Shown here: in pieces, positions 1 through 64,000 of the stretch | Layout: each line of letters begins with the position of its first letter | Position numbering within the stretch: the stretch's first letter is position 1 | Made by a program: the position numbers and the translations under genes | Notes under the pieces: generated by a model | The model's database searches: none | Seen by the model: only the letters and a program-made list of their open reading frames with translations | What the model was told of the DNA's origin: nothing | Assembly (NCBI GenBank): GCA_024640955.1 | Contig: JAHEDZ010000011.1 | Location: 4,403-68,402 of the forward strand | Reading direction: 5' to 3' | DNA: 64,000 nucleotides | DNA from: Oceanospirillaceae bacterium | GTDB taxonomy: Bacteria; Pseudomonadota; Gammaproteobacteria; Pseudomonadales; Balneatricaceae

Positions 1-353
1 CCCCTCCTGCTAGCGCAGCAATGAGCACAGAGTCAGAACAACTCTGCTTTGATAACTGGATCATCAACTTTAGCTCCCGAACCCTAACCCGCCCCGATGG
101 CAAACTTGAGCAGCTAACCTTTGCGGAGTTCTCGTTACTAGAGGTGCTGGTGCGCTCGCCCAATCGTGTCTATAGCCGCGAGCAGCTGCTAGAAGCGACA
201 CGTGGTATGCAGGCCGATGTGTTTGACCGAACAATTGATGTGCTGATTCTGCGCCTACGTCGCAAGATTGAGCCGGACTCACGCCGGCCGCGCTATATCC
301 AGACCGAACGTGGCCTGGGATACATCTTCAGAGAAGAGGTCAGATCGTGCTAA
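1..353 (+). CDS. OmpR/TorR-family response regulator, C-terminal part (5' truncated)
   Basis: This is the DNA-binding half of a two-component response regulator. The reading frame is open to the window edge, reading P-P-A-S-A-A before the first ATG at 21, so the true start and the receiver domain lie upstream. The visible part is an OmpR-type winged helix: LTFAEFSLLEVL, the recognition region FDRTIDVLILRLRRKIE, and the C-terminal wing YIQTERGLGYIF. Its stop overlaps the GTG start of the kinase at 347 by 7 bases, so the two are translated together. By synteny with the downstream kinase and binding protein it resembles TorR, but its target genes are not visible here. Confidence 0.9.
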   Translation, partial: PPASAAMSTESEQLCFDNWIINFSSRTLTRPDGKLEQLTFAEFSLLEVLVRSPNRVYSREQLLEATRGMQADVFDRTIDVLILRLRRKIEPDSRRPRYIQTERGLGYIFREEVRSC

Positions 354-2959
354 ACAGCTTACGCATGCGGGTGCGAACACGCCTCATGCTGGCGTTCTTC
401 TTCCTGATTTTTGCCACACTAACACTCGCTACTGTGAGTTGGACCATTCTCCAAGACGCTAACCGGGCACTGACAGCCTTTCAGGCTGATGCACTACCCG
501 ATATCTCGCGGTCACTCGAACTCGCAGAACGAACCTCTAACCTTGCCGCGGCCGCGCCTTACCTGACCAACGCCGCCAGTGCATCGACCCTGCGCTCGGA
601 GAGTGAGGACCTGCAGGAGCGTACCCGGCTGGTATTGGCACTGGCTGATTCGATCCCTGAACTCGAAAAAACGGCACCGCGGCTACAGCAGCTGCTAACC
701 CAGCTAGAGCAAACGGTCACACGACTGGTTGAACTCACCAATCAGCGTCTTTTTCTGCGCGAGGACCTACTGCAGTTTGAGTACGATATTGACAGTTTGG
801 TGGCTTCGGCGCAGAAGCTGAATGAGGCCGAAGACTCTGAAATACTGCGCATGGCTGAGCGTATGCAACTGAGTACCAAACTCAATAGCATCGCTGAACT
901 CGCACGACTTAATCAGCGAGTACGCATGCAGTACCTGCAGATGGATCCAGTGATGCTTGGGCAGAACCAAGAGTGGCAACGGATCATCGAGCACGCTGCG
1001 ATTGACCCGGGCAACCTGTTTGAACTCAAGCGTACCGAATTGATCTTGGAACAGCAGGGACGCTTTCTACTCTCGACAACTCGAGCCATCGCCGACCAGC
1101 TCAGTATCGAGGTGGGCGCCTTCGTTGCTAGCGCAGAAGCGCTCGCCAACAGCCGCTCTGCCGAGGTCAACGACCAGCTAGCCCAAGGACTCACGCGGAT
1201 CGCTCTACTGACCGCACTCTGTGTCATCGTCGCCATCGCCGGTATTGTGATTGTGGGACGCCTCTCAAAAAACCTTGCCTCAGTTACCTCGCTGATGACT
1301 CGACTCTCCCGCGGCGACCGCTACGCCTCGCCTCCACAAGTTAAAGAGAACGATGAGATAGGGGAACTCGTTACCGCCTTTGGGGTATTCCAGCGCAACG
1401 TCCAGGAGATTAAAGAGATAGGAGACTCACTGCGCCAACAGACAAAGCTGCTGGAGACCGTTTTTAGCAGTCTCAACGATGGCTTGAGCGTGTTTGATAA
1501 GCACGACCGTTTACGTGCTTGGAACCCGCAATACGCATCAATGCTAAAGCTCCCGGTTAGTGAGCTTCAAACCGGTATGTCGATGGAGGCGATTACTAAA
1601 TTATTGCCCGAGGCCGCACAGGATAGCTGGAGCCTCAAAGGGGGTGTACTTGACCGAGATGAACTCAGAGTTCAGCGCCAGCAGACAGCACAACGCTTTG
1701 AACGTCGGTTCGAGGATGGCCGCATTGTCGAGTTTCGCTCAAGCCCTCTTCCAGAAGGAGGTTTTGTTACCCTCTACTCGGATTTAACCGAGCGTAAAGA
1801 GATTGAGTCCCAGCTGCGCCAATCGCAGAAGATGGAGGTGCTTGGCCAGCTGACGGGTGGTGTGGCGCATGACTTCAATAACCTACTCGCAGCCGTGATC
1901 GGCAACTTGCAGCTCGTTGAAATGCGTCTAGGCAAAGGCGACAGGGCACGCGGTGCTGCTGAACGCGCACTCACGGCTGCCGAACGCGGTGAGCAACTGA
2001 CGCAGCGCCTGCTCGCTTTCTCACGCAAACAGCGATTGGAGCCCGAACTCACCATCATCGATGAACTGATTGAGGGTATGCGCGATCTGTTGGAGTACTC
2101 CGTTGGAAGCAAAATCGATATTCAACTCGACCTTCAGGCAGCCGATGCACTTAGCTTGCTCGACCCCGGACAGATGGAGAACTCACTACTCAATCTAGCA
2201 ATCAACAGTGCCAGTGCTATGCCTGACGGCGGCAAGCTCATACTGCGAACCGCCATGCAGAAGAGCCCCCAAGGCGACTCCGGCGTACAGCTGGAGGTAG
2301 TTGATACAGGTTCTGGTATTGCCCCTGAATATCTGCCCCGTGTATTTGAGCCTTTCTTCACCACCAAAAAGGTGGGTGAAGGTAGCGGCCTTGGATTAAG
2401 CATGGTTTATGGTTTTGTAAAGCAATCACATGGAGAACTCCAGATCGATTCCAAAGTTGGGGGCGGCACCACCATCTCAATCTGGATGCCGATCGCGGAC
2501 CCCCTCGATATTGAGGATCCCAATGGCCAGAACAGCGAGCCTAAATTGACACCAGAGCAGGGGCATGGAGAGCGAATTTTAGTCGTCGAAGATGATCCAC
2601 AGGTACGGGCCATGGTCACCGATATGTTAATGGCGTTGGGATTTTCGCCGACCCCCTGCGCCGACTACGATGCGGCTATCGAATCACTTGAAACTGATCT
2701 TAGTATTCAACTGGTGTTCACTGATATCAATCTAGGCGAACGCCGTACCGGCATAGATCTAATGCACCAAATAAATAAAAATTGGCTGCACACCGCAGTG
2801 GTACTGACGTCAGGCTTACCACCGGATCAGCTCACACAGAGTTTCGGGCTAGGCAGCACGCAGAGTGTGTTGGCTAAGCCGTACAGCAGAGAGGCGCTGC
2901 TGGGGCGGCTCAGTCAGGCGCTAGCGCACATCCGCAATGGAGAGAAAAACGATGATTAA
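347..2959 (+). CDS. TorS-like hybrid sensor histidine kinase
   Basis: Inner-membrane sensor kinase of 870 aa starting at GTG. Order of parts: TM helix at about 13-35, a long helical periplasmic sensor to about 283, second TM at 284-304, HAMP to about 358, PAS around 368-483 ([17 protein letters not shown]), HisKA with the phospho-accepting His in VAHDFNNLL near 507, HATPase with [20 protein letters not shown] and [14 protein letters not shown], and a receiver domain at about 743-861 with the acceptor Asp in LVFTDINLG. Unlike E. coli TorS it has no C-terminal Hpt domain and it has an added PAS. It lies between a regulator and a periplasmic binding protein, so it probably senses ligand through that protein. 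TMAO as ligand is only a guess. Confidence 0.9.
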
Positions 2960-3887
2960 TCAACACTGGCTTGGAGCCCTAACCTTAGCGCTTAGCCTCT
3001 CTTGGATGCCGCTGACGCACGCACAGGAGCAGCAACCCGTTAAGATAGGTATCTCTGTCTCTGACCTCTCGAACCCTTACTTCAGGCAACTGTCCCGTGC
3101 AGCGGAAGCTGAGGCTGGACGCATAGCCGGAGATGTTGACGTACTGGTAGTCTCCAGCGCCTATGATCTTCAACGTCAATCGCGCCAACTCCAGCGCTTT
3201 TTTACCGAGGGCTATCACATAATGTTGGTCTCAGCAGCCAGCTACGACGGACTGACACCTACAATTACGGATTTGCGTACCCAGGGAGCAAAGGTAATCG
3301 CCGTCGACGTGAAAGCTGAAGGGGTAGACGCAACGATCACAACGGACAACAACCAAGCGGGTAATATCAGCTGCAACTATATTGCCCAACAACTCGACGG
3401 CAAAGGCACAGTTGGCGTCATTAATGGCCCACCGGTCTCATCCATCATTGATCGCGTTGATGGCTGTCTGAAAGTGCTCGCACAGCACAGTGCAATTGAG
3501 GTGTTGGATACGAATGAAAATGGAGGTGGCACCTTTGACGGTGGCTTCGAGCGCATGACTCACTTGCTTACGGCACACCCCGAAATCAATGCTGTATTCG
3601 CAATTAACGACCCCAGCGCTCTGGGCGCCGAGCAAGCGGCACTGGCGGCAGGACGAGACGATGTAATGATTGTCGGTGTAGATGGTGCGCCTGAGGCCAA
3701 ACTACGTATCAAAGAGGACGACACGTTGATCAATGCGACCGCTGCACAGTTCCCGTCAAAAATTGGCGCGCTGGCGGCTGAACTCGGTATTCGACTAGCT
3801 GTTGGCGAAGAGCTGAAGCAACCTACACGACTCATCGAAACCGAACTCATTACCGTTCGAAATGTCTGGAGCTACCGCACTTGGTAG
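2952..3887 (+). CDS. Periplasmic sugar-binding-like protein (TorT-like partner of the sensor kinase)
   Basis: Predicted periplasmic binding protein of about 311 aa, family Peripla_BP_4. I chose the ATG at 2952, not 2937, because GGAGAG lies 7 nt upstream and because it overlaps the kinase stop (ATGATTAA). The signal peptide runs to about THAQE. Binding-fold features are VKIGISVSDLSNPYFRQL at the start, the hinge-side FAINDPSALGAEQAAL and IVGVDGAPEAK. No transporter permease or ATPase is nearby, so it probably presents a ligand to the sensor kinase, as TorT does for TorS. The ligand is not known from sequence. Confidence 0.85.
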   Translation: MINQHWLGALTLALSLSWMPLTHAQEQQPVKIGISVSDLSNPYFRQLSRAAEAEAGRIAGDVDVLVVSSAYDLQRQSRQLQRFFTEGYHIMLVSAASYDGLTPTITDLRTQGAKVIAVDVKAEGVDATITTDNNQAGNISCNYIAQQLDGKGTVGVINGPPVSSIIDRVDGCLKVLAQHSAIEVLDTNENGGGTFDGGFERMTHLLTAHPEINAVFAINDPSALGAEQAALAAGRDDVMIVGVDGAPEAKLRIKEDDTLINATAAQFPSKIGALAAELGIRLAVGEELKQPTRLIETELITVRNVWSYRTW

Positions 3888-3922
3888 TGGCTTAATAAAG
3901 GTAGCATCTAAAAGATAGTGCG

Positions 3923-5938
3923 TCAGAGGTCGTCCAGCAGACTGCGAAGGCCCGCGAGAGTCTGCTTACCTCGGGCACGGTTGCGCTCAGGGTCCATCTG
4001 CCCCTTCCCCTCAACCTCAAGATCCTCGGGAGGCAACTCCTCAAGGAAGCGACTCGGTTCACAGTTCTGCCATTCGCCAAACTGTTTGCGTTTGCTGGCG
4101 AGTGTCAGAGCCAATGTACGCTGAGCCCGTGTAATTCCCACATAAGCGAGGCGACGCTCCTCTTCAACGGTATCACCATCGATTGAATTGCGATGCGGTA
4201 GCAGGTCTTCCTCCACACCCATAAGATAGACGTGCGGAAACTCAAGACCTTTAGAAGCGTGCAGCGTCATCAGTTGCACCCGATCGGAGTCATCTTCCTC
4301 TTCCTGACGCTCTAGTAGGTCAAGCAGCACTAGGCGAGCGATAGCCTCCTCAATACCGGCGTCGGGCTCATCCTCTTGCAGGCGCTCCAACGTGTTCTTA
4401 AGTGACTCCACCAGAAACCAGACATTCTGAATACGTTTCTCTGCAACGCCGTCACTGGAACTATTCGAGCGGATCCAATCCTCATAACCGATCTCGGCGA
4501 TCAAGTCATGGATCGCTGTAATTGGGTTCGCGCGATGACACTGATCATGCAGGCGCTCCATCATCTCACTGAAGTTGCGCAAACGCGCCAACGCCTGGGG
4601 TTTAAGCACCTGCTCTACACCGAGTTCATTAATTGCGGCATAGAGGCTAACACCACGACCGGTTGCATACTCACCCAGTGCGAGCAGCGTTACAGGGCCG
4701 ATCTCTCGACGCGGTACATTAATGGTACGCAGGAAGGCGTTATCATCGTCGCGGTTAATCAGCACTTTGAAGTAGCCCATCAAATCTTTGATCTCCGCGC
4801 GAGCGAAGAAAGAGGTACCCCCGCTGAGTTTGTAGGGCACCTTGAAGTTCTGCAGTTTGATCTCAAGCAGACGCGCCTGATGGTTACCGCGATAGAGAAT
4901 GGCAAAGTCCTTGAAAGGTGCCTTCTCTCGGATATGACGCTCAAGGATTTCAGTTGCGATACGCTCACATTCGGCATCTTCGTGCGGCACATGGATAACC
5001 CGAATCGGATCGCCCATCCCCATCTCACTCCAGAGCGTCTTCTCAAACACGTGCGGGTTGTTTGCGATCAGAGTGTTCGCGGCCTTCAGAATACGGCTTG
5101 TTGAGCGATAGTTCTGCTCGAGTTTGACCAGTTTAAGGCTGGGGAAGTCAGTCTGTAGTTGGGCCAAGTTCTCTGGACGCGCTCCCCGCCAGGCATAGAT
5201 AGATTGGTCGTCATCACCAACCACCGTTAATCCGGTGCGGTGGCCGACCAACTGACGCACCAAGCGATACTGCGACAAGTTGGTATCCTGATACTCATCC
5301 ACCAGCAGGTAACGGATCTTGTTCTGCCAACGGGTGAGTACGTCAGGGTTTTCATCAAACAGCCGCACAGGTACGAGAATCAAATCGTCAAAATCGACGG
5401 CGTTATAAGCGCGCAGTGAGCGCTCATACGCCTCGTAGGCACGTGAACAGAGCACTTCCAAAGGTCCATCCGCCTGTGAGATCGCCTGCTGCGGCGTAAT
5501 CATCTCGTTCTTCCAAGCAGAGATCTGATTCTGCACGGTGTTAACGTGGTCAGCATCCTCGTCGTGATGCAGCAGCAGGTCACGAATCAAAATGCGGGAA
5601 TCCTGATCATCGAACAGCGAGAAACCGGGTTTCATACCCAGGGCGCGATGTTCGCGGCGAATGATCGTAAGCCCAAGGTTATGGAAAGTTGAAACGGTTA
5701 GACCGCGACTCGCTTTACCCTGTACCAGTTGCAATACACGCTCTTTCATCTCACGCGCGGCTTTGTTGGTGAAGGTAACGGCGGCGATATTGCGCGCCTC
5801 GATGCCGCAAGTCTCGATCAAGTATGCGATCTTGCGCGTGATAACACTGGTTTTACCCGAACCTGCTCCCGCCAACACCAGCAGCGGCCCGCCAATAAAT
5901 TCAACAGCTTCTTTTTGGCGTGGATTGAGTCGTGACAT
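3923..5938 (-). CDS. rep: ATP-dependent DNA helicase Rep
   Basis: Superfamily 1A 3'-5' helicase of 671 aa, nearly the length of E. coli Rep. It starts MSRLNPRQKEAVEFIGGPLL. Walker A is AGAGSGKTSVITRKI, motif II is LLVDEYQDTN, motif III VVGDDDQSIYAWRGA, motif IV region LEQNYRSTSRIL, motif V VQLMTLHASKGLEFPHVYL and motif VI EERRLAYVGITRAQ. It assists replication forks through protein roadblocks and supports restart. The next gene on the same strand is comM, 76 bp upstream. Rep rather than UvrD is preferred from the N-terminus, the length and the comM/ubiK neighbourhood. Confidence 0.96.
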   Translation of the reverse strand: MSRLNPRQKEAVEFIGGPLLVLAGAGSGKTSVITRKIAYLIETCGIEARNIAAVTFTNKAAREMKERVLQLVQGKASRGLTVSTFHNLGLTIIRREHRALGMKPGFSLFDDQDSRILIRDLLLHHDEDADHVNTVQNQISAWKNEMITPQQAISQADGPLEVLCSRAYEAYERSLRAYNAVDFDDLILVPVRLFDENPDVLTRWQNKIRYLLVDEYQDTNLSQYRLVRQLVGHRTGLTVVGDDDQSIYAWRGARPENLAQLQTDFPSLKLVKLEQNYRSTSRILKAANTLIANNPHVFEKTLWSEMGMGDPIRVIHVPHEDAECERIATEILERHIREKAPFKDFAILYRGNHQARLLEIKLQNFKVPYKLSGGTSFFARAEIKDLMGYFKVLINRDDDNAFLRTINVPRREIGPVTLLALGEYATGRGVSLYAAINELGVEQVLKPQALARLRNFSEMMERLHDQCHRANPITAIHDLIAEIGYEDWIRSNSSSDGVAEKRIQNVWFLVESLKNTLERLQEDEPDAGIEEAIARLVLLDLLERQEEEDDSDRVQLMTLHASKGLEFPHVYLMGVEEDLLPHRNSIDGDTVEEERRLAYVGITRAQRTLALTLASKRKQFGEWQNCEPSRFLEELPPEDLEVEGKGQMDPERNRARGKQTLAGLRSLLDDL

Positions 5939-6014
5939 GCAGTGTGCTCGGCAGAGTTAAGCGGGCGACAAGTTTACACCCTCAGCCGAGCATTCCCAAT
6001 GCCAGTGACGCAAG

Positions 6015-7517
6015 CTAATGACGATAGCTCAACGCTTGCAACAAGTGCGACTCCTCTATTTGCTGCACTTGCTGCATATCGGCAAGCGTCCGTGCTACAC
6101 GGAGCAAACGATGAGTGCTGCGAGCTGAGAGCTTCAGCTTAGAGCTAGCATCAATATAGAGCTGCTGCAGGGACTCAGAGTGACTTAGTAGTGCCTGCAC
6201 AGCATCCATGTCTAGCTGTGAATTGAGACACCCCTGACGCGCTAGCTGTACCTCACGGGTACGGGATACGCGCGCTCGCACATCGGCACTGCACTCCATT
6301 GGCTGAGAAGCTCGAATCAGATCCTCCTGATCCACAGCCTCCAGTGTTAGTTGCAGATCAAAGCGGTCCCTCAGAGGGCCCGAAAGGCGTGCCTGATAGC
6401 GCTCAATCGCAGTCAACGCACAGACGCAGCGATCGCTACCGTCGCCATAGTAGCCACAGGGACAAGGGTTTAGCGCGGCTATCAGCATAAAACGGGCCGG
6501 AAAGGTAAAACGCGCTTTAGCTCGCGCGATTGTGACAGCACCAGTCTCGAGCGGCTCTCGCAGCATATCTAGCGTGCTGCGCGAACTCTCTGCCACTTCG
6601 TCGAGAAATAGCACACCGTTGTGCGCTAGTGACACCTCACCCGGACGCGGAATCGAGCCTCCGCCAATGATCGCTGTAGCTGACGCACTGTGGTGCGGTG
6701 ATCGGATGGGCGGCAACCCGGCAAAGAGTGAATCGATTGGTTTGGCGGTGATCGAATGCAGAGCCGCGGCTTCACGCGCTTGCTCTGGCGTTAGCGGTGG
6801 AAGGATTCCGGGAAGCGCATGCGCCAACAAACTTTTGCCGCTACCGGGTGGGCCCTGCATCAATAAATTATGTGCACCACTCGCCGTCAGCTCCAACGCA
6901 AAGCGCGCACTTAGCTGACCACGAATCTGCGACAGCTCTTGATAAGAGCGCTCTATATCAGCACTGGCGGTGGATGCAGCGGGGTCTGGTTGCGTTGTTT
7001 CAATTGTCGAATGCTGCAGTAGATGGCAGAGTTCGAGCAAATTCGAGGCACCTGTGAGCACCTCACACCCCGCCAACCCTGCCTCTGCGTACTGTTCGGG
7101 AGCAACAACAGCAGCGCTAGAACTTTGCTGACAGGCCAACAACGCTGGGAACAGGCCCGATACTGGCCGCAACTGTCCATCGAGGCCAAGCTCAGCGTAG
7201 AGTTCCAACTGCTGCAGATGCGCACTATTGATCTGGTTAGACGCCTGCAGAACACCCAGAGCGATAGCCAAATCGAATCGGCCACCCTCTTTGGGGATAT
7301 CTGCCGGTGCAAGACTCACGGTAATTCGCCGCTGAGGGTAATCGAAGCCAGATAAGAGTAGCGCACTGCGCACTCGCTCTCTGCTCTCGCGCACTGCGGT
7401 TTCCGCTAAGCCAACAATAGTGAAGTGGGGAAGTCCCCCGGAGAGATGCACCTCAACGTTTACTCGCGGTGCGTCGATTCCGAGCTGTGCTCGGGTTTTC
7501 AGTTTAGCTAGGGCCAT
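6015..7517 (-). CDS. comM: ComM/YifB family Mg-chelatase-like AAA+ helicase
   Basis: 500 aa protein of the YifB/ComM family, hexameric AAA+ branch-migration helicases that help integrate DNA during natural transformation. N-terminal Lon-like fold: MALAKLKTRAQLGIDAPRV and HFTIVGLAETAVRESRERV. Walker A is MQGPPGSGKSLLAHALPGIL, Walker B GVLFLDEVAES, and the Mg-chelatase signature NPCPCGYYGD carries the paired cysteines. The C-terminal Mg_chelatase_C domain holds YxxRLSGPLRDRFD. It is full length and intact, but on its own does not prove competence. Confidence 0.95.
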   Translation of the reverse strand: MALAKLKTRAQLGIDAPRVNVEVHLSGGLPHFTIVGLAETAVRESRERVRSALLLSGFDYPQRRITVSLAPADIPKEGGRFDLAIALGVLQASNQINSAHLQQLELYAELGLDGQLRPVSGLFPALLACQQSSSAAVVAPEQYAEAGLAGCEVLTGASNLLELCHLLQHSTIETTQPDPAASTASADIERSYQELSQIRGQLSARFALELTASGAHNLLMQGPPGSGKSLLAHALPGILPPLTPEQAREAAALHSITAKPIDSLFAGLPPIRSPHHSASATAIIGGGSIPRPGEVSLAHNGVLFLDEVAESSRSTLDMLREPLETGAVTIARAKARFTFPARFMLIAALNPCPCGYYGDGSDRCVCALTAIERYQARLSGPLRDRFDLQLTLEAVDQEDLIRASQPMECSADVRARVSRTREVQLARQGCLNSQLDMDAVQALLSHSESLQQLYIDASSKLKLSARSTHRLLRVARTLADMQQVQQIEESHLLQALSYRH

Positions 7518-7602
7518 GACACCATCCTTGTGTCTCTGTTCAGAACTGCTTTTAGTGTAGCAGCAGATCTGGGCCCCGTTTTTTAAGCTTGCAGTTTGCC
7601 GT

Positions 7603-7857
7603 TTACTCCTCGTTTAGACGAGCTTCGAGAGCGGCAACCTGAGCCTCAAGCTGCTCAAGCTTCTCACGAGTACGTCCAAGCACAGCAGCTTGAGCGTCAA
7701 ACTCATCGCGCGTGACGAGGTCTAGTTTGGAAAAGCTGCTCTGAAGCATCTGCTTAATCTGCTGCTGCAGCATCTCCTGTCCTGGAAGATCGGGGCGAGA
7801 TTGCATGAACTGCGCCATGCCGGCACTGATTGACTCGAAAACCTTGGGATCGATCAT
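7603..7857 (-). CDS. ubiK: Ubiquinone biosynthesis accessory factor UbiK (YqiC)
   Basis: Small helical protein of 84 aa. I start at 7857 (MIDPKVFESI) because GGAG lies 9 nt upstream and because the family starts MIDPK; longer in-frame starts add unrelated residues. The family signature LDLVTRDEFDAQAAVLGRTREKLEQLE is visible in two pieces, followed by a C-terminal coiled coil that mediates trimerisation. In E. coli UbiK binds lipids and supports the UbiJ-UbiK scaffold of the aerobic ubiquinone complex. It sits beside comM, as in many gammaproteobacteria. Confidence 0.93.
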   Translation of the reverse strand: MIDPKVFESISAGMAQFMQSRPDLPGQEMLQQQIKQMLQSSFSKLDLVTRDEFDAQAAVLGRTREKLEQLEAQVAALEARLNEE

Positions 7858-7959
7858 CTTTTTCATCTCCAGAAAAACGCAAGAAACATCAGCAAACAGT
7901 ATATCAGCTGACCAACACACCCCCAATTGATTGTACGCACTCTCTGCACTACCTTCAGA

Positions 7960-7993
7960 CGCACCAAAACAGTGCGCGCACCAAATCTGTGCA
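7960..7993 (+). promoter_or_regulatory. Two tandem NtrC (GlnG) binding sites
   Basis: Two 17-mers sit end to end: CGCACCAAAACAGTGCG (7960-7976) and CGCACCAAATCTGTGCA (7977-7993). Both follow the NtrC dyad TGCACCA-N3-TGGTGCA, with only the outer or central bases differing. They lie about 100-135 bp upstream of the sigma-54 promoter, where an NtrC enhancer is expected. Confidence 0.8.
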
Positions 7994-8000
7994 CCTAACC

Positions 8001-8017
8001 CTGTCCAAAAAGGTGCA
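8001..8017 (+). promoter_or_regulatory. Weaker third NtrC-like site
   Basis: CTGTCCAAAAAGGTGCA keeps the right half GGTGCA of the NtrC dyad perfectly, but the left half is degenerate. It could be a low-affinity site that needs cooperative binding with the two strong sites just upstream. Confidence 0.5.
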
Positions 8018-8093
8018 CAGAATTTTTCTTAGTAACTAGGTATCAGCCGGAATACATACGTAAATCATTGTTTATAAATGTATTTTTAAAATG

Positions 8094-8111
8094 TTGGCAT
8101 AACTTAAGCAA
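8094..8111 (+). promoter_or_regulatory. Sigma-54 (RpoN) promoter of glnK-amtB
   Basis: TTGGCATAACTTAAGCAA has the invariant GG (8096-8097) and GC (8108-8109) separated by exactly 10 bases and fits TTGGCA-N7-GCA closely. It is 54 nt from the glnK start. Together with the NtrC sites it predicts strong induction under nitrogen limitation. Confidence 0.85.
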
Positions 8112-8153
8112 TCCGACTCATACGAATTCGAAAAAGACCGATTTTCTTTCTAA

Positions 8154-8504
<351 letters not shown>

Positions 8505-8530
8505 TTTTGCTGCCATTGGAGGACTGAACA

Positions 8531-9787
8531 ATGGAAGAGATGCTCAACACAACAGCTGGGGACGTAACTCAGCTCAAGTATGCACTAGACACCTTCTACT
8601 TCCTGGTGTGTGGTGCCCTGGTGATGTGGATGGCTGCCGGCTTCGCAATGCTCGAGGCAGGTCTAGTTCGTTCCAAAAACACGACTGAAATCCTGACTAA
8701 GAACATCGCACTCTACGCGATCGCCTCTATCATGTATTTTGTGAGCGGTTACGCCATCATGTACGGCGGCGATTACTTCCTCTCTGGAATCACCGGCGAC
8801 GGTTTCTCGGGTGACGAGCCAGCAACCTACGCTCCATCCGCGGACTTCTTCTTCCAGGTGGTATTCGTAGCAACCGCTATGTCTATCGTTTCTGGTGCAG
8901 TTGCTGAGCGCATGAAACTATGGGCGTTCTTGATTTTCGCAGTTGTTATGACTGGCTTCATCTACCCAATGGAAGGTTCATGGACTTGGGGCGGCAACGC
9001 TGTCTTCGGCATGTACACTCTGGGTGACCTCGGTTTCTCTGACTTCGCAGGTTCGGGCATCGTACACATGGCTGGTGCAGCTGCTGCTCTTGCTGGTGTT
9101 CTGGTACTGGGCGCTCGTAAAGGCAAGTACGGTAAGAACGGTGAGATCAACGCGATCCCGGGTGCAAACCTACCACTCGCGACTCTGGGTACATTCATCC
9201 TGTGGTTGGGATGGTTCGGCTTCAACGGCGGTTCGGTTCTGGCTACATCTGATGTTGCGAACTCTAACGCTGTAGCGGTTGTCTTTATGAACACCAACGC
9301 TGCAGCTGCAGGTGGTGCTGTCGCAGCCCTGATCGTAGCACGCCTGCTGTTCGGTAAAGCTGATCTAACAATGGCACTCAACGGTGCGCTGGCTGGCCTA
9401 GTTGCTATTACAGCTGAGCCTTCTACACCATCTGCCCTGCAGGCACACATCTTCGGTGCTCTGGGTGGCGTACTGGTCGTCTTCTCTATCCTGACTCTGG
9501 ATAAAATGAAGATTGATGATCCTGTCGGTGCGATCTCTGTACACGGTGTTGTAGGTCTGCTGGGTCTGCTGCTGGTACCAGTCACTAACGATGGCTCCAG
9601 CTTCTCTGGTCAGCTGATCGGTGCCGGCACCATCTTCGTCTGGGTATTCGTAGTCAGCCTGATCGTTTGGATGGTTATCAAAGCGTTAATGGGCGTACGT
9701 GTCAGCGAAGAGGAAGAGTACGAAGGTGTCGATATCTCTGAATGCGGTATGGAAGCATACCCAGAGTTCACCACCACTCGTAAGTAA
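8531..9787 (+). CDS. amtB: Ammonium transporter AmtB
   Basis: 418 aa integral membrane protein with about 11 TM segments. Key features: YFLVCGALVMWMAAGFAML near the start, the pore His pair in GSGIVHMAGAAAALAG and ISVHGVVGLLG, and the hydrophobic cytoplasmic tail ECGMEAYPEF. It conducts ammonium/ammonia across the inner membrane as a trimer and is gated by GlnK. SD GGAGG is 8 nt before the ATG. No long cleaved signal peptide is evident. It ends with a strong hairpin terminator at 9828-9851. Confidence 0.97.
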   Translation: MEEMLNTTAGDVTQLKYALDTFYFLVCGALVMWMAAGFAMLEAGLVRSKNTTEILTKNIALYAIASIMYFVSGYAIMYGGDYFLSGITGDGFSGDEPATYAPSADFFFQVVFVATAMSIVSGAVAERMKLWAFLIFAVVMTGFIYPMEGSWTWGGNAVFGMYTLGDLGFSDFAGSGIVHMAGAAAALAGVLVLGARKGKYGKNGEINAIPGANLPLATLGTFILWLGWFGFNGGSVLATSDVANSNAVAVVFMNTNAAAAGGAVAALIVARLLFGKADLTMALNGALAGLVAITAEPSTPSALQAHIFGALGGVLVVFSILTLDKMKIDDPVGAISVHGVVGLLGLLLVPVTNDGSSFSGQLIGAGTIFVWVFVVSLIVWMVIKALMGVRVSEEEEYEGVDISECGMEAYPEFTTTRK

Positions 9788-9827
9788 GTTGTTACACAGC
9801 GGCTGAAGGACTCAGCCGCACTCTCCA

Positions 9828-9851
9828 CCCCGGCCTATGGTCGGGGTTTTT
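9828..9851 (+). terminator. Rho-independent terminator after amtB
   Basis: CCCCGGCC-TAT-GGTCGGGG followed by TTTTT. This is an 8 bp stem with one G-T pair, a tight 3 nt loop and five Ts. It separates glnK-amtB from the second PII gene, which therefore needs its own promoter. Confidence 0.9.
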
Positions 9852-10032
9852 CTGTACATGGGTGTGCGAGCGCGGTACGCGACCAACTAAAGACTCGAGC
9901 GTAGAAGCGGTCGTGAATATGCACTTCGCGCTAAATCACTGCTACTTGAGTAACCCAGCTTTAGCATCCATAATGCGGTTATAAGTTTTTGTTTTCTTAA
10001 TAACTCAAGTGAGGCCAATCGGTTCCTGATGA

Positions 10033-10398
<366 letters not shown>

Positions 10399-10415
10399 TC
10401 GCAGCATGATTTTAG

Positions 10416-10441
10416 AAAAGGAGCCGCTCGGCTCCTTTTTT
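10416..10441 (+). terminator. Terminator after second PII gene
   Basis: AAAAGGAGCC-GCTC-GGCTCCTTTTTT: a perfect 9-10 bp stem with a 4 nt loop and a T run. The flanking A run makes it likely to work in both directions, which suits its place between this gene and the convergent cpxA. Confidence 0.9.
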
Positions 10442-10490
10442 GTGCCCTCTGATCATCGAGCATAGGGTCGCCACCTCTTCGAATAGGCTC

Positions 10491-11747
10491 CTACTTCAAC
10501 GGCAAAAACAAGGTAGCGCTGAAGCCTCCTGACTCGCGATTGGCAAATCGAACATCGCCGCCGACTTGATGCGCTGCGCGCTGACAGATACTCAACCCTA
10601 GTCCATATCCACCCGAGTTAGCACCGCGCTTAAACGGCTGGCCTAGTTGATTAAGTAACTCAGGCGGCACGCCCACCCCATCATCAAACACCTCGACTTT
10701 GAGTTGGTCACTCGCACTTATCGCCTTCAGCCCCACTTTGGCACTCTCACCGGAGTGCTTCACAGCATTGGCCAACAAATTATTGACGATACGACTGAGC
10801 GGCTCCGCCGCAAATCGCATCGAATCGCCTACGGCGTTGAGATCGGCGCCTATTTCACGAGCAGGATCCAACATACGCGCATCCTCAACCAACTCCTGTA
10901 GGAGCGGCTTAAGCGGGACTGGTTGCTGATTAACCTGGGCAACCTGCTGACGCGAGAGCAATAGAAGCTCGCTGATCAACTTCTCGAGTCGAGCGCACTC
11001 CGTATTTATACGTACGACTAGCTTATCGTCCTCGCCCAGCTTTTGTTCAGCAAGCCCTGCAGAGGCTTGCAGACGCGCTAGCGGCGCACGTAGTTCGTGA
11101 GAGACATCACGTAGCAGGTACTCTTGGGCATTAAGCGTGCGCTCAACATATTCGGCCATCTGATCGATTTCGCGTGCTAATGCACCCAGCTCATCAGTAC
11201 GGGTGCTTAACTTAAGATCAGCCCGGGCTGCTAAGTTCTCATTATCATGCACCGACTTCACATGGGCACTAAGGGCGTTAATCGGCCGTACGATAAGCCA
11301 GGTTAGTAACAGGCTACTCAAGAGCGAAACAAGCAGCAGCCAGATCGCTTGTACCGACAACAGGAAGCCCAACATGCGCTCTACCAACACGGTGTCCGCA
11401 GCAGGCTGGAAAAGTATCTGGTACTCGCGGCCGCTGTATGACTCAACTTCAATATCAACGGCATTTCGCGGAGCTCTGCGCCTTTCACCGTAGAGGACTC
11501 GACCACTCTCTTCATCAAGAATCCAAATACGCATATGTCGGCTATACGGCTCTCGTGGCTCTCTACCCTGTTCTATATCGTTGATTATCTGCTTAGCTAG
11601 GATCTCGACTCGTTCCTTTTGAAAACCAGCTCGCTCGTTTTTATCTGCAATCTCTTGATAAACAGCCAGACTCATCAGTATGCCCAGCATACTTACCAGC
11701 CAAACTGCGCCAAATATTCTCCAGAAAAGACGTTGGTACCAGCGCAT
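10491..11747 (-). CDS. cpxA: CpxA-type envelope-stress sensor histidine kinase
   Basis: 418 aa inner-membrane kinase. TM1 lies near residues 9-30, followed by a periplasmic sensor of about 100 residues, TM2 around 135-160, a HAMP domain, HisKA with LRDVSHELRAPLARLQASAG (the CpxA-type H box), and HATPase with NNLLANAVKHS (N box), FDDGVGVP and GGYGLGLSICQRA. Its ATG overlaps the stop of the regulator gene by one base (TGATG), so the pair is coupled. The divergent cpxP/spy gene and the CpxR box support the assignment. It is shorter than E. coli CpxA because the periplasmic domain is smaller. Confidence 0.88.
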   Translation of the reverse strand: MRWYQRLFWRIFGAVWLVSMLGILMSLAVYQEIADKNERAGFQKERVEILAKQIINDIEQGREPREPYSRHMRIWILDEESGRVLYGERRRAPRNAVDIEVESYSGREYQILFQPAADTVLVERMLGFLLSVQAIWLLLVSLLSSLLLTWLIVRPINALSAHVKSVHDNENLAARADLKLSTRTDELGALAREIDQMAEYVERTLNAQEYLLRDVSHELRAPLARLQASAGLAEQKLGEDDKLVVRINTECARLEKLISELLLLSRQQVAQVNQQPVPLKPLLQELVEDARMLDPAREIGADLNAVGDSMRFAAEPLSRIVNNLLANAVKHSGESAKVGLKAISASDQLKVEVFDDGVGVPPELLNQLGQPFKRGANSGGYGLGLSICQRAAHQVGGDVRFANRESGGFSATLFLPLK

Positions 11748-12457
11748 CAGGTAGCCCCCTTCAACGCCATTTGATAACCCTGCCCGCGGACAGTTTTTAT
11801 GGCTTCACCAAGTCCGGTCAGCTCCTGTTCAAGCTTGATGCGTACGCGACTGACGTGGACATCAATCGCTCTGTCATAAGCTGTGAGTTTTCGGTGCAAC
11901 ACCTCTTCAGTCAATCGCTCTTTGCTGACCAACTGCCCTGCTGCCTGCATTAACATTTGCAACACATTGAACTCAGCACTGGTTAGGTGAATCTCTGAAC
12001 CCTGAACCTGCGCCAACCGAAGCTGCGGATCCAGCAAAATAGCGCCAACGCTGAGCGGTTTAGACTGTTGCGAGGAGCTCTGATCAATTGACTGGGTGCG
12101 TCTGAGCACGGCCTTAATGCGTGCGAGTAGTTCCCTCGGATTAGCCGGTTTGGGAAGATAATCATCTGCACCCATTTCTAGACCTAAAATGCGATCGATA
12201 TCATCGCCTCGACCAGTCAGCATGATTACCGGCGTCTGCATGCGCGGGCGCAATTGCTGCAAAAGTTCTAGGCCCGACAGGCCAGGCATCATAATATCAA
12301 AGACACAGATATCGTAGACCCTTCGCGCATCAAAGTACTCAATGGCAATCTCAGCGCTGCCGGCGGTCTCAACCTCATACCCCTCATTACCGAGATATTC
12401 AGCTAAGAGCTCAGACAGCTCCGTGTCGTCATCCACTAGAAGTATACGTGTACTCAT
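11747..12457 (-). CDS. cpxR: CpxR-type response regulator
   Basis: 236 aa OmpR-family regulator. I start at 12457 (MSTRILLVDDDTELSELLAEY) because upstream in-frame residues do not belong to the receiver fold. The receiver has the acidic DDD cluster, phospho-acceptor Asp in YDICVFDIMMPGLSG, and Lys in YLPKPANPREL. The winged helix includes LTSAEFNVLQMLMQAAGQLVSK in two parts and YDRAIDVHVSRVRIKLE. It is the partner of the kinase directly downstream. An exact CpxR box lies 77 bp upstream of its start, so autoregulation is expected. Confidence 0.9.
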   Translation of the reverse strand: MSTRILLVDDDTELSELLAEYLGNEGYEVETAGSAEIAIEYFDARRVYDICVFDIMMPGLSGLELLQQLRPRMQTPVIMLTGRGDDIDRILGLEMGADDYLPKPANPRELLARIKAVLRRTQSIDQSSSQQSKPLSVGAILLDPQLRLAQVQGSEIHLTSAEFNVLQMLMQAAGQLVSKERLTEEVLHRKLTAYDRAIDVHVSRVRIKLEQELTGLGEAIKTVRGQGYQMALKGAT

Positions 12458-12533
12458 TTGAGGCCTGCTGTTGCAATTAGACCGCTCTAGTTTACGGCGA
12501 ATCGAGCGGGCGTACACAATAGCACGGGGGATC

Positions 12534-12548
12534 TTTACCCTTCTTTAC
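12534..12548 (-). promoter_or_regulatory. CpxR box between cpxR and cpxP/spy
   Basis: On the minus strand the sequence is GTAAAGAAGGGTAAA, an exact match to the E. coli CpxR consensus GTAAA-N5-GTAAA. It lies in the 166 bp divergent gap, 77 bp from the cpxR start and 76 bp from the cpxP/spy start, so it could control both. Confidence 0.88.
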
Positions 12549-12623
12549 GCTTTCGTAACCCAACTTAGCATTGCACCTAGCCATAATGAACTTATCAAAA
12601 CGAGCTCATATGGAGAGACGACA

Positions 12624-13040
12624 ATGAAAAAGACAATCATCGCAACACTGACTGCTGTAACTCTGACTGTTGGTGCTATCTCTGGCGTTGCATACGCTCA
12701 CAAAGGTTCTAAAGGTCCTGAGGGTGCCGTAGAACGGCTGACTGAGCGCCTAAATCTAACCACTGAGCAGCAGTCTGAACTGCAGGCGATCTTCGATCAG
12801 AAGCTAATAGATCGTAAGAACATGCAGGAGAACACCACTGCAGAGCAGCGTAAAAACCTGCGTGAAAATGCACGTGACGGCATGAAAGCCAAAATGGAAG
12901 CGGATATCAAAGCGCTACTTACGCCCGAACAAGTTGCACTCTTTGATCAGATGCACGCCGAGAAAGGTGATGACCACGAGCGCGAAGAGCGCGGCCACAA
13001 AGGTAAAGGCGGTCACGGTGAAGAGAAGTGTGACGACTGA
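12624..13040 (+). CDS. CpxP/Spy family periplasmic stress protein
   Basis: 138 aa exported protein. I start at 12624 (MKKTIIATLTAVTLTVGAIS), which has SD GGAGAG and gives a clean signal peptide ending VAYA. The mature part is all-helical and holds two LTxEQ-type repeats, LTERLNLTTEQQSELQ and LLTPEQVALFDQMH, the hallmark of the LTxxQ (CpxP/Spy) family. The tail is rich in His, Glu and Lys (HEREERGHKGKGGHGEE), which might bind metal. These proteins act as periplasmic chaperones or feed back on CpxA. A strong terminator follows. Confidence 0.9.
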   Translation: MKKTIIATLTAVTLTVGAISGVAYAHKGSKGPEGAVERLTERLNLTTEQQSELQAIFDQKLIDRKNMQENTTAEQRKNLRENARDGMKAKMEADIKALLTPEQVALFDQMHAEKGDDHEREERGHKGKGGHGEEKCDD

Positions 13041-13059
13041 GGCTATATAAAACAGAATC

Positions 13060-13081
13060 GGGGAGCTTTGCTCCCCTTTTT
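13060..13081 (+). terminator. Terminator after cpxP/spy
   Basis: GGGGAGC-TTT-GCTCCCC followed by TTTTT: a perfect 7 bp G+C-rich stem with a 3 nt loop. It ends next to the stop of the convergent hydrolase gene. Confidence 0.92.
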
Positions 13082-13082
13082 G

Positions 13083-14372
13083 TTAACAAGCCTGACTCAA
13101 ATCCGAATCGAACTGATTAAAGAACTCAATCACCATAGCTGCAGTCCAAGTAAAGGTATCACCACCGCAGGGGGTACCTGTAATCGGACCGTAATACTCA
13201 GCAAAGCCGCTGGTCTCAATCAGATCGATACTGTCAGTCACTATACGGTGGATAACTTTATCCTCTCCCCCTGCCCTCAGCCCTTGAGCGATCATGTAAT
13301 TTACAATCAGCCAAACGGGCCCGCGCCAATAACGTAACTCATCAAATTCGGCCTCTGTACTGGGGTGGCTGGCAACAAGATAGCGTGTTGTCTGCCCGAT
13401 GGTCTCAATTGTTTGAGCCACTCGATGGATCCTTGCTTGAGGAACAGGCGCAAATACAGCCAAAAGACCGCCTATTGAGGGACTGTTCACCGGCTCGTTA
13501 CTCACCCGGTCAAAGCATAAATACTGTCCAAACTCTTCAGACCAAAGAAGCTCCATAGAACTAAGCATCGCTGATGCCATGGTCATTGAGGCACTTTGAA
13601 TCTCTGATTCTCCAAGCTCTCCTGCTAGTTCTGCCGCTGCAAAGCAGGAGCGGATTAGAATCGCATTAAAGCCAGGGTCAACTATCTGGAACGGAGACTG
13701 TATGGCAATCTCGCGATTGTCCCAGCCAAGGCTTCTAAACTTCTCCACCAACCATATGTAACGTTTGTACTGTTCATCCGTCGGGCGATGATCGGGGTTG
13801 GCATGCGACGTGTCACGTCGAACGAACGGTTTAACCCCTTCAGTAGGCACCCGCTCAAATGCCCGGTCCCAGTCTACAGAGTTATCCCTTCCAGATTCCC
13901 AAGGGTGTACGATCGCTACCAGGCCTGACGCGTCTGCACGATAATTGGCAAACCATTGATGCCACTTGTGCACGCTGACTAAAAGAGCCCGCGCTCGATC
14001 AGCGAAAAGCGCTTTATTAGTGCAGCGTTTATACAGTTCGCAGAGCGCAAAACCCGCCACAGGTGGCTGGGTGATACCCGATGTTGGAACCGGTTGATCG
14101 GTTTGCCACACATCAGTATTTGGGAAGTAACCATCGTCCGGTTCGTGAAAAATAATATGTGGGACCATGCCATCGTTCCACTGCGACGCAAACAGGGTCT
14201 CAAGTTCGACAAAGGCCCTATCAATATCAAAATGAGAAAATCCAAGCGAACTAAGGCAGCTATCCCAATTCCACTGGAACGGATAGAGTCCATGTGTCGG
14301 AACAGTGTATCGACCGCGATCATTCTTACGCATAATCGCTTCGGCTTTTTGGAGATCTTTTGTTCGGTTCAT
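13083..14372 (-). CDS. Glucosylglycerate/mannosylglycerate hydrolase-like GH63 enzyme
   Basis: 429 aa (alpha/alpha)6-barrel glycosidase without signal peptide, so cytoplasmic. Motifs of the bacterial MGH/GgH group are GLYPFQWNWDSCLSSLGF, NDGMVPHIIFH, TSGITQPPVAGF, HPWESGRDNS (catalytic acid Asp region), YWRGPVWLIVNYM and EYYGPITGTPCGGDTFTWTA (catalytic base Glu region). Family members hydrolyse the compatible solutes glucosylglycerate or mannosylglycerate to sugar and glycerate. It is the last gene of an operon with a MalEFGK-like importer, 4 bp after the ATPase gene, which fits import followed by hydrolysis. Trehalase or other GH15/37/63-like substrates remain possible. Confidence 0.82.
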   Translation of the reverse strand: MNRTKDLQKAEAIMRKNDRGRYTVPTHGLYPFQWNWDSCLSSLGFSHFDIDRAFVELETLFASQWNDGMVPHIIFHEPDDGYFPNTDVWQTDQPVPTSGITQPPVAGFALCELYKRCTNKALFADRARALLVSVHKWHQWFANYRADASGLVAIVHPWESGRDNSVDWDRAFERVPTEGVKPFVRRDTSHANPDHRPTDEQYKRYIWLVEKFRSLGWDNREIAIQSPFQIVDPGFNAILIRSCFAAAELAGELGESEIQSASMTMASAMLSSMELLWSEEFGQYLCFDRVSNEPVNSPSIGGLLAVFAPVPQARIHRVAQTIETIGQTTRYLVASHPSTEAEFDELRYWRGPVWLIVNYMIAQGLRAGGEDKVIHRIVTDSIDLIETSGFAEYYGPITGTPCGGDTFTWTAAMVIEFFNQFDSDLSQAC

Positions 14373-14376
14373 ACGT

Positions 14377-15423
14377 TTAAACCTCCAGCGCTTTGGTTGT
14401 ATTTTTATCGAACCAACGAATCCGGTCCAATTGCGGCTGTAGTTTGAGATGATCGCCAGCTTTTACCTCAAGCCCACTATCCAAAACTGCACGGAACATC
14501 CGTCCACCTACATCGCAAGTCACATGCAGATGCGCCCCAAGGGGCTCCACTAAACGGACTCGCGCGTCTAGCCCCGTTTCAGCAATCACAACATCTTCCG
14601 GCCGAATCGCGAAGTGTATTTGGTCTTCGTCAGATTTCGGTCCTGAGTAGTGCTCGCCAGCCACTCTCCACTGATGATTTTCGGCGCGATCTGCAACAAC
14701 AAAGTTCATGGGCGGGTTGCCGATAAACCCTGCCACAAACTCTGCGGCTGGATTGCGATATACCTCCATCGGTGTTGCTGCCTGAACGATTTCACCGCGA
14801 TTCATAACACTGATGCGGTCCGCCAGGCTCATCGCCTCAACCTGATCATGTGTGACATAAATGGCGGTCGTTTCGCTCTCGGCAAGGACACCTTTCAGCT
14901 CTGCACGCATCTCTAACCTAAGTAGTGCATCCAGATTAGAGAGCGGTTCATCCATCAAGATAACATCAGGCTCCATTGCCAAAGCACGAGCAACCGCCAC
15001 TCGCTGACGCTGTCCGCCGGAGAGTTCACCTGAATAGCGGCCAAGTAGCTGTTCAATGTGCATCAGTGAAGCAGTCCGCTTTACACGCTCCTGTACAACA
15101 GCTTCAGGCTGCTTTTGCATACGCAAACCGAAACCGATATTTTCAAATACCGTCATATGGGGAAACACCGCATAGTTCTGGAAAACCATTGCGATACCCC
15201 TATCTTTCGGCGGAAGATGGTCAATGCGTTTACCGCCAATCCAAACCTCTCCACTGGTTGCGGTTTCTAGGCCGGCAATGATGCGTAGCAGCGTCGTTTT
15301 ACCACAACCAGAGGCACCCAGAAGCACCATAAATTCGCGGTCGCTTATCGTCAGGTTGATATCACTTAGCGCCTGATAAGTCTCAAACTTCTTAGCGACG
15401 TTTTTAATTAGTATCTCAGCCAT
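14377..15423 (-). CDS. MalK/UgpC-like sugar ABC importer ATPase
   Basis: 348 aa ATPase of a carbohydrate uptake transporter-1. I start at 15423 (MAEILIKNVAKKFETYQAL), because the longer frame adds a non-conserved leader. Walker A is GASGCGKTTLLRI, Q-loop VFQNYAVFPHMTV, signature LSGGQRQRVAVARALA, Walker B VILMDEPLSNLD, H-loop YVTHDQVEAMSLAD. A C-terminal TOBE/MalK regulatory domain follows (NPPMNFVVADR; IHFAIRPEDVVIAE). It powers the two permeases encoded directly upstream. Confidence 0.93.
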   Translation of the reverse strand: MAEILIKNVAKKFETYQALSDINLTISDREFMVLLGASGCGKTTLLRIIAGLETATSGEVWIGGKRIDHLPPKDRGIAMVFQNYAVFPHMTVFENIGFGLRMQKQPEAVVQERVKRTASLMHIEQLLGRYSGELSGGQRQRVAVARALAMEPDVILMDEPLSNLDALLRLEMRAELKGVLAESETTAIYVTHDQVEAMSLADRISVMNRGEIVQAATPMEVYRNPAAEFVAGFIGNPPMNFVVADRAENHQWRVAGEHYSGPKSDEDQIHFAIRPEDVVIAETGLDARVRLVEPLGAHLHVTCDVGGRMFRAVLDSGLEVKAGDHLKLQPQLDRIRWFDKNTTKALEV

Positions 15424-15442
15424 TACATTGTCCTCAGAGCCG

Positions 15443-16273
15443 CTAGCGGTTAGCGATGCCCCACATAGCAAATAGGTATTTTCGCACTGCAAATATGAAA
15501 ACCAGCGCCGGTACAACAAGAATAAAACCACCCGCAAATTTCAGGTGTAGCGGAGAGGTATCGAGGTTTTGCAGCAGAAACGCCGTCAGTGTTCGATTCT
15601 CTATCGTGAGAACAGCTGCCGCGAAAACCTCATTCCACGAAATAACAAAAGCAAAAATTGCTGAGGCGGTGATTCCCGGTAAGATCAGCGGCAGAACCAC
15701 GTATCTGAAACCAGTCAGACGGGTGCAACCGAGTGTCCAAGACGCTTCCTCCAGCTCAACCGGTATCCCTGAAAACAGCGAGAAGGTGATAAGTACAGCA
15801 AAAGGTATAGCCAATGTTGTATGAACCAGCGCAAGACCAAAAATAGTGTCATCCAGACCCACCTGAATAAACATAACCGTCAGAGGCAAGGCCAACAGAG
15901 GTAACGGAAAAGCACGGGTCAACAGTATCAACAGTCGGAATAGTTCTTTACCTTTAAAATCGAAGCGCGATAGTGCGTAACCTGCCGGCGCACCAATCAC
16001 AATAGAGAGAACCATTGTGATCGCAGCAACATAAATCGAGTTAATCAGCGCACTGACCATCCCGCTGAAGCCGGCAAAGAATTCGAGGCTGGCGGTATCA
16101 AACTCCGGCACAAACGATTTTGGAAAACCCGAAACCGCAGCCGGGGACGATAGTGTATTGACCAGCAACAAATAGATAGGAACCAGTACCCAGGCGCACA
16201 ACAGAGCAACGGATGCACCGTAGACCCAACGGCCTGCGCGCACTGTACTGGTATTCGATAGTGAAGTACTCAT
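15443..16273 (-). CDS. MalG-like sugar ABC importer permease
   Basis: 276 aa inner-membrane protein with six predicted TM segments. The EAA coupling loop is EEASWTLGCTRLTGFRYVVLPL, which contacts the ATPase. Its ATG overlaps the stop of the other permease gene by 4 bp (ATGA), so the two are coupled and probably form a heterodimer. The ATPase gene follows after 19 bp. Confidence 0.92.
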   Translation of the reverse strand: MSTSLSNTSTVRAGRWVYGASVALLCAWVLVPIYLLLVNTLSSPAAVSGFPKSFVPEFDTASLEFFAGFSGMVSALINSIYVAAITMVLSIVIGAPAGYALSRFDFKGKELFRLLILLTRAFPLPLLALPLTVMFIQVGLDDTIFGLALVHTTLAIPFAVLITFSLFSGIPVELEEASWTLGCTRLTGFRYVVLPLILPGITASAIFAFVISWNEVFAAAVLTIENRTLTAFLLQNLDTSPLHLKFAGGFILVVPALVFIFAVRKYLFAMWGIANR

Positions 16274-17115
16274 ATCTGGGCCCCCTTCGGTACACGCAGA
16301 GCACGAAGAATGACCAATGTGAAGGCAATTGAGATGCCCAATATCACCAGCGCTATCGCAGCTGCTGAACCGCTGTCGAGCAGGTCAAATTGATAGCTAT
16401 ACGTTTCACCCATCAATACAGGGAAGAGGGTTCCGCCTAGCGCCGCAACAACTGCAAAAATCTCGAACGCTAGAATCACCCGCAGAACCAAGGCGGTCTG
16501 GAGTGAAGGACGTAACAGTGGGAGAGTAATGCGTGTGAAGCGTTTCCAGGGTGACGCACCAAAAACTTCGGCAGCTTCGTAGTACTCTTTTGGTATCAAT
16601 CCAATACCGGCAACAAGAATAACCAGCATAATCGCGGTTGCACGCCAAATTTCAGCCAAAGCAATTGCTAGGAAGACCATTCCCATACTCTTATATGAGA
16701 GCAGGCTCGTAGGGCGATCTATCATGCCCAACGAATGCATCATGGAGTTGAGGAATCCAGACTGCTCAAAAATAGCCAACCAAATAATACCTGCGGCTAG
16801 ATCAGATATACCCAGCGGAATCGTCCAGATGTAGAGGACGATATCCCGCCCCTTTTTCATGCGGTTGACCATCGTTGCCATTAGCAGTGCCAAGGCGAGT
16901 TGCACTGGAACAACCGCCGCTGCCAACAACAGTGTATTCTTCAGTGAGATTGGAAATTTCCAATCGGAGAAGACACGTTCAAAGTTAGCAAGAGTTAAAC
17001 CCTGATCGTTCGTAAATGCCTGCCCTGCTACCTGAAAGAACGGATAGAGAAAAAACAGACATAGGAAGAGCGTTACCGGCAATATAAGCAGATAAGGCAA
17101 TCTATTGGAGTTCAT
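16270..17115 (-). CDS. MalF-like sugar ABC importer permease
   Basis: 281 aa inner-membrane protein. I start at 17115 (MNSNRLPYLLILPVTLFLCL), where TM1 begins, because the frame upstream adds an arginine-rich leader unlike the family. The EAA loop is EAAEVFGASPWKRFTRITLPLL. It follows the binding-protein gene by about 80 bp and overlaps the MalG-like gene. It is shorter than E. coli MalF, as usual for CUT1 permeases of disaccharides and osmolytes. Confidence 0.92.
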   Translation of the reverse strand: MNSNRLPYLLILPVTLFLCLFFLYPFFQVAGQAFTNDQGLTLANFERVFSDWKFPISLKNTLLLAAAVVPVQLALALLMATMVNRMKKGRDIVLYIWTIPLGISDLAAGIIWLAIFEQSGFLNSMMHSLGMIDRPTSLLSYKSMGMVFLAIALAEIWRATAIMLVILVAGIGLIPKEYYEAAEVFGASPWKRFTRITLPLLRPSLQTALVLRVILAFEIFAVVAALGGTLFPVLMGETYSYQFDLLDSGSAAAIALVILGISIAFTLVILRALRVPKGAQI

Positions 17116-17194
17116 TGGGCTACCAGCGATTATGGTGTGACAGAGTGAATAAAAGAGGAGGCGCCACAGGACGCGACGCCCCCCCACGAGCCGG

Positions 17195-18460
17195 TTACTC
17201 TACCGGGCACGCACCTTCAGACGGTGCATCCGGTGCCCAACAAGGCGCACCTGTTTCATTCATTATTGCAGCCAGCTTACCCTTCTGATCATCGAGTACC
17301 ATCCGGATGTCCTGACCTGCCAAGACGATTCGTTCAAAAGTATCGCTGTAGACTTTACTGAAGTCACCGCCCTTCGAACCCAGTCCAGCAGGTAAGAGGC
17401 CTGGGTTAGCATCAGATGAGCTACTCATCTTAGCGACGGCATTGCCTGCGGCAGCTACGGCTGGTGGCAAGTCGCCCGGCAAATTAACATCAACCACGGG
17501 GAAGAAGTTGGTCGCACGTAAGGTGGCGATCTGTGTTTCCGGCTTCAGCATATGTTGCACAAGCTCCTTCGCAGCATCCATGTCTGGTGCGGTGCGCGGA
17601 ATCGCTACACCAGCCAAGACAGGCATGAAGCCTCGGCCCTCTGGTCCGGCAGGCGCAGGAAACGCAACAAAGTCATCAGGACGTTCGTTGAAGGCTTGCG
17701 CTAGACGCGATGTGTGGTCGAATGCGATCCAAGCATCGCCACTCAGCAACTGCTCCTGCAAGAATGAGAAGTTGGTTGAAGCAGGGTTTGTGTGCTCCCA
17801 CAGCTCGAGAAACTTCTCCCATGCACCGACGGCTTTATCTGATGCGAAAGTGCGGACAACACCATCAGTAAAGGATGGGTACAGGTAACCCTGGAAGAAT
17901 CGGTGTTTCAGGCCTTTTGGACCAGCAGGGAAGCCAAACTTTGGTTCTCCAGTTGCTTCATGAACATTCGCAGCCCAAGCTATCAATTGATCGTAAGTCA
18001 GCGCGTCAATGTTAGCGCCCTCTGGCAGGTATTGAAGCGCCTCTTTGTTCGCTGCCATTATGTAGCTAGCCTGCATCCACGGGATATATTGCAGGCTGGA
18101 TTCACCTAACTTCGCCAAGTTATTAAATGTCGCACTGTTCGACTCTACGCCCAGGTCTGATAGATCGACCAAATCCGCTGCATCCATCGCTGCATAGTCT
18201 CCGTGCAACGCACCGAGCACGCCAATAGAACCGCTTCCCGCCTCTAACTCTGCCTGTAAACGAGTCAACCAAGGGCCGCCATCGTTAGCCTGGTAATCTA
18301 CCGTACCAGCGCCAGCAAGAACCTGTTCACGCATCGCCTGCTGCTCCTGCACTGGCTTGGCCTGCGTCGACCAGAACAGAACGTCTGCTGACGCCGCGTT
18401 TGCAATGATCGCCGCGGGAAGTGCGATAGCAAGAGCAAGTTTCGATTTTATTGTTTTCAT
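17195..18460 (-). CDS. Extracellular solute-binding protein (family 1) of the sugar ABC importer
   Basis: 421 aa periplasmic binding protein with signal peptide MKTIKSKLALAIALPAAIIA and cleavage near ASADV. The fold is that of MalE-like proteins: VLFWSTQAKPVQEQQAM early, YIPWMQASYIMAANKEALQYL, and the hinge-side GDAWIAFDHTSRLAQAF. Two cysteines near the C-terminus (APCWAPDAPSEGACPVE) may form a disulfide. It is the first gene of the operon and lies directly behind a candidate LacI-family operator. The ligand is probably the substrate of the hydrolase at 13083-14372. Confidence 0.92.
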   Translation of the reverse strand: MKTIKSKLALAIALPAAIIANAASADVLFWSTQAKPVQEQQAMREQVLAGAGTVDYQANDGGPWLTRLQAELEAGSGSIGVLGALHGDYAAMDAADLVDLSDLGVESNSATFNNLAKLGESSLQYIPWMQASYIMAANKEALQYLPEGANIDALTYDQLIAWAANVHEATGEPKFGFPAGPKGLKHRFFQGYLYPSFTDGVVRTFASDKAVGAWEKFLELWEHTNPASTNFSFLQEQLLSGDAWIAFDHTSRLAQAFNERPDDFVAFPAPAGPEGRGFMPVLAGVAIPRTAPDMDAAKELVQHMLKPETQIATLRATNFFPVVDVNLPGDLPPAVAAAGNAVAKMSSSSDANPGLLPAGLGSKGGDFSKVYSDTFERIVLAGQDIRMVLDDQKGKLAAIMNETGAPCWAPDAPSEGACPVE

Positions 18461-18558
18461 CTATCTCTCCAATTTGTGATATCAGCCCTGGAGCTGAAAC
18501 TGGTACCAACACCACTGCCGAACTGCAGTGGAGTTATGCAAATACGCACCCCAAGACT

Positions 18559-18574
18559 GGTACATCGTTATACC
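18559..18574 (+). promoter_or_regulatory. Candidate LacI-family operator of the ABC operon
   Basis: GGTACATCGTTATACC is a 16 bp dyad centred on CG, with 6 of 8 pairs matching. It lies 99 bp upstream of the binding-protein start and shares the CGTTATA core with the second operator at 18669-18682. LacI-family repressors usually bind such CG-centred dyads. Confidence 0.6.
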
Positions 18575-18668
18575 TACTGTCAATTATAAATTTATTTTTA
18601 TTCAACATATATAACGACGAAATAACGTAGATTATTGTTTTAATTGAATAAACTATTTTCACTTGAAG

Positions 18669-18682
18669 ATACAACGTTATAT
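18669..18682 (+). promoter_or_regulatory. Candidate LacI-family operator at the repressor gene
   Basis: ATACAACGTTATAT is a 14 bp dyad centred on CG with one mismatched pair. It ends 16 bp before the repressor ATG and would allow autoregulation. Additional half-sites TATAACG (18610-18616) and AATAACG (18621-18627) lie between it and the first operator. Confidence 0.62.
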
Positions 18683-18698
18683 CCATTAATCTTAGATC

Positions 18699-19715
18699 AT
18701 GAACAGAAAGCCAAAACTAAGTGATGTAGCTGAACTCGCGGGAGTTTCCGTCTCCACCGCAAGTCAGGTAATGAGAGGCGCAGGTCGCATCTCCGATGAC
18801 ACCGCCGCCCGAGTTCGCAAAGCTGCGGATAAACTCCGTTACGTCGTCAATGAGCGTGCTGCTTCTATGCGCTCCGGAAACAATCGCGAGATAGGCTTTG
18901 TAATCAACCAAATCGCCAACCCATTCAACGCTGAGGTAATTAGCGGCGTCAGCGACCTTCTCGAAGACAAAGGTTATCTGGTCTCGGTGCTCGATGCCCG
19001 AGACGACCCCGTAAGGCAGCATCAACACTTGGCATCGTTCATTCGCAGCGGGCGCGCGGGACTGTTATGGGTTCCAGCGTTTGGAACCAGAGAGGACGAC
19101 CTTGAGCTTCTAAAAAGCCACCGCGTGCCCACCGTAACATTCTTGCGAAAAATTGATGCTCGAGCCTTCGATCATATCGGTGTCGCAAATGAGGATGCAA
19201 CAGCGACAGCAACGCGTTATCTGGTGGATGCGGGCCATAAAGAGATCGCTTACCTAGGAGGCACCACAATGACTGTAGTGCGCTCAGCCAGGATTGCCGG
19301 CTATAAAAAAACACTGCAGCAATTGATCGACCGCGATCCAATAGTCTGGGATTGCGACGACAACAAATTAGCGGGGCTAGAGCAGATCAAGGCACTGCGC
19401 AACGCACACCCTGGGGTAACTGCTGTGGTCTGTAACGGCGATATGGTTGCGCTCGGGGCTTTACTAGGCCTGCAACGTATGGGATTGGAGGCCGGCAAGG
19501 ATCTTGCCGTAGTTGGCTTTGACGATATTCAAGATGCGGCCGCTGCCACTCCAGCTCTAACAACCATGAGTATCTGCCCTTATAAACTCGGACAGCGTTT
19601 AGCACAGACGCTTCTGCGACGACTGGAGTTTCCCGAATCACCGATAGAAATGATCGAAGTCAGCGCCCAACTAATTGAACGTGACTCAGCCAAGCCTAAA
19701 CCGTGCGGCGCATAG
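18699..19715 (+). CDS. LacI-family transcriptional repressor of the glycosylglycerate operon
   Basis: 338 aa regulator. The N-terminal helix-turn-helix and hinge helix are typical: KLSDVAELAGVSVSTASQVM, RISDDTAARVRKAADKLRYV, then VNERAASMRSG. The effector domain is periplasmic-binding-protein-like (EIGFVINQIANPFNAEVISG; VGFDDIQDAAAATPALTT). It is divergent from the binding-protein gene, with candidate operators in the gap, so it most likely represses the importer-hydrolase operon until the solute or its breakdown product binds. Its stop is only 1 bp from the stop of the convergent WYL gene. Confidence 0.9.
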   Translation: MNRKPKLSDVAELAGVSVSTASQVMRGAGRISDDTAARVRKAADKLRYVVNERAASMRSGNNREIGFVINQIANPFNAEVISGVSDLLEDKGYLVSVLDARDDPVRQHQHLASFIRSGRAGLLWVPAFGTREDDLELLKSHRVPTVTFLRKIDARAFDHIGVANEDATATATRYLVDAGHKEIAYLGGTTMTVVRSARIAGYKKTLQQLIDRDPIVWDCDDNKLAGLEQIKALRNAHPGVTAVVCNGDMVALGALLGLQRMGLEAGKDLAVVGFDDIQDAAAATPALTTMSICPYKLGQRLAQTLLRRLEFPESPIEMIEVSAQLIERDSAKPKPCGA

Positions 19716-19716
19716 A

Positions 19717-20571
19717 TCAGAACGCGAAAGAGACAACCGTATCTCCGGAGCCCTCGCTCACTGCCAACACCGGAAAACGCTGAGGCACCTGCGCTGCTTC
19801 GTGTAGCTCAGCCTCGCTGGTTGGAAGCAGATTAGCCTGTAAGAAATAGGTGATGAGTGCCTTACGAATCTTAAATGGCTCTAGCTGATTAAGATCGTAA
19901 TCATCACTGATCAGTGCTTGCTGCTCAGGCGAAAGTGCTGGATTAGGCACCAGACGTACCTCCAAACTCTCCTCCCAAGCGCTATCTTCGGGTAACAGAT
20001 CCGGCTCACCAAACTGGAGTTTTGGGGTGCCGCGGAAGCGGTTCAGCACAAAGTCGCGGAACCCCTGGCGCTCCCAACAGTAAGCGCGCACATGCAGGCG
20101 ATTGCTAGCACTGATAATAGCGCAGGGCGTCAGGCTACGACGGCTGCCGCTCGGGTTTTGCATCGATACGTAGGTCGTTTCAAAGCGAATACGGTGCTCA
20201 ATCGCGGTCAGTATGGCTGCGAGAGTACCCGGTGCAGTGCTGCGACTTAGGACAGGCACTGAATGGAAGTCAGGGTTACTGGGTATAGCGAGTCGCGAGA
20301 TGGTGATGAGCGAGTCTGCTGAATCTGGAATCAGTTTAGGTTTGAATTCCGAGGTTGGCTTGTAGCTGCGATCGGACGGCTCATAGGGGCGCACATTCTC
20401 CGGGGCCAGCTCAATATAGGTATGGATAGACTCGAGCGCTTGTGGACGCAAAATACCGAACGCCCCAGTCAGCATAGTGGGCGTTACCTCACGCTCCCAG
20501 AGCAGTTGGCGTTCTATAAAGCGCAACCGCTGTAGTTGCGGCCAAGAGGTCTCATTAATCGTTACAGCCAT
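19717..20571 (-). CDS. BrxR/CapW-like WYL-domain transcriptional regulator (orphan)
   Basis: 284 aa. The N-terminal winged helix (RLRFIERQLLWEREVTPTML, then FGILRPQALESIHTYIELAP) and the next segment (SYKPTSEFKPKLIPDS) fit the BrxR/CapW family, repressors usually found beside BREX, CBASS and other defence loci. The WYL core is AIISASNRLHVRAYCWERQG followed by FRDFVLNRF; the usual WHVR of the family reads LHVR. A C-terminal WCX-like dimerisation domain follows. WYL domains are thought to bind nucleic-acid or nucleotide signals. No defence genes are within the window, so its target is unknown. SD AAAGGA precedes the ATG. Confidence 0.8.
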   Translation of the reverse strand: MAVTINETSWPQLQRLRFIERQLLWEREVTPTMLTGAFGILRPQALESIHTYIELAPENVRPYEPSDRSYKPTSEFKPKLIPDSADSLITISRLAIPSNPDFHSVPVLSRSTAPGTLAAILTAIEHRIRFETTYVSMQNPSGSRRSLTPCAIISASNRLHVRAYCWERQGFRDFVLNRFRGTPKLQFGEPDLLPEDSAWEESLEVRLVPNPALSPEQQALISDDYDLNQLEPFKIRKALITYFLQANLLPTSEAELHEAAQVPQRFPVLAVSEGSGDTVVSFAF

Positions 20572-20761
20572 CTTCCATTCCTTTGTATCTGACTCTCTAC
20601 TCTATGTAACGCAGTTTAGCAGTAAAACCCTTTAACTCCTCAAGGGAGAGTAGATCCCAGCCGTTCACTTATACGTAGGTTTAGGGGAAGCTCACGCACT
20701 CAGGGACCGAAGAGTAAGACGTGACACACCAGTGGAGTGTGAATGCACTCGAGGGGTCATT

Positions 20762-20971
20762 ATGGGCTACGTCCTAGTTTTCATTAGTTTAATTGGTACA
20801 GGCGAAGTAGCAGCAACATCCGAGGGCCACTACCCTCAGATGAGCACCTGCTTCGAAGAGCGCGAGCTGCTGCTCAAAAAGTTGAAGCGCGAGGCGAATC
20901 CAGCAGAGCAAACCGTGCAGGCCGTTTGTCTTGCAGCGCCAGATACACTTGAACTTGCAATGGTAGACTAA
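20762..20971 (+). CDS. Small exported or membrane-anchored hypothetical protein
   Basis: 69 aa from the ATG at 20762, which has GAGGGG 5 nt upstream. The N-terminus MGYVLVFISLIGTGEVAATS is a short hydrophobic segment. The rest, with two cysteines (STCFEERELLLKKLKREA and VQAVCLAAP), is helical and charged. I recognise no function. It lies between the divergent WYL regulator and the Atm1-like gene, and could be a WYL target, but that is only proximity. Confidence 0.55.
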   Translation: MGYVLVFISLIGTGEVAATSEGHYPQMSTCFEERELLLKKLKREANPAEQTVQAVCLAAPDTLELAMVD

Positions 20972-21035
20972 ACGCCCGCTCTCTTTTTCTGATAGGCTTC
21001 AATAATAATACCCTTCTCATTTGGAGCGCCGTACA

Positions 21036-22841
21036 TTGCGCCATTCTCGTTCGGCTGACAGCGCCGCCAACGACCGTAAACCGGCTGGTTGGTCCGAAGC
21101 TTTTGACGTCATCAAGATGATCTGGCCTTATCTGTGGGAGTTTCGCACTCGCCTCGGATTTGCATTTGTGCTGCTCGTCCTTGCAAAGGTCGCTACGGTC
21201 ACGATGCCTTGGGTACTGAAGCAGATCGTTGATGGTTTGGATGAGTCGATCAATCCGGTACTCGTGGTACCGATAATGTTGATAATCGCCTATGGCCTGC
21301 TGCGTTTTGGCTCCGTCTTCTTTGCCGAAGCACGCGATGCCGTCTTTAGCCGCATCACCGAACGAGCTATGCGTTCGATGGTTCTGAGAGTCTTCCGTCA
21401 TTTGCATTCGCTAGAGCTTGAGTTTCATCTCTCACGTCAAACGGGTGGAATCTCGCGTGATATCGACCGCGGTGGTAACGGCTTCAGCTTCTTGATGCGC
21501 ATGCTGGTGTTCAATATTGTACCGACGCTGATCGAACTCGGAATGGTCGCAGCGATTCTGCTGGTTAACTTCAGTTACCTCTACGCCATTATCATCTTGG
21601 TCAGCGTTGGCTGTTACATCTACTTCACCATTTTAACAACTGAGTGGCGCAACCGCTTTGTGCGTGAAGCTAATCAACTGGATTCGCAGTCTAACACTCG
21701 CGCCATTGACTCACTGCTCAATTACGAGACGGTGAAATACTTCAACAATGAGGAGTTTGAGGCGCAGCAGTATGACTCCAATTTAGCGCGCTGGGAGAGT
21801 GCGCGACTCAAGACTCGCATGACCTTGATGCTGCTGAACTCAGGTCAGGCTCTGATCATTGGTGTCGGGATGATACTGCTACTATGGATGGCGGCACGCG
21901 ATGTAGCCAGCGGTGCCATTACACTGGGCTCGCTGGTGATGATTAACGCCTACATTTTGCAGCTCTTCATGCCGCTCAACTTCCTCGGCATGGTCTACCG
22001 CGAGGTACGCCGTGCACTCACAGACCTGGAGAATATGTTTGGCCTGCTAAAACGCAAACCGAGCATTGAAAATGCCCCCTCAGCTCTGCCACTGAAAGTG
22101 ATGGAGGGAGGCATTGAGTTTGATAAGGTGAATTTCGCCTACCATCAAGAGCGACCGATTCTAAAAAATCTCAGTTTCAAGGTAGAGCCCGGTTCTAAGG
22201 TGGCCATCGTCGGTCCGAGCGGTTCTGGCAAATCCACCTTGGCTCGCCTGCTTTTTCGCTTCTATGACCTACATGGTGGCGCTATTCGCATAGATGGACA
22301 GTCTATTGACCAAGTCACTCAGGAGAGTCTGCGACAGGCCATAGGCGTCGTGCCTCAGGACACCGTGCTGTTCAACGACAGCATTTACAACAATATCGCT
22401 TATGGGCGTCCAAGTGCTTCTGCTGAAGAGGTACGTGAGGCGATACGCATGGCCAATCTAGAGCCGTTTATCGCATCCCTTCCCGAGGGCACCGAAACAA
22501 AAGTGGGCGAGCGCGGACTTAAAGTTTCAGGCGGCGAGAAGCAACGAATTGCCATTGCACGCGTGCTGCTGAAACGCCCACCGATTATGCTATTCGACGA
22601 GGCAACCTCCGCGCTGGATAGCGCCACCGAGAAATCGATACTCGCGGCTTTCGAGACCCTCGCCCGCAACCACACTAGCCTTGTAATCGCGCATCGACTC
22701 TCTACCATTGTCGATGCAGATCAGATCCTTGTGTTGGACCAAGGCGAGCTAATCGAGACAGGGACACATCAACAGCTCCTCGCTAAGGCCGGTCGCTATG
22801 CCCAAATGTGGCAATTGCAGCAGGAAAACGAGGAATATTAG
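21036..22841 (+). CDS. Atm1/HMT1-type ABC exporter
   Basis: About 601 aa, six TM helices followed by an ABC domain in one chain. I choose TTG at 21036 (MRHSRSADSAAND) because GGAG lies 9 nt upstream; TTG at 21021 is an alternative and lacks an SD, and the first ATG (21117) would cut conserved residues. Atm1-like motifs: HLSRQTGGISRDIDRGGNG in the TM domain and NYETVKYFNNEEFEAQQY. ABC motifs: Walker A GPSGSGKSTLARLL, signature KVSGGEKQRIAIARVLLK, Walker B IMLFDEATSALD, H-loop IAHRLSTIVDAD. Relatives export glutathione persulfide-type compounds or metal-glutathione complexes. Confidence 0.92.
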   Translation: MRHSRSADSAANDRKPAGWSEAFDVIKMIWPYLWEFRTRLGFAFVLLVLAKVATVTMPWVLKQIVDGLDESINPVLVVPIMLIIAYGLLRFGSVFFAEARDAVFSRITERAMRSMVLRVFRHLHSLELEFHLSRQTGGISRDIDRGGNGFSFLMRMLVFNIVPTLIELGMVAAILLVNFSYLYAIIILVSVGCYIYFTILTTEWRNRFVREANQLDSQSNTRAIDSLLNYETVKYFNNEEFEAQQYDSNLARWESARLKTRMTLMLLNSGQALIIGVGMILLLWMAARDVASGAITLGSLVMINAYILQLFMPLNFLGMVYREVRRALTDLENMFGLLKRKPSIENAPSALPLKVMEGGIEFDKVNFAYHQERPILKNLSFKVEPGSKVAIVGPSGSGKSTLARLLFRFYDLHGGAIRIDGQSIDQVTQESLRQAIGVVPQDTVLFNDSIYNNIAYGRPSASAEEVREAIRMANLEPFIASLPEGTETKVGERGLKVSGGEKQRIAIARVLLKRPPIMLFDEATSALDSATEKSILAAFETLARNHTSLVIAHRLSTIVDADQILVLDQGELIETGTHQQLLAKAGRYAQMWQLQQENEEY

Positions 22842-23063
22842 TACCCTAATCCAAGCCAGTAACTGACTAGATCGACCTCATATCTTAAGTACGCTTCAAG
22901 AGAAACTTCTGAGTAGTTTGCCCACTGCGGTTCGTATATCGCGAAAGGCAGTTGCGTAACTGATGCCGCACAAATCTCCAAAACAACCTTTCGATTTTTA
23001 CGTCAGCCAGCACTCTCTTTGATGTTGCCGGTAGGCACCTAGGCTGCGCAAAAAAGCCTAAGC

Positions 23064-23963
23064 CTAGCCCAGTTCAGAGTGCCACACTCTCTCGACAGCC
23101 TCAAAAGCCGCTTGTATGGCAGGTTCATTGCGCCGCTCTTTGCGACAGATAAAACCGAGCGCGGCCTCAACCGAAACAGAATCGGCAATGACGACACCCT
23201 CGTGGTGCGCCGCATCTAACGCAAGATTCTCTCGCGCCAGACTCAATCCCACTCCTGAGCAAACAAGATCAGCCATCGAAGGTTCAAGATCGACCTGGGC
23301 AACGATATTCGGGCGCACATTAGCCGCACTGAAAACTGTACTCAGAAAACGGTTATGCGCCGAATCTTTGGGCGTCCAGATCCAGGGCAGGCCTGCCAAC
23401 TCTCGCCAACCTCGGCCCGTAACCATCGTTTGCCAACCTGGCGGCGCGATTACTCGGTAGCGAAACTCCGTCAGCGGTAAAACCGCGAAGCTCCCCTGAT
23501 ACTCGGGAAGCCCAGGATGACCCAAGGTATAGGCCACATCTAAGTCGCCCTGCTCCACCTGCCGCGATACGCGACCCGACATACCGTGGGTAAGGTCGAA
23601 CTGCAGCACTGGGTGCTTAGACGCCAGAAGTTTGAGTACGCGACCTAGGCGCAGAAAACCAGGATCGACAATAGACCCGAGTTTAAGGTGCCCTGACAAC
23701 GCCGACTGCAAACTATTGGCGGAGGCGGAAAACTCCGCTACCGCACGTACAGCGCGCTCAGCAGCGGGTAGGAGCTTCAACCCCTCTTCGGTCAGCTGCA
23801 TACCACGGGAACTGCGGGCAAGCAGCTGTACGCCCAGTTCAGCCTGTAGCTTCTTCAGTTGGTGGCTCAACGCTGGCTGAGTTAAACAGAGCCGTTCAGC
23901 GGCTTTGGTTAGATTCCCCTCTTGGACAACAACCAGGAAGGTTTTAAGGCTATTGAGGTCCAT
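23064..23963 (-). CDS. LysR-family transcriptional regulator
   Basis: 299 aa. The N-terminal helix-turn-helix is MDLNSLKTFLVVVQEGNLTK, then AAERLCLTQPALSHQLKKLQ. The effector domain follows (LGSIVDPGFLRLGRVLKLL; VYTLGH-like segment LDVAYTLGHPGL). It is transcribed away from the GMC oxidoreductase gene, from which it is 124 bp distant, so that gene is its likely target. The inducer is unknown. Confidence 0.9.
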   Translation of the reverse strand: MDLNSLKTFLVVVQEGNLTKAAERLCLTQPALSHQLKKLQAELGVQLLARSSRGMQLTEEGLKLLPAAERAVRAVAEFSASANSLQSALSGHLKLGSIVDPGFLRLGRVLKLLASKHPVLQFDLTHGMSGRVSRQVEQGDLDVAYTLGHPGLPEYQGSFAVLPLTEFRYRVIAPPGWQTMVTGRGWRELAGLPWIWTPKDSAHNRFLSTVFSAANVRPNIVAQVDLEPSMADLVCSGVGLSLARENLALDAAHHEGVVIADSVSVEAALGFICRKERRNEPAIQAAFEAVERVWHSELG

Positions 23964-24056
23964 AGATATAAAAGTCTCTAATAACAGCTCTTACAATAAT
24001 TCATTGGATATGCTGGAGTACAGCGCTTAAATTCACGTAGAAGACAGATATGACTA

Positions 24057-24075
24057 AAAGGGGTCTGACCCCTTT
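24057..24075. repeat. AAAGGGG-type palindrome abutting the GMC ribosome-binding site
   Basis: AAAGGGGTCTGACCCCTTT, a 7 bp perfect stem around TCTGA. It ends one base before the SD GGAGAGGG (24076-24083) of the next gene. The same 19-mer recurs at 52124-52142 and a variant at 50335-50353. Sequences of this kind are dispersed in many gammaproteobacterial genomes. Confidence 0.85.
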
Positions 24076-24087
24076 GGAGAGGGCCGG

Positions 24088-25707
24088 ATGAAAGACCTAG
24101 GAACCTACGACTACGTTATCGCTGGCGCTGGCGCTGCGGGCTGTGTATTGGCAAATCGCCTCTCCGAGGATCCGGAGGTCAGCGTGCTTCTGCTAGAAGC
24201 AGGCAATGATGAGAAGTGGATCTGGACTCGCATCCCGGTCGGCTACCTCTACTGTATCAATAATCCGCGCACTGATTGGTGTTATAAAACGGTTCCCGAG
24301 AAAGGGCTAAATGGACGCTCTATCATTTACGCCCGCGGCAAAGGTTTGGGCGGCAGTACACTCATCAACGCAATGCTCTATCTACGTGGTCAGGAGCGCG
24401 ACTATAACGAGTGGGCAGAACTCACCGGCGATAGCAGCTGGAACTGGGACGGCGTAAAACCGGTGTTCATGTCGGTGGAAGATAGCTGGCGCGGTGCCAA
24501 CGATAATCACGGCTCTGGGGGTGAATGGCGGGTTGAGCAGCAACGCCTGAGCTGGGAGATTCTTGACCACTTTGAATCTGCTGCTAATCAGGCGGGCATT
24601 CCAACAAACCAAGATTTTAATACCGGCAATAATCTCGGTGTCTCTAAGTTTGAAGTCAATCAGAAGCGCGGTTGGCGCTGGTCAAGCGTGCGTGGCTTCC
24701 TCGATCCGGTGCGTTCGCGCCCCAACCTGACCATTATGACAGCGGCCCTCTCCGATAAGGTGATTGTCGAAGGCAAGCGTGTGACCGGCATTGAGTTCCT
24801 GCATAAAGGCCAGCCATGCAAAGCGAGTTCGCGTATCGAAACCGTCCTCGCAGCGGGCTCAATCGGCTCACCGGCTATTCTTCAGCGTAGCGGTATTGGC
24901 AACCCTGAGTTCCTGCAGAGCAAAGGCATTGAGGTAAAGCATGCGCTGCCTGGTGTTGGCGAAAACCTACAGGACCACCTACAACTGCGCACTGTCTTCA
25001 AAGTGAAAGGTATTAAAACTCTTAATAAAACCGCTAACTCCCTCTGGGGCCAAGCGATGATGGCACTGGAGTTTGCTCTCTTTCAGACGGGCCCGCTGAC
25101 CATGGCCCCGAGTCAGCTTGGCATGTTTGCCCATTCTGATGAGAAGGTGGAGACGCCCGATATCGAGTACCATGTACAGCCTCTATCGCTTGATAAATTC
25201 GGCGATCCACTGCACAAGTTCCCAGCGTTCACGGCCAGCGTCTGTAATCTGCGACCAACCTCGCGTGGCACAATCAAGATCACTGACACCGATCCAAACA
25301 GCGCACCCGAGATTGCACCGAATTACCTTTCAACTGATCGCGACCGTGAGGTTGCCGCAAATAGCCTACGCCTGACGCGTAAAATAGTGCAGCAGCAGGC
25401 GCTGCAGCCTTTTGAGCCCGAGGAGTCTGTGCCTGGAACTGAATACCAAACAGATGAGGAGTTAGCCAACGCGGCGGGGGATGTGGGTACGACAATCTTC
25501 CACCCGGTAGGCACCTGTAAGATGGGTAAAGTTGATGATCCTCATGCAGTTGTTGATAGCCGACTGCGCCTCATCGGACTCGAGGGGCTGCGCATTGTTG
25601 ACGCATCAGTCATGCCAACGATTACCTCAGGTAACACAAGCTCTCCGACGATAATGATCGCAGCTAAGGGCTCAGAGATGATCCGCGAGGATCGTAAAGC
25701 GGGATGA
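24088..25707 (+). CDS. GMC-family FAD-dependent alcohol/choline dehydrogenase-like oxidoreductase
   Basis: 539 aa. The FAD-binding Rossmann motif is YDYVIAGAGAAGCVLANRLS. GMC signatures are ARGKGLGGSTLINAMLYLRG and GSIGSPAILQRSGIG. The catalytic C-terminus contains HPVGTCKMG (active His) and NTSSPTIMIAAKGSEMI (second Asn/His position). There is no signal peptide. Relatives oxidise choline, polyethylene glycol or other alcohols, and the substrate is not clear from the sequence. A strong SD sits directly behind the palindrome at 24057-24075. It is divergent from a LysR regulator. Confidence 0.92.
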   Translation: MKDLGTYDYVIAGAGAAGCVLANRLSEDPEVSVLLLEAGNDEKWIWTRIPVGYLYCINNPRTDWCYKTVPEKGLNGRSIIYARGKGLGGSTLINAMLYLRGQERDYNEWAELTGDSSWNWDGVKPVFMSVEDSWRGANDNHGSGGEWRVEQQRLSWEILDHFESAANQAGIPTNQDFNTGNNLGVSKFEVNQKRGWRWSSVRGFLDPVRSRPNLTIMTAALSDKVIVEGKRVTGIEFLHKGQPCKASSRIETVLAAGSIGSPAILQRSGIGNPEFLQSKGIEVKHALPGVGENLQDHLQLRTVFKVKGIKTLNKTANSLWGQAMMALEFALFQTGPLTMAPSQLGMFAHSDEKVETPDIEYHVQPLSLDKFGDPLHKFPAFTASVCNLRPTSRGTIKITDTDPNSAPEIAPNYLSTDRDREVAANSLRLTRKIVQQQALQPFEPEESVPGTEYQTDEELANAAGDVGTTIFHPVGTCKMGKVDDPHAVVDSRLRLIGLEGLRIVDASVMPTITSGNTSSPTIMIAAKGSEMIREDRKAG

Positions 25708-25720
25708 CCTGTCTTTATCT

Positions 25721-25756
25721 GTAGGAGAGCTGTACGCGAAGCGTATTGCCCGACCA
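25721..25756. repeat. REP-like repeat, copy A
   Basis: A 36-base element starting GTAGGAGAGC, with stem TACGCGAAGCGTA at its centre and ending TGCCCGACCA. It matches the element at 44317-44352 at 30 of 36 positions. Both lie just after a + strand gene and before a convergent gene. The rest of the gap to 25818 holds further REP-like sequence (GTCGGGAG; CCCCTACAGG). Confidence 0.75.
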
Positions 25757-25818
25757 AACACCTAGTCGGGAGTTAGAGCTGTGCTTGTCATCCCTGCTAG
25801 CGTAGGTCCCCTACAGGT

Positions 25819-26280
25819 TTAAAAAGCGAAATCGGTCACCAACACATAGCCGAGCGCTTTGTAGTCATTAATCTGGGCCGGACCTGAGGCGGATACATCG
25901 ACATAGTCGGGAAAAGCTTCAGGTTTAATATCCCGCCAGCTGGCGTAGGTTCCACATACGTGAATATCTACGCCCTGCTCACCCAAATTAAGAACTGACT
26001 GGTGTAACTCAGGAAAGACACTCGCCTTGTCGGTGGTCAAGGCGAACTGCTCGTTACCGTGACTCACCACGGCAATATCGATATCAAGCCAACGGCGTTT
26101 TAGCTGCTCGATCGCTTGCAACAGTTTAGGTTGTGTTCGCTCCCAACTTCGCTCGTTCGGTGCAAGAATTTCAAATACTACCCCATCAGGACGTTCGTCC
26201 ATGGAGATCACATCGTTAAACGTCTCTGCCTTCAGACCGAAAGAGAGCACCATTAGAATCGATAAAAACAGTGCGCGCAT
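25819..26280 (-). CDS. Exported DsrE/DsrF-like protein
   Basis: 153 aa with signal peptide MRALFLSILMVLSFGLKAET. The mature part has the DsrE-like alpha/beta fold: DIAVVSHGNEQFALT, LGEQGVDIHVCGTYASW (the conserved Cys) and YKALGYVLVTDF at the end. DsrE-family proteins handle sulfur or persulfides, although many stand-alone exported members have no proven role. There are no dsr or tus genes nearby. Confidence 0.82.
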   Translation of the reverse strand: MRALFLSILMVLSFGLKAETFNDVISMDERPDGVVFEILAPNERSWERTQPKLLQAIEQLKRRWLDIDIAVVSHGNEQFALTTDKASVFPELHQSVLNLGEQGVDIHVCGTYASWRDIKPEAFPDYVDVSASGPAQINDYKALGYVLVTDFAF

Positions 26281-26401
26281 TATCTCACCCTCGCATTTCT
26301 ACTCTTTGATTATTGTAGTTCAAACTCATCTGCGGCCTACTATCCGCCATGACAAATTCAGCCGAAAGCTGAAGCACACCGATACTATTGGACTTACGTA
26401 G

Positions 26402-26839
26402 ATGAAATACTTTGAAGATCTCTATGTTGGCGAACGCTTTATCAGCGAAGCGTACGAAATGAGCGAAGAGCGCATCATCGCTTTCGCCGAACACTACGAC
26501 CCGCAGGTATTCCACCTCGATCACGAACAGGCCAAAGAGACCTTTTTCGAGGGGCTAGCGGCAAGTGGCTGGCATACAGGCTCGGTAACCATGCGGTTAA
26601 TGGCGCAGACCTTACCGATTGCAACCGGCGTAATCGGTGGAGGCGTCGACCTGAGATGGCTCAGCCCGACCCGTCCGGGCGATATTCTGCACATCGAAGT
26701 GGAAGTTATAGAGGTGACCGAATCGCGCTCAAAACCGGATCGCGGCACAGTGCAGATTCACGTCGAGACCAAGAACCAGCACGGCGAAACGCGTCAAACC
26801 ATCGACACTCGGCTGTTGGTGTTTAAGCGTCCTCAGTAG
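26402..26839 (+). CDS. MaoC-like (R)-specific enoyl-CoA hydratase/dehydratase
   Basis: 145 aa single hot-dog domain. The hydratase motif is FAEHYDPQVFHLDHEQAKET, with the catalytic Asp and His, followed by FFEGLAASGWHTGSVTMRL and RWLSPTRPGDIL. It probably acts on enoyl-CoA or a related thioester, perhaps with acyl-CoA metabolism genes elsewhere. Its end overlaps the end of the convergent SulP gene by 17 bp. Confidence 0.92.
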   Translation: MKYFEDLYVGERFISEAYEMSEERIIAFAEHYDPQVFHLDHEQAKETFFEGLAASGWHTGSVTMRLMAQTLPIATGVIGGGVDLRWLSPTRPGDILHIEVEVIEVTESRSKPDRGTVQIHVETKNQHGETRQTIDTRLLVFKRPQ

Positions 26840-28493
26840 TTTCAGACGCCATTGCAGCACCCAGCGCCTGACGCAACGCCTCTGTGCGCGAGTGAGTGAA
26901 GTTCTCTAGCGGTAGGCGCTCGCCAATACCCAAATTCATCAGCTTATCCTTCGCCAGATCTGAACCAACAACCAGACCCACATGTTTATCGGCATCGAGC
27001 GCTTCGTAGATAACATTCTCCAGCGACAGCGCCATTGTATCGTCGATATAGGTCACCTCACTGATGTCGAAGATCACCGCATCGTGCTTATCGATATTCT
27101 TGCGCTCACGGGAGAGCGCTTTGGCCACACCGAAGATCATCGCACCGGAGAGATAAAGCAGCAACACACGGCCATCGGCCGCATTCAATAGATCTCGCTG
27201 CTCATCATCCAGCGGGATAGAGTCATCCACATCCGACATGGAGCGCACGTTCTCCTCCTCGGCGGCGGATAGCTTCTGGATAATGATGATGTTAGCAACA
27301 AACACACCGACACCAACGGCAACGATAAGATCGACGAAGACCGTCAACACCAATACGGCATACATGATCATCGTGCTGTATTTGGATACCTTATGAACAC
27401 GACGGATAAACGACCAGTCGAGAATATCCAGCCCCACTTTCACCGCAATGCCCGCAAGCACTGCCAGAGGAATACTCTCAATTAGACCTACCAAACCAAA
27501 GACAGCAATACAGAGTGCGATAACACGTATGATCCCAGAGAGCGCAGTACGCCCGCCGGCCTGAATGTTGACCACCGTGCCCATAGTAGCGCCGGCCCCC
27601 GGCAAACCGCCGAAGAGACCAGACATGATATTACCCAAGCCCTGCCCCACTAGCTCTTTATTGGAATTGTGCTCGGTGCGAGTGAGATTATCCGCGATCA
27701 CCGAGGTAAGCATAGAGTCGATACACCCCAGCATACCCAGCACCATCGCATCGACCAGCATGACGCCGAGTTGCTCATGCGTGAAATAGGGCAGAATGAT
27801 TGATGGCAGAGAGACGTCGATCTCTCCTATTCGACGCACTTCAATATCAGCGAATATAAACAACACAGAAAAGAGCGAAATAGCCACCAAAGCAACCAAC
27901 TGCGGCGGCACTAGCTTGCGGTACTTATCTGGCAGCTTGAACAGCACGGCGAGGGTCAAACCGAAAAGCAGCAGCTCGATGAACTGAACATTCGTAATCA
28001 GCTCTGGCAACGACATCAACGAACCAACCACCCCACCCGGGGGCGCCCGCTGTCCCAGTGCAGGCGCAAGCTGCATGAGGATCAGAATCACCCCGATACC
28101 AGACATGAAACCCGATACAACCGAATAGGGCATCAACGTGATGTACTTACCGAGCCGCAGATAGCCAAACGCTATTTGGAAAATCCCCGCCAAAATCACA
28201 ACCGTGAACGCCATGGCCATGCCGTTCTCTGGGTTAGCCGCGATGAGTGAGCTAATCACCGCTGTCATAACCACCGTCATAGGACCGGTGGGCTCAGATA
28301 TGAGGGTCGAAGTCCCGCCAAAGAGCGCAGCGAAGAGACCGATGAGGATGGCGCCATACAGGCCCGCCTCGGCACCTGCGCCCGAGGCAACGCCAAAGGT
28401 AAGGGCCAGCGGTAGAGAGACAACCGCTGCCGTTACGCCACCAAGAAGGTCGCCACGTGCATTGCTGAGGTTGAGTCGATTCAGTGCAAGCAT
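26823..28493 (-). CDS. SulP-family anion transporter with STAS domain
   Basis: 556 aa. The N-terminal part has 10-14 TM segments with the SulP signature GGVTAAVVSLPLALTFGVAS and SEPTGPMTVVMTA. A C-terminal STAS domain follows from about residue 430 (VLLLYLSGAMIFGVAKALS; AVIFDISEVTYIDDTMALSL). Family members carry sulfate, bicarbonate or dicarboxylates. No carbonic anhydrase gene is next to it, so the substrate is open. It overlaps the maoC end by 17 bp. Confidence 0.93.
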   Translation of the reverse strand: MLALNRLNLSNARGDLLGGVTAAVVSLPLALTFGVASGAGAEAGLYGAILIGLFAALFGGTSTLISEPTGPMTVVMTAVISSLIAANPENGMAMAFTVVILAGIFQIAFGYLRLGKYITLMPYSVVSGFMSGIGVILILMQLAPALGQRAPPGGVVGSLMSLPELITNVQFIELLLFGLTLAVLFKLPDKYRKLVPPQLVALVAISLFSVLFIFADIEVRRIGEIDVSLPSIILPYFTHEQLGVMLVDAMVLGMLGCIDSMLTSVIADNLTRTEHNSNKELVGQGLGNIMSGLFGGLPGAGATMGTVVNIQAGGRTALSGIIRVIALCIAVFGLVGLIESIPLAVLAGIAVKVGLDILDWSFIRRVHKVSKYSTMIMYAVLVLTVFVDLIVAVGVGVFVANIIIIQKLSAAEEENVRSMSDVDDSIPLDDEQRDLLNAADGRVLLLYLSGAMIFGVAKALSRERKNIDKHDAVIFDISEVTYIDDTMALSLENVIYEALDADKHVGLVVGSDLAKDKLMNLGIGERLPLENFTHSRTEALRQALGAAMASETTEDA

Positions 28494-28508
28494 GGTACAG
28501 TTTAAGCC

Positions 28509-28757
28509 TTAGGCCGGCTTATCATCCGCCTTTTTCACGCGAATGATGTTACCGTTAACTAAGGTGTTATTGAGATTTTTCATCGCTGCTTTGGCTTCGC
28601 CCACTTTGGGCATCTCGACGAAGCCAAACCCTTTAGACCCTCCGGTTGCAGAGTCGATCACCAAATTGCAGTACTGCACGCTGCCGTAACTCTCGAAAAT
28701 TTCTAACAATTCGGTTTCAGTGGTTGAACGGGCGAGGTTGCGAATCAGGAGTTTCAT
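28509..28757 (-). CDS. Single-RRM RNA-binding protein
   Basis: 82 aa, start MKLLIRNLARSTTETELLEI at ATG 28757; an upstream TTG adds only four residues. It has both RNP motifs: RNP2 LLIRNL and RNP1 SKGFGFVEM. Bacterial single-RRM proteins bind RNA and are often cold-induced. It ends with KKADDKPA. It is 15 bp upstream of the start of sulP on the same strand, but the link is probably fortuitous. Confidence 0.9.
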   Translation of the reverse strand: MKLLIRNLARSTTETELLEIFESYGSVQYCNLVIDSATGGSKGFGFVEMPKVGEAKAAMKNLNNTLVNGNIIRVKKADDKPA

Positions 28758-28884
28758 GGGTCGATCCAAGGCTGTTATCTATACGGGCAAGTATAAGGGA
28801 TTTGAATCTGATTGGCTCCTCACTCAGACGAGAACATGCTATTTTTCAATCTCCTAGCTCCAGTTTTCCAGACGAGAGATTTTA

Positions 28885-31800
28885 ATGCCGACACCGACCG
28901 ACAGTGGCTTTATCGCGATTCACGGCAACCGTCTTGAAGACCTGCGACAGTCATTGATTACCATTTTGCGTACAGCGCCACTGGATCCGTTCGATGAGGA
29001 TGTGGTGCTGGTGCAGAGTAACGGCATCGCACAGTGGTTAAAACAATCTATTGCCACGGATCCCGGCGCGGACCCATCGGTTGGCGGCCTTGGAATTGCT
29101 GCCGACCTGGAGTTCAAACTCCCCTCTGAGTTCATCTGGAGTGTCTACCGCGCCATCCTCGGTGAAACCGAGGTTCCACCACTCTCACCCTACGATAAAC
29201 GCCCCTTAAGCTGGCGCTTGTTTGCTCTACTACCCGAGCTCATAACAACAGATGCTGACTACGCGCCACTCAAACGCTTTATAGAGGGCGACCAACCTGA
29301 TGTGCGCTGCTTTCAACTCGCCGAGAAGCTGGCCGACCTATACGATCAATATCAGGTCTATCGCGCAGATTGGCTTAGCCATTGGGAGCGCGGCGAAAAT
29401 GCCGTGCTCGATAGCCGCGCCGAGGCCAGACCTCTACAGACAGAGGAGCTCTGGCAACCCAAGCTCTGGCGCGCCCTTTTTAAGAGCATAAGTGATGAGC
29501 AGCGCGAGACGAGCCGCTCGCGGATTCACTCCAGATTTATCGAGACGGCAAAACGATTTAGAACACTGCCCACAGCGACTACCCTACCCAAGCGGGTGTT
29601 TGTCTTCGGCGTCTCTTCACTGCCCTGGCAGACGCTAGAGGCGCTGGAGGTACTGAGCTGCTTCTCGCAGGTCATTTTCTGCGTTTTGAACCCCAGCCAA
29701 TACCACTGGGCTGAAATCGTCAGTGACCGCGAGCTGCTTACGGCTGAACGTAGACGCGGCATGCAGAAAAGTCAGTTCCTACCCGGGTGTGAGCTGGAGC
29801 AGCTACACGGACATGCAAACCCGCTGTTGGCCGGCTGGGGCCGGCAGGGGCGTGACTTTCTGCGCATGCTCGATCAATTTGATGATACCGAAGCGCGCGC
29901 CAGCGGGTACGCGCTGTACAAAAACCAGATCGACCTGTTTTTCGCTCACACTAGCGCTGAAAGCCCGCGGCTACTTAATCAACTACAGGACGACATCTTC
30001 GATTTGACCGATCTCAGCGAGGTTGAGCCGAGGCATCTAAACCCGCAGCAAGACCACTCTGTGGCTTTTCACATCGCACACAGCCCACTGCGCGAGATCG
30101 AAATTCTGCACGATCAACTGCTAGCAGCGTTTAATGCCAAGCCCGAGTTGAAACCGCGCGATGTGATGGTGATGGTGCCCGATATCAATGTCTACGCACC
30201 CTTTATCAAAGCCGTCTTCGGCCAGTATCAAGACGACAAGCAGCTGCACATCCCGTACAACATCGCCGACCTCGGACAGCGTGGCCAGAACCCACTGCTT
30301 AGCGCACTGGAGATACTTCTGACTCTGCCCGAGTCACGCTGCAGTGTCACCGAAGTGATGAGTCTGCTGGAGGCACCAGCGTTGCGATCACGTTTCAATA
30401 TTGCTGAGTCTGATCTCGATCTGATCAGCCAGTGGATTGAGAGCACCCACATCCGCTGGGGGCTGAGTGCGCAGCAGCGAGAGCATTCTGAAAATCCTGC
30501 AATTGGCGATCGTAATACCTGGTTGTCGGGATTGCGCGCTATGTTGCTCGGTTTCACCCTAGGACCGCAGGAGTCCTGGAGGGATGTACAGGGATACACG
30601 CAGATCAGCGGCAGTGAAATCGCCATCGCAGGCAACCTCGCAAGGTTTGTTGAGATGCTACAGCAGGCGAGCGAACAGCTCGCGCAAGAGCAGTCGGCCG
30701 ATGAGTGGGTCGCTCAGGTACAGCAGCTACTAGTAGACTTCTTCAAAGCTGAAAACCCAGCCGACGAACTGCTGCTCGACCGCTTAAAAAGTCAGCTCGG
30801 ACGCTGGCAAGAGGAGCTGCAGATTGCCGAGGCACAACAGCAGAACGTGCCGCTGATGATCGTGCGCGAGCGGGTAATGTCAGCCATGGATGAGACTAAC
30901 CTCAGACAACGGTTCCTCTCGGGTAGCGTCAACTTCTCAACGCTAATGCCGATGCGCTCAATCCCGTTCAAGATGATCTGCCTTCTGGGCATGAACGACG
31001 GCGACTATCCACGCAGCCGTACGCCGATGGACTTCGACCTAATGGCACGCGAATACCGCCCGGGCGATCGATCACGTCGCAATGATGACCGCTATCTCTT
31101 CCTTGAAGCCCTACTCTCGGCGCGGGAGAAGCTTTATATCAGTTGGGTGGGGCGCAGTATTGTGGATGACAGCCAGCGCCCCGCATCGGTTCTGGTGCAG
31201 CAGTTGCAGGACTACATTGACCAGCTCTGGAAGAGCGAGATCGAGGAGCACTCAAGTTCTGAGCTGCTAACCGTGCAGCACCCTTTGCAGGCGTTCAGTC
31301 CTCACTACTACCCCAAAGAGAATGCACCTAACTCGCTCAAAGAGGTTCTAAGTGCCGGACGCCTGTTTACCTATAATCCGCACTGGCGAGACGCACTAAC
31401 CAATAAAAACAAAACTCACAGCGAGGGTAAGCGTTCACTTGCTTATCTAGAGCCTGAGGATCCAATCGACTTCAAAGTCCTCACGAATTTCTTAAAAGAC
31501 CCGATCGCCTACTTCTACAACCAGCGCCTAGGTGTCTGGTTCAGCGAGTTAAATGATAGCGATACAGATAACGAGGTGTTCGCCTTTAACAACCTCCAAC
31601 GAGCGATACTTGAATCACAACTTATTCAAAACGCTATTGTTAAAAGCGACACCCAGGCCAATTTCGAAACCAGTTTGACGCATGAACTAGAGCGCCTCGC
31701 TCGTAGCGGCGCACTCGGGATAGGCAGTCTCGAGCACCACCTGAGCCAAACGCTTAGCGCCAGCCTTCCTAACCTGTTCGAGCGCTATGCTCAGTTACTA

Positions 31801-32400
31801 GAACAGTGGCCAGATGCTGCTGAAGATCGAGTGTTTAAGTACCACTATGAGTCACCGGAGGGTGCCATTAGAGTCGCCGACCGGATTACCGATTTGCGCC
31901 AGGATAGAACTGGCCTGTTGGCACGTATCCACATCTCTCGCTCACGCTTGATGGATAAAAAAAAGGTCCGTTACGAGAAGCTATTGGCGGAGTGGCTGAT
32001 GCATTTGGCAGGGCAGTCTCTAGGGCTCAGCTTCAGAAGTTATATTCTCAGCAAGGAGGAGGATAGCCTGGTAGAGCTACCACCTCTGGAGCCAGACTAC
32101 GCACAGCAACTGTTGGACCAGTTACTGAGTTGCTGGATTCGAGCGAATACCGAGCCCTTACCGGTACTGCCCAACGTAGCCTACGCCGCTATAGCGGCAC
32201 GTGAAAAAGATCCAGTGACCATGCGCAGCGCAGCTGAGGAGAGCTTTACCAAGCAGTTCGAGAGTTACGACAAGGGCTATCTCAAACGCGCTTACCCAGA
32301 GTTCGATAGCTTTTTCACTAAGGATTTTGAGACCCTGGCGGACCTGGTCTACCTACCACTCAAACACTCGCATCAGTCCGCAGTTGAGGAGGCCGAATGA
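28885..32400 (+). CDS. recC: RecBCD subunit gamma (RecC)
   Basis: 1171 aa, slightly longer than E. coli RecC. It begins FIAIHGNRLEDLRQSLIT and includes VLVQSNGIAQWLKQSIA, FVFGVSSLPWQTLEALEVL, MVMVPDINVYAPFI and CLLGMNDGDYPRSRTPMDFD, all typical of RecC. It recognises Chi and holds the complex together; its helicase-like domains have lost catalytic motifs. It overlaps recB by 4 bp (ATGA). Confidence 0.96.
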   Translation: MPTPTDSGFIAIHGNRLEDLRQSLITILRTAPLDPFDEDVVLVQSNGIAQWLKQSIATDPGADPSVGGLGIAADLEFKLPSEFIWSVYRAILGETEVPPLSPYDKRPLSWRLFALLPELITTDADYAPLKRFIEGDQPDVRCFQLAEKLADLYDQYQVYRADWLSHWERGENAVLDSRAEARPLQTEELWQPKLWRALFKSISDEQRETSRSRIHSRFIETAKRFRTLPTATTLPKRVFVFGVSSLPWQTLEALEVLSCFSQVIFCVLNPSQYHWAEIVSDRELLTAERRRGMQKSQFLPGCELEQLHGHANPLLAGWGRQGRDFLRMLDQFDDTEARASGYALYKNQIDLFFAHTSAESPRLLNQLQDDIFDLTDLSEVEPRHLNPQQDHSVAFHIAHSPLREIEILHDQLLAAFNAKPELKPRDVMVMVPDINVYAPFIKAVFGQYQDDKQLHIPYNIADLGQRGQNPLLSALEILLTLPESRCSVTEVMSLLEAPALRSRFNIAESDLDLISQWIESTHIRWGLSAQQREHSENPAIGDRNTWLSGLRAMLLGFTLGPQESWRDVQGYTQISGSEIAIAGNLARFVEMLQQASEQLAQEQSADEWVAQVQQLLVDFFKAENPADELLLDRLKSQLGRWQEELQIAEAQQQNVPLMIVRERVMSAMDETNLRQRFLSGSVNFSTLMPMRSIPFKMICLLGMNDGDYPRSRTPMDFDLMAREYRPGDRSRRNDDRYLFLEALLSAREKLYISWVGRSIVDDSQRPASVLVQQLQDYIDQLWKSEIEEHSSSELLTVQHPLQAFSPHYYPKENAPNSLKEVLSAGRLFTYNPHWRDALTNKNKTHSEGKRSLAYLEPEDPIDFKVLTNFLKDPIAYFYNQRLGVWFSELNDSDTDNEVFAFNNLQRAILESQLIQNAIVKSDTQANFETSLTHELERLARSGALGIGSLEHHLSQTLSASLPNLFERYAQLLEQWPDAAEDRVFKYHYESPEGAIRVADRITDLRQDRTGLLARIHISRSRLMDKKKVRYEKLLAEWLMHLAGQSLGLSFRSYILSKEEDSLVELPPLEPDYAQQLLDQLLSCWIRANTEPLPVLPNVAYAAIAAREKDPVTMRSAAEESFTKQFESYDKGYLKRAYPEFDSFFTKDFETLADLVYLPLKHSHQSAVEEAE

Positions 32401-35400
32401 GCGAAGATCGCCCAATAGCGCTACACCTCCCGCTGCACGGCAGCCATCTGATCGAAGCGAGTGCCGGTACCGGTAAAACCTTCACTATCGCCCTACTCTA
32501 CGTGCGTCTAGTGCTTGGACCGCCACCCTCGATAACAGCAGAAGCAGCCACCGAGGCTGATCTCTTGGATGAATTGCAGGCTGGACTCTTGCCGCAAAAT
32601 CTACTGGTGGTCACCTTTACTGAGGCTGCAACCAAGGAGCTACGCGAGCGAATACGTCGCCGTCTCACAGAGGCGGCCGAAGTGTTTTCTCCTGAAGCCG
32701 ATAACGAAACAGGTGACAAGCTGCTACGCGAGCTGCGTGATATGTATCCGCCAGAGAACCGCAGTCACTTGCGCGCAAAACTACTACTAGCGGCCGAGTG
32801 GATGGATGAGGCCTCCATCTCCACCATCCATAGCTGGTGTTATCAGATGCTACAGGAGCACGCTTTCGACAGTGGCAACCTCTTCTCGCAGACCCTGGTA
32901 ACGAGTGTCAAAGAGTTGCAGCTGGCCGCTATTCGGGACTACTGGCGCACGCAGGTCTACCCACTGAATAGCACCTCTACAGAGCGTTTTCTCGAACTCT
33001 ACGCCGAACCCGCTAAGCTGATCTTCAAGCTTAAAGGGCTATTTGCGGGATCGATAGATAGCGGCACAGTTAACCTGGGAGAGGTTTTCCAGCAGTTCGA
33101 TGAAGAGACAGCTCGCCAACTCCAAGAGCTGAAGTCCCTACCTTGGAGCGAGTGGGCTGACGAGATGCCTAAAGTGCTAGAGCAGCTCAAGCAAAACGCA
33201 GGCCTCAGTGGGCGCAAGAAACCAGCTATGGAGAAGGTCTGGGCGCTCATGCCAGACTGGGCACAAGGTGATGAGTTTCTGCCACACAAGTTTGGCAGTA
33301 CCGGATTTGAAAATCAGCGCGCCGACAAACTTGAGGCGATACTGGAGACACCAAGCGAACTGCTCGAGCACCCTGGCTTCAAAGCGATTGATGCACTCTG
33401 GCAGTTAGAGCAGCGTCCAAAAACCATCAGTAAAGAGATACTGCTGCACGCCTCTGACTGGGTCGGCCGACGTGTCAGTGCACAGATGAGCCGCCGAGCT
33501 GAGCTCGGTTTTAACGATCTGCTTGAAAATCTGCACCTCGCGCTCGAAGGTGAGAGAGGCCCCCACCTTGCGCATCAAATTCGTCAGCAGTTCCCCGCCG
33601 CTCTAATCGATGAGTTTCAGGACACCGATCATATCCAGTATGAGATTTTCGACAGCATTTATAGGGTGGCCGACAACAGTGCATCTCGCTGTTTCGTGAT
33701 GATAGGTGACCCGAAGCAGGCGATCTATCGTTTCCGCGGAGCCGATATCTTCACCTACCTAGAAGCGCGCAAAAGTGTTGGGCAGCGGATTCATACGCTG
33801 GACACCAACTTCCGCTCAGATCAGTCCGTGGTTGCGGCCGTTAACAATATCTTTACGCAGGCTGACAACTCCGCCGACGGCGCCTTCCTATTTGGTTCCA
33901 AAGAGAAGTCTGAGCTGCCGTTCGAGGAGACCAAAGCCAACGGCACGGACAAGCAGTTTCGTATTGGCAATACCGCACAGAAAGCACTTCACTTTTGGGC
34001 CATGGATGCCACCGAGCGCTACCAGAACGGTAACCTAAAATTTCTCGCCAAAGAGAAGACCTTCGAGCACCTCGGCGCAGTTTGCGCCAGCCAGATCGTA
34101 GAGTTGCTGAACAACCCCGACGCGGGTTTTTACAGCACTACAGACCCTGCAGATTTTACCCGACTCGCCCCCGGTGATATCGCCATTCTGGTCAACGACA
34201 AAAACGAAGCTGCGGCCGTACGAACTGCTTTGTCGGCGCGTGGAGTGCGCAGCGTCTATCTCTCGGATAGTAGCTCAGTGTTGCAATCAGTCCAGGCGAC
34301 TGAGCTGTTGCACTGGTTGCGCGCCTTCGTAGAGCCGCGCCGCTTGGAACTGGTGCGTACCGCGCTGGCCACACCCTCACTGAATTTGAGCCACGAAAGA
34401 CTAGAGTCATTCAACGCCGACGAGCTGGTACTGGGTGAGATTCTGCAGCAGTTTGAAAGCTACCAGAGCAGTTGGCAGCGCAACGGACTATTTGCCACGC
34501 TGCGTCAGTTTTTGAACGATTACGATGTACCTGCGAGACTCCTCGCAAGCGGTGATGAACGTGCGCTTACGGATATCCTTCACCTTGGCGAGATCCTACA
34601 AACGGCCAGCATGCAGTTGGACGGAGAGCACGCCCTGATACGCCAATATGAGCTGATGTTACTCAGCGCCGAGGAGGAGAGTGACCACCTCAACATGCGC
34701 TTAGAGAGTGACGCCAATCTAGTGCAGGTTGTCACTGTGCACAAATCTAAGGGACTGGAATATCCGCTAGTTTTTCTACCCTACGGCACCAGCTTGCGCA
34801 GCGCATTGGATGAGAAAGAGTTTGTGCGCTACCACAACAGCGAACGCCAGTGGGAGAACCACTTCAATCCCACAGCGGAGCAGAAACAGGCGGCAGACCA
34901 TGAGCGTCTAGCCGAGGATCTGCGCAAGCTCTACGTCGCCCTTACGCGTGCCAAGTACGCAATGTGGGTAGGCGCTCCGGCAATGAAGTACTGGCCGATC
35001 AGCGCGCTGGGCTATGCGTTAGGCGCGACCGATTTGGGGTCAGGCGAGATAACTGAGCACCTTAATAAGCTACAGACTAGCCAACTAATTGAGGTCCTGA
35101 GTGAACCTGAGCCGACGGAGGCGACCTACACTCCCAAAGCCCTGCCCGAGCTTGGGCATGCACTCACAGCAGAGGTCCCCCTGCAGCAGAATTGGTGGAT
35201 CGCCAGCTACTCTCGTATTCAGTATGAGGCCAAAGCACTGGGAGATATCGATGATCCCAGCGCCGAAAAACGTGCTGAGGAGGCCGATGATGAGGCGCTC
35301 AAACTCAGCGTTGAAACACCGCTAGAGGGCTATCACGCCTTCGTTAAAGGCGCTGGCCCCGGTGACTTTCTGCACAACATTCTGGAGTGGTGCTGCAAAA

Positions 35401-36059
35401 CGGGCTTCAACCAGGTCGTTAGCCAGCCGCAACTGCTTGAGCTTGAGGTTGCTCGACGCTGTGAAGCAAAGAACAGTAAGGAGTATGACCCCAAACTGAT
35501 TACAGAGTGGATATCTGCCCTGTTAACCACCCCATTTGCGCTGCCCGACAAGAGTCAAACCAGCCTGCACTCTCTAGATCGTGCTAAGGCAGAGATGGAG
35601 TTCTGGTTTGAGGCTAAAGACCTGGACGTACAGCAGCTAGACCGGCTCGTTTACGAGATGGCCCCCAGCCGCCTGGTTCGTCCGGCTGCCAAGGAGCTAG
35701 AGTTCAATGGTATGCTCAAGGGCTTTATTGATCTGAGCTTTGAGAAGGACGGTCGTTTCTATGTACTCGACTACAAATCTACCTTCCTGGGCAACAATGA
35801 CGGTGCCTATAGCCTGGAAGCGATGGAGCGCAAAACCATCGAGAAGCGCTACGATCTGCAGTACATCATCTACACCCTAGCACTGCACCGCTACCTTCGC
35901 AGCCGCATTGCAGGTTATGACTACGAGACCCATATAGGTGGGGCAATGGTAATGTATCTTCGAGGAATCAATGGCGAAAACGCAGGCATCTACTGCGATC
36001 GACCGCCAAAACAGCTTATCGAGAAGCTGGACCAGCTATTCAGCGGAGTACACCTGTGA
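32397..36059 (+). CDS. recB: RecBCD subunit beta (RecB) helicase/nuclease
   Basis: 1220 aa. SF1 helicase motifs: Walker A EASAGTGKTFTIALLYVRL, motif Ia VVTFTEAATKELRERIR, motif II AALIDEFQDTDHIQYEIF, motif III MIGDPKQAIYRFRGADIFTY, motif V VVTVHKSKGLEYPLVFLPYG, motif VI LRKLYVALTRAKYAMWVG. The C-terminal nuclease has GFIDLSFEKDGRFYVLDYKS, with the metal-binding Asp residues and the Lys. It loads RecA after Chi. It is overlapped on both sides by recC and recD. Confidence 0.97.
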   Translation: MSEDRPIALHLPLHGSHLIEASAGTGKTFTIALLYVRLVLGPPPSITAEAATEADLLDELQAGLLPQNLLVVTFTEAATKELRERIRRRLTEAAEVFSPEADNETGDKLLRELRDMYPPENRSHLRAKLLLAAEWMDEASISTIHSWCYQMLQEHAFDSGNLFSQTLVTSVKELQLAAIRDYWRTQVYPLNSTSTERFLELYAEPAKLIFKLKGLFAGSIDSGTVNLGEVFQQFDEETARQLQELKSLPWSEWADEMPKVLEQLKQNAGLSGRKKPAMEKVWALMPDWAQGDEFLPHKFGSTGFENQRADKLEAILETPSELLEHPGFKAIDALWQLEQRPKTISKEILLHASDWVGRRVSAQMSRRAELGFNDLLENLHLALEGERGPHLAHQIRQQFPAALIDEFQDTDHIQYEIFDSIYRVADNSASRCFVMIGDPKQAIYRFRGADIFTYLEARKSVGQRIHTLDTNFRSDQSVVAAVNNIFTQADNSADGAFLFGSKEKSELPFEETKANGTDKQFRIGNTAQKALHFWAMDATERYQNGNLKFLAKEKTFEHLGAVCASQIVELLNNPDAGFYSTTDPADFTRLAPGDIAILVNDKNEAAAVRTALSARGVRSVYLSDSSSVLQSVQATELLHWLRAFVEPRRLELVRTALATPSLNLSHERLESFNADELVLGEILQQFESYQSSWQRNGLFATLRQFLNDYDVPARLLASGDERALTDILHLGEILQTASMQLDGEHALIRQYELMLLSAEEESDHLNMRLESDANLVQVVTVHKSKGLEYPLVFLPYGTSLRSALDEKEFVRYHNSERQWENHFNPTAEQKQAADHERLAEDLRKLYVALTRAKYAMWVGAPAMKYWPISALGYALGATDLGSGEITEHLNKLQTSQLIEVLSEPEPTEATYTPKALPELGHALTAEVPLQQNWWIASYSRIQYEAKALGDIDDPSAEKRAEEADDEALKLSVETPLEGYHAFVKGAGPGDFLHNILEWCCKTGFNQVVSQPQLLELEVARRCEAKNSKEYDPKLITEWISALLTTPFALPDKSQTSLHSLDRAKAEMEFWFEAKDLDVQQLDRLVYEMAPSRLVRPAAKELEFNGMLKGFIDLSFEKDGRFYVLDYKSTFLGNNDGAYSLEAMERKTIEKRYDLQYIIYTLALHRYLRSRIAGYDYETHIGGAMVMYLRGINGENAGIYCDRPPKQLIEKLDQLFSGVHL

Positions 36060-38224
36060 GTAACACATTGAGAGCAACCCTAGAGAACTGGCTCGCAAGC
36101 TGGATAGAGCTTGGCTGGATCCGCACCGTTGATCTGCAATTTGCCAAGCATCTGACGGAGCTTGCGCTGCCTGGTGAGAAACAGGCCAGTGAGGCACAGT
36201 CTGGCGAGAAGCCGCCCGATGGCGAGCAGAGAAGTCTTGTGTTGCTGATGCTGAGTCTACTCAGCCACCAGGTCGGCCGAGGCCATGTCTGTGTGGATCT
36301 TCGTGCGCTCTGCAATAGCCCTAATAAAACGCTTGCACTACCTCCACAGGATCGACGCTACTCAGCGCAGCAGCGCGAGTTACTCAAGCATGCCCAAACC
36401 TTCACCCCAGAGAAGTTGTTGGAACCCCTCTCACCCGAGATCATCAGCACAGCCCTTGAAGCGGCTGGTCTGGTATCTGAGGGGTATGAAGTTACACCGC
36501 TAGTGTTGAGTGGCGAACGTCTCTACATGCGTCGCTACTGGCTGTATGAAACTCAGATCTCTACTGCGATTCATCAGCGCTTAGAGCTGCGCGAAGGGCT
36601 GGCGGATCCAAATTCAGACGCGTCTAAACAGGCGAAACTAAGTCTGGAGCGCCTATTTCCGCCGAGTAAGTCGGTAGACTACCAGCGCGCTGCCTGTGCG
36701 CTAGCCGCACGTAGTCGCTTCAGCCTCATTACTGGCGGCCCAGGTACGGGGAAAACCACTACCGTTATTCGCCTCCTCGCTCTGCTACAGTCACTGGCGC
36801 CGTTTAAGACCGGCTCGACTGAGCGCGGATACCAGATAGAGCTGGCGGCGCCTACCGGCAAAGCGGCTGCGCGTCTGAACGAATCCATCCGCTCGGCTAT
36901 CGATAAACTCCCTTTCGATGATTTCGATGGCGAACTAACACCTGCCGATTTACCAACCAAGGTGCGTACCCTGCACCGGCTGTTGGGGTCTCGTCGTTAC
37001 AGCCGCGAGTTCCGCTATAACCGCGACAATCGACTACCCCTTGATGTGCTTGTCATTGATGAAGCCTCTATGGTGGATGTCAGCATGCTTGCGGCCGTGG
37101 TTGATGCACTTCCTGAACATGCGCAGCTGATTCTTATTGGGGATCAGGATCAGCTCGCCTCGGTGGAAGCAGGCTCAGTACTGGGCGAGCTCTGCTCGCG
37201 CTCACGTACGGGGCACTATCAACCCGCAACGCGAGCTTGGTTACAGGCCGTTGCCGGCCTTAGCCTGCCGGTTGAGCTCGAGGACTCCCAAGGAAGTTCG
37301 ATGGATCAAACGGTCGCTATGCTCCGCCATAGCTACCGCTTTGATGCTCGTTCAGGCATTGGCCGACTGGCACAGGCGATCAACGCGGGCAAAGAGTTAA
37401 ACGATACACTCACCGCCTGTGCAGCTGGGGAATACGCCGACATTCAGTTTTTGAAGCCGACCGCTCAGGCGCAGGAGAACCGCAACGAGTCGCTGTTAAG
37501 ACTCATTGAGCGCGAGGCGAGTGCTGGCTACGCCGCATACTTACAACTGGCAACAGGTGCAGACCTAAACGAAAAGACGCGTAACAGCAGCGCCAAAGCG
37601 ATCCTATTAGCCTATACCCAGTATCAACTGCTAACACCGGTGCGCCAGGGCGATTTTGGGGTAAGCGAACTGAATGAACGCATTACCGCACAACTGCACA
37701 AGCAGCAGCTGATCGACAGCAGCACCCCCTGGTATCACGGGCGACCCATTATGGTGAGTGCCAATGATTACAATCTGGGGTTAATGAACGGCGATATCGG
37801 CATCTGCCTGCAGATTGAAGATAGGTCGCTCGTCGCATTTATGCCCGACGACGCCGAAGGCGATATCCGCTGGATTCCTCCGAGTCGGCTCCCATCACAT
37901 GAGACAGTCTTTGCCATGACGGTACACAAGTCTCAAGGGTCTGAGTTTGCCCATTGCGCTCTGGTAATTCCACCGCAAGATAGCCCGGTACTCACGCGCG
38001 AACTGGTATACACCGCAATAACACGGGCCCGAGAGCACTTCTCTTTGATGTGTGAACAGCCCGCGGCCCTACTAAAAATCGCCCAGCGACGCACCGAGCG
38101 CGCCAGCGGATTGGCAGAGGCAATGTTCGGAGTCGAAGCGGTGGCGAGCGAAAGGGGCGAAAAAAGTGAGTATGCTGAAGCGCGCATCTCGGGTGACAAA
38201 AACGAACAGCTAGGATTGTTTTAG
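36056..38224 (+). CDS. recD: RecBCD subunit alpha (RecD) helicase
   Basis: 722 aa, longer than E. coli RecD. The start is GTG, overlapping the recB stop by 4 bp (GTGA). Motifs: Walker A LITGGPGTGKTTTVIRLLAL, motif II VLVIDEASMVDVSMLAA, motif III LILIGDQDQLASVEAGSVLG, motif V/VI FAMTVHKSQGSEFAHCALVI and RELVYTAITRAREHFSLM. It is the 5'-3' motor of the complex. Insertions near residues 35-60 and 455-490 account for the extra length. Confidence 0.96.
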   Translation: MSNTLRATLENWLASWIELGWIRTVDLQFAKHLTELALPGEKQASEAQSGEKPPDGEQRSLVLLMLSLLSHQVGRGHVCVDLRALCNSPNKTLALPPQDRRYSAQQRELLKHAQTFTPEKLLEPLSPEIISTALEAAGLVSEGYEVTPLVLSGERLYMRRYWLYETQISTAIHQRLELREGLADPNSDASKQAKLSLERLFPPSKSVDYQRAACALAARSRFSLITGGPGTGKTTTVIRLLALLQSLAPFKTGSTERGYQIELAAPTGKAAARLNESIRSAIDKLPFDDFDGELTPADLPTKVRTLHRLLGSRRYSREFRYNRDNRLPLDVLVIDEASMVDVSMLAAVVDALPEHAQLILIGDQDQLASVEAGSVLGELCSRSRTGHYQPATRAWLQAVAGLSLPVELEDSQGSSMDQTVAMLRHSYRFDARSGIGRLAQAINAGKELNDTLTACAAGEYADIQFLKPTAQAQENRNESLLRLIEREASAGYAAYLQLATGADLNEKTRNSSAKAILLAYTQYQLLTPVRQGDFGVSELNERITAQLHKQQLIDSSTPWYHGRPIMVSANDYNLGLMNGDIGICLQIEDRSLVAFMPDDAEGDIRWIPPSRLPSHETVFAMTVHKSQGSEFAHCALVIPPQDSPVLTRELVYTAITRAREHFSLMCEQPAALLKIAQRRTERASGLAEAMFGVEAVASERGEKSEYAEARISGDKNEQLGLF

Positions 38225-38247
38225 CCGATCAGGCCGCGGACGAGGCC

Positions 38248-38523
38248 TCAATCTGTGCGCTGAATTAGTCTTGCGATCTGCTGTAGTTTGGCCTCCAACA
38301 ACCCAAAGGCATCTAGCGCCTCCTGACTCCGCTGAATCTGGACTCGAAGCTCTGCCGCCTCGAGCTGCTGCATGCGCACGAAATCAGACAGCTCGGCCAG
38401 TAGAATACGTTTCGAGGTGAGGCTGATATCCTTTTTGCAGTCAGCGGTCACCTCTGTAATACGTCGACTGACACCGCGCACCCGACGCTGCATCTGCTGC
38501 AAAATCTGCTCATCCTCAGACAC
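38248..38523 (-). CDS. Small coiled-coil hypothetical protein
   Basis: 91 aa from GTG at 38523, chosen because GGAG lies 7 nt upstream; a GTG at 38544 adds seven residues and lacks an SD. It overlaps the end of the preceding enolase-superfamily gene by 8 bp, so it is translated from the same message. It is helical throughout with long heptad-like stretches (EDEQILQQMQRRVRGVSRRI; EAAELRVQIQRSQEALDAF). I recognise no family. It converges on recD with a 23 bp gap. Confidence 0.6.
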   Translation of the reverse strand: MSEDEQILQQMQRRVRGVSRRITEVTADCKKDISLTSKRILLAELSDFVRMQQLEAAELRVQIQRSQEALDAFGLLEAKLQQIARLIQRTD

Positions 38524-39658
38524 GATACTGCTCCAAAACCTCACGATTTACCTCAACACCAATCCCCGGGCCGGCTGGTATCTGTACCTTACCATTTTGC
38601 ATCTCAATACCATCAAATATCAGCTCACGACGGAAAGGGTGTGACGACCGGTCAAACTCCAACATAGGCTCAACCAGATTCAGTGTCAGCGGTAGAGAAG
38701 GTAGCGCAGCGATGAACTGCAAGGATGCCGCCAGACCAATACCTGAGCCCCAAACATGTGGAATCATGGGGGTATGGGCGGCTTGCGCTAGCGCAGCGAT
38801 CTTCTTGAGCTCGCTGAAACCGCCTGACGAACAGAGATCGGGCTGTATCAGGTCGAGCGCGCGAGCTTCAAGCCAGGGGGCATAGCCCTGCTTGCCAAAG
38901 AGCTGCTCACCGGCAGCGATCCGTGAAGAGGAGAAGCCTTTAAGCTCTCGATAGCCCTTTAGATCTTCCGGGGCTAGGAGCTCTTCATAAAAGTAGAGAT
39001 TAGCACCTCGAGTTGCATCGATAAGCCTGCGGGCACTACCTACCGAATAAGCGGAATTAGCATCCGCCATGATTCGCATCTCGGGCCCAACGGCGTCGCG
39101 AATCGCGTTAATGAATGCGATATCTTCATCGACGCCAAAGCCTATCTTCAGTTTAAATGCCTTGAAGCCAGCATCAATGTAGCTCTTAGCCTCGACTATC
39201 GCATCTGCGGGATAGTTGCCATTCTCTATGCGGTAAAAACCCGTCGCATAGGGCTGTACCTCAGCACGAAAAGCCCCGCCAATCAGTTTATGGATAGGCT
39301 TCCCGACCGAACGCCCAATAAGATCCCAGAGAGCGATATCGACACCGCTAATCGCATTGACGGCGGCCCCGCCCTGGCCATAAGGCTGGGTGGTGTTGTA
39401 CATCCTTTCCCATAAGAGTTCGACATCGAAGGGGTCGGCACCGATGAGGATGGAACGAAAGACCTGTTCAATAAAAGCAGCTGCTATTTGAGGGGGCTGA
39501 AGCCCGTGGCAGAGCGACTCACCCCAGCCCGTTTGGCCATCGTCAGTGATGAGCTCAATAATCACAGAGCTGCGCTGATGCACCCAGCCCTGGCTAAAGT
39601 AGAAAGGCGTCTCCAGAGGTACAGATATAGGGTGAACTCTTACCTCTGAAATTTTCAT
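38516..39658 (-). CDS. Enolase-superfamily (mandelate racemase/muconate lactonising-type) dehydratase
   Basis: 380 aa. I start at ATG 39658 (MKISEVRVHPISVPLETPFY), with AGAGG 6 nt upstream. Superfamily residues are visible: KxK in FKAFKLKIGFG, metal-binding Asp in MRIMADANSAY, Glu in LYFYEELLAPED, Glu in RIAAGEQLFG, and a His at MIPHVWGSGIGLA. This arrangement resembles acid-sugar dehydratases and some MLE enzymes. The substrate cannot be fixed. It lies downstream of a decayed YitT gene and the ion-channel gene, and its function is not obviously linked to theirs. Confidence 0.87.
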   Translation of the reverse strand: MKISEVRVHPISVPLETPFYFSQGWVHQRSSVIIELITDDGQTGWGESLCHGLQPPQIAAAFIEQVFRSILIGADPFDVELLWERMYNTTQPYGQGGAAVNAISGVDIALWDLIGRSVGKPIHKLIGGAFRAEVQPYATGFYRIENGNYPADAIVEAKSYIDAGFKAFKLKIGFGVDEDIAFINAIRDAVGPEMRIMADANSAYSVGSARRLIDATRGANLYFYEELLAPEDLKGYRELKGFSSSRIAAGEQLFGKQGYAPWLEARALDLIQPDLCSSGGFSELKKIAALAQAAHTPMIPHVWGSGIGLAASLQFIAALPSLPLTLNLVEPMLEFDRSSHPFRRELIFDGIEMQNGKVQIPAGPGIGVEVNREVLEQYRV

Positions 39659-39687
39659 ACTCACCTCTCGTATTATTGAAGCTCTGA

Positions 39688-40069
39688 TTAAAATCCGGTG
39701 TAACGCCCCGGCTTATGGTTGACCGTCAAAACGAAATTCAACACAACCGCACCCATGACTGAAATAAGCAGCCTCAAGGCGGGATCAGCCATAGACCTGC
39801 AACAACGATGCTGACATCCAGCGCAATCTGCGTCTTACCTACCGCTATACAGTAACGATCTTGCACATAGAGCACCAGTACATTGAAACCACGAGTGTCA
39901 ATCCGAAGTTGATACCCGTTGAGTAGTGCAGCAGTGTCGCCAAGCCTGTAGTACCGCCGGTCAGCAAGCCCGCTGTTTTCAGAAAGAGCACACCAACGGC
40001 CACCGCCAGCGCGCCGGTGAATATCGCTTGAAGATCGTCGAAAAGCGTGTGTTTAGTCGTTTCACTCAT
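39688..40069 (-). pseudogene. Decayed YitT-family membrane protein gene
   Basis: The intact start MSETTKHTLFDDLQAIFTGA and GLLTGGTTGLATLLHYSTGI are typical of YitT proteins, which are about 200 aa with 5-6 TM segments. After GINFGLTL the frame shifts; reading one base over gives TRGFNVLVLYVQDRYCIAVG and TQIALDVSIVVAGLWLIPP, which belongs to the C-terminal third of the family, so an internal block is missing. A second shift then gives MGAVVLNFVLTVNHKPGRYT and a stop at 39688. The 382 bp relic thus has one internal deletion and two frame changes. Its ATG overlaps the ion-channel stop by 4 bp. Confidence 0.85.
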
Positions 40070-40869
40070 TGGCGCTGCGCCAGCATCTGTTTGATCTCAG
40101 CAAGTTCCGCCTTGAGGTCGGCGATGGTGGGCTCGTTCGCCGCCTCGGCCTCCTCTTTAATGATGCGCTCGTGCTCCTCGTTCATCACATTGACGACGAT
40201 ACCGATCACCATATTGAGGAAGGCGAAGGCAGTTAGGAAGATAAACGACAGGTAGTAGATCCAGCTCAGCGGATAGACCGTCATGGTTTCGTACATAACG
40301 TCGGTCCAGTCCTCGAAGGTCATAACACGGAACAGGGTCAGCATCGAGACAGCGACATCACCCCAAAGCGTTGGGTTGATTGCGTGGAAGAGCGTCGCGC
40401 CAACCGCCGCATAAACGTAGAAGATAATGAACATTAGCAGCAGCACATAGCCCAGCTGCGGTAGGGCCTTCACCAAAGAGTTCAGAAGCATGCGCAGCTC
40501 TGGAATGATCGAGACCATTCGCAATACGCGGAATACGCGCACCAGGCGCGCAACGAGGGCCGTATCGGCCTGGCTGATCGGGATTAAACTGATGGTTACT
40601 ACAAGTGTATCGAACACATTCCAAGGGTCATGGAAGAAGCGTTTTTTGTTTTCGTGCGCGATGAACCGCACGCTGATCTCCAATAGGAAGAAGATGGTTA
40701 CAGCAATATCGAGCCAATAGACGATCTGCTCCCCCACTGGGCTTAACTGAAAGGTTTTCGCGCCAACCAAGAGTGCCGAACCGATGATGACCGCGATAAC
40801 ACTAAGCTCAAACATTTTGTTGGAGCGAATGCGCTCAAAGGCGTTGAGGGCTTGATTGGAACTGCTCAT
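40066..40869 (-). CDS. Voltage-gated ion channel (bacterial Nav/Cav superfamily)
   Basis: 267 aa, one six-TM domain that would form a tetramer. The S4 sensor is LVARLVRVFRVLRMVSIIPE with arginines every third residue. The pore is TLFRVMTFEDWTDVMYETM, so the filter reads T-F-E-D-W-T-D. S6 is FLTAFAFLNMVIGIVVNVMN. A C-terminal helix (EEHERIIKEEAEAANEPTIA; LAEIKQMLAQRQ) is the expected tetramerising coiled coil. The NaChBac filter is TLESWAS, so this one carries extra acidic residues at the positions changed in the engineered calcium channel CavAb. Confidence 0.9.
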   Translation of the reverse strand: MSSSNQALNAFERIRSNKMFELSVIAVIIGSALLVGAKTFQLSPVGEQIVYWLDIAVTIFFLLEISVRFIAHENKKRFFHDPWNVFDTLVVTISLIPISQADTALVARLVRVFRVLRMVSIIPELRMLLNSLVKALPQLGYVLLLMFIIFYVYAAVGATLFHAINPTLWGDVAVSMLTLFRVMTFEDWTDVMYETMTVYPLSWIYYLSFIFLTAFAFLNMVIGIVVNVMNEEHERIIKEEAEAANEPTIADLKAELAEIKQMLAQRQ

Positions 40870-41025
40870 AAATAGAACCAGAGTTAGTTAGCAATTGTGG
40901 CGTAGATTAGTGAATCTGGGATTGGAGAACAACTATTGCCCGACCCTTTTGCAAGAGAGAACCGCGAAAAAGAGCTATGCTCTACATCGCTCATACCAGC
41001 ACAGTAAGCGCAGGCTCTTGCGCAA

Positions 41026-42321
41026 TCACTTTTTGAACAAAGACGGACGTAGGGCGGGACGCGACTTATCCTTCTGATACTCTACCGGCTCAGCCTTGAG
41101 TGCCTTCTGCTTTTTGTTTGCGTTGCGCTCACGCTTCCCGGGATTACGCTTCTTCTCTGAGAGATACCCACCCTCTACTAGTTTGCCATCTTCAAGTGTT
41201 GGCACAGGCTGGAGCTGCAGTGGCTTGCCAATTAGCTCCGATATAGCCTTGAGAAAGCGCTTCTCATCGCCACCCACCAGAGATATCGCATGCCCTTTCA
41301 TTCCAGCGCGCCCAGTACGACCGACCCGGTGAACATAGGCTTCGGGCTGGTTTGGCAGGTCGAAGTTGACCACCTGAGGCAGCGCCTCGATGTGCAGACC
41401 TCGTGCGGCAACGTCTGTGGCCACGAGTACGCGGATTTCACCGTCAGTAAACTGCTGCAGTGCTGCGAGCCTTTCGCGCTGCTTGCGATCGCCATGAATA
41501 GCCGCTGCGCTAATGCCCTCAGCGAGTAGCGATTCAGTGAGCGCATCGGCACCCGCTTTGGTACGGGTAAACACCAGTGTCTGCTGCCAGTTACCTGCCT
41601 GAATCAAAAAGGCGAGCACATCGGCTTTATCGCCCCGTTCCACTGCATAAATGCTCTGTTTCACCTGTTTGCTGGCAGAGTTGCGTGCCGCTATAGCGAT
41701 ACGCTTGGGCTCTGTTAGCAGGCGCTCGGCCAACACCTCAACCGAATCATTCAATGTTGCGGAGAAGAGCAGGGTTTGGCGCTGTTCGGGAATGAGGTCG
41801 AGCAGTTTGCGGATATCATCGATAAAGCCAAGATCAAGCATTCGGTCGGCTTCATCGAAGACCAGCATCTCAACCTGTGCCAACGAAATCACTTCATGGC
41901 GAATCAGATCTAACAGGCGACCCGGGGTTGCGACCAGTATGTCGGCGCCGCGCTTGAGCTTTCGAACTTGATTATCGAAGCGGACACCGCCAAAGATAGA
42001 GACCACGCGCATCTTCAGTGCTCGGCCATACTCCAGGGTATCATCCGCCACCTGCACTGAGAGCTCTCGCGTTGGTACCAATACGAGGCCTCGAATCTGA
42101 CGATACTCGCCCTCGACATAATTTTTACTGAGACGTTGAAGCATCGGCAGTGCAAAACTGGCGGTTTTACCAGTGCCTGTCTGCGCTTCTGCAATCAGGT
42201 CATGGCCTTTCAATACCTGCGGAATCGCCTGCTGTTGCACTGGAGTAGGCTCGGCATAGTCGAGCGAGCTCAGCGTCTCAAGCAGCTCTGTGCGAAGTCC
42301 AAGATCAGAAAAGCCTGCCAT
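41026..42321 (-). CDS. DEAD-box RNA helicase, RhlE-like
   Basis: 431 aa. Q motif: FSDLGLRTELLETLSSLDYA followed by TPVQQQAIP. Walker A is AQTGTGKTASFALPML, motif Ib region VPTRELSVQVADD, motif II VFDEADRMLDLGF, motif III LFSATL, motif V VLVATDVAARGLHIEALPQV, motif VI HRVGRTGRAG. The C-terminal tail is basic (KKRNPGKRERNANKKQKALK), as in RhlE proteins that act in ribosome assembly and mRNA turnover. Confidence 0.93.
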   Translation of the reverse strand: MAGFSDLGLRTELLETLSSLDYAEPTPVQQQAIPQVLKGHDLIAEAQTGTGKTASFALPMLQRLSKNYVEGEYRQIRGLVLVPTRELSVQVADDTLEYGRALKMRVVSIFGGVRFDNQVRKLKRGADILVATPGRLLDLIRHEVISLAQVEMLVFDEADRMLDLGFIDDIRKLLDLIPEQRQTLLFSATLNDSVEVLAERLLTEPKRIAIAARNSASKQVKQSIYAVERGDKADVLAFLIQAGNWQQTLVFTRTKAGADALTESLLAEGISAAAIHGDRKQRERLAALQQFTDGEIRVLVATDVAARGLHIEALPQVVNFDLPNQPEAYVHRVGRTGRAGMKGHAISLVGGDEKRFLKAISELIGKPLQLQPVPTLEDGKLVEGGYLSEKKRNPGKRERNANKKQKALKAEPVEYQKDKSRPALRPSLFKK

Positions 42322-42362
42322 GCCGTACCTTTGCGTGTGAGTGTGGATTGCATCATTTTACA

Positions 42363-42475
42363 GTAGGAGCGAGCCTAGCACGCGATTTTCTGTAGTCGGC
42401 TAGATATCGGGTAATACAGCTGCGCTATACAACCCTCCAACAACAGATCGCTGTAAGAGGGATCTGCGCGCAGCG
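42363..42475. repeat. REP-like sequence between rhlE and the ABC exporter gene
   Basis: GTAGGAGCGAGCCTAGCACG at 42363 and a second, degenerate unit around 42451-42475 (CTGTAAGAGGGATCTGCGCG). Both carry the GTAGGAG start of the REP-like family also seen at 25721, 44317, 45443 and 46138-46250. Confidence 0.55.
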
Positions 42476-42531
42476 CACGGTCGCGACCCTATAGGGTGTA
42501 TGATAAGTCAAACCTTCAGAGAGACTCCCAG

Positions 42532-44307
42532 ATGTCCCAAACCTCCCGCGCTGATGCCCGCGCAACCAAAGGTAAAATCAGTGCTCTGCGTCCGGTACTG
42601 AAATTCATTTCGCCTTACCGTTGGCGTGTCGCCGGTGCTGCACTGGCACTGATGTTTACCGCGGGGGTCACGCTCTCAATCGGCCAGGGTATCCGTCTTT
42701 TGATTGATGGCGGCTTCGCCTCAGACTCTGCCGCTGCGCTAGCCGACTCGGTTGAGTTCTTTATGATCCTCATCGTGCTACTCGCGATTGGCACCTTCAC
42801 CCGCTACTACCTTGTCTCGTGGATTGGTGAACGCGTCACGGCCGATATGCGCAAAGCGGTGTTTAACCATATTATCTCGCTGCACCCAGGCTTTTTTGAG
42901 TCCACATCAAGCGGCGAAATCCAGTCGCGCATCACCACCGATACCACGCTAATCCAGACCGTAGTGGGTTCGTCGGTCTCGGTCGCGCTGCGCAATGTTC
43001 TGATGTTCCTTGGCGGCATCATCTGGCTGTTTATTACCAATGTGAAGTTCACTCTGATTCTGCTGGGTACAGTGCCTTTAGTGGTTATTCCTATCCTTAT
43101 ATTCGGGCGCAAAGTACGCCAACTGTCGCGCAGTACGCAGGATAAAATTGCCGATGTGGGTAGCTATGTAAATGAGTCGCTCTCCAATATCAAAACGGTG
43201 CACGCCTTCAACCATCAAGCCGAAGATAGACAACGTTTTGGCACTCATGTGGAAGACGCCTTCGATATATCGGTTGTTCGTATCAAGCAGCGCGCCTGGC
43301 TAACCGTGGCGGTGATTATTTTGGTCTTTGGCGGTATTTCGGTGCTGCTCTGGATTGGCGGCCAAGACGTTCAGTCGGGTGCGATTACCGGTGGTGAGCT
43401 AGCTGCTTTTCTGTTCTACGCCATCATGGTGGCAACTGCCATGGCTTCTATCAGTGAGGTGATGGGCGATCTACAGCGCGCTGCCGGTGCAACTGAACGC
43501 CTGATAGAGTTGCTCAACGTCACCAATCTGATCACTTCGCCTGTCAGCCTCAAAACGCTACCTAATAGCGCACAGGCGGATATAAACATTGAGGAGATCA
43601 GCTTTAGCTATCCCACACGGCCTGACCATCAAGCGATTGATCAGCTCACACTGCATATTGGCCGCGGGCAAACCCTAGCCCTGGTGGGTGCCTCGGGTGC
43701 AGGCAAGTCAACGCTGATAGACCTACTGCTGCGCTTCTACGATGTACAACAGGGCCGCATTGCTTTCGACGGTGTCGATATCCGTGACATAGATCCATTG
43801 GAGCTGCGCGAGCACATCGGCCTGGTGCCGCAAATGCCGACTCTATTTAGCGGTACAGTCCTCGATAATATCCGCTACGGCACGCCTAGCGCCTCCGAGG
43901 CCGGCGTTATTGAAGCGGCTAAAGCTGCCTATGCGCATGAGTTTATAGAACGCCTGCCTAATGGCTATAAAAGTCAGGTCGGTGAGGCTGGTGTGCGACT
44001 TTCGGGTGGCCAGCGTCAACGTTTAGCGATCGCTAGAGCAATACTGAAGAATCCGCAGTTGCTGCTACTGGATGAGGCCACCAGCGCACTGGATGCCGAC
44101 TCTGAGCATATGGTGCAGAAGGCCCTGGACAGCCTCACCAAAGAACGCACCACGCTGGTAATCGCGCATCGTTTGGCAACAGTGGTTAACGCGGATCGTA
44201 TCGCTGTGCTCGATCAGGGTAAGCTGGTTGCTACCGGCACTCACTCTGAGCTGATTCAGAGCAATTCACTCTACAAGCGCTGGGCCGAACTGCAGTTCGG
44301 CAAGTGA
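42532..44307 (+). CDS. MsbA/multidrug-type ABC exporter
   Basis: 591 aa half-transporter, membrane domain fused to ATPase. I start at 42532 (MSQTSRADARATKGKISALR). TM domain: VAGAALALMFTAGVTLSIGQ, HPGFFESTSSGEIQSRITTD. ABC motifs: Walker A GASGAGKSTLIDLLLRFYD, signature VRLSGGQRQRLAIARAILK, Walker B LLLLDEATSALDADSEH, H-loop IAHRLATVVNAD. Probably a homodimer. The substrate could be lipid A, other lipids or drugs. It is not in an operon with lpxK, so it is less likely to be the essential MsbA. Confidence 0.9.
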   Translation: MSQTSRADARATKGKISALRPVLKFISPYRWRVAGAALALMFTAGVTLSIGQGIRLLIDGGFASDSAAALADSVEFFMILIVLLAIGTFTRYYLVSWIGERVTADMRKAVFNHIISLHPGFFESTSSGEIQSRITTDTTLIQTVVGSSVSVALRNVLMFLGGIIWLFITNVKFTLILLGTVPLVVIPILIFGRKVRQLSRSTQDKIADVGSYVNESLSNIKTVHAFNHQAEDRQRFGTHVEDAFDISVVRIKQRAWLTVAVIILVFGGISVLLWIGGQDVQSGAITGGELAAFLFYAIMVATAMASISEVMGDLQRAAGATERLIELLNVTNLITSPVSLKTLPNSAQADINIEEISFSYPTRPDHQAIDQLTLHIGRGQTLALVGASGAGKSTLIDLLLRFYDVQQGRIAFDGVDIRDIDPLELREHIGLVPQMPTLFSGTVLDNIRYGTPSASEAGVIEAAKAAYAHEFIERLPNGYKSQVGEAGVRLSGGQRQRLAIARAILKNPQLLLLDEATSALDADSEHMVQKALDSLTKERTTLVIAHRLATVVNADRIAVLDQGKLVATGTHSELIQSNSLYKRWAELQFGK

Positions 44308-44316
44308 CAGATTCAA

Positions 44317-44352
44317 GTAGAAGGGATTTACGCAAAGCGTATTTCCCGACCA
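44317..44352. repeat. REP-like repeat, copy B
   Basis: A 36-base element starting GTAGAAGGGA, centred on TTACGCAAAGCGTA, ending TTCCCGACCA. It matches copy A (25721-25756) at 30 of 36 positions, and the dyad is strengthened here because GGGA pairs with TCCC. More imperfect sequence continues to 44405 (GAAATAGCACCGAGTGCTAC). Confidence 0.75.
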
Positions 44353-44412
44353 CTTTTCGATAGTCATCGCGAAATAGCACCGAGTGCTACCTCGCTCGTA
44401 CAGGCGGTGTAA

Positions 44413-45348
44413 CTAATCTAACTCAGCCAACCGCTGGGTTTGGCGCTTCACCAGGCGATCTATATCGGCAATATCTTGCGCCGAGAGCTTGGGCCCGGGT
44501 CTACGAATCGCTGCGCTAGCAATTACGCCGCGCTCGGCTAGCAGGTGCTTGCGAACTGCTAAGCCGATACCGGGCTGTTGCTCATAGCGCGACAGCGGCA
44601 GATAGGCATCGAATAGATCGTGAGCGCGCTCTAAATCACCTCTCGCGTGAGCAGCCACCACATCGACCATCATCTCCGGATAAGCGAAACCGGTCATTGC
44701 CCCATCGGCACCGCGCGACAGCTCCTCAGGCAGGAACAGACCGCCACCGTTCCCTGTGAGAATCGAAACGCGTCGAGCCTCGCCGTTGTCGCTCGCTGCG
44801 CGGTATGCAGAGATCTTGGTCAAGCCTGGAACGTCTTCATGCTTGAGCATCACACAGGTCGGCGAGTTTTCAAAAATGCGCAGAATAACAGAGGCGGACA
44901 TTTTTACGCCTGTCGATACCGGATGATCTTGTAAGACCCAGGGCACATCGGGCCCCAAGGTCTCCGTAACCATATCGAAATAGCCAACAATCTGATCGTC
45001 CGTTCTCATGCTGGATGGCGGCGCCACCATAACACCGGAAGCTCCGAGATCCATGACACTTTGAGTGAGCTCTTTCATTGGTGCAAAACCCGCAGCTGAG
45101 GCGCCCACCACGACAGGCACACGCCCATCGACACGCTTCAACACCTGCTTAACAAACAGGCGCGACTCCTCTGCAGTGAGCTTCGCCGCCTCACCCATAA
45201 TGCCCAGCACAGTGAGACCTGTGACACCTGACTCTAGACAGAAGTCCACCATACGATCGGTGCTCTCCAAGTCCAGCGCACCCGAGTCCGTGAACGGCGT
45301 AACTGTGATGAGGTAAACACCCTTCGCTGTTGCATCTAATGTTTTCAA
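44413..45348 (-). CDS. DapA-like aldolase/lyase of unknown substrate
   Basis: 311 aa TIM-barrel protein of the dihydrodipicolinate synthase/N-acetylneuraminate lyase superfamily. The Schiff-base Lys is in CVMLKHEDVPG. The pyruvate-binding GxxGE motif reads LGIMGEAAKL. However, the catalytic Tyr of the DapA YNVP motif is replaced: the strand reads WVLQDHPVSTG. It is therefore unlikely to be the lysine-pathway DapA and more likely one of the DapA-like lyases acting on a sugar-acid or similar 2-oxo acid. It is monocistronic. Confidence 0.85.
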   Translation of the reverse strand: MKTLDATAKGVYLITVTPFTDSGALDLESTDRMVDFCLESGVTGLTVLGIMGEAAKLTAEESRLFVKQVLKRVDGRVPVVVGASAAGFAPMKELTQSVMDLGASGVMVAPPSSMRTDDQIVGYFDMVTETLGPDVPWVLQDHPVSTGVKMSASVILRIFENSPTCVMLKHEDVPGLTKISAYRAASDNGEARRVSILTGNGGGLFLPEELSRGADGAMTGFAYPEMMVDVVAAHARGDLERAHDLFDAYLPLSRYEQQPGIGLAVRKHLLAERGVIASAAIRRPGPKLSAQDIADIDRLVKRQTQRLAELD

Positions 45349-45442
45349 ACCAAACTCCTAGTTATCTGTGCGTTTGTTGAATGTATCGATTCATTACCGC
45401 GCATCCAAGCTTTAATGCTTGAAAATCGACAGAGCCCGATGA

Positions 45443-45476
45443 GGTAGGAGCGAGCGCGCTACCAAGTACTCCTGCA
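45443..45476. repeat. REP-like half element
   Basis: GTAGGAGCGAGCGCGCTACC followed by AAGTACTCCTGC. It carries the same GTAGGAGCG start as the other REP-like units. The rest of the 204 bp gap between dapA-like and chaC (45349-45552) holds only the leader of the dapA-like gene and further fragments such as GGCTCCTACGAGCGC at the right end. Confidence 0.5.
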
Positions 45477-45552
45477 TAGGCAGCATACCCGCCATCCGTG
45501 GCGGTAAGCGCGCGATATGACAATCCGGGCTCGCCACCTTTTCAGGGGGCTC

Positions 45553-46125
45553 CTACGAGCGCATTTCTCGCAGCAGGCGATCAATTTCAAAAACGTGCTC
45601 ATCCAATTCATCGTGCTCGCGAAGTGCATCGGCAAGCAGGTGAACGTATTCAGAGTTAGGACCGCTAGGGCCGACACTATGGAAGATCTGGTGTGCGATC
45701 TGACCGATCGGGGCATCTCCGAGGAAGGCGGGGTTATCCGGCTGACCGATGTAGACGACGCCCGGTCGCGAGTCGCCATCGGCAAAATCCAGCGCTTGAA
45801 TAGAGCGCAGATAACCGTTCTTTTCACGATGATCGAGATGATCGAAAACGTCGAGTGTTACGCGGTAGGCGATGCCGAAGCATCGCTGCTTGGGCGCTTC
45901 GATTAGGGTCAGAACGCGACCCGGCTTTTCAGGCGTACCGCGGTGATCGTGGCTACCTTGCCAGAAACGGCGTTGCCAGCCGGTGATATAAACCGGCGCT
46001 GATTCGGTGTAGGGAAAATCGACCTTGTAGATGAGCGAGCCATAGCCGAAGAGCCAGATCTCATCCAGCGCTTCGATGTCGCTACGGTCAGCGTTGATCT
46101 CGCGGGTATCGGGGCTCGGCGTCAT
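45553..46125 (-). CDS. chaC: ChaC-like gamma-glutamylcyclotransferase
   Basis: 190 aa. The substrate loop is IWLFGYGSLIYKVDFPY, and the fold signature is WQRRFWQGSHDHRGTPEKPG. The catalytic Glu lies in LDHREKNGYLR. ChaC enzymes cleave glutathione to 5-oxoproline and Cys-Gly in the cytoplasm. Despite its E. coli name no role in cation transport is implied. Confidence 0.9.
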   Translation of the reverse strand: MTPSPDTREINADRSDIEALDEIWLFGYGSLIYKVDFPYTESAPVYITGWQRRFWQGSHDHRGTPEKPGRVLTLIEAPKQRCFGIAYRVTLDVFDHLDHREKNGYLRSIQALDFADGDSRPGVVYIGQPDNPAFLGDAPIGQIAHQIFHSVGPSGPNSEYVHLLADALREHDELDEHVFEIDRLLREMRS

Positions 46126-46137
46126 CTCAATTTCTCG

Positions 46138-46250
46138 TGTAGAAGCGCAGTTTTACTGCGCGAATGGTCTAACTGAGGAGCAGCATAATCGCGCAATAAA
46201 TTGCGCTCCTACAGGTCGATTTGGTCGCGCGGTAAACTGCGCTCCTACAG
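46138..46250. repeat. Cluster of three REP-like units
   Basis: Three related units: GTAGAAGCGCAGTTTTACTG from 46139 (forward), TCGCGCAATAAATTGCGCTC from 46189 and TCGCGCGGTAAACTGCGCTC from 46225 (both reverse, ending CTACAG). Units 2 and 3 are tandem with a 36 bp period and the linkers GTCGATTTGG and GACGATTTAG match too. This BIME-like cluster fills the chaC-modF gap and touches the modF stop. Confidence 0.85.
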
Positions 46251-46256
46251 GACGAT

Positions 46257-47699
46257 TTAGTTGTTCTTCTCTAGTTTCAGGTAATTCTCTATACCTTTTA
46301 TCTGATCTTCGGCGTGGTGGTTCACATAGAGCACGGTTGTTTCGCCCGCTTCACAGATCTTCTCGATCAGCGCGAGCACCAGTTGACGGTTCATATCGTC
46401 AAGTCCCAAGCAAGGCTCATCAAGAATCAACAGCGGCGGATGTTTAACCATAGCACGCGCAATCAAAAGTAGACGTTGATCACCATAGGAGAGTTTATTG
46501 AAGGAATCATTAGCACGCTCGGTCATACCTAGCAGCGCCAGCCACTGATCAGCGATATCCTTCTGCGCGTCGGTCGACTTGGTGTACATACCAATACTGT
46601 CGTAGAAGCCCGAGATAATAACGTTTTTGCAGCTTACACTGACACGATACTCCCACTGCAGTGCGCTAGAGACGAAGCCGATAAACTGTTTGATCTGCCA
46701 GATCGATTCACCGTTACCGCGCTGGAAACCAAACACAAAGATATCGTTTACGTAACACTGTGGGTGGTCACCGGTAATCAGCGAGAGCACACCGGTTTTA
46801 CCACTACCGTTAGGGCCACTGAGCTGCCAGTGCTTGCCGCGCTCAATGGTCCAGTTGAGCTTATCCACGATGATCGTATCGCCATATTTGATAGTCGCAT
46901 CGCTCAGGCGTACCAGCGGCTGAGCCGAGTCGAGCTGAGGTAGCGAATGTGCGGGATCAGTTGGCGGTACCGCCAGATCAGTGGTCTTAAGGTGCAGCAG
47001 TTGGTAAAGATCCGCGTAGGCGGCCTCATCGCTGCGATCCACGGTAAACGACAGCGCACCGGCATCGCCCAGACGCTTATCGGTGTAAGCAATGTGGGTA
47101 ATGAAGTCGGGCATCTCATCGAACCGGTTCAACACCAGCACCATCGGCGTGGTGTCGGTAATTGAGGCTAGGTGCTCTTGCAGCATTGCTAGTGTGTCCG
47201 CATCCAGGCCATTAAACGGCTCATCCAACACCAGCAGGTCGGGCTTATTGGAGAGCTCACGAATCAGCATCAACTTACGTGTTTCACCGGTCGAGAGCTT
47301 ACGGAACGCGCGATCCAACAGGTGAGACAGGCCAAACTTCTCAACCAGTTGCTGTGCCAGCTCGGCATCAGCAACGTAGTCAAAGATCATCTCACTGACG
47401 GGCGTACCCTCAGAGATGACGTCCAAAATATCCGCGTCATCTTTTTTCAATTCCCGAGCGATCAGCTCTTTCTGCACCTCAAAGGAGACCAGACCCACGC
47501 GCGCTGGCAGCCCCTCCAACGTACCGCTCTGCACATCGCCAAAACCGGCCAGAATTGCGGCCAGTGCAGACTTACCCGAACCGTTAATACCGGTGATAAC
47601 CCAGTGCTGATCAGGTTCGATTGTCCAGTTAACGTCGAGCAGGTCGAAACGCCCTTCAAAGTTAACGTGCAGGTTTTCCAAACGTATTGCAGATGTCAT
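46257..47699 (-). CDS. modF: ModF-like tandem ABC ATPase
   Basis: 480 aa with two ABC domains and no TM segment. Domain 1: Walker A ITGINGSGKSALAAILAGF, signature KLSTGETRKLMLIRELS, Walker B LLVLDEPFNGLD. Domain 2: Walker A LSGPNGSGKTGVLSLITG, signature KLSYGDQRLLLIARAMVK, Walker B LLILDEPCLGLD. This layout is that of ModF (PhrA). Its role is uncertain even in E. coli; it was first tied to molybdate and light repair. No mod genes are nearby. Confidence 0.85.
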   Translation of the reverse strand: MTSAIRLENLHVNFEGRFDLLDVNWTIEPDQHWVITGINGSGKSALAAILAGFGDVQSGTLEGLPARVGLVSFEVQKELIARELKKDDADILDVISEGTPVSEMIFDYVADAELAQQLVEKFGLSHLLDRAFRKLSTGETRKLMLIRELSNKPDLLVLDEPFNGLDADTLAMLQEHLASITDTTPMVLVLNRFDEMPDFITHIAYTDKRLGDAGALSFTVDRSDEAAYADLYQLLHLKTTDLAVPPTDPAHSLPQLDSAQPLVRLSDATIKYGDTIIVDKLNWTIERGKHWQLSGPNGSGKTGVLSLITGDHPQCYVNDIFVFGFQRGNGESIWQIKQFIGFVSSALQWEYRVSVSCKNVIISGFYDSIGMYTKSTDAQKDIADQWLALLGMTERANDSFNKLSYGDQRLLLIARAMVKHPPLLILDEPCLGLDDMNRQLVLALIEKICEAGETTVLYVNHHAEDQIKGIENYLKLEKNN

Positions 47700-47750
47700 T
47701 ACCGATACCTACTCAATCAGAAATTCAAAAAAGATGATTAGTTTCGCATA

Positions 47751-47790
47751 AAGAGAAAAGCCGAGTGCTCCTCGCGAGGCACCCGGCTTT
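47751..47790 (-). terminator. Terminator after ilvC
   Basis: On the minus strand AAAGCCGGGTGCC...GGAGCACTCGGCTTT forms a stem of about 12 bp with one bulge, followed by TCTCTTT. It lies 26 bp after the ilvC stop. Confidence 0.8.
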
Positions 47791-47815
47791 CAAAGATCTA
47801 ATTTCTATTCAAAAA

Positions 47816-49288
47816 TTATACGATCTTCTTCATGTCAGCCATGTGGCCACGCAGGGTCGTACCGATCTTCTCAACCGGGTGAGCGCGAAGTGCAGCGTTC
47901 ACTTCGATCAGACGCGCGTTATCAACACCGTTGTCTTCAACGCTCAGACCACGACCGATAACGTCAGACTTGATGCCTTTCATGAAATCGCCCAGCAGTG
48001 GAACACACGCGTGGTTGTACAGGTAACAACCGTACTCAGCAGTATCAGAGATAGTTGCGTTCATTTCGTACAGTTTCTTACGTGCGATAGTGTTGGCGAT
48101 CAGCGGAGTTTCGTGCAGAGACTCGTAGTAAGCTGATTCGTCGATGATGCCAGCAGCAGTCATCGTTTCGAACGCCAGTTCAACGCCAGCTTTAACCATT
48201 GCAACCATCAGGATACCGTTGTCGAAAAACTCCTGCTCAGAGATCTCCATGTCGCCTGCTGGAGTCTTCTCGAAAGGAGTCTCTGCAGTATCTGCGCGCC
48301 AGCCCAACAGATCCTTGTCATCGTTCGCCCAGTCTTCCATCATCACGCGTGAGAAAGTACCGTTCATGATGTCGTCTTGGTGCTTGTTGTAGAGCGGGCG
48401 CATGATAACTTTAAGCTCTTCAGACAGATCAAACGCTTTGATCTTAGCTGGGTTAGAAAGACGGTCCAGCATGTTAGTTACGCCGCCGTATTTCAGCGCT
48501 TCAGTGACAGTTTCCCAACCGTACTGAATCAGCTTAGATGCGTAACCTGCATCAACGCCCTCTTCGATCATCTTGTCGAAGCACAGCAGTGAACCCGTCT
48601 GCAGCATGCCACAGAGGATAGTCTGCTCACCCATCAGGTCAGACTTAACTTCAGCGATGAAAGATGACATCAGAACGCCAGCTTTGTGACCGCCAGTACC
48701 TACAGCATAAGCCTTAGCTAGAGCCAGACCTTCGCCTTTAGGGTCGTTATCTTCGTGTACAGCGATCAGTGTAGGTACACCGAAGCCACGTACGTATTCA
48801 GCGCGCACTTCTGAACCTGGGCACTTAGGTGCAACCATGATTACAGTCAGGTCTTCACGAACTTTCATACCCTCTTCAACGATGTTGAAACCGTGAGAGT
48901 AAGAGAGGCAAGCGCCCTGCTTCATCAGAGGCATTACAGCGTTAACAACAGCAGTGTGCTGCTTGTCTGGAGTCAGGTTAAGAACCAGGTCAGCAGTTGG
49001 GATCAGCTCTTCGTAAGTACCTACAGTGAAGCCGTTCTCAGTTGCGTTTTTCCATGACTGACGCTTCTGCTCAATCGCTTCTGCACGCAGAGTGTAAGAT
49101 ACATCCAGACCTGAATCGCGCAGGTTCAGACCCTGGTTCAGACCCTGGGCACCACAACCAATAACAACGATCTTCTTACCTTTCAGCGCATCTACGCCGT
49201 CAGCGAACTCAGACATTTCCATGAAGCGACATTTTGCCAGCTGAGCAAGCTGCTCACGCAGTGGCAAAGTGTTGAAGTAGTTAGCCAT
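47816..49288 (-). CDS. ilvC: Ketol-acid reductoisomerase, class II
   Basis: 490 aa, the long type as in E. coli. I start at ATG 49288 ([20 protein letters not shown]), since MLS added by the upstream codons is not conserved. NADPH-binding: [20 protein letters not shown]. The metal-binding and knotted C-terminal domains follow ([33 protein letters not shown]). It converts acetolactate to dihydroxyisovalerate in branched-chain amino acid synthesis. It is divergent from ilvY. Codon use looks optimised, with many fixed codons. Confidence 0.97.
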
Positions 49289-49394
49289 GCTTAACACATC
49301 CCAATTTTGGTGAAATTAACGACGCTGATGTGCCGATCGGCAGTGGCAGAGTCGCGAAAGCGTGCAATGTACAGAAGCATCATCCTTTCGTAAA

Positions 49395-49409
49395 TTGATA
49401 TATTTGCAA
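49395..49409. promoter_or_regulatory. Candidate IlvY operator
   Basis: TTGATATATTTGCAA is a T-N11-A dyad with TTG/CAA ends, the form expected for a LysR-type regulator. It lies in the 172 bp divergent ilvC-ilvY gap, 52 bp from the ilvY start. A related TTCGCAATAT sequence to the right may be a second half. Confidence 0.5.
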
Positions 49410-49460
49410 AACAACATCCCATTTTTCGCAATATAACTTACACCGGGGTAGAATGGCTGA

Positions 49461-50336
49461 ATGAATATCAAAACGTTCAGCCACTTTCTGGCATTGGCAG
49501 ACACGCTGCACTTCGGCCGCGCCAGCGAGGAGTGCCATATCAGCATCTCTGCACTGTCGCGCAATATTCGCCAGCTAGAGGAGGAGTTGGGGGTTAGCCT
49601 GTTCAACCGTGATAACCGCACCGTCGAGCTGACCAGCGAAGGACAGAAGTTTCTGCAGTACGCCCGCGATACCGCCAGCCAGTGGAACCTTATTCGCCAC
49701 GAACTGACTGACAAATCCGGGCAGTTGAGCGGTGAGATCAGTATCTACTGCTCGGTAACCGCCAGTTACTCCTTCCTATACGAGCTGCTGAACCGCTTCC
49801 GCCCAGTGCATCCTGGCATCGAAATCAAACTGCACACCGGCGACCCCGACCGCGCTATCGCGCGTATTCTGGAGGGTAATGAAGAGGTGACCATCGCAGC
49901 ACGCCCGGCAAACGTGCACCGCGGCTTGGCTTTCAAACCCATCACCCAGTCGCCTTTGTTGTTTATCGCCCCACTGCAGCCCCAGCCAAACTTGGCGACA
50001 ACCTCACCGAAAACAGCCGATGACTGGGCACAAGTGCCAATGATCCTCTCCGAGGCCGGTGTATCGCGCGCGCGGGTGGATGAGTGGTTTCGAGAACAGG
50101 GAATAGCACCTAACATCTATGCGCAGGTGGCCGGTAACGAGGCGATCGTAAGTATGGTGAGCCTGGGGTTTGGAATCGGCGTGGTGCCAAAAATCGTACT
50201 CGACAACAGTCCGCTGGTTGAGCGCGTACAGATTCTGGATGTTCAACCCGCTCTTGAACCCTTCGATATTGGTCTGTTTACCCTAAAGAAGAGCCTGAAG
50301 AACCCACTAGTAGCAGCATTTTGGGAGCTCATGTAA
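49461..50336 (+). CDS. ilvY: LysR-family regulator IlvY
   Basis: 291 aa. N-terminus MNIKTFSHFLALADTLHFGR, then ASEECHISISALSRNIRQLE, matches IlvY closely. The effector domain holds IYCSVTASYSFLYELLNRFR and IAPLQPQPNLA. It activates ilvC in response to acetolactate. Its stop TAA is the first part of an inverted repeat at 50334-50354. Divergence from ilvC confirms the name. Confidence 0.94.
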   Translation: MNIKTFSHFLALADTLHFGRASEECHISISALSRNIRQLEEELGVSLFNRDNRTVELTSEGQKFLQYARDTASQWNLIRHELTDKSGQLSGEISIYCSVTASYSFLYELLNRFRPVHPGIEIKLHTGDPDRAIARILEGNEEVTIAARPANVHRGLAFKPITQSPLLFIAPLQPQPNLATTSPKTADDWAQVPMILSEAGVSRARVDEWFREQGIAPNIYAQVAGNEAIVSMVSLGFGIGVVPKIVLDNSPLVERVQILDVQPALEPFDIGLFTLKKSLKNPLVAAFWELM

Positions 50337-50354
50337 AGGGGACGTACCCCTTTA
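50334..50354. repeat. AAAGGGG-type palindrome overlapping the ilvY stop
   Basis: TAAAGGGG-ACGTA-CCCCTTTA: an 8 bp perfect stem with loop ACGTA, its first three bases being the ilvY stop codon. It is a loop variant of the 19-mers at 24057 and 52124 and could act as a weak terminator or mRNA end. Confidence 0.8.
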
Positions 50355-50393
50355 AGGGACAACTGTCATCCAAAACAGTGCTAGGATCTGCCT

Positions 50394-51140
50394 ATGCGAT
50401 ATCTAATCCTCTGGCTCGCTATCATAGCCTCTCATTCTCAGGCAGCGGAGTTCCAAACGGCTTGGAGAGCACTCTTTAGTGAACGTTATCCTGCGGCAAT
50501 TGCGGAGGCTCAGGCACTACAAACGGCCGGTGATGTTCGTGGGGACTTCCTATTGGGCTATATGCACCTCTTTGGGAAAGGGCTAGAGCAGGACGCCGTC
50601 AAAGCCGAAGCGCTCTTTAAAAACGCCTCCGCGGCTGGCTTTAACGGAGCCACCTACCGTTTGGGTAAGATGTATCGAGAGGGTCACCCAGGGGTACCAC
50701 AAAATACCCAACAAGCGCTGCTACTCTTGCAAAAGGCTGCAGATAAAGGCGGACCAAACGCTCAATTCCAGCTGGCACAGATGCTGGAGTTCGGTGAGGG
50801 CACTCAACCGGATCTTGAGCGTGCCGTAGATTACTATCAACGCGCGGCAAATCAAAAACACGCCTATGCGCGCTGGAATCTGGCCTACTTTCATCAACTC
50901 GGTCGAGTCGTCGAACAGGATAATGATCGCGCCGCAGCGCTCTATGCGCTCGCACTGGCAGAAGGTGCTCCAAAATGGCTCGGCGTCGAGATCAATCGTC
51001 GGCTGGAACAACTGCTGCAAGCGCCGCTAACCGCCCGAGGCTGTGAAGAGGCCGCGCCTCTCTTTGCCCAGCTTGAGCAGTTAAGCCTCGATACAGACCG
51101 CGAACGCTACGCTCTTTGTCAGAAGCCATTCAACAACTAA
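50394..51140 (+). CDS. Exported Sel1-repeat protein
   Basis: 248 aa with signal peptide MRYLILWLAIIASHSQAAEF. It has about four Sel1 (SLR) repeats: GDVRGDFLLGYMHLFGKGLE, GFNGATYRLGKMYREGHPGV, GPNAQFQLAQMLEFGEGTQP and HAYARWNLAYFHQLGRVVEQ. Such solenoids mediate protein-protein contact in the envelope. It is followed after 12 bp by another exported protein, so the two probably form an operon. No function can be assigned. Confidence 0.85.
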   Translation: MRYLILWLAIIASHSQAAEFQTAWRALFSERYPAAIAEAQALQTAGDVRGDFLLGYMHLFGKGLEQDAVKAEALFKNASAAGFNGATYRLGKMYREGHPGVPQNTQQALLLLQKAADKGGPNAQFQLAQMLEFGEGTQPDLERAVDYYQRAANQKHAYARWNLAYFHQLGRVVEQDNDRAAALYALALAEGAPKWLGVEINRRLEQLLQAPLTARGCEEAAPLFAQLEQLSLDTDRERYALCQKPFNN

Positions 51141-51152
51141 CTGGCCACACCT

Positions 51153-52067
51153 ATGCGAACGCTGCTTTCACCGCTGCTCTTAGCAATCTTCGGCATCAGC
51201 CTATCTAGCCACTCATCAGCGCAAGAGCCCTTTCTGCATCCACACTGCTTTGCTGACTTCAGCAAATCAATGTTTTCTGGTGAGGGGGTGAATGCAGAGA
51301 AGCCGCTTAACTGTGACCCTGAGCTGACTAAGTTGCCAGTCGAGGCCCACACCTGGGACAACCAGGGAGAGCAGCAGACTAGCTTCTCATCAGATAATCC
51401 TGAGGATCCAGAATATCCCGGCTATGCAGGCTTCAATAGCTACTCTCTGTTTCGCAGCTTTGAGACAGGAGACGGTGGAGAGCTCGCTTTTCTTGAGCTG
51501 ATGTTCAATACCGGTGGTTCTGGCCATTTCGGTCTGTTAGCGATGGTTAACAAAGAGGCGAGTGGTGCTGCCTACCCGCTCTGGTGGCAGTGGGCCGGGG
51601 ATCGCTGTAATGATGGCTACCCCAGTTTCATCGGGATGGCCAATGAGCAGCTTTTCTACTCTGTTGCTGCAACGCCATTTCGGCTGCTCAACCCGCTGGA
51701 CGATACCGACTGGCGCATGCAAAGCATGCTTGAGATGCTCAACCCTGCTGCAACTGGCAATACGCCAACAACGCTCGGAGGTTGGCAGCCCTATGATGAT
51801 CTATCGAACTGTGCAGCTTGCTGCGCAGGCGAGCGGGTCTATGCGATGTCTCTCACCAACGGTTTCTCGCGCATGGTGGGTGTAAAGCTGGATGCCGAGG
51901 CCTTCAAGCAGGAGACCCAAGGCGAGGTACAAGCCTGTGTAAACCAGTGGTTTTCCCAGTCAGAGTTCGCAGCCATTGAGAGAAGTGCGTTAGTGGACTT
52001 TGAGACCTGGCAGCCGGCGCTTAAGCAGATCCAAAACGCCTGCATCCAACAAAAACCCCTCAAATAG
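51153..52067 (+). CDS. Exported hypothetical protein
   Basis: 304 aa with signal peptide MRTLLSPLLLAIFGISLSSH, cleaved near SSAQE. It has many cysteines (HPHCFADF, NCDPELTK, GDRCNDGYP, NCAACCAGERV, QACVNQWF), so disulfides are likely. The middle contains GGELAFLELMFNTGGSGHFG. I do not recognise the family. It is 12 bp after the Sel1 gene and probably co-expressed. Confidence 0.75.
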   Translation: MRTLLSPLLLAIFGISLSSHSSAQEPFLHPHCFADFSKSMFSGEGVNAEKPLNCDPELTKLPVEAHTWDNQGEQQTSFSSDNPEDPEYPGYAGFNSYSLFRSFETGDGGELAFLELMFNTGGSGHFGLLAMVNKEASGAAYPLWWQWAGDRCNDGYPSFIGMANEQLFYSVAATPFRLLNPLDDTDWRMQSMLEMLNPAATGNTPTTLGGWQPYDDLSNCAACCAGERVYAMSLTNGFSRMVGVKLDAEAFKQETQGEVQACVNQWFSQSEFAAIERSALVDFETWQPALKQIQNACIQQKPLK

Positions 52068-52121
52068 AAGCCCCGGGTTGAGGTGGTGATCAGATGATCT
52101 CAGTTAAGTTGCAAAAGTGAC

Positions 52122-52144
52122 TTAAAGGGGTCTGACCCCTTTAA
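52122..52144. repeat. AAAGGGG-type palindrome overlapping the hybrid-kinase stop
   Basis: TTAAAGGGG-TCTGA-CCCCTTTAA: a 9 bp perfect stem around TCTGA. Its right edge includes the stop codon of the minus-strand hybrid kinase (52141-52143). The inner 19 bases are identical to those at 24057-24075. Confidence 0.85.
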
Positions 52145-54252
52145 TTTTGTAACGCGGCGTAAAGGTTATCAAGCGTCAGTGGTTTGGGAAGCACCGCAGT
52201 AGCGCCACACTCGAGTAATCGATCCGCTTCGTGCCCTACCGTCGCGCCGGTTACACCGATTATCGGGTTGGTGAATCCTTGCGCACGCAACTTCTGCGTC
52301 ATTTCGTAACCATCCATCTTCGGCATCATGATATCGGTAATCACCAGGTCAAACGCCTGATCAGCGGCAAGCTGCAAGCCGATTGATCCATCAGTGGCGT
52401 CTACGACCTCTGCCCCGGCTCGTGAGAGAATGGCATGCCCCAACATCAGCAATGTTGGGGTATCCTCAACCAGCAAGATGCGTTTGTCCTGTATTGTCGA
52501 GGCGTTTTTCACGCGTTTTGACTCTTCAGGCTGGTAATTGGGCAAGGTAAAGCTTAACCGGAACACCGATCCGCCAGACGCTCCGGGTAGATATTCCAGC
52601 TCACCCTGCTCAAACTCGCGCACGAGCTCACGACTAACATTCAGTCCTAGGCCGCTTCCGCTGGAGGTCGTTTCGCCACGTTCGTAAGCCTCAAACAGGC
52701 GCTCCCAATCGGCTTCCGGGATCCCTTTACCATCATCAATGATACTGATTGTGAATGCGGTTTTGTTGCCTTCTAACTCCTCCGTCTGTAAGCGCAACTC
52801 AACCCGTGAAGCCTGTGCATGAATCAGTGCATTCTTCACGAGATTGATCAAAATCTGACGTAACTGTTTTTTATATCCATAACTCTCCATCGATGCCCGC
52901 GCGCTGGCATTGAGAAAAAGATCGACCCTGTAGCGCCCCGCCATATAGAAGAGCGCGTGCACCGTCTCTTCACAGAGTTTGTAGACCGAGAAACTCGCGG
53001 CGATCTTGTACTCGCTGGTGATTGAGTGGTCAGACCCTACTCGCATATCGTCCAACACATCGAGCAGGTGCTCGGAAGTCGATTTAAGTTCCTCAACGGT
53101 TTTGTCCGCTGTTCGCGTTCGAGTCCACTCATCGAGCTGCATCTTCATAGCGGCAGCAGGGGTGCGTAGCTCGTGCCCGATTATGGCAAACATCTTATCC
53201 TGCTTTTTGAGCGTCGCTTTTAGCCTCTCAGCCGCAGACTGGGCCTCTCTCACACTGCGAATAACTGCCGTAAACAGCAACATCAGAACCGTCTGCAGAA
53301 CGACAGACAACAGGACCACCGCGATGATCTGCTTATAAATCTCCGATTGCGCCTCTGTAAGATAAGTGTCAAAACGCTCGGCAACACGGAACTTAAGATC
53401 CGCCAAGCTTTGCAGCAACGCGTCGGCGACCGCGACCTGCGCCAGATCGCGATCAAAAGCGGTTCTGTTCGGCGTTGTGAATCGGGTCGCACTCAGCCAG
53501 TCGAAGTAGTCAGCTAGCTGGTTGTAAAGATCAAGCATTTGATTGGAGAGCTGTTGTGCAGCAGACGTATTATCGCTCTTTAGTAGCGCACCGAAGGTGT
53601 TTTCAGCCTGTTCTGCAATACGGTGCACCGCGCCCTGCGTCTCCAATAGGTGATTATTGGAAATCAGCGCGTTTTGCGACATCAGCGCCTCATCCCGCGC
53701 AATAGTGATATAGGCGTAAAGTTCGGGTAAGTGAACCAGCACCAGGCGACCAGTAGTGTAGGCTTCGCGTGCAGAGTTGAGCTGAATTCCGGATTCAGTG
53801 TAGATGGTGAAGTAGCGGCCTAAGAACTCTTTGAGTTGCAACTCTATACCAGTGACATTCAAGTTGTACATCTCACTGTGCTCAAATTCGCTGTGGCGGT
53901 GCTGAATAGCGCTTGAGGCTAGAGTCTCGGCTGCGGCTGCGGCTGCGGCTTCGGCTGCCGCAACCTCAAACTTCTCTTTGGAATCTCGACAAATCTCAGT
54001 GTAGGTGTTCGCCTCCGGGGCCGGTGTTGCCGCAAGCGTACAGTCTGCGCTGTACTTTGATAGCAGGCTCAGCTGTTTGGATAGCACAAGCGCATTAGAA
54101 ACGCCCTGACGTTCTCTCTGAAGCTGACTAAGCTGAGAAAACTGAAATATCAACGCACCTGCCAAAATCAGCACGAAGAGCCCCTCAGTGACTAGAATCG
54201 AGACTCTAAGCCAAATAGACAGGTGAGTGAATGACGAGAAAATTGCTCTCAT
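52141..54252 (-). CDS. Hybrid sensor histidine kinase/response regulator
   Basis: 703 aa. TM1 around 17-42 (VSILVTEGLFVLILAGALIF), a long periplasmic sensor with predicted helical bundle to about 310, TM2 (IIAVVLLSVVLQTVLMLLFT), HisKA with FAIIGHELRTPAAAMKMQLD, HATPase with NLVKNALIHAQASRVELRLQ and GSGLGLNVSRELV, then a receiver with LVITDIMMPKMDGYEM. Residues near 90-108 are an alanine run (VAAAEAAAAAAAETL) encoded by a hexanucleotide repeat. No Hpt and no regulator gene are adjacent. The signal is unknown. Confidence 0.9.
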   Translation of the reverse strand: MRAIFSSFTHLSIWLRVSILVTEGLFVLILAGALIFQFSQLSQLQRERQGVSNALVLSKQLSLLSKYSADCTLAATPAPEANTYTEICRDSKEKFEVAAAEAAAAAAAETLASSAIQHRHSEFEHSEMYNLNVTGIELQLKEFLGRYFTIYTESGIQLNSAREAYTTGRLVLVHLPELYAYITIARDEALMSQNALISNNHLLETQGAVHRIAEQAENTFGALLKSDNTSAAQQLSNQMLDLYNQLADYFDWLSATRFTTPNRTAFDRDLAQVAVADALLQSLADLKFRVAERFDTYLTEAQSEIYKQIIAVVLLSVVLQTVLMLLFTAVIRSVREAQSAAERLKATLKKQDKMFAIIGHELRTPAAAMKMQLDEWTRTRTADKTVEELKSTSEHLLDVLDDMRVGSDHSITSEYKIAASFSVYKLCEETVHALFYMAGRYRVDLFLNASARASMESYGYKKQLRQILINLVKNALIHAQASRVELRLQTEELEGNKTAFTISIIDDGKGIPEADWERLFEAYERGETTSSGSGLGLNVSRELVREFEQGELEYLPGASGGSVFRLSFTLPNYQPEESKRVKNASTIQDKRILLVEDTPTLLMLGHAILSRAGAEVVDATDGSIGLQLAADQAFDLVITDIMMPKMDGYEMTQKLRAQGFTNPIIGVTGATVGHEADRLLECGATAVLPKPLTLDNLYAALQN
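53928..53957. repeat. CGGCTG hexanucleotide microsatellite in the kinase gene
   Basis: Five units of six bases, CGGCTG three times, then CGGCTT and CGGCTG, coding for the alanine run in the periplasmic sensor. Gain or loss of a unit adds or removes two alanines without a frame shift. Confidence 0.8.
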
Positions 54253-54398
54253 ACCGTTACAGACGTGTCACTTATTATTGTCCAAGAGCCCGACTGTCGC
54301 ATAATTATCTTAGACTGAACAGCAATATAACCGTTCACCAGATGAGGGGATCATCAAATGGTCCTTGCGCCTGTAGGTTACCAGTCAAGCTAAGCCTC

Positions 54399-54497
54399 TC
54401 ATTTTTCCCTCTTCGCACCCGCCGACTCGGTGAACACGGTTCTGAAGAGGCTCACTGTCTCAACACGGTCAGTCGATTGAAGTGCACGAATCTGCAT
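54399..54497 (-). pseudogene. 5' remnant of a GNAT acetyltransferase gene
   Basis: A short frame with a good SD (GGAG) and ATG at 54497 reads MQIRALQSTDRVETVSLFRT and then VFTESAGAKREK before a stop. That is the start of a GNAT-type acetyltransferase of about 150-170 aa. Reading one base over after the stop gives NERLSLTGNLQAQGPFDDP, then another stop, so the gene seems shifted and truncated. It lies 9 bp after the amidohydrolase stop, so it was probably the last gene of that operon. The remaining gap to 54252 shows nothing else. Confidence 0.65.
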
Positions 54498-54506
54498 AGC
54501 TATCTC

Positions 54507-55355
54507 CTAGAATGCTCTGACAAATCGTTGAGAATTCATATAGGCCAGCTTCTGCGCCACCTCTGGCGGCAACTGTGAGAGCCACAGCCGAACCTGATCG
54601 GCAACCGCGGCATAGTTGCGCCAGCGGTTAAGGCTGTAGGTATCGATAGCGGCTAATAGACGATCTTGGTTGCGTATCAAAAATGCACGCCACTCTGGAG
54701 TCAGGCGATTGCGTTGCGGGCCATTCAGGACTGGATTGCCCAGTAGAAGCGTATCTCGCACCGAGGTATCGATATAGAGTCCACCGGGGTGTTGATCAAG
54801 CATCCGCTGAAGTAAATCGATCTCGGGCACTGTGCCCAGGTGCGCCCAGAGCACCCTAGCCTTCGGATTCAGCTCAAATACCTTCTCTATAACGGCAGCA
54901 TCGCCATGGATTAACAACGGCAGATCATGCAGGCCCGCCAAAGCAACCAGACCCGCTAAAACCTCGCTGTTAACATCCTCGGCGAAGATGTGCAGCTCAC
55001 CGATACCGACGAACTCACCTGAGGATAGTGCATCTCTCGCTTCGCACACCTTAGCCGGCTGATGCATCCACGTCTGTTTATCCAAGGCTCCACTGTAAAC
55101 CGAGTAGAACGGGATGATCCGCCCAGGATACTGTTTGAAACAGCTCTGTGAAGATTGGTTCGCCCTACTGGTAATTAGAACTCGATCAACTGTGGCAGTG
55201 TCTAACGCAGCTATCACATCTGTGCAGTCGAACTGCACCTGATACTCCTGCTCATGGTGCGAATGGGCATCAATGAGTGTCAGCGGAGTCTCTGCTTGAG
55301 TGCGTGAAACGGCACTCAACGCAAATAAAAATAGGAGATAGGCGCGTCTACTCAT
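54507..55355 (-). CDS. Exported amidohydrolase-like metal-dependent hydrolase
   Basis: 282 aa. I start at ATG 55355 (MSRRAYLLFLFALSAVSRTQ), giving a signal peptide; it overlaps the PhyH gene end by 8 bp. Amidohydrolase-type TIM-barrel motifs: LIDAHSHHEQEY (D-x-H-x-H), LPLLIHGDAAV (His), VLWAHLGTV (His) and AAIDTYSLNRW (Asp). Relatives hydrolyse or decarboxylate small carboxylates. Export to the periplasm is unusual for the class and sets it apart from its cytoplasmic operon partners. Confidence 0.82.
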   Translation of the reverse strand: MSRRAYLLFLFALSAVSRTQAETPLTLIDAHSHHEQEYQVQFDCTDVIAALDTATVDRVLITSRANQSSQSCFKQYPGRIIPFYSVYSGALDKQTWMHQPAKVCEARDALSSGEFVGIGELHIFAEDVNSEVLAGLVALAGLHDLPLLIHGDAAVIEKVFELNPKARVLWAHLGTVPEIDLLQRMLDQHPGGLYIDTSVRDTLLLGNPVLNGPQRNRLTPEWRAFLIRNQDRLLAAIDTYSLNRWRNYAAVADQVRLWLSQLPPEVAQKLAYMNSQRFVRAF

Positions 55356-56226
55356 GAAATGGGTCTTTGCTAACCTTAGTGTTTGCAAGCTTTACACTGG
55401 CTTGAGCTTGACGGATCTCGTCATATGCTTTCAACGCTTCGGGAGCAAAAAGCGCACTCGGTTTGGGAATGGGTCTGAACGCACTGAAATCATACTCACC
55501 GCGCGCCAGCACAGCGTAATCGGGGGCATTGTTTTGCGGCTGGACATCGGTCGACATGTATCGGATTACAACACCAATACGGCGATCGTCGCTCAGGTTA
55601 GGGCCCGAGCCATGGATTGTCATGCCGTGATGCAAGGAGATTTGGCCCGGTGCGAGCTCTATGGCCGTGCGCTGACTGGATGGCACATTGGCCTGAACTT
55701 CTTGACCTCTGGACAGCAGATTATCCTCTGCAAAAGTGTCTTTGTGAGGTCGGATCGCCAGTTTGTGACTAGCGCGGACAAACTCCATACAGCCGCTCTC
55801 AACTGTTGCGGGCGAGAGTGCCAACCAGGCCGTGACCATCTTTTGAGTATCGCCCAACCCCCAATAGGTGAGGTCTTGATGCATGCTCACATAGTGCGGA
55901 GTTTTGGGCTCTTTGATAAAAAACTCTACCCCATAGATCAGAATATTTGGCCCCAGAATACCCTCCACTACGTCCAGCAGCTCCGCTCTCTGAGCAAGAT
56001 CATAGGCAAAGGGCATGACTGCATGAGCGTTGACACGTTTGTAGGTTTTAACCGAGCGGGGAAGGTCTGCAGCGCTCCACTCTGACTCAATCCACTCGAG
56101 CTCGGCGCGCATCTGAGCCGCCTTTTGAGTGCCAAATACTGAGATCGGAAACAGATAACCCTGCTCCCAGTACTGTTGCACTTGAGTGTCGGAAAGATGC
56201 CCCTCTTGCAGCTCGAGCGCGTTCAT
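55348..56226 (-). CDS. PhyH-type 2-oxoglutarate/Fe(II) dioxygenase
   Basis: 292 aa phytanoyl-CoA dioxygenase-like protein. The iron facial triad is visible: HxD in HYVSMHQDLTYWG and the distal His in LHHGMTIHGSGPN, with the 2-oxoglutarate Arg in RIGVVIRYM. Members hydroxylate lipids, alkaloids, ectoine-like solutes or phosphonates. It lies between the hydratase (2 bp upstream) and the amidohydrolase (8 bp overlap), so it is part of one pathway. The substrate is unknown. Confidence 0.88.
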   Translation of the reverse strand: MNALELQEGHLSDTQVQQYWEQGYLFPISVFGTQKAAQMRAELEWIESEWSAADLPRSVKTYKRVNAHAVMPFAYDLAQRAELLDVVEGILGPNILIYGVEFFIKEPKTPHYVSMHQDLTYWGLGDTQKMVTAWLALSPATVESGCMEFVRASHKLAIRPHKDTFAEDNLLSRGQEVQANVPSSQRTAIELAPGQISLHHGMTIHGSGPNLSDDRRIGVVIRYMSTDVQPQNNAPDYAVLARGEYDFSAFRPIPKPSALFAPEALKAYDEIRQAQASVKLANTKVSKDPFHE

Positions 56227-56228
56227 CG

Positions 56229-57008
56229 CTAGACTCCGAGCAACGCTCGGGCCTCTCCGATACCCGGGAACCGAGCGATCACATCACTGCCCGGCTCAAC
56301 CACTAAGGTTCCCAGGCAACTGCCGGCGGTAAAGAGATCACCCGCTTTAACCACTCCTGTGCGGTTGATGACTTGATTAACGGCAGAAGGCACCACTTTG
56401 AACGGATCAACAACCGTATTCCCTCCCACTGCACTGAGTCTCATCTCGCCGTCGACCCAAAGCTGGGCCTCCTGCACCGCCATATCAATGCTCTGCCAGT
56501 TTGCAAACTCCTCTCCGACAACCATCGCTCCCGAGTTTTGATTATCTGCACACTGCCAGTAAAACGGCGCGTCGCGCCACCCTTCAATACGACTGTCACA
56601 GATCTCTATGGTAACGACAATCGCATCGATCGCTGCGCGGATCTCATCATCGCTGTAAGCTGTGTCACGCTTAGGCAAGTCAGTGCCAATTCGGTAGGCG
56701 ATTTCAGATTCTGCGGCAATCTCGTGTAGCAGGCTGGCCGGCACAGGCACCCTATTCTCAAACACACGGTCCGAGTATATGGGAGCGACAAAGCGCTCGG
56801 CCTCTGGCATCTGACAGCCGCATTTCCAGTTTCCTATGCGCTGCACCCCCTCCTGCCCCAACGCTGTCCAAACGCGCTCTTGAATCGCATAGGCATCGTC
56901 GAAGTTAGTAGGGGTAAGATCAGCGGGCAGCGATGGAACACGACTTTGCTGCTGGTGAGCGACTATGAGTAGACCCGCTGCGATAGAGATCTGTTCAGAG
57001 GAGAGCAT
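56229..57008 (-). CDS. 2-keto-4-pentenoate hydratase-like (FAH superfamily) enzyme
   Basis: 259 aa. I start at ATG 57008 (MLSSEQISIAAGLLIVAHQQ), with AAGGCG upstream. MhpD-like features: NFDDAYAIQERVWTAL, IGNWKCGCQMPEA, SEIAYRIGTDLPKRDTAYS (metal-binding Glu), VTIEICDSRIEGW and GSDVIARFPGIG at the end. It would hydrate a 2-oxo-enoate or decarboxylate a 2-oxo acid. It is 2 bp before the PhyH gene. Confidence 0.87.
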   Translation of the reverse strand: MLSSEQISIAAGLLIVAHQQQSRVPSLPADLTPTNFDDAYAIQERVWTALGQEGVQRIGNWKCGCQMPEAERFVAPIYSDRVFENRVPVPASLLHEIAAESEIAYRIGTDLPKRDTAYSDDEIRAAIDAIVVTIEICDSRIEGWRDAPFYWQCADNQNSGAMVVGEEFANWQSIDMAVQEAQLWVDGEMRLSAVGGNTVVDPFKVVPSAVNQVINRTGVVKAGDLFTAGSCLGTLVVEPGSDVIARFPGIGEARALLGV

Positions 57009-57071
57009 AAATGCGCCTTTTATCGTTGTTATTGGATAGATAATCCGCCGCCTATAGGGGATATGCAACGG

Positions 57072-57992
57072 TTATCTGCTACCCCAACCCAACTTTTTGG
57101 CAATAAAACTATGCCCACTGACCAGTGTGATGCCGGTAACAACTAACAGCGTTCCACCGGCGAAACGTGGACCGAAACTCTCATCGAGCAACCACACACT
57201 CAACACCACACCTAACACTGGGGTTAAAAACGAGAAGACACCCAAACGCGAGGCCAGATAGGTTTTTAACATCCAAAACCAGACCAGGTAGCTAAAGAAT
57301 GACACCACAACAACCTGAAAGGTAAAACTGGTGAATACCAGCGGTGTTGGATTAAAGCGCAGATCATCAGTAAACCAGGCCACCGCGAGGAGTAGCACGA
57401 AACAAGCAACCAGTTGGTAGATCAACGTTAGCGCAGCTGGCGCCCGGGTTAGGTTGGTCGTTCGGACCACCACAGTTGTCGCCCCCCAAATAGCCCCAGC
57501 TGCAAGCGCCAACAAGTCGCCGACCAGTCCATCACTGAGCCCCTCATCAGTCGGCTCCCAAAAGGCGATAACGATCCCTCCGAACGCCAGCAAGATACCC
57601 AGCCATTGCGGCCTATGTAAGCGCTCGTTCGGTAGATAGATCGCCAATCCAATGGCTGCGAATATGGGTGCGGTGTAGAGCAGCACAATCAGATGAGCAA
57701 CGTTGGTAAGTTCGATGGCTATCGCCGCAAGCATAAATTCTGAGGCGAACAGCAGACCTGCAAACGCTCCAGGCCAAAAGGTCGGTTCGTTGTGGGTAAA
57801 ACCACCTTGTCGGCGCACCAGAACGAACAACGAGACCAGCAACGCACCGAAGCCACAACGCAGGGAGGTCTGCAGCATCGGTGAGAAATCCGCCGCGGTG
57901 GCTTTAAGCGCAACCTGTTGCGTTGCCCAGATGACGCATAGCAGTGTCATCAATAGCGTCGCGCGGCTATCTATTGGTAGGCGATGATCCAC
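57072..57992 (-). CDS. EamA/DMT-family transporter
   Basis: 306 aa with ten TM segments and two EamA repeats: LLMTLLCVIWATQQVALKAT and LLALAAGAIWGATTVVVRTT, each ending in FxxPxxxxxxxxxxxGE-like segments (YTAPIFAAIGLAIYLPNERL; LTPVLGVVLSVWLLDESFG). The start is GTG at 57992; an ATG at 57950 is an alternative. It is first of the four-gene operon ending at 54507 and could import or export its substrate. Confidence 0.88.
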   Translation of the reverse strand: MDHRLPIDSRATLLMTLLCVIWATQQVALKATAADFSPMLQTSLRCGFGALLVSLFVLVRRQGGFTHNEPTFWPGAFAGLLFASEFMLAAIAIELTNVAHLIVLLYTAPIFAAIGLAIYLPNERLHRPQWLGILLAFGGIVIAFWEPTDEGLSDGLVGDLLALAAGAIWGATTVVVRTTNLTRAPAALTLIYQLVACFVLLLAVAWFTDDLRFNPTPLVFTSFTFQVVVVSFFSYLVWFWMLKTYLASRLGVFSFLTPVLGVVLSVWLLDESFGPRFAGGTLLVVTGITLVSGHSFIAKKLGWGSR

Positions 57993-58014
57993 TCGTGTTC
58001 TAACTTAGAGTGGT

Positions 58015-58356
58015 TTAGAAAGGGACATCGTCGAGGTCATCATCGAACGGAGGCGGCTCTTGAATCGGTGTACTGCCTTGCTGAGCGCCGCTGAGGCTCT
58101 CAACTTTCCATGCGTTGAGGTTGTTGTAGTAGCGTCCGTTATGCTCACGGCCGCGAATATCAAACCACACTTTGACCGAATCACCGACCGAGAGGCTATC
58201 TAACAGATCGGCTTTATCCTTAACAAACTCAAGGTTGATATCCTGCGGGTAGTTTCCATCTTGCACCGTTACGACCAGCTCGCGCTTAGAGAAGCCACTA
58301 GCAAAGGTTTGAGACTGCTGAATAACTTTAACGGTTCCGGATAGTTCATAACTCAT
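58015..58356 (-). CDS. DUF3127 protein (single-strand-binding-like fold)
   Basis: 113 aa. It begins MSYELSGTVKVIQQSQTFAS, with ELVVTVQDGNYPQDINLEFV and KVWFDIRGREHNGRYYNNLN, typical of DUF3127, an OB-fold family. The C-terminal acidic tail ends PPPFDDDLDDVPF, similar to SSB tails (DDDIPF) that bind repair proteins. It is a small, perhaps DNA-binding protein of unproven role. Confidence 0.88.
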   Translation of the reverse strand: MSYELSGTVKVIQQSQTFASGFSKRELVVTVQDGNYPQDINLEFVKDKADLLDSLSVGDSVKVWFDIRGREHNGRYYNNLNAWKVESLSGAQQGSTPIQEPPPFDDDLDDVPF

Positions 58357-58443
58357 GGGCGCGGTTTTTCCTTAGTTGTGCATCTTTGGCTAGTTTTACA
58401 GGGCTGGTCGAGTGAGTCCAGTGGAATAATTTGCGGACTCATA

Positions 58444-59895
58444 TTACTCAGCGCTATCCATAGTCTCCGGACGGTCCAGACGGCGCAGTATTTCAAAATT
58501 GGGATCCAGAACCAAACTATCGACCTCTGAGGCGACTTGAACTTCAACTTCTGAAGTTGAACCGCTGTACTCAGCCCAGTAAATCTGTGCTGACTCAGAC
58601 GTTATCAACTGAATCGGCAAGCGACCGTTTTGCGGTGCATTTTCAGCAATGATCGTCAGCCTAATTAGGTAGCCTTGCTGCGCTTTGGACTGGTCTGCTA
58701 GCTCAACTGCATATCTTGGTAGAGCAGTTGCCGACAACCAGAACTCGAAAAACGCTGATAAGTCGGTTCCGCTCTGAGATTCGAGCGCAGTTTGCAGTTG
58801 CTCCCAGCCCGCGGCTGAACCTTTTGAAGTAGTCCAGTATCGGCGTAGACCGTCATAAAATGCCTGATCACCCAAGTGCTGACGCAGCATATAAAACAGC
58901 ATGGCGCTTTTACCGTAGCCGACTGACTGATCTGAGCGTGCAGACGCCTGTTTAAAACGGTTTAGGGGTTCATACTGCTCTGCACGATTTAGCGCCTGAA
59001 GCCAGCCGCGACGCATCTCCTTTGCTTTTATCCCAGATTGCTCCTCAGCCAGTGTGTAATCAGCCATAAAGGTGGTTAACCCTTCCGCCCAGTTACCCTG
59101 TCGATAGTCCACGATCACGCCCGAACCCCACCAGCTGTGCAACACCTCGTGGGCTAGCGAGCGTCCAAGCATGTATGAGTGCCCCAAGATCTGCTCACTT
59201 ACATAGGTCATGCGATCGAGGCCCAAGCCAACGGGAATAGGTGCGGAGACAATAGAGAATCGCTCGAACGGATAGTCACCAACCTGCTCTGAGTATCGCT
59301 CGATATATGAGGAGCTGGCCTGTAAAAAGGCGGCGGAGTCGTCTTGATTCTCGGCTTTGAAGTAGGTTCTCAACTCCACAGATTTGCCATTGAGCATCAG
59401 TGTAGCGGTATTGATATTGTAGGGTCCGAAGAAGATATGCAGCTGGCTAAGGTCCTGGTCGGGTATTAGCGCATATTCGACGTTGTAATCTCCGTTGGCC
59501 TGCCACTCTTGCATCTGTGCAGCCGTCGAGAGGCCCGGATACTGCTCTGGCGAGGTCAGCTTCAAGCGGCTAGGCCTAACCTCTGAAGTATCAAGCCAAT
59601 CTAATCCACCAAACAGAAAGGCCCCACCGTCTGCAACGCCGAAGGCAACACCGGGGCGAGTGATAGCAGGCAATTGCCCGCTCAAATTAACCCGTCCCTC
59701 AAGAGTCGTGCGAGCGCTCAAGAATTTCGGTATCGCATTGTCAGTCGCCGGCAACATCTCTACAGGCAGATTGATCGAGAGCTCATTGAGCACTGGATCA
59801 AAGCTCACGACTAGATCGCTACTCGCTTTGGCAGAGCCCACAATCAAACTGAAGCTGATAACTAAAGAGACCAACAAGCTTTTGAATAAGATCAT
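58444..59895 (-). CDS. Exported M1-like zinc aminopeptidase
   Basis: 483 aa. I start at ATG 59895 (MILFKSLLVSLVISFSLIVG), which starts a clean signal peptide; the longer frame adds a Lys/Arg-rich tail without a signal and runs into the divergent gene. Zinc site of gluzincins: HEVLHSWWG and, 18 residues on, WAEGLTTFMADY (third ligand Glu). A weak Gly-aminopeptidase motif is present. It is a predicted periplasmic or secreted peptidase. The N-terminal domain is divergent. Confidence 0.82.
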   Translation of the reverse strand: MILFKSLLVSLVISFSLIVGSAKASSDLVVSFDPVLNELSINLPVEMLPATDNAIPKFLSARTTLEGRVNLSGQLPAITRPGVAFGVADGGAFLFGGLDWLDTSEVRPSRLKLTSPEQYPGLSTAAQMQEWQANGDYNVEYALIPDQDLSQLHIFFGPYNINTATLMLNGKSVELRTYFKAENQDDSAAFLQASSSYIERYSEQVGDYPFERFSIVSAPIPVGLGLDRMTYVSEQILGHSYMLGRSLAHEVLHSWWGSGVIVDYRQGNWAEGLTTFMADYTLAEEQSGIKAKEMRRGWLQALNRAEQYEPLNRFKQASARSDQSVGYGKSAMLFYMLRQHLGDQAFYDGLRRYWTTSKGSAAGWEQLQTALESQSGTDLSAFFEFWLSATALPRYAVELADQSKAQQGYLIRLTIIAENAPQNGRLPIQLITSESAQIYWAEYSGSTSEVEVQVASEVDSLVLDPNFEILRRLDRPETMDSAE

Positions 59896-59996
59896 CTGAC
59901 GCCACAAGGTTGTTCGAGTTAATGTTTGTCTAACGAACACGAATGGAAACCAGATCGCCCGCAACAACTTTTCCGTACAACTCAACACAGAATTAA

Positions 59997-60317
59997 ATGG
60001 TGTTGAATGTGCAGTACGCTTTCTACTTTTTTGTTTCAACAGACACACATGTTTTGCTGGCAGATGCCTGCTTCAAAGACGCAGCTCCGATCCGCAACTG
60101 TCCGGCGCTAGTGCTACAACATCTCAGCCGAGAAGTTGGCGGGCTCAAGCGCCGTCGGGTCTATTATCGTGATTCAAAAATGTGGTTTGAGGAGATACGC
60201 CACAAAGAGGGCCAGTTCATGGGATTTGGTGCTGCCAGCACACCCCAGCAACACCATTTCGCCCGTTTGATTGAAAAGCACGCGCTACTGGATGCGCAGT
60301 TGATGACAAATTTTTAA
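59997..60317 (+). CDS. Small hypothetical protein upstream of the multicopper oxidase
   Basis: 106 aa from ATG 59997; an internal GTG at 60009 (MQYAFYFFVSTDTHVLLADA) is a likely alternative. Neither has a strong SD. It has a basic middle (SREVGGLKRRRVYYRD) and ends RLIEKHALLDAQLMTNF. It is 39 bp before the oxidase and may share its message. I do not recognise it. Confidence 0.5.
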   Translation: MVLNVQYAFYFFVSTDTHVLLADACFKDAAPIRNCPALVLQHLSREVGGLKRRRVYYRDSKMWFEEIRHKEGQFMGFGAASTPQQHHFARLIEKHALLDAQLMTNF

Positions 60318-60356
60318 CACCCCTTTAATGACCCTCGACCGAATGAGGAGAGCAGC

Positions 60357-61739
60357 ATGAATCTAAACCGTCGACGTTTTTTGGCCCTTGCCGGAGCAGC
60401 GGCTCTAGCTCCGAGGCTCGTGGTTGCGCAGCAGCACACCGATCTAGGGGTACGTAAGATCCGTCTGATAGCGCGGGAAGAGAACCGCAGCATGCTAGAT
60501 GAGAACACCTCAACCCGCCTCTGGGGATACTCCGAAAACGAACTGCGCCTCGTTCAAGGGCAGCCGGTTGAGATTGAGTTTATAAATGAGCTGAGCGAAC
60601 CCAGCAGTGTGCACTGGCACGGGTTGCGCATCAATAATGCTATGGATGGTGTGACCGGACTCACACAGGATCCAGTTCAACCGGGTGAAACTTTTGTCTA
60701 CAAATTCACGCCTCAGGACGCCGGCACATTCTGGGCACATACCCACCACCGCACTTATGAACAGTTGGCACGCGGCCTCTACTTACCATTAATCATCGAA
60801 GAACCAACAACACCGGACTATGACCGCGAGCTGGTAATGATGTTTGATGACTGGCGAGTGAAACAGGACGGCCAGATTGACCTGGACTCCTTTGAGGATA
60901 TGCATGACTGGTCGCACTCAGGGCGCCTTGGTAATGTGTTGACCGTCAACAAACAGCTTGAGCCGCAGCTTGCAGCACTGGCCGGTGAGCGCGTACGCCT
61001 GCGCCTAATCAACGCGGCCAATGCGCGAGTGATGACAATTCGAGCGCCACTGCCAGGCTGGATAGTTGCGAAGGACGGCCAACCTCTAACCGACGTCGCT
61101 CCGTTAAGAGGTTCACTGCGCATAGCACCGGCAGAGCGCTATGACCTGCTAGTCGATATCCCCAATGAGGCTGGGGCTATTTTGCCGTTCGGTTTCGACT
61201 ATCAAGGGCAGTTTTACGAGATTGCTCAGATCCAGGTGAACGCATCAGCCAGTGAGTCGACCGCACGAGGCGAGCCTAAGCCTCTGCCCGCGAACCCTAT
61301 CTACATGCCAAGCAAGGAGCCCGAAGTGCAACTTAAGCTTGAGATGCAGGGCGGAGCAATGCGTTGGTTATCAGAGGCTACGTATAAAGGCGAACGCCTG
61401 AGCGGCCGCGAGCTGATGCAGCGCCAACAAGCTTGGGCGCTTAACGGGATTGCCAACATGGCAGAGAAGCCGATGTTCGACGTGGCCAGCGGTACTCTGG
61501 TCGAGATTGAGATGATAAACAGCACGGCTTGGGAGCATGCGATGCACTTCCACGGTCACCACTTTCAATCGGACTCAGCTAATTATCCGCCCAGCACCTG
61601 GCATGACACCCTTTTAATGGCACCACAAGAGCGCGTAATGATCCTTATGCCGGCGGATAATTTGGGCAAGTGGCTCATTCACTGCCATATGATTGAGCAT
61701 CAAATGGCAGGAATGAAGACTTGGTTTACAGTGAGCTAG
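60357..61739 (+). CDS. Tat-exported multicopper oxidase
   Basis: 460 aa. The twin-arginine signal is MNLNRRRFLALAGAAALAPR. The four copper motifs are present: SVHWHGLRIN, FWAHTHHRTYEQ, HAMHFHGHHFQ and HCHMIEHQMAGM (T1 Cys? here H-C-H with axial Met). The domain order is three cupredoxins. It resembles CumA/CueO-like periplasmic oxidases acting on Cu(I), Mn(II) or phenols. SD GAGGAG lies 6 nt upstream. The methionine-rich insert of CueO is absent. Confidence 0.92.
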   Translation: MNLNRRRFLALAGAAALAPRLVVAQQHTDLGVRKIRLIAREENRSMLDENTSTRLWGYSENELRLVQGQPVEIEFINELSEPSSVHWHGLRINNAMDGVTGLTQDPVQPGETFVYKFTPQDAGTFWAHTHHRTYEQLARGLYLPLIIEEPTTPDYDRELVMMFDDWRVKQDGQIDLDSFEDMHDWSHSGRLGNVLTVNKQLEPQLAALAGERVRLRLINAANARVMTIRAPLPGWIVAKDGQPLTDVAPLRGSLRIAPAERYDLLVDIPNEAGAILPFGFDYQGQFYEIAQIQVNASASESTARGEPKPLPANPIYMPSKEPEVQLKLEMQGGAMRWLSEATYKGERLSGRELMQRQQAWALNGIANMAEKPMFDVASGTLVEIEMINSTAWEHAMHFHGHHFQSDSANYPPSTWHDTLLMAPQERVMILMPADNLGKWLIHCHMIEHQMAGMKTWFTVS

Positions 61740-61740
61740 T

Positions 61741-63423
61741 TCAGTAGAGCGCGCTGATCTGCTCATGGTTGATCGCGAGCACCTTATCGCGCTTAACTTT
61801 CTGAGTCGGTGTTAGCAGACCGTTCTCGATTGAACAGACTTCAGTCTGAATCACAAATTTACGCACCCGCTCGTAGTTGTTGAGCTGCTGGTTCACCTGA
61901 CGCACGCGTGCCTCGATCTGTGCCTCATCGGCCCCCTCATCTGGCGAAGGTATGATGACTGCACCGAGCCAAGGCCGTCCATCACCGAAAACAACGGCCT
62001 GTTCAATCTCTGGATGAGCACAGAGCGCTGCCTCAATTTTTGCGGGTGCTACGTTATCACCGCCTGATGTGACGATCAGATCCTTTTTGCGACCAACAAT
62101 CTCGATGTAACCATCCTCATCGATCTCAGCCAAGTCTCCCGTGTGCAGCCAGCCATCAATAATCGTACCCTGGGTCGACTTTTCATCTTCCCAGTAACCT
62201 TTCATCACACAGTCACCGCGCACGAGAAGCTCACCATCCTCAGCCAGACGTGCCTCGACGTTGTCCATCGGTTCACCGACGGTATGCAGTTTTACCCTGT
62301 TTGGATGGTTTACGCTGATAAGAGGGCTTGCTTCTGTCTGCCCATACCCCTGAATAATGCCCAGACCCAAGCTGGTAAAGAAGTGTCCCACCTCCAGATT
62401 GAGCGCTGCACCACCTGAGATGAAGTAGCGGATGCGTCCGCCAAAGCGCTCCTTCACCTTCTTACGCACAAGGCGGTCGAGTAGCTTGTCAAAGAGGCTT
62501 TCGAAAATAGAGAGCTTCTCCCCGGCTAAACGTTTGCGACCCAGTGTTACAGCGGCATTAAAGAGCTTCTGTTTGGTTGGCGGGGCGTTTTTGACCTGCG
62601 CCGTGATACGCGCATGCAGAAGATCGTAAAGACGCGGCACAGCGGTTGCCATGCTCGGCTGCGCCTCTTGCAGATACTGCTGAAGCTTATCGGTAGATTC
62701 ACAGAACCAGAGCTCTGATCCTAGTGCGATTGGCAAGTGCAGACCAGCCATATGCTCATAGGCATGAGCCATCGGCAGGAACGAGAGGAAGCGATCATCG
62801 TAGCCAACACCCAATTCACTCAACAACCTCACCGCCGCATCCAGATTCGCACCAATCGAACGGTGCGTCAGCATAGCGGCCTTCGGTAGACCGCTAGTAC
62901 CTGAAGTAAAGATTAGACAGCAGGTGTCGTCAGGAGTCCCTGGCTCTACCGCTGGTTCGTTAAGCTCTGCCTCCAGTAGTTCACTCCAAGGCTTCACATC
63001 GTCGCTATCAAAGGCGTCAGCCTGCAGCGACCAGATGTGTTCGATGCCGCGATAGTCCTCTGCCCCTTCAAGTGCACGCTCGGTCAGCGCTTTACTTGAC
63101 GCAATAATTGCCGAAGGTGTCACAAGATCATAGATGTGGCTCAGGTCGGCGCGGGAATGAGTCGTGTAGGCGGGAACCACCAGAGCACCAACACCCATGA
63201 TCGCGAGATCGAAAATAGCCCACTCGGGACGGTTTTCGCACAAAAGCACAACACGATCGCCGGGCTTAACTCCCGCGGCCCGCAGACCGGACATTGCAGC
63301 CTTTACTAACTGGGCGGATTCGCGCCAAGTCAGTTTCTGCCAACCCTCTGGCGATCTTGATGCAAAGCAGATTTGCTGAGGGACCGTTTCACTCTGGTTA
63401 AAAAAGCGTTCAGTTAAATGCAT
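61741..63423 (-). CDS. Long-chain fatty-acid-CoA ligase-like AMP-binding enzyme
   Basis: 560 aa. Motifs of the ANL superfamily: P-loop LIFTSGTSGLPKAAMLTHRS, A5 GYGQTEASPL, A7 GWLHTGDLAEIDEDGYIEIV and A8 GRKKDLIVTSGGDNVAPAKI, A10 LTPTQKVKRDKVL. It activates a fatty acid or related carboxylate as acyl-CoA via acyl-AMP. It is divergent from the enoyl-CoA hydratase gene starting at 63615, and the two may share acyl-CoA metabolism. Confidence 0.93.
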   Translation of the reverse strand: MHLTERFFNQSETVPQQICFASRSPEGWQKLTWRESAQLVKAAMSGLRAAGVKPGDRVVLLCENRPEWAIFDLAIMGVGALVVPAYTTHSRADLSHIYDLVTPSAIIASSKALTERALEGAEDYRGIEHIWSLQADAFDSDDVKPWSELLEAELNEPAVEPGTPDDTCCLIFTSGTSGLPKAAMLTHRSIGANLDAAVRLLSELGVGYDDRFLSFLPMAHAYEHMAGLHLPIALGSELWFCESTDKLQQYLQEAQPSMATAVPRLYDLLHARITAQVKNAPPTKQKLFNAAVTLGRKRLAGEKLSIFESLFDKLLDRLVRKKVKERFGGRIRYFISGGAALNLEVGHFFTSLGLGIIQGYGQTEASPLISVNHPNRVKLHTVGEPMDNVEARLAEDGELLVRGDCVMKGYWEDEKSTQGTIIDGWLHTGDLAEIDEDGYIEIVGRKKDLIVTSGGDNVAPAKIEAALCAHPEIEQAVVFGDGRPWLGAVIIPSPDEGADEAQIEARVRQVNQQLNNYERVRKFVIQTEVCSIENGLLTPTQKVKRDKVLAINHEQISALY

Positions 63424-63614
63424 GCTGGGGCTCTACGACTCTATTTTTGTTGTTGGGTCAGGTACGCTAGACGCTATGCCTGTAGGTCAAATAATCGCAA
63501 AACTTGTGCGTTATAGCGATCGGAAATTTTCATAAACTTTTCGTTCAATCGAAGATCTTTCAGTTATGATCGAACCCATTATTCACCAATGCGCCGATCA
63601 ACTTGGAGCCGAAG

Positions 63615-64000
63615 ATGAGTGACAGCAACGAACTAGTGAGAACAGAGAAAGAGAAAGTCGTTTATCTGCGACTTAACCGCCCCGGTAAACTCAATACGCT
63701 CTCTGAAAATGTGATCAGTCGACTGGAACAAGAGATTGCAGCGATTAACGCCGACCCAGAAGTTCGCTGCGTCGTTTTAAGCGCTGAAGGCCGGGCGTTC
63801 TGTGCCGGACATGACCTTGAGCAGATGCGCGCAAATCCAGAACACGCCTACTATCAAACACTGTTCAAGCGCTGCGGGAAAATGATGCAGAGTTTGGTGT
63901 CACTGCCCGTTCCCGTAATTGCCCAAGTGCAAGGTGCGGCTGTTGCAGCAGGCTGCCAGCTGGTCGCCAGCTGTGATCTCGCCATTGCGGGTAAAAGCGC
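63615..64000 (+). CDS. Enoyl-CoA hydratase/isomerase family protein (3' truncated)
   Basis: 128 residues are visible before the window end. It starts MSDSNELVRTEKEKVVYLRL with GGAG 9 nt upstream. Crotonase-fold features: NRPGKLNTLSENVIS, CVVLSAEGRAFCAGHDLEQM (oxyanion hole), and AQVQGAAVAAGCQLVASCDL (second oxyanion glycine). The gene resembles ECHDC3-type hydratases. The catalytic Glu positions lie beyond the window end. Confidence 0.93.
   Translation, partial: MSDSNELVRTEKEKVVYLRLNRPGKLNTLSENVISRLEQEIAAINADPEVRCVVLSAEGRAFCAGHDLEQMRANPEHAYYQTLFKRCGKMMQSLVSLPVPVIAQVQGAAVAAGCQLVASCDLAIAGKS

Follow-up and report, generated by a model that had tools for sequence, protein, structure and literature searches.

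A BrxR/CapW-family regulator related to Wadjet operon regulators and standing alone in a Marinobacterium-like genus

CapW and BrxR are described as repressing their targets until single-stranded DNA (ssDNA) is bound (PMC13373217). In the survey of BrxR homologues by Picton et al. 2022 (PMC9122601), defence systems lie within 50 kb of 212 of 347 homologues, or 164 if only the downstream side is counted, which leaves 135 with no known defence system on either side and 183 with no downstream one. A member of this family that stands alone is thus not rare, and is of an already known kind. The same survey gives an inverted repeat upstream of 193 of the 347 homologues and none upstream of the other 154. 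The defence-free homologues may be pointers to undescribed systems, or they may be regulators with another task. Among other WYL regulators, PafBC, DriD and SiwR serve DNA-damage or genotoxic-stress responses and are described as activators.

Here we follow up a gene of this family in a window of 64,000 nucleotides, the whole stretch of DNA that was analysed, which is part of a genome of 2.59 Mb (42 contigs) with a single copy of the regulator. We take the genus to be Marinobacterium-like; no paper that joins the WYL domain with Marinobacterium was found among open-licence PubMed Central papers, and to our knowledge the kinship of the regulator with Wadjet regulators, its genus-wide presence and its changed DNA-reading positions are new. 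A well-preserved lone regulator in one marine genus suggests another job, and because its kinship can be traced, it occurs in every assembled genus genome and particular residues are changed, this option can be put directly to the test in a small marine genome.

Gene, fold and family of the regulator

The open reading frame predicted from the sequence is indeed present, intact and full length, with wHTH, WYL and WCX domains in one chain. Its features are as follows.

19717-20571, minus strand: BrxR/CapW-family regulator gene, an open reading frame of 284 aa with an ATG start
Residues ~1-75 (wHTH), 76-110 (linker), 111-182 (WYL) and 183-284 (WCX), minus strand: approximate domain limits
20407-20451, minus strand: recognition helix and the residue before it, codons 41-55 (helix H42-55 in the model)
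20095-20097, minus strand: codon 159, Leu instead of the typical Trp, equivalent to Trp170 of Sm CapW
20572-21020, no strand: region upstream of the regulator, used for dyad, promoter and ortholog comparisons

The motifs that the original prediction relied on (SYKPTSEFKP, HVRAYC and FRDFVL) are all found in the protein, as is the Leu (Leu159) that precedes HVRA, and the assignment to the BrxR/CapW type was borne out. In a phmmer search against the PDB, the best matches, all of nearly full-length coverage, were to 7tb5 (2.2e-33), BrxR 7t8k (1e-31) and CapW 9c5g (6.6e-26), followed by CapW 7tb6 (1.4e-23) and 7qfz (8.1e-19); 7tb5 and 7qfz are titled 'WYL domain-containing protein' in the phmmer list and named CapW and BrxR in the Foldseek list. 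The prediction would have been undone by best matches to general WYL regulators only, and these proved far weaker (PafBC 0.018, PafC 0.17). Profile scans gave WYL alone from Pfam, nothing from NCBIfam and two generic WYL models from PADLOC.

An AlphaFold2 model, built from an alignment of 18 sequences, had a mean pLDDT of 84 and a pTM of 0.74, with residues 1-3 and 92-107 below 50. The best 15 chains found by Foldseek with this model were all BrxR/CapW, including 9c5g, a CapW with ssDNA; PafBC (1.9e-8) and DriD (6.1e-7) were weaker. Similarly, VIA-align gave Z scores of 14.2-16.6 for six BrxR/CapW entries compared to 12.4 for the best PafBC entry. Whole-chain rmsd for these six entries was 11.0-15.5 A over 236-259 residues, so high that the model is not informative on the swapped domain arrangement. 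The gene is real, and its product is a full-length BrxR/CapW-family one-component regulator.

BrxR (Acinetobacter 7t8k/7t8l and E. fergusonii 7qfz) is the best fold match, and its base-reading Arg is kept in the regulator, with Arg in place of its wing Lys. However, the Acinetobacter protein falls outside the Wadjet-linked clade described below, and the regulator does not stand beside BREX, nor was PglZ found in the genus. CapW (7tb5, 7tb6 and 9c5g) is the closest in sequence, and it shares with the regulator the His for the WYL Tyr and seven pocket residues; in contrast, the regulator is not beside CBASS, no SMODS was found in the genus, the conserved CapW Trp is Leu, and the DNA-reading Ser/Gln/Ser residues are partly or wholly replaced. 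PafBC, DriD and SiwR are work-alikes for a non-defence role, PafBC and DriD being weaker matches in fold and PafBC also in sequence.

Neighbours and the search for defence genes

The regulator was found in five of six genus genomes, namely its own (G000) and G001 (71% identity), G002 (76%), G003 (86%) and G004 (76%). In the sixth, G005, a contig stops partway through the FAH-like gene, which is next to the regulator in other genomes, and the remainder of that gene is also missing; we therefore rejected this genome as evidence of loss and count the regulator as present in all five genus genomes with an assembled site.

Its neighbours, named here from their sequences, vary between genomes of the genus, as does the upstream DNA. 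In G000 it is flanked, as originally described, by a sugar-transport operon that has a LacI-type repressor (13083-19715) and, in the other direction, by an ABC exporter (21021-22841). The neighbours are an FAH-like gene and genes for a small membrane protein and an RRM protein in G001; FAH-like, PurT and exporter genes in G002; a different sugar operon and a CheB-like gene in G003; and FAH, LOG-like, amidohydrolase-like, LysR, PurT and exporter genes in G004. The FAH-like gene adjoins the regulator in three of the five gene-bearing genomes (G001, G002 and G004). None of the ten ortholog pairs had a common stretch beyond 9-12 nt (E 0.45) in the 300 bp upstream, whereas the coding sequences matched in all ten. 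The region at 20572-21020 held no sigma-70-like promoter by consensus and no nearby BrxR-type dyad; an 8-bp inverted repeat at 20596-20603/20647-20654 was rejected as an operator, having a spacer of 43 nt compared to the 5 nt described for BrxR operators (PMC9122601, PMC9122589). Between the regulator and the exporter, at 20732-20971 on the plus strand, is a small ORF with a signal-peptide-like start, of 79 aa from a GTG or 69 aa from an inner ATG at 20762.

The prediction that the gene lies away from any defence system agrees with our scans: among the matches listed, no dedicated defence gene was found near the regulator in the window or at the four ortholog loci (L031-L034). A PADLOC scan at 1e-10, with a model set representing 2023 knowledge, covered 48 of 52 window ORFs (all except three small ones and the regulator) and 57 of the 64 other ORFs of the ortholog loci, and was judged on the best 25 of 68 and the best 25 of 50 families. 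Matches to the GajB, DRT helicase, mad2, mad3 and MzaA models were set aside and read as Rep/RecB helicases, ABC ATPases, methyltransferases and a sigma factor. A rescan of 61 of the 105 ORFs returned two families with three matches, which we read as RpoH, TrmB and RsmD; it passed over helicases, ABC ATPases, two-component proteins and some housekeeping genes, the other 44 ORFs being judged on the best-listed families only.

No Jet operon stands beside the regulator at any of the five loci, and a tblastn search for Jet remnants, run with 15 Jet proteins on the window and on eight stretches from the genus, reached a best E of 0.26; the type I Jet queries did recover an MksFEB-like operon in L081. 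Over the whole genus genomes, which are 90-99% complete, the JetD marker DUF3322, DUF3375 (JetA3), PglZ and SMODS were each above cut-off in none of the six, with one weak DUF3322 match with stops in G004, and each rang in one to three of 14 control genomes. The JetC1 model matched in five of the six genus genomes (not G004), and also in seven of the 14 controls, including B. subtilis, which shows that it is not specific to Wadjet. The JetC1 match is part of a JetA-JetB-JetC operon with no JetD in G000, G001, G002 and G005, and partly in G003. Because a close MksB occurs in 93 of 114 family genomes, this operon is best read as a housekeeping MksBEF-like condensin. The copy at L081:7518-13067 (G000:C32) has JetA1, JetB1 and JetC1 as its top PADLOC calls, at 722, 327 and 1772 bits, while the true Wadjet proteins of locus L055 score lower (209, 223 and 576 bits); the type I Jet models thus match housekeeping condensin, a trap for automatic annotation.

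Kinship with Wadjet operon regulators

In the family, 51 of 116 genomes had some match to the regulator, with a best identity outside the genus of 43%. We also scanned one genome each for 84,980 species with two conserved peptides taken from five genus and two Wadjet-linked sequences, a source alignment that makes the peptides lean towards the Wadjet clade. The scan gave 21 loci, three in the genus, eight at 38-42% identity and ten at 27-36%, with no new ortholog. Indeed, no ortholog outside the genus was found in the family genomes, the species scan or a plasmid collection, in which all 402 matching records were below 60% identity. Among viral contigs, 65 stretches carried one of the two peptides, which reach close relatives only, and none encoded a relative. 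Mobility of the regulator is therefore not supported by the viral-contig and plasmid searches.

Outside the genus, each of the ten distinct loci with the best scores lies divergently upstream of a Wadjet operon. Eight of them are the species-scan loci at 38-42%, and the other two are the best distinct loci of the plasmid collection (H3 was omitted as a near-copy of H2). JetABCD is present in L054-L058 and JetA3/JetB3/JetC3 in L059 and L061, while L060 has JetA3 and JetB3 running off the contig. When PADLOC was run on four Jet proteins of L055, three of L059 and the JetA of L054, it called JetA1, JetB1, JetC1, JetD1, JetA3 and JetC3, and gave no match for the L059 JetB. By tblastn, the Jet proteins of L058 have matches at 69-86% in L056 and L057, and those of L059 at 64-82% in L060 and L061. 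Of the plasmid-collection loci, the one from V. nigripulchritudo is annotated with JetA, DUF4194 and JetD and with a JetC that an IS3 element interrupts, and the E. coli one has JetA3/B3/C3 at 83-92% identity to L059. These counts are separate from the neighbourhoods of L037-L050, which were judged by eye.

In a 48-row tree, the five genus rows and eight Wadjet-linked rows grouped together (100/99), with three CapW chains and the Acinetobacter BrxR falling outside this group. The tree omits L054 and L058 (the same loci as L006 and L007), the fragments L070 and L071 and the two plasmid-collection loci, and the program warned of long branches for L055, L006 and others. When L055, L006 or both were removed, in reduced trees that also left out 12 other rows, the group was recovered at 100/99, 100/100 and 100/99. 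With L006 or L055 in the tree the genus nests inside the Wadjet-linked rows, and 1-2% of 200 bootstrap trees unite those rows to its exclusion; once both are removed, the genus comes out as sister to them (98/92). Judged by sequence, then, the closest relatives of the regulator are regulators of Wadjet (Jet) operons, not of BREX or CBASS.

The WYL regulators of type I (JetABCD) and type III (JetABC) Wadjet operons share with the genus protein the clade, 38-42% identity and, by alignment, the same domains, and pocket residues Arg169, His171, Phe185 and Arg189 are present in all eight rows. They differ in that Tyr145, Ser147 or Arg183 vary in six of the eight rows, whereas all three are invariant in the genus, and in the Jet operon alongside, which the genus gene lacks, as does the genus judging by DUF3322 and DUF3375. 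The original prediction that either a defence locus was lost or the regulator took on a housekeeping role therefore fits the tree, although the system in question would be Wadjet, with which all ten best distinct loci are linked, and not BREX or CBASS. That prediction was to fail if the gene were fixed in all relatives with no defence genes nearby; this is what we see within the genus, at five of five assembled sites, but not outside it. From the relatives, we infer that an ancestral Wadjet operon may once have stood at the regulator's place, where no Jet remnant was seen.

DNA-reading residues, operators and the role of the regulator

The regulator is under purifying selection and is slightly less constrained than two control genes: for G002-G004, the sole pair with unsaturated synonymous sites, dN/dS is 0.030, compared to 0.023 for the exporter and 0.009 for rep. 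Mean pN/pS is 0.03 in helix 1, 0.31 in helices 2-3, 0.21 in the wing, 0.13 in the linker, 0.16 in WYL and 0.27 in WCX, and residues 1-30 have a mean identity of 99% in the genus.

A triple mutant of CapW at S42, Q45 and S47 is described as showing no DNA binding (PMC9122588). The equivalents in G000-G004 are L, T, A, L, A at the first position, Q, E, E, E, E at the second and L, Q, Q, L, Q at the third. Both Ser are lost in all five and the Gln is kept in one, G000 (L41, Q44 and L46), so that two or three of the three are changed in every genome. Ser, Gln and Ser are typical of the other 43 rows of the alignment rather than universal (22, 23 and 29 rows), and none of these rows has Glu at the second position or Leu at the first and third. 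In BrxR, R11 is reported to bind phosphate (PMC9122601), R38 to read bases and K64 to lie in the wing (PMC9122589); by an offset of 4 in the structure alignment, these correspond to R15, R42 and R68, which are invariant in the five genus rows. Mutation of CapW R32 or BrxR R47 is described as weakening or abolishing binding (PMC9122588, PMC9122589), the R47 mutant binding less well. The equivalent of R47 is Thr51 in all five genus rows and Arg in 5 of the 43 others, and that of R32 is P/A/A/L/A in the genus and Arg in 3 of the 43.

The pocket is better kept. Tyr145, Ser147, Arg169, His171, Arg183, Phe185 and Arg189 (Sm CapW numbers) are present in all five genus rows, Trp156 is replaced by Arg as in 41 of the 43 other rows, and His stands in place of the WYL Tyr, as it does in all 43. 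Trp170 of CapW is said to drive the switch (PMC9122588), and its replacement by Leu, pointed out in the original prediction, is seen in all five genus rows. The Leu does not mark out the orphan: 16 of the 43 non-genus rows also lack the Trp (Trp in 27, Tyr in 11, Gln in 3 and Leu in 2), and the two with Leu are Wadjet-linked. Because all eight Wadjet-linked rows carry Leu, Tyr or Gln here, loss of Trp170 most likely precedes separation from the operon.

Two arguments about the recognition region were set aside. Its fast change was demoted from proof of a new specificity to a hint, since identity over residues 39-52, 72% in the genus, varies among Wadjet-linked sets too (95% and 81% in two three-row sets, 100% among three near-copies and 56% among five diverged rows). 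The negative charge of its helix was rejected as a sign of lost DNA binding, since the 7tb6 and 7tb5 CapW proteins, with charges of -2 and -1, are described as binding DNA (PMC9122588).

We searched for dyads with arms of 8-13 and spacers of 3-7 against 200 shuffles, the p values being uncorrected over 17 tests. The Wadjet-linked intergenic regions had a dyad at p <=0.05 in five of eight cases (L054 0.005, L059 0.005, L060 0.010, L055 0.035 and L057 0.050; none at this level in L056, L058 and L061). In contrast, none of the five genus genes had one close by: that of G004 (p 0.025) is 239 bp upstream, inside the next gene, that of G000 (p 0.065) is 271 bp away, and the other three gave p of 0.51 to 1.0. 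The mksF promoters had no significant dyad in any of four genomes. The L054 dyad, at L054:7880-7908 between the Wadjet regulator and jetA, is a perfect inverted repeat with 12-bp arms and a 5-bp spacer, and is likely an operator.

On balance, we favour the reading that a Wadjet regulator stands here with no operon of its own and has been retained to act in trans, probably in response to ssDNA and with altered DNA specificity. In the ancestor of the genus, the regulator would have separated from a Wadjet operon or arrived without one, and selection would then have preserved it as a core regulator that acts in trans. If it works like BrxR and CapW, it would form a domain-swapped dimer whose winged helices bind an inverted-repeat operator for repression, and ssDNA, the ligand reported for CapW, would enter the WYL pocket and release the operator; dimerisation, the sensing of ssDNA, binding to new DNA sites and trans regulation are all projected from these relatives. 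The seven pocket residues are all kept, and the simplest account is that the regulator retains its response to ssDNA and acts in trans at altered DNA sites. Against this favoured reading, DNA binding could be weak or absent, given that four of the five orthologs have Glu for Gln and that both Ser are lost, and our searches yielded no target, no operator and no convincing upstream dyad. A fuller version, in which an anti-plasmid defence regulator was domesticated, keeping its ssDNA sensor, changing its DNA-reading helix and losing its own operator to become the genus-wide core regulator of a new, dispersed gene set, possibly a DNA-damage response, we put forward more tentatively, as a possibility somewhat short of an even chance.

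Complete loss of sequence-specific DNA binding, leaving only an ssDNA- or ligand-binding protein, would explain the replaced Ser/Gln/Ser (Glu at the second position and Leu at the first and third being seen in none of the 43 other rows), the Thr at BrxR R47 and the pN/pS of the HTH region, which exceeds those of helix 1 and WYL. We consider it quite improbable, since helix 1 is almost invariant, Arg15, Arg42 and Arg68 are kept throughout, WCX is almost as variable, R47 varies widely in the family and DNA-binding CapW proteins also have negative recognition helices. Regulation of the present neighbours is improbable to a similar degree. The sugar operon and exporter are directly adjacent in the window, and the distance between gene edges to an exporter ortholog is 1.3 kb (G002), 4.0 kb (G004) and 6.6 kb (G003); however, no sugar operon is alongside in G001, G002 and G004, that of G003 is another one (its LacI 26% identical), G001 has no exporter ortholog within 9 kb, and the upstream DNA is unconserved in all ten pairs.

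More distant targets were also weighed. Repression in trans of the JetD-less JetABC operon of the same genome is suggested by the presence of that operon, at least in part, in five of the genus genomes and by its distant relationship to the operons beside the sister regulators, and is nevertheless highly improbable: a close MksB is far more widespread in the family than the regulator, whose orthologs were found in the genus only, and no significant dyad precedes the operon in four of four genomes. Finally, the regulator might still repress an operon at another genomic site that serves defence or stress and is either undescribed or beyond the markers scanned. The 212 of 347 family members found near a defence system (PMC9122601) speak for this, and our whole-genome scans covered four markers and JetC1. 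We think it unlikely, as all five genomes whose site is assembled have the gene, whereas defence systems are gained and lost between closely related strains.

Other relatives stand beside further kinds of genes. Two Wadjet loci share three genes on the far side of the regulator, one methylase-like, one helicase-like and one more (L035:173-9592 and L036:11109-17244), perhaps a second defence module; in PADLOC the helicase gave weak PbeA and Cas3 matches and the 394-aa gene none. Of the next two plasmid-collection relatives (31.5 and 33.9%), one lies between TnsD and ATP-binding protein genes at a Tn7-like element (L092, NZ_OR497351.1 130836-143720) and one is near a restriction endonuclease gene. 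Among BrxR/CapW relatives at 27-29% identity, the one at L064:1888-7944 is divergent from a Cas6d/Cas10d/Cas7d/Cas5d module called by PADLOC, and those in L063 and L066 have, by eye, a similar Cas module.
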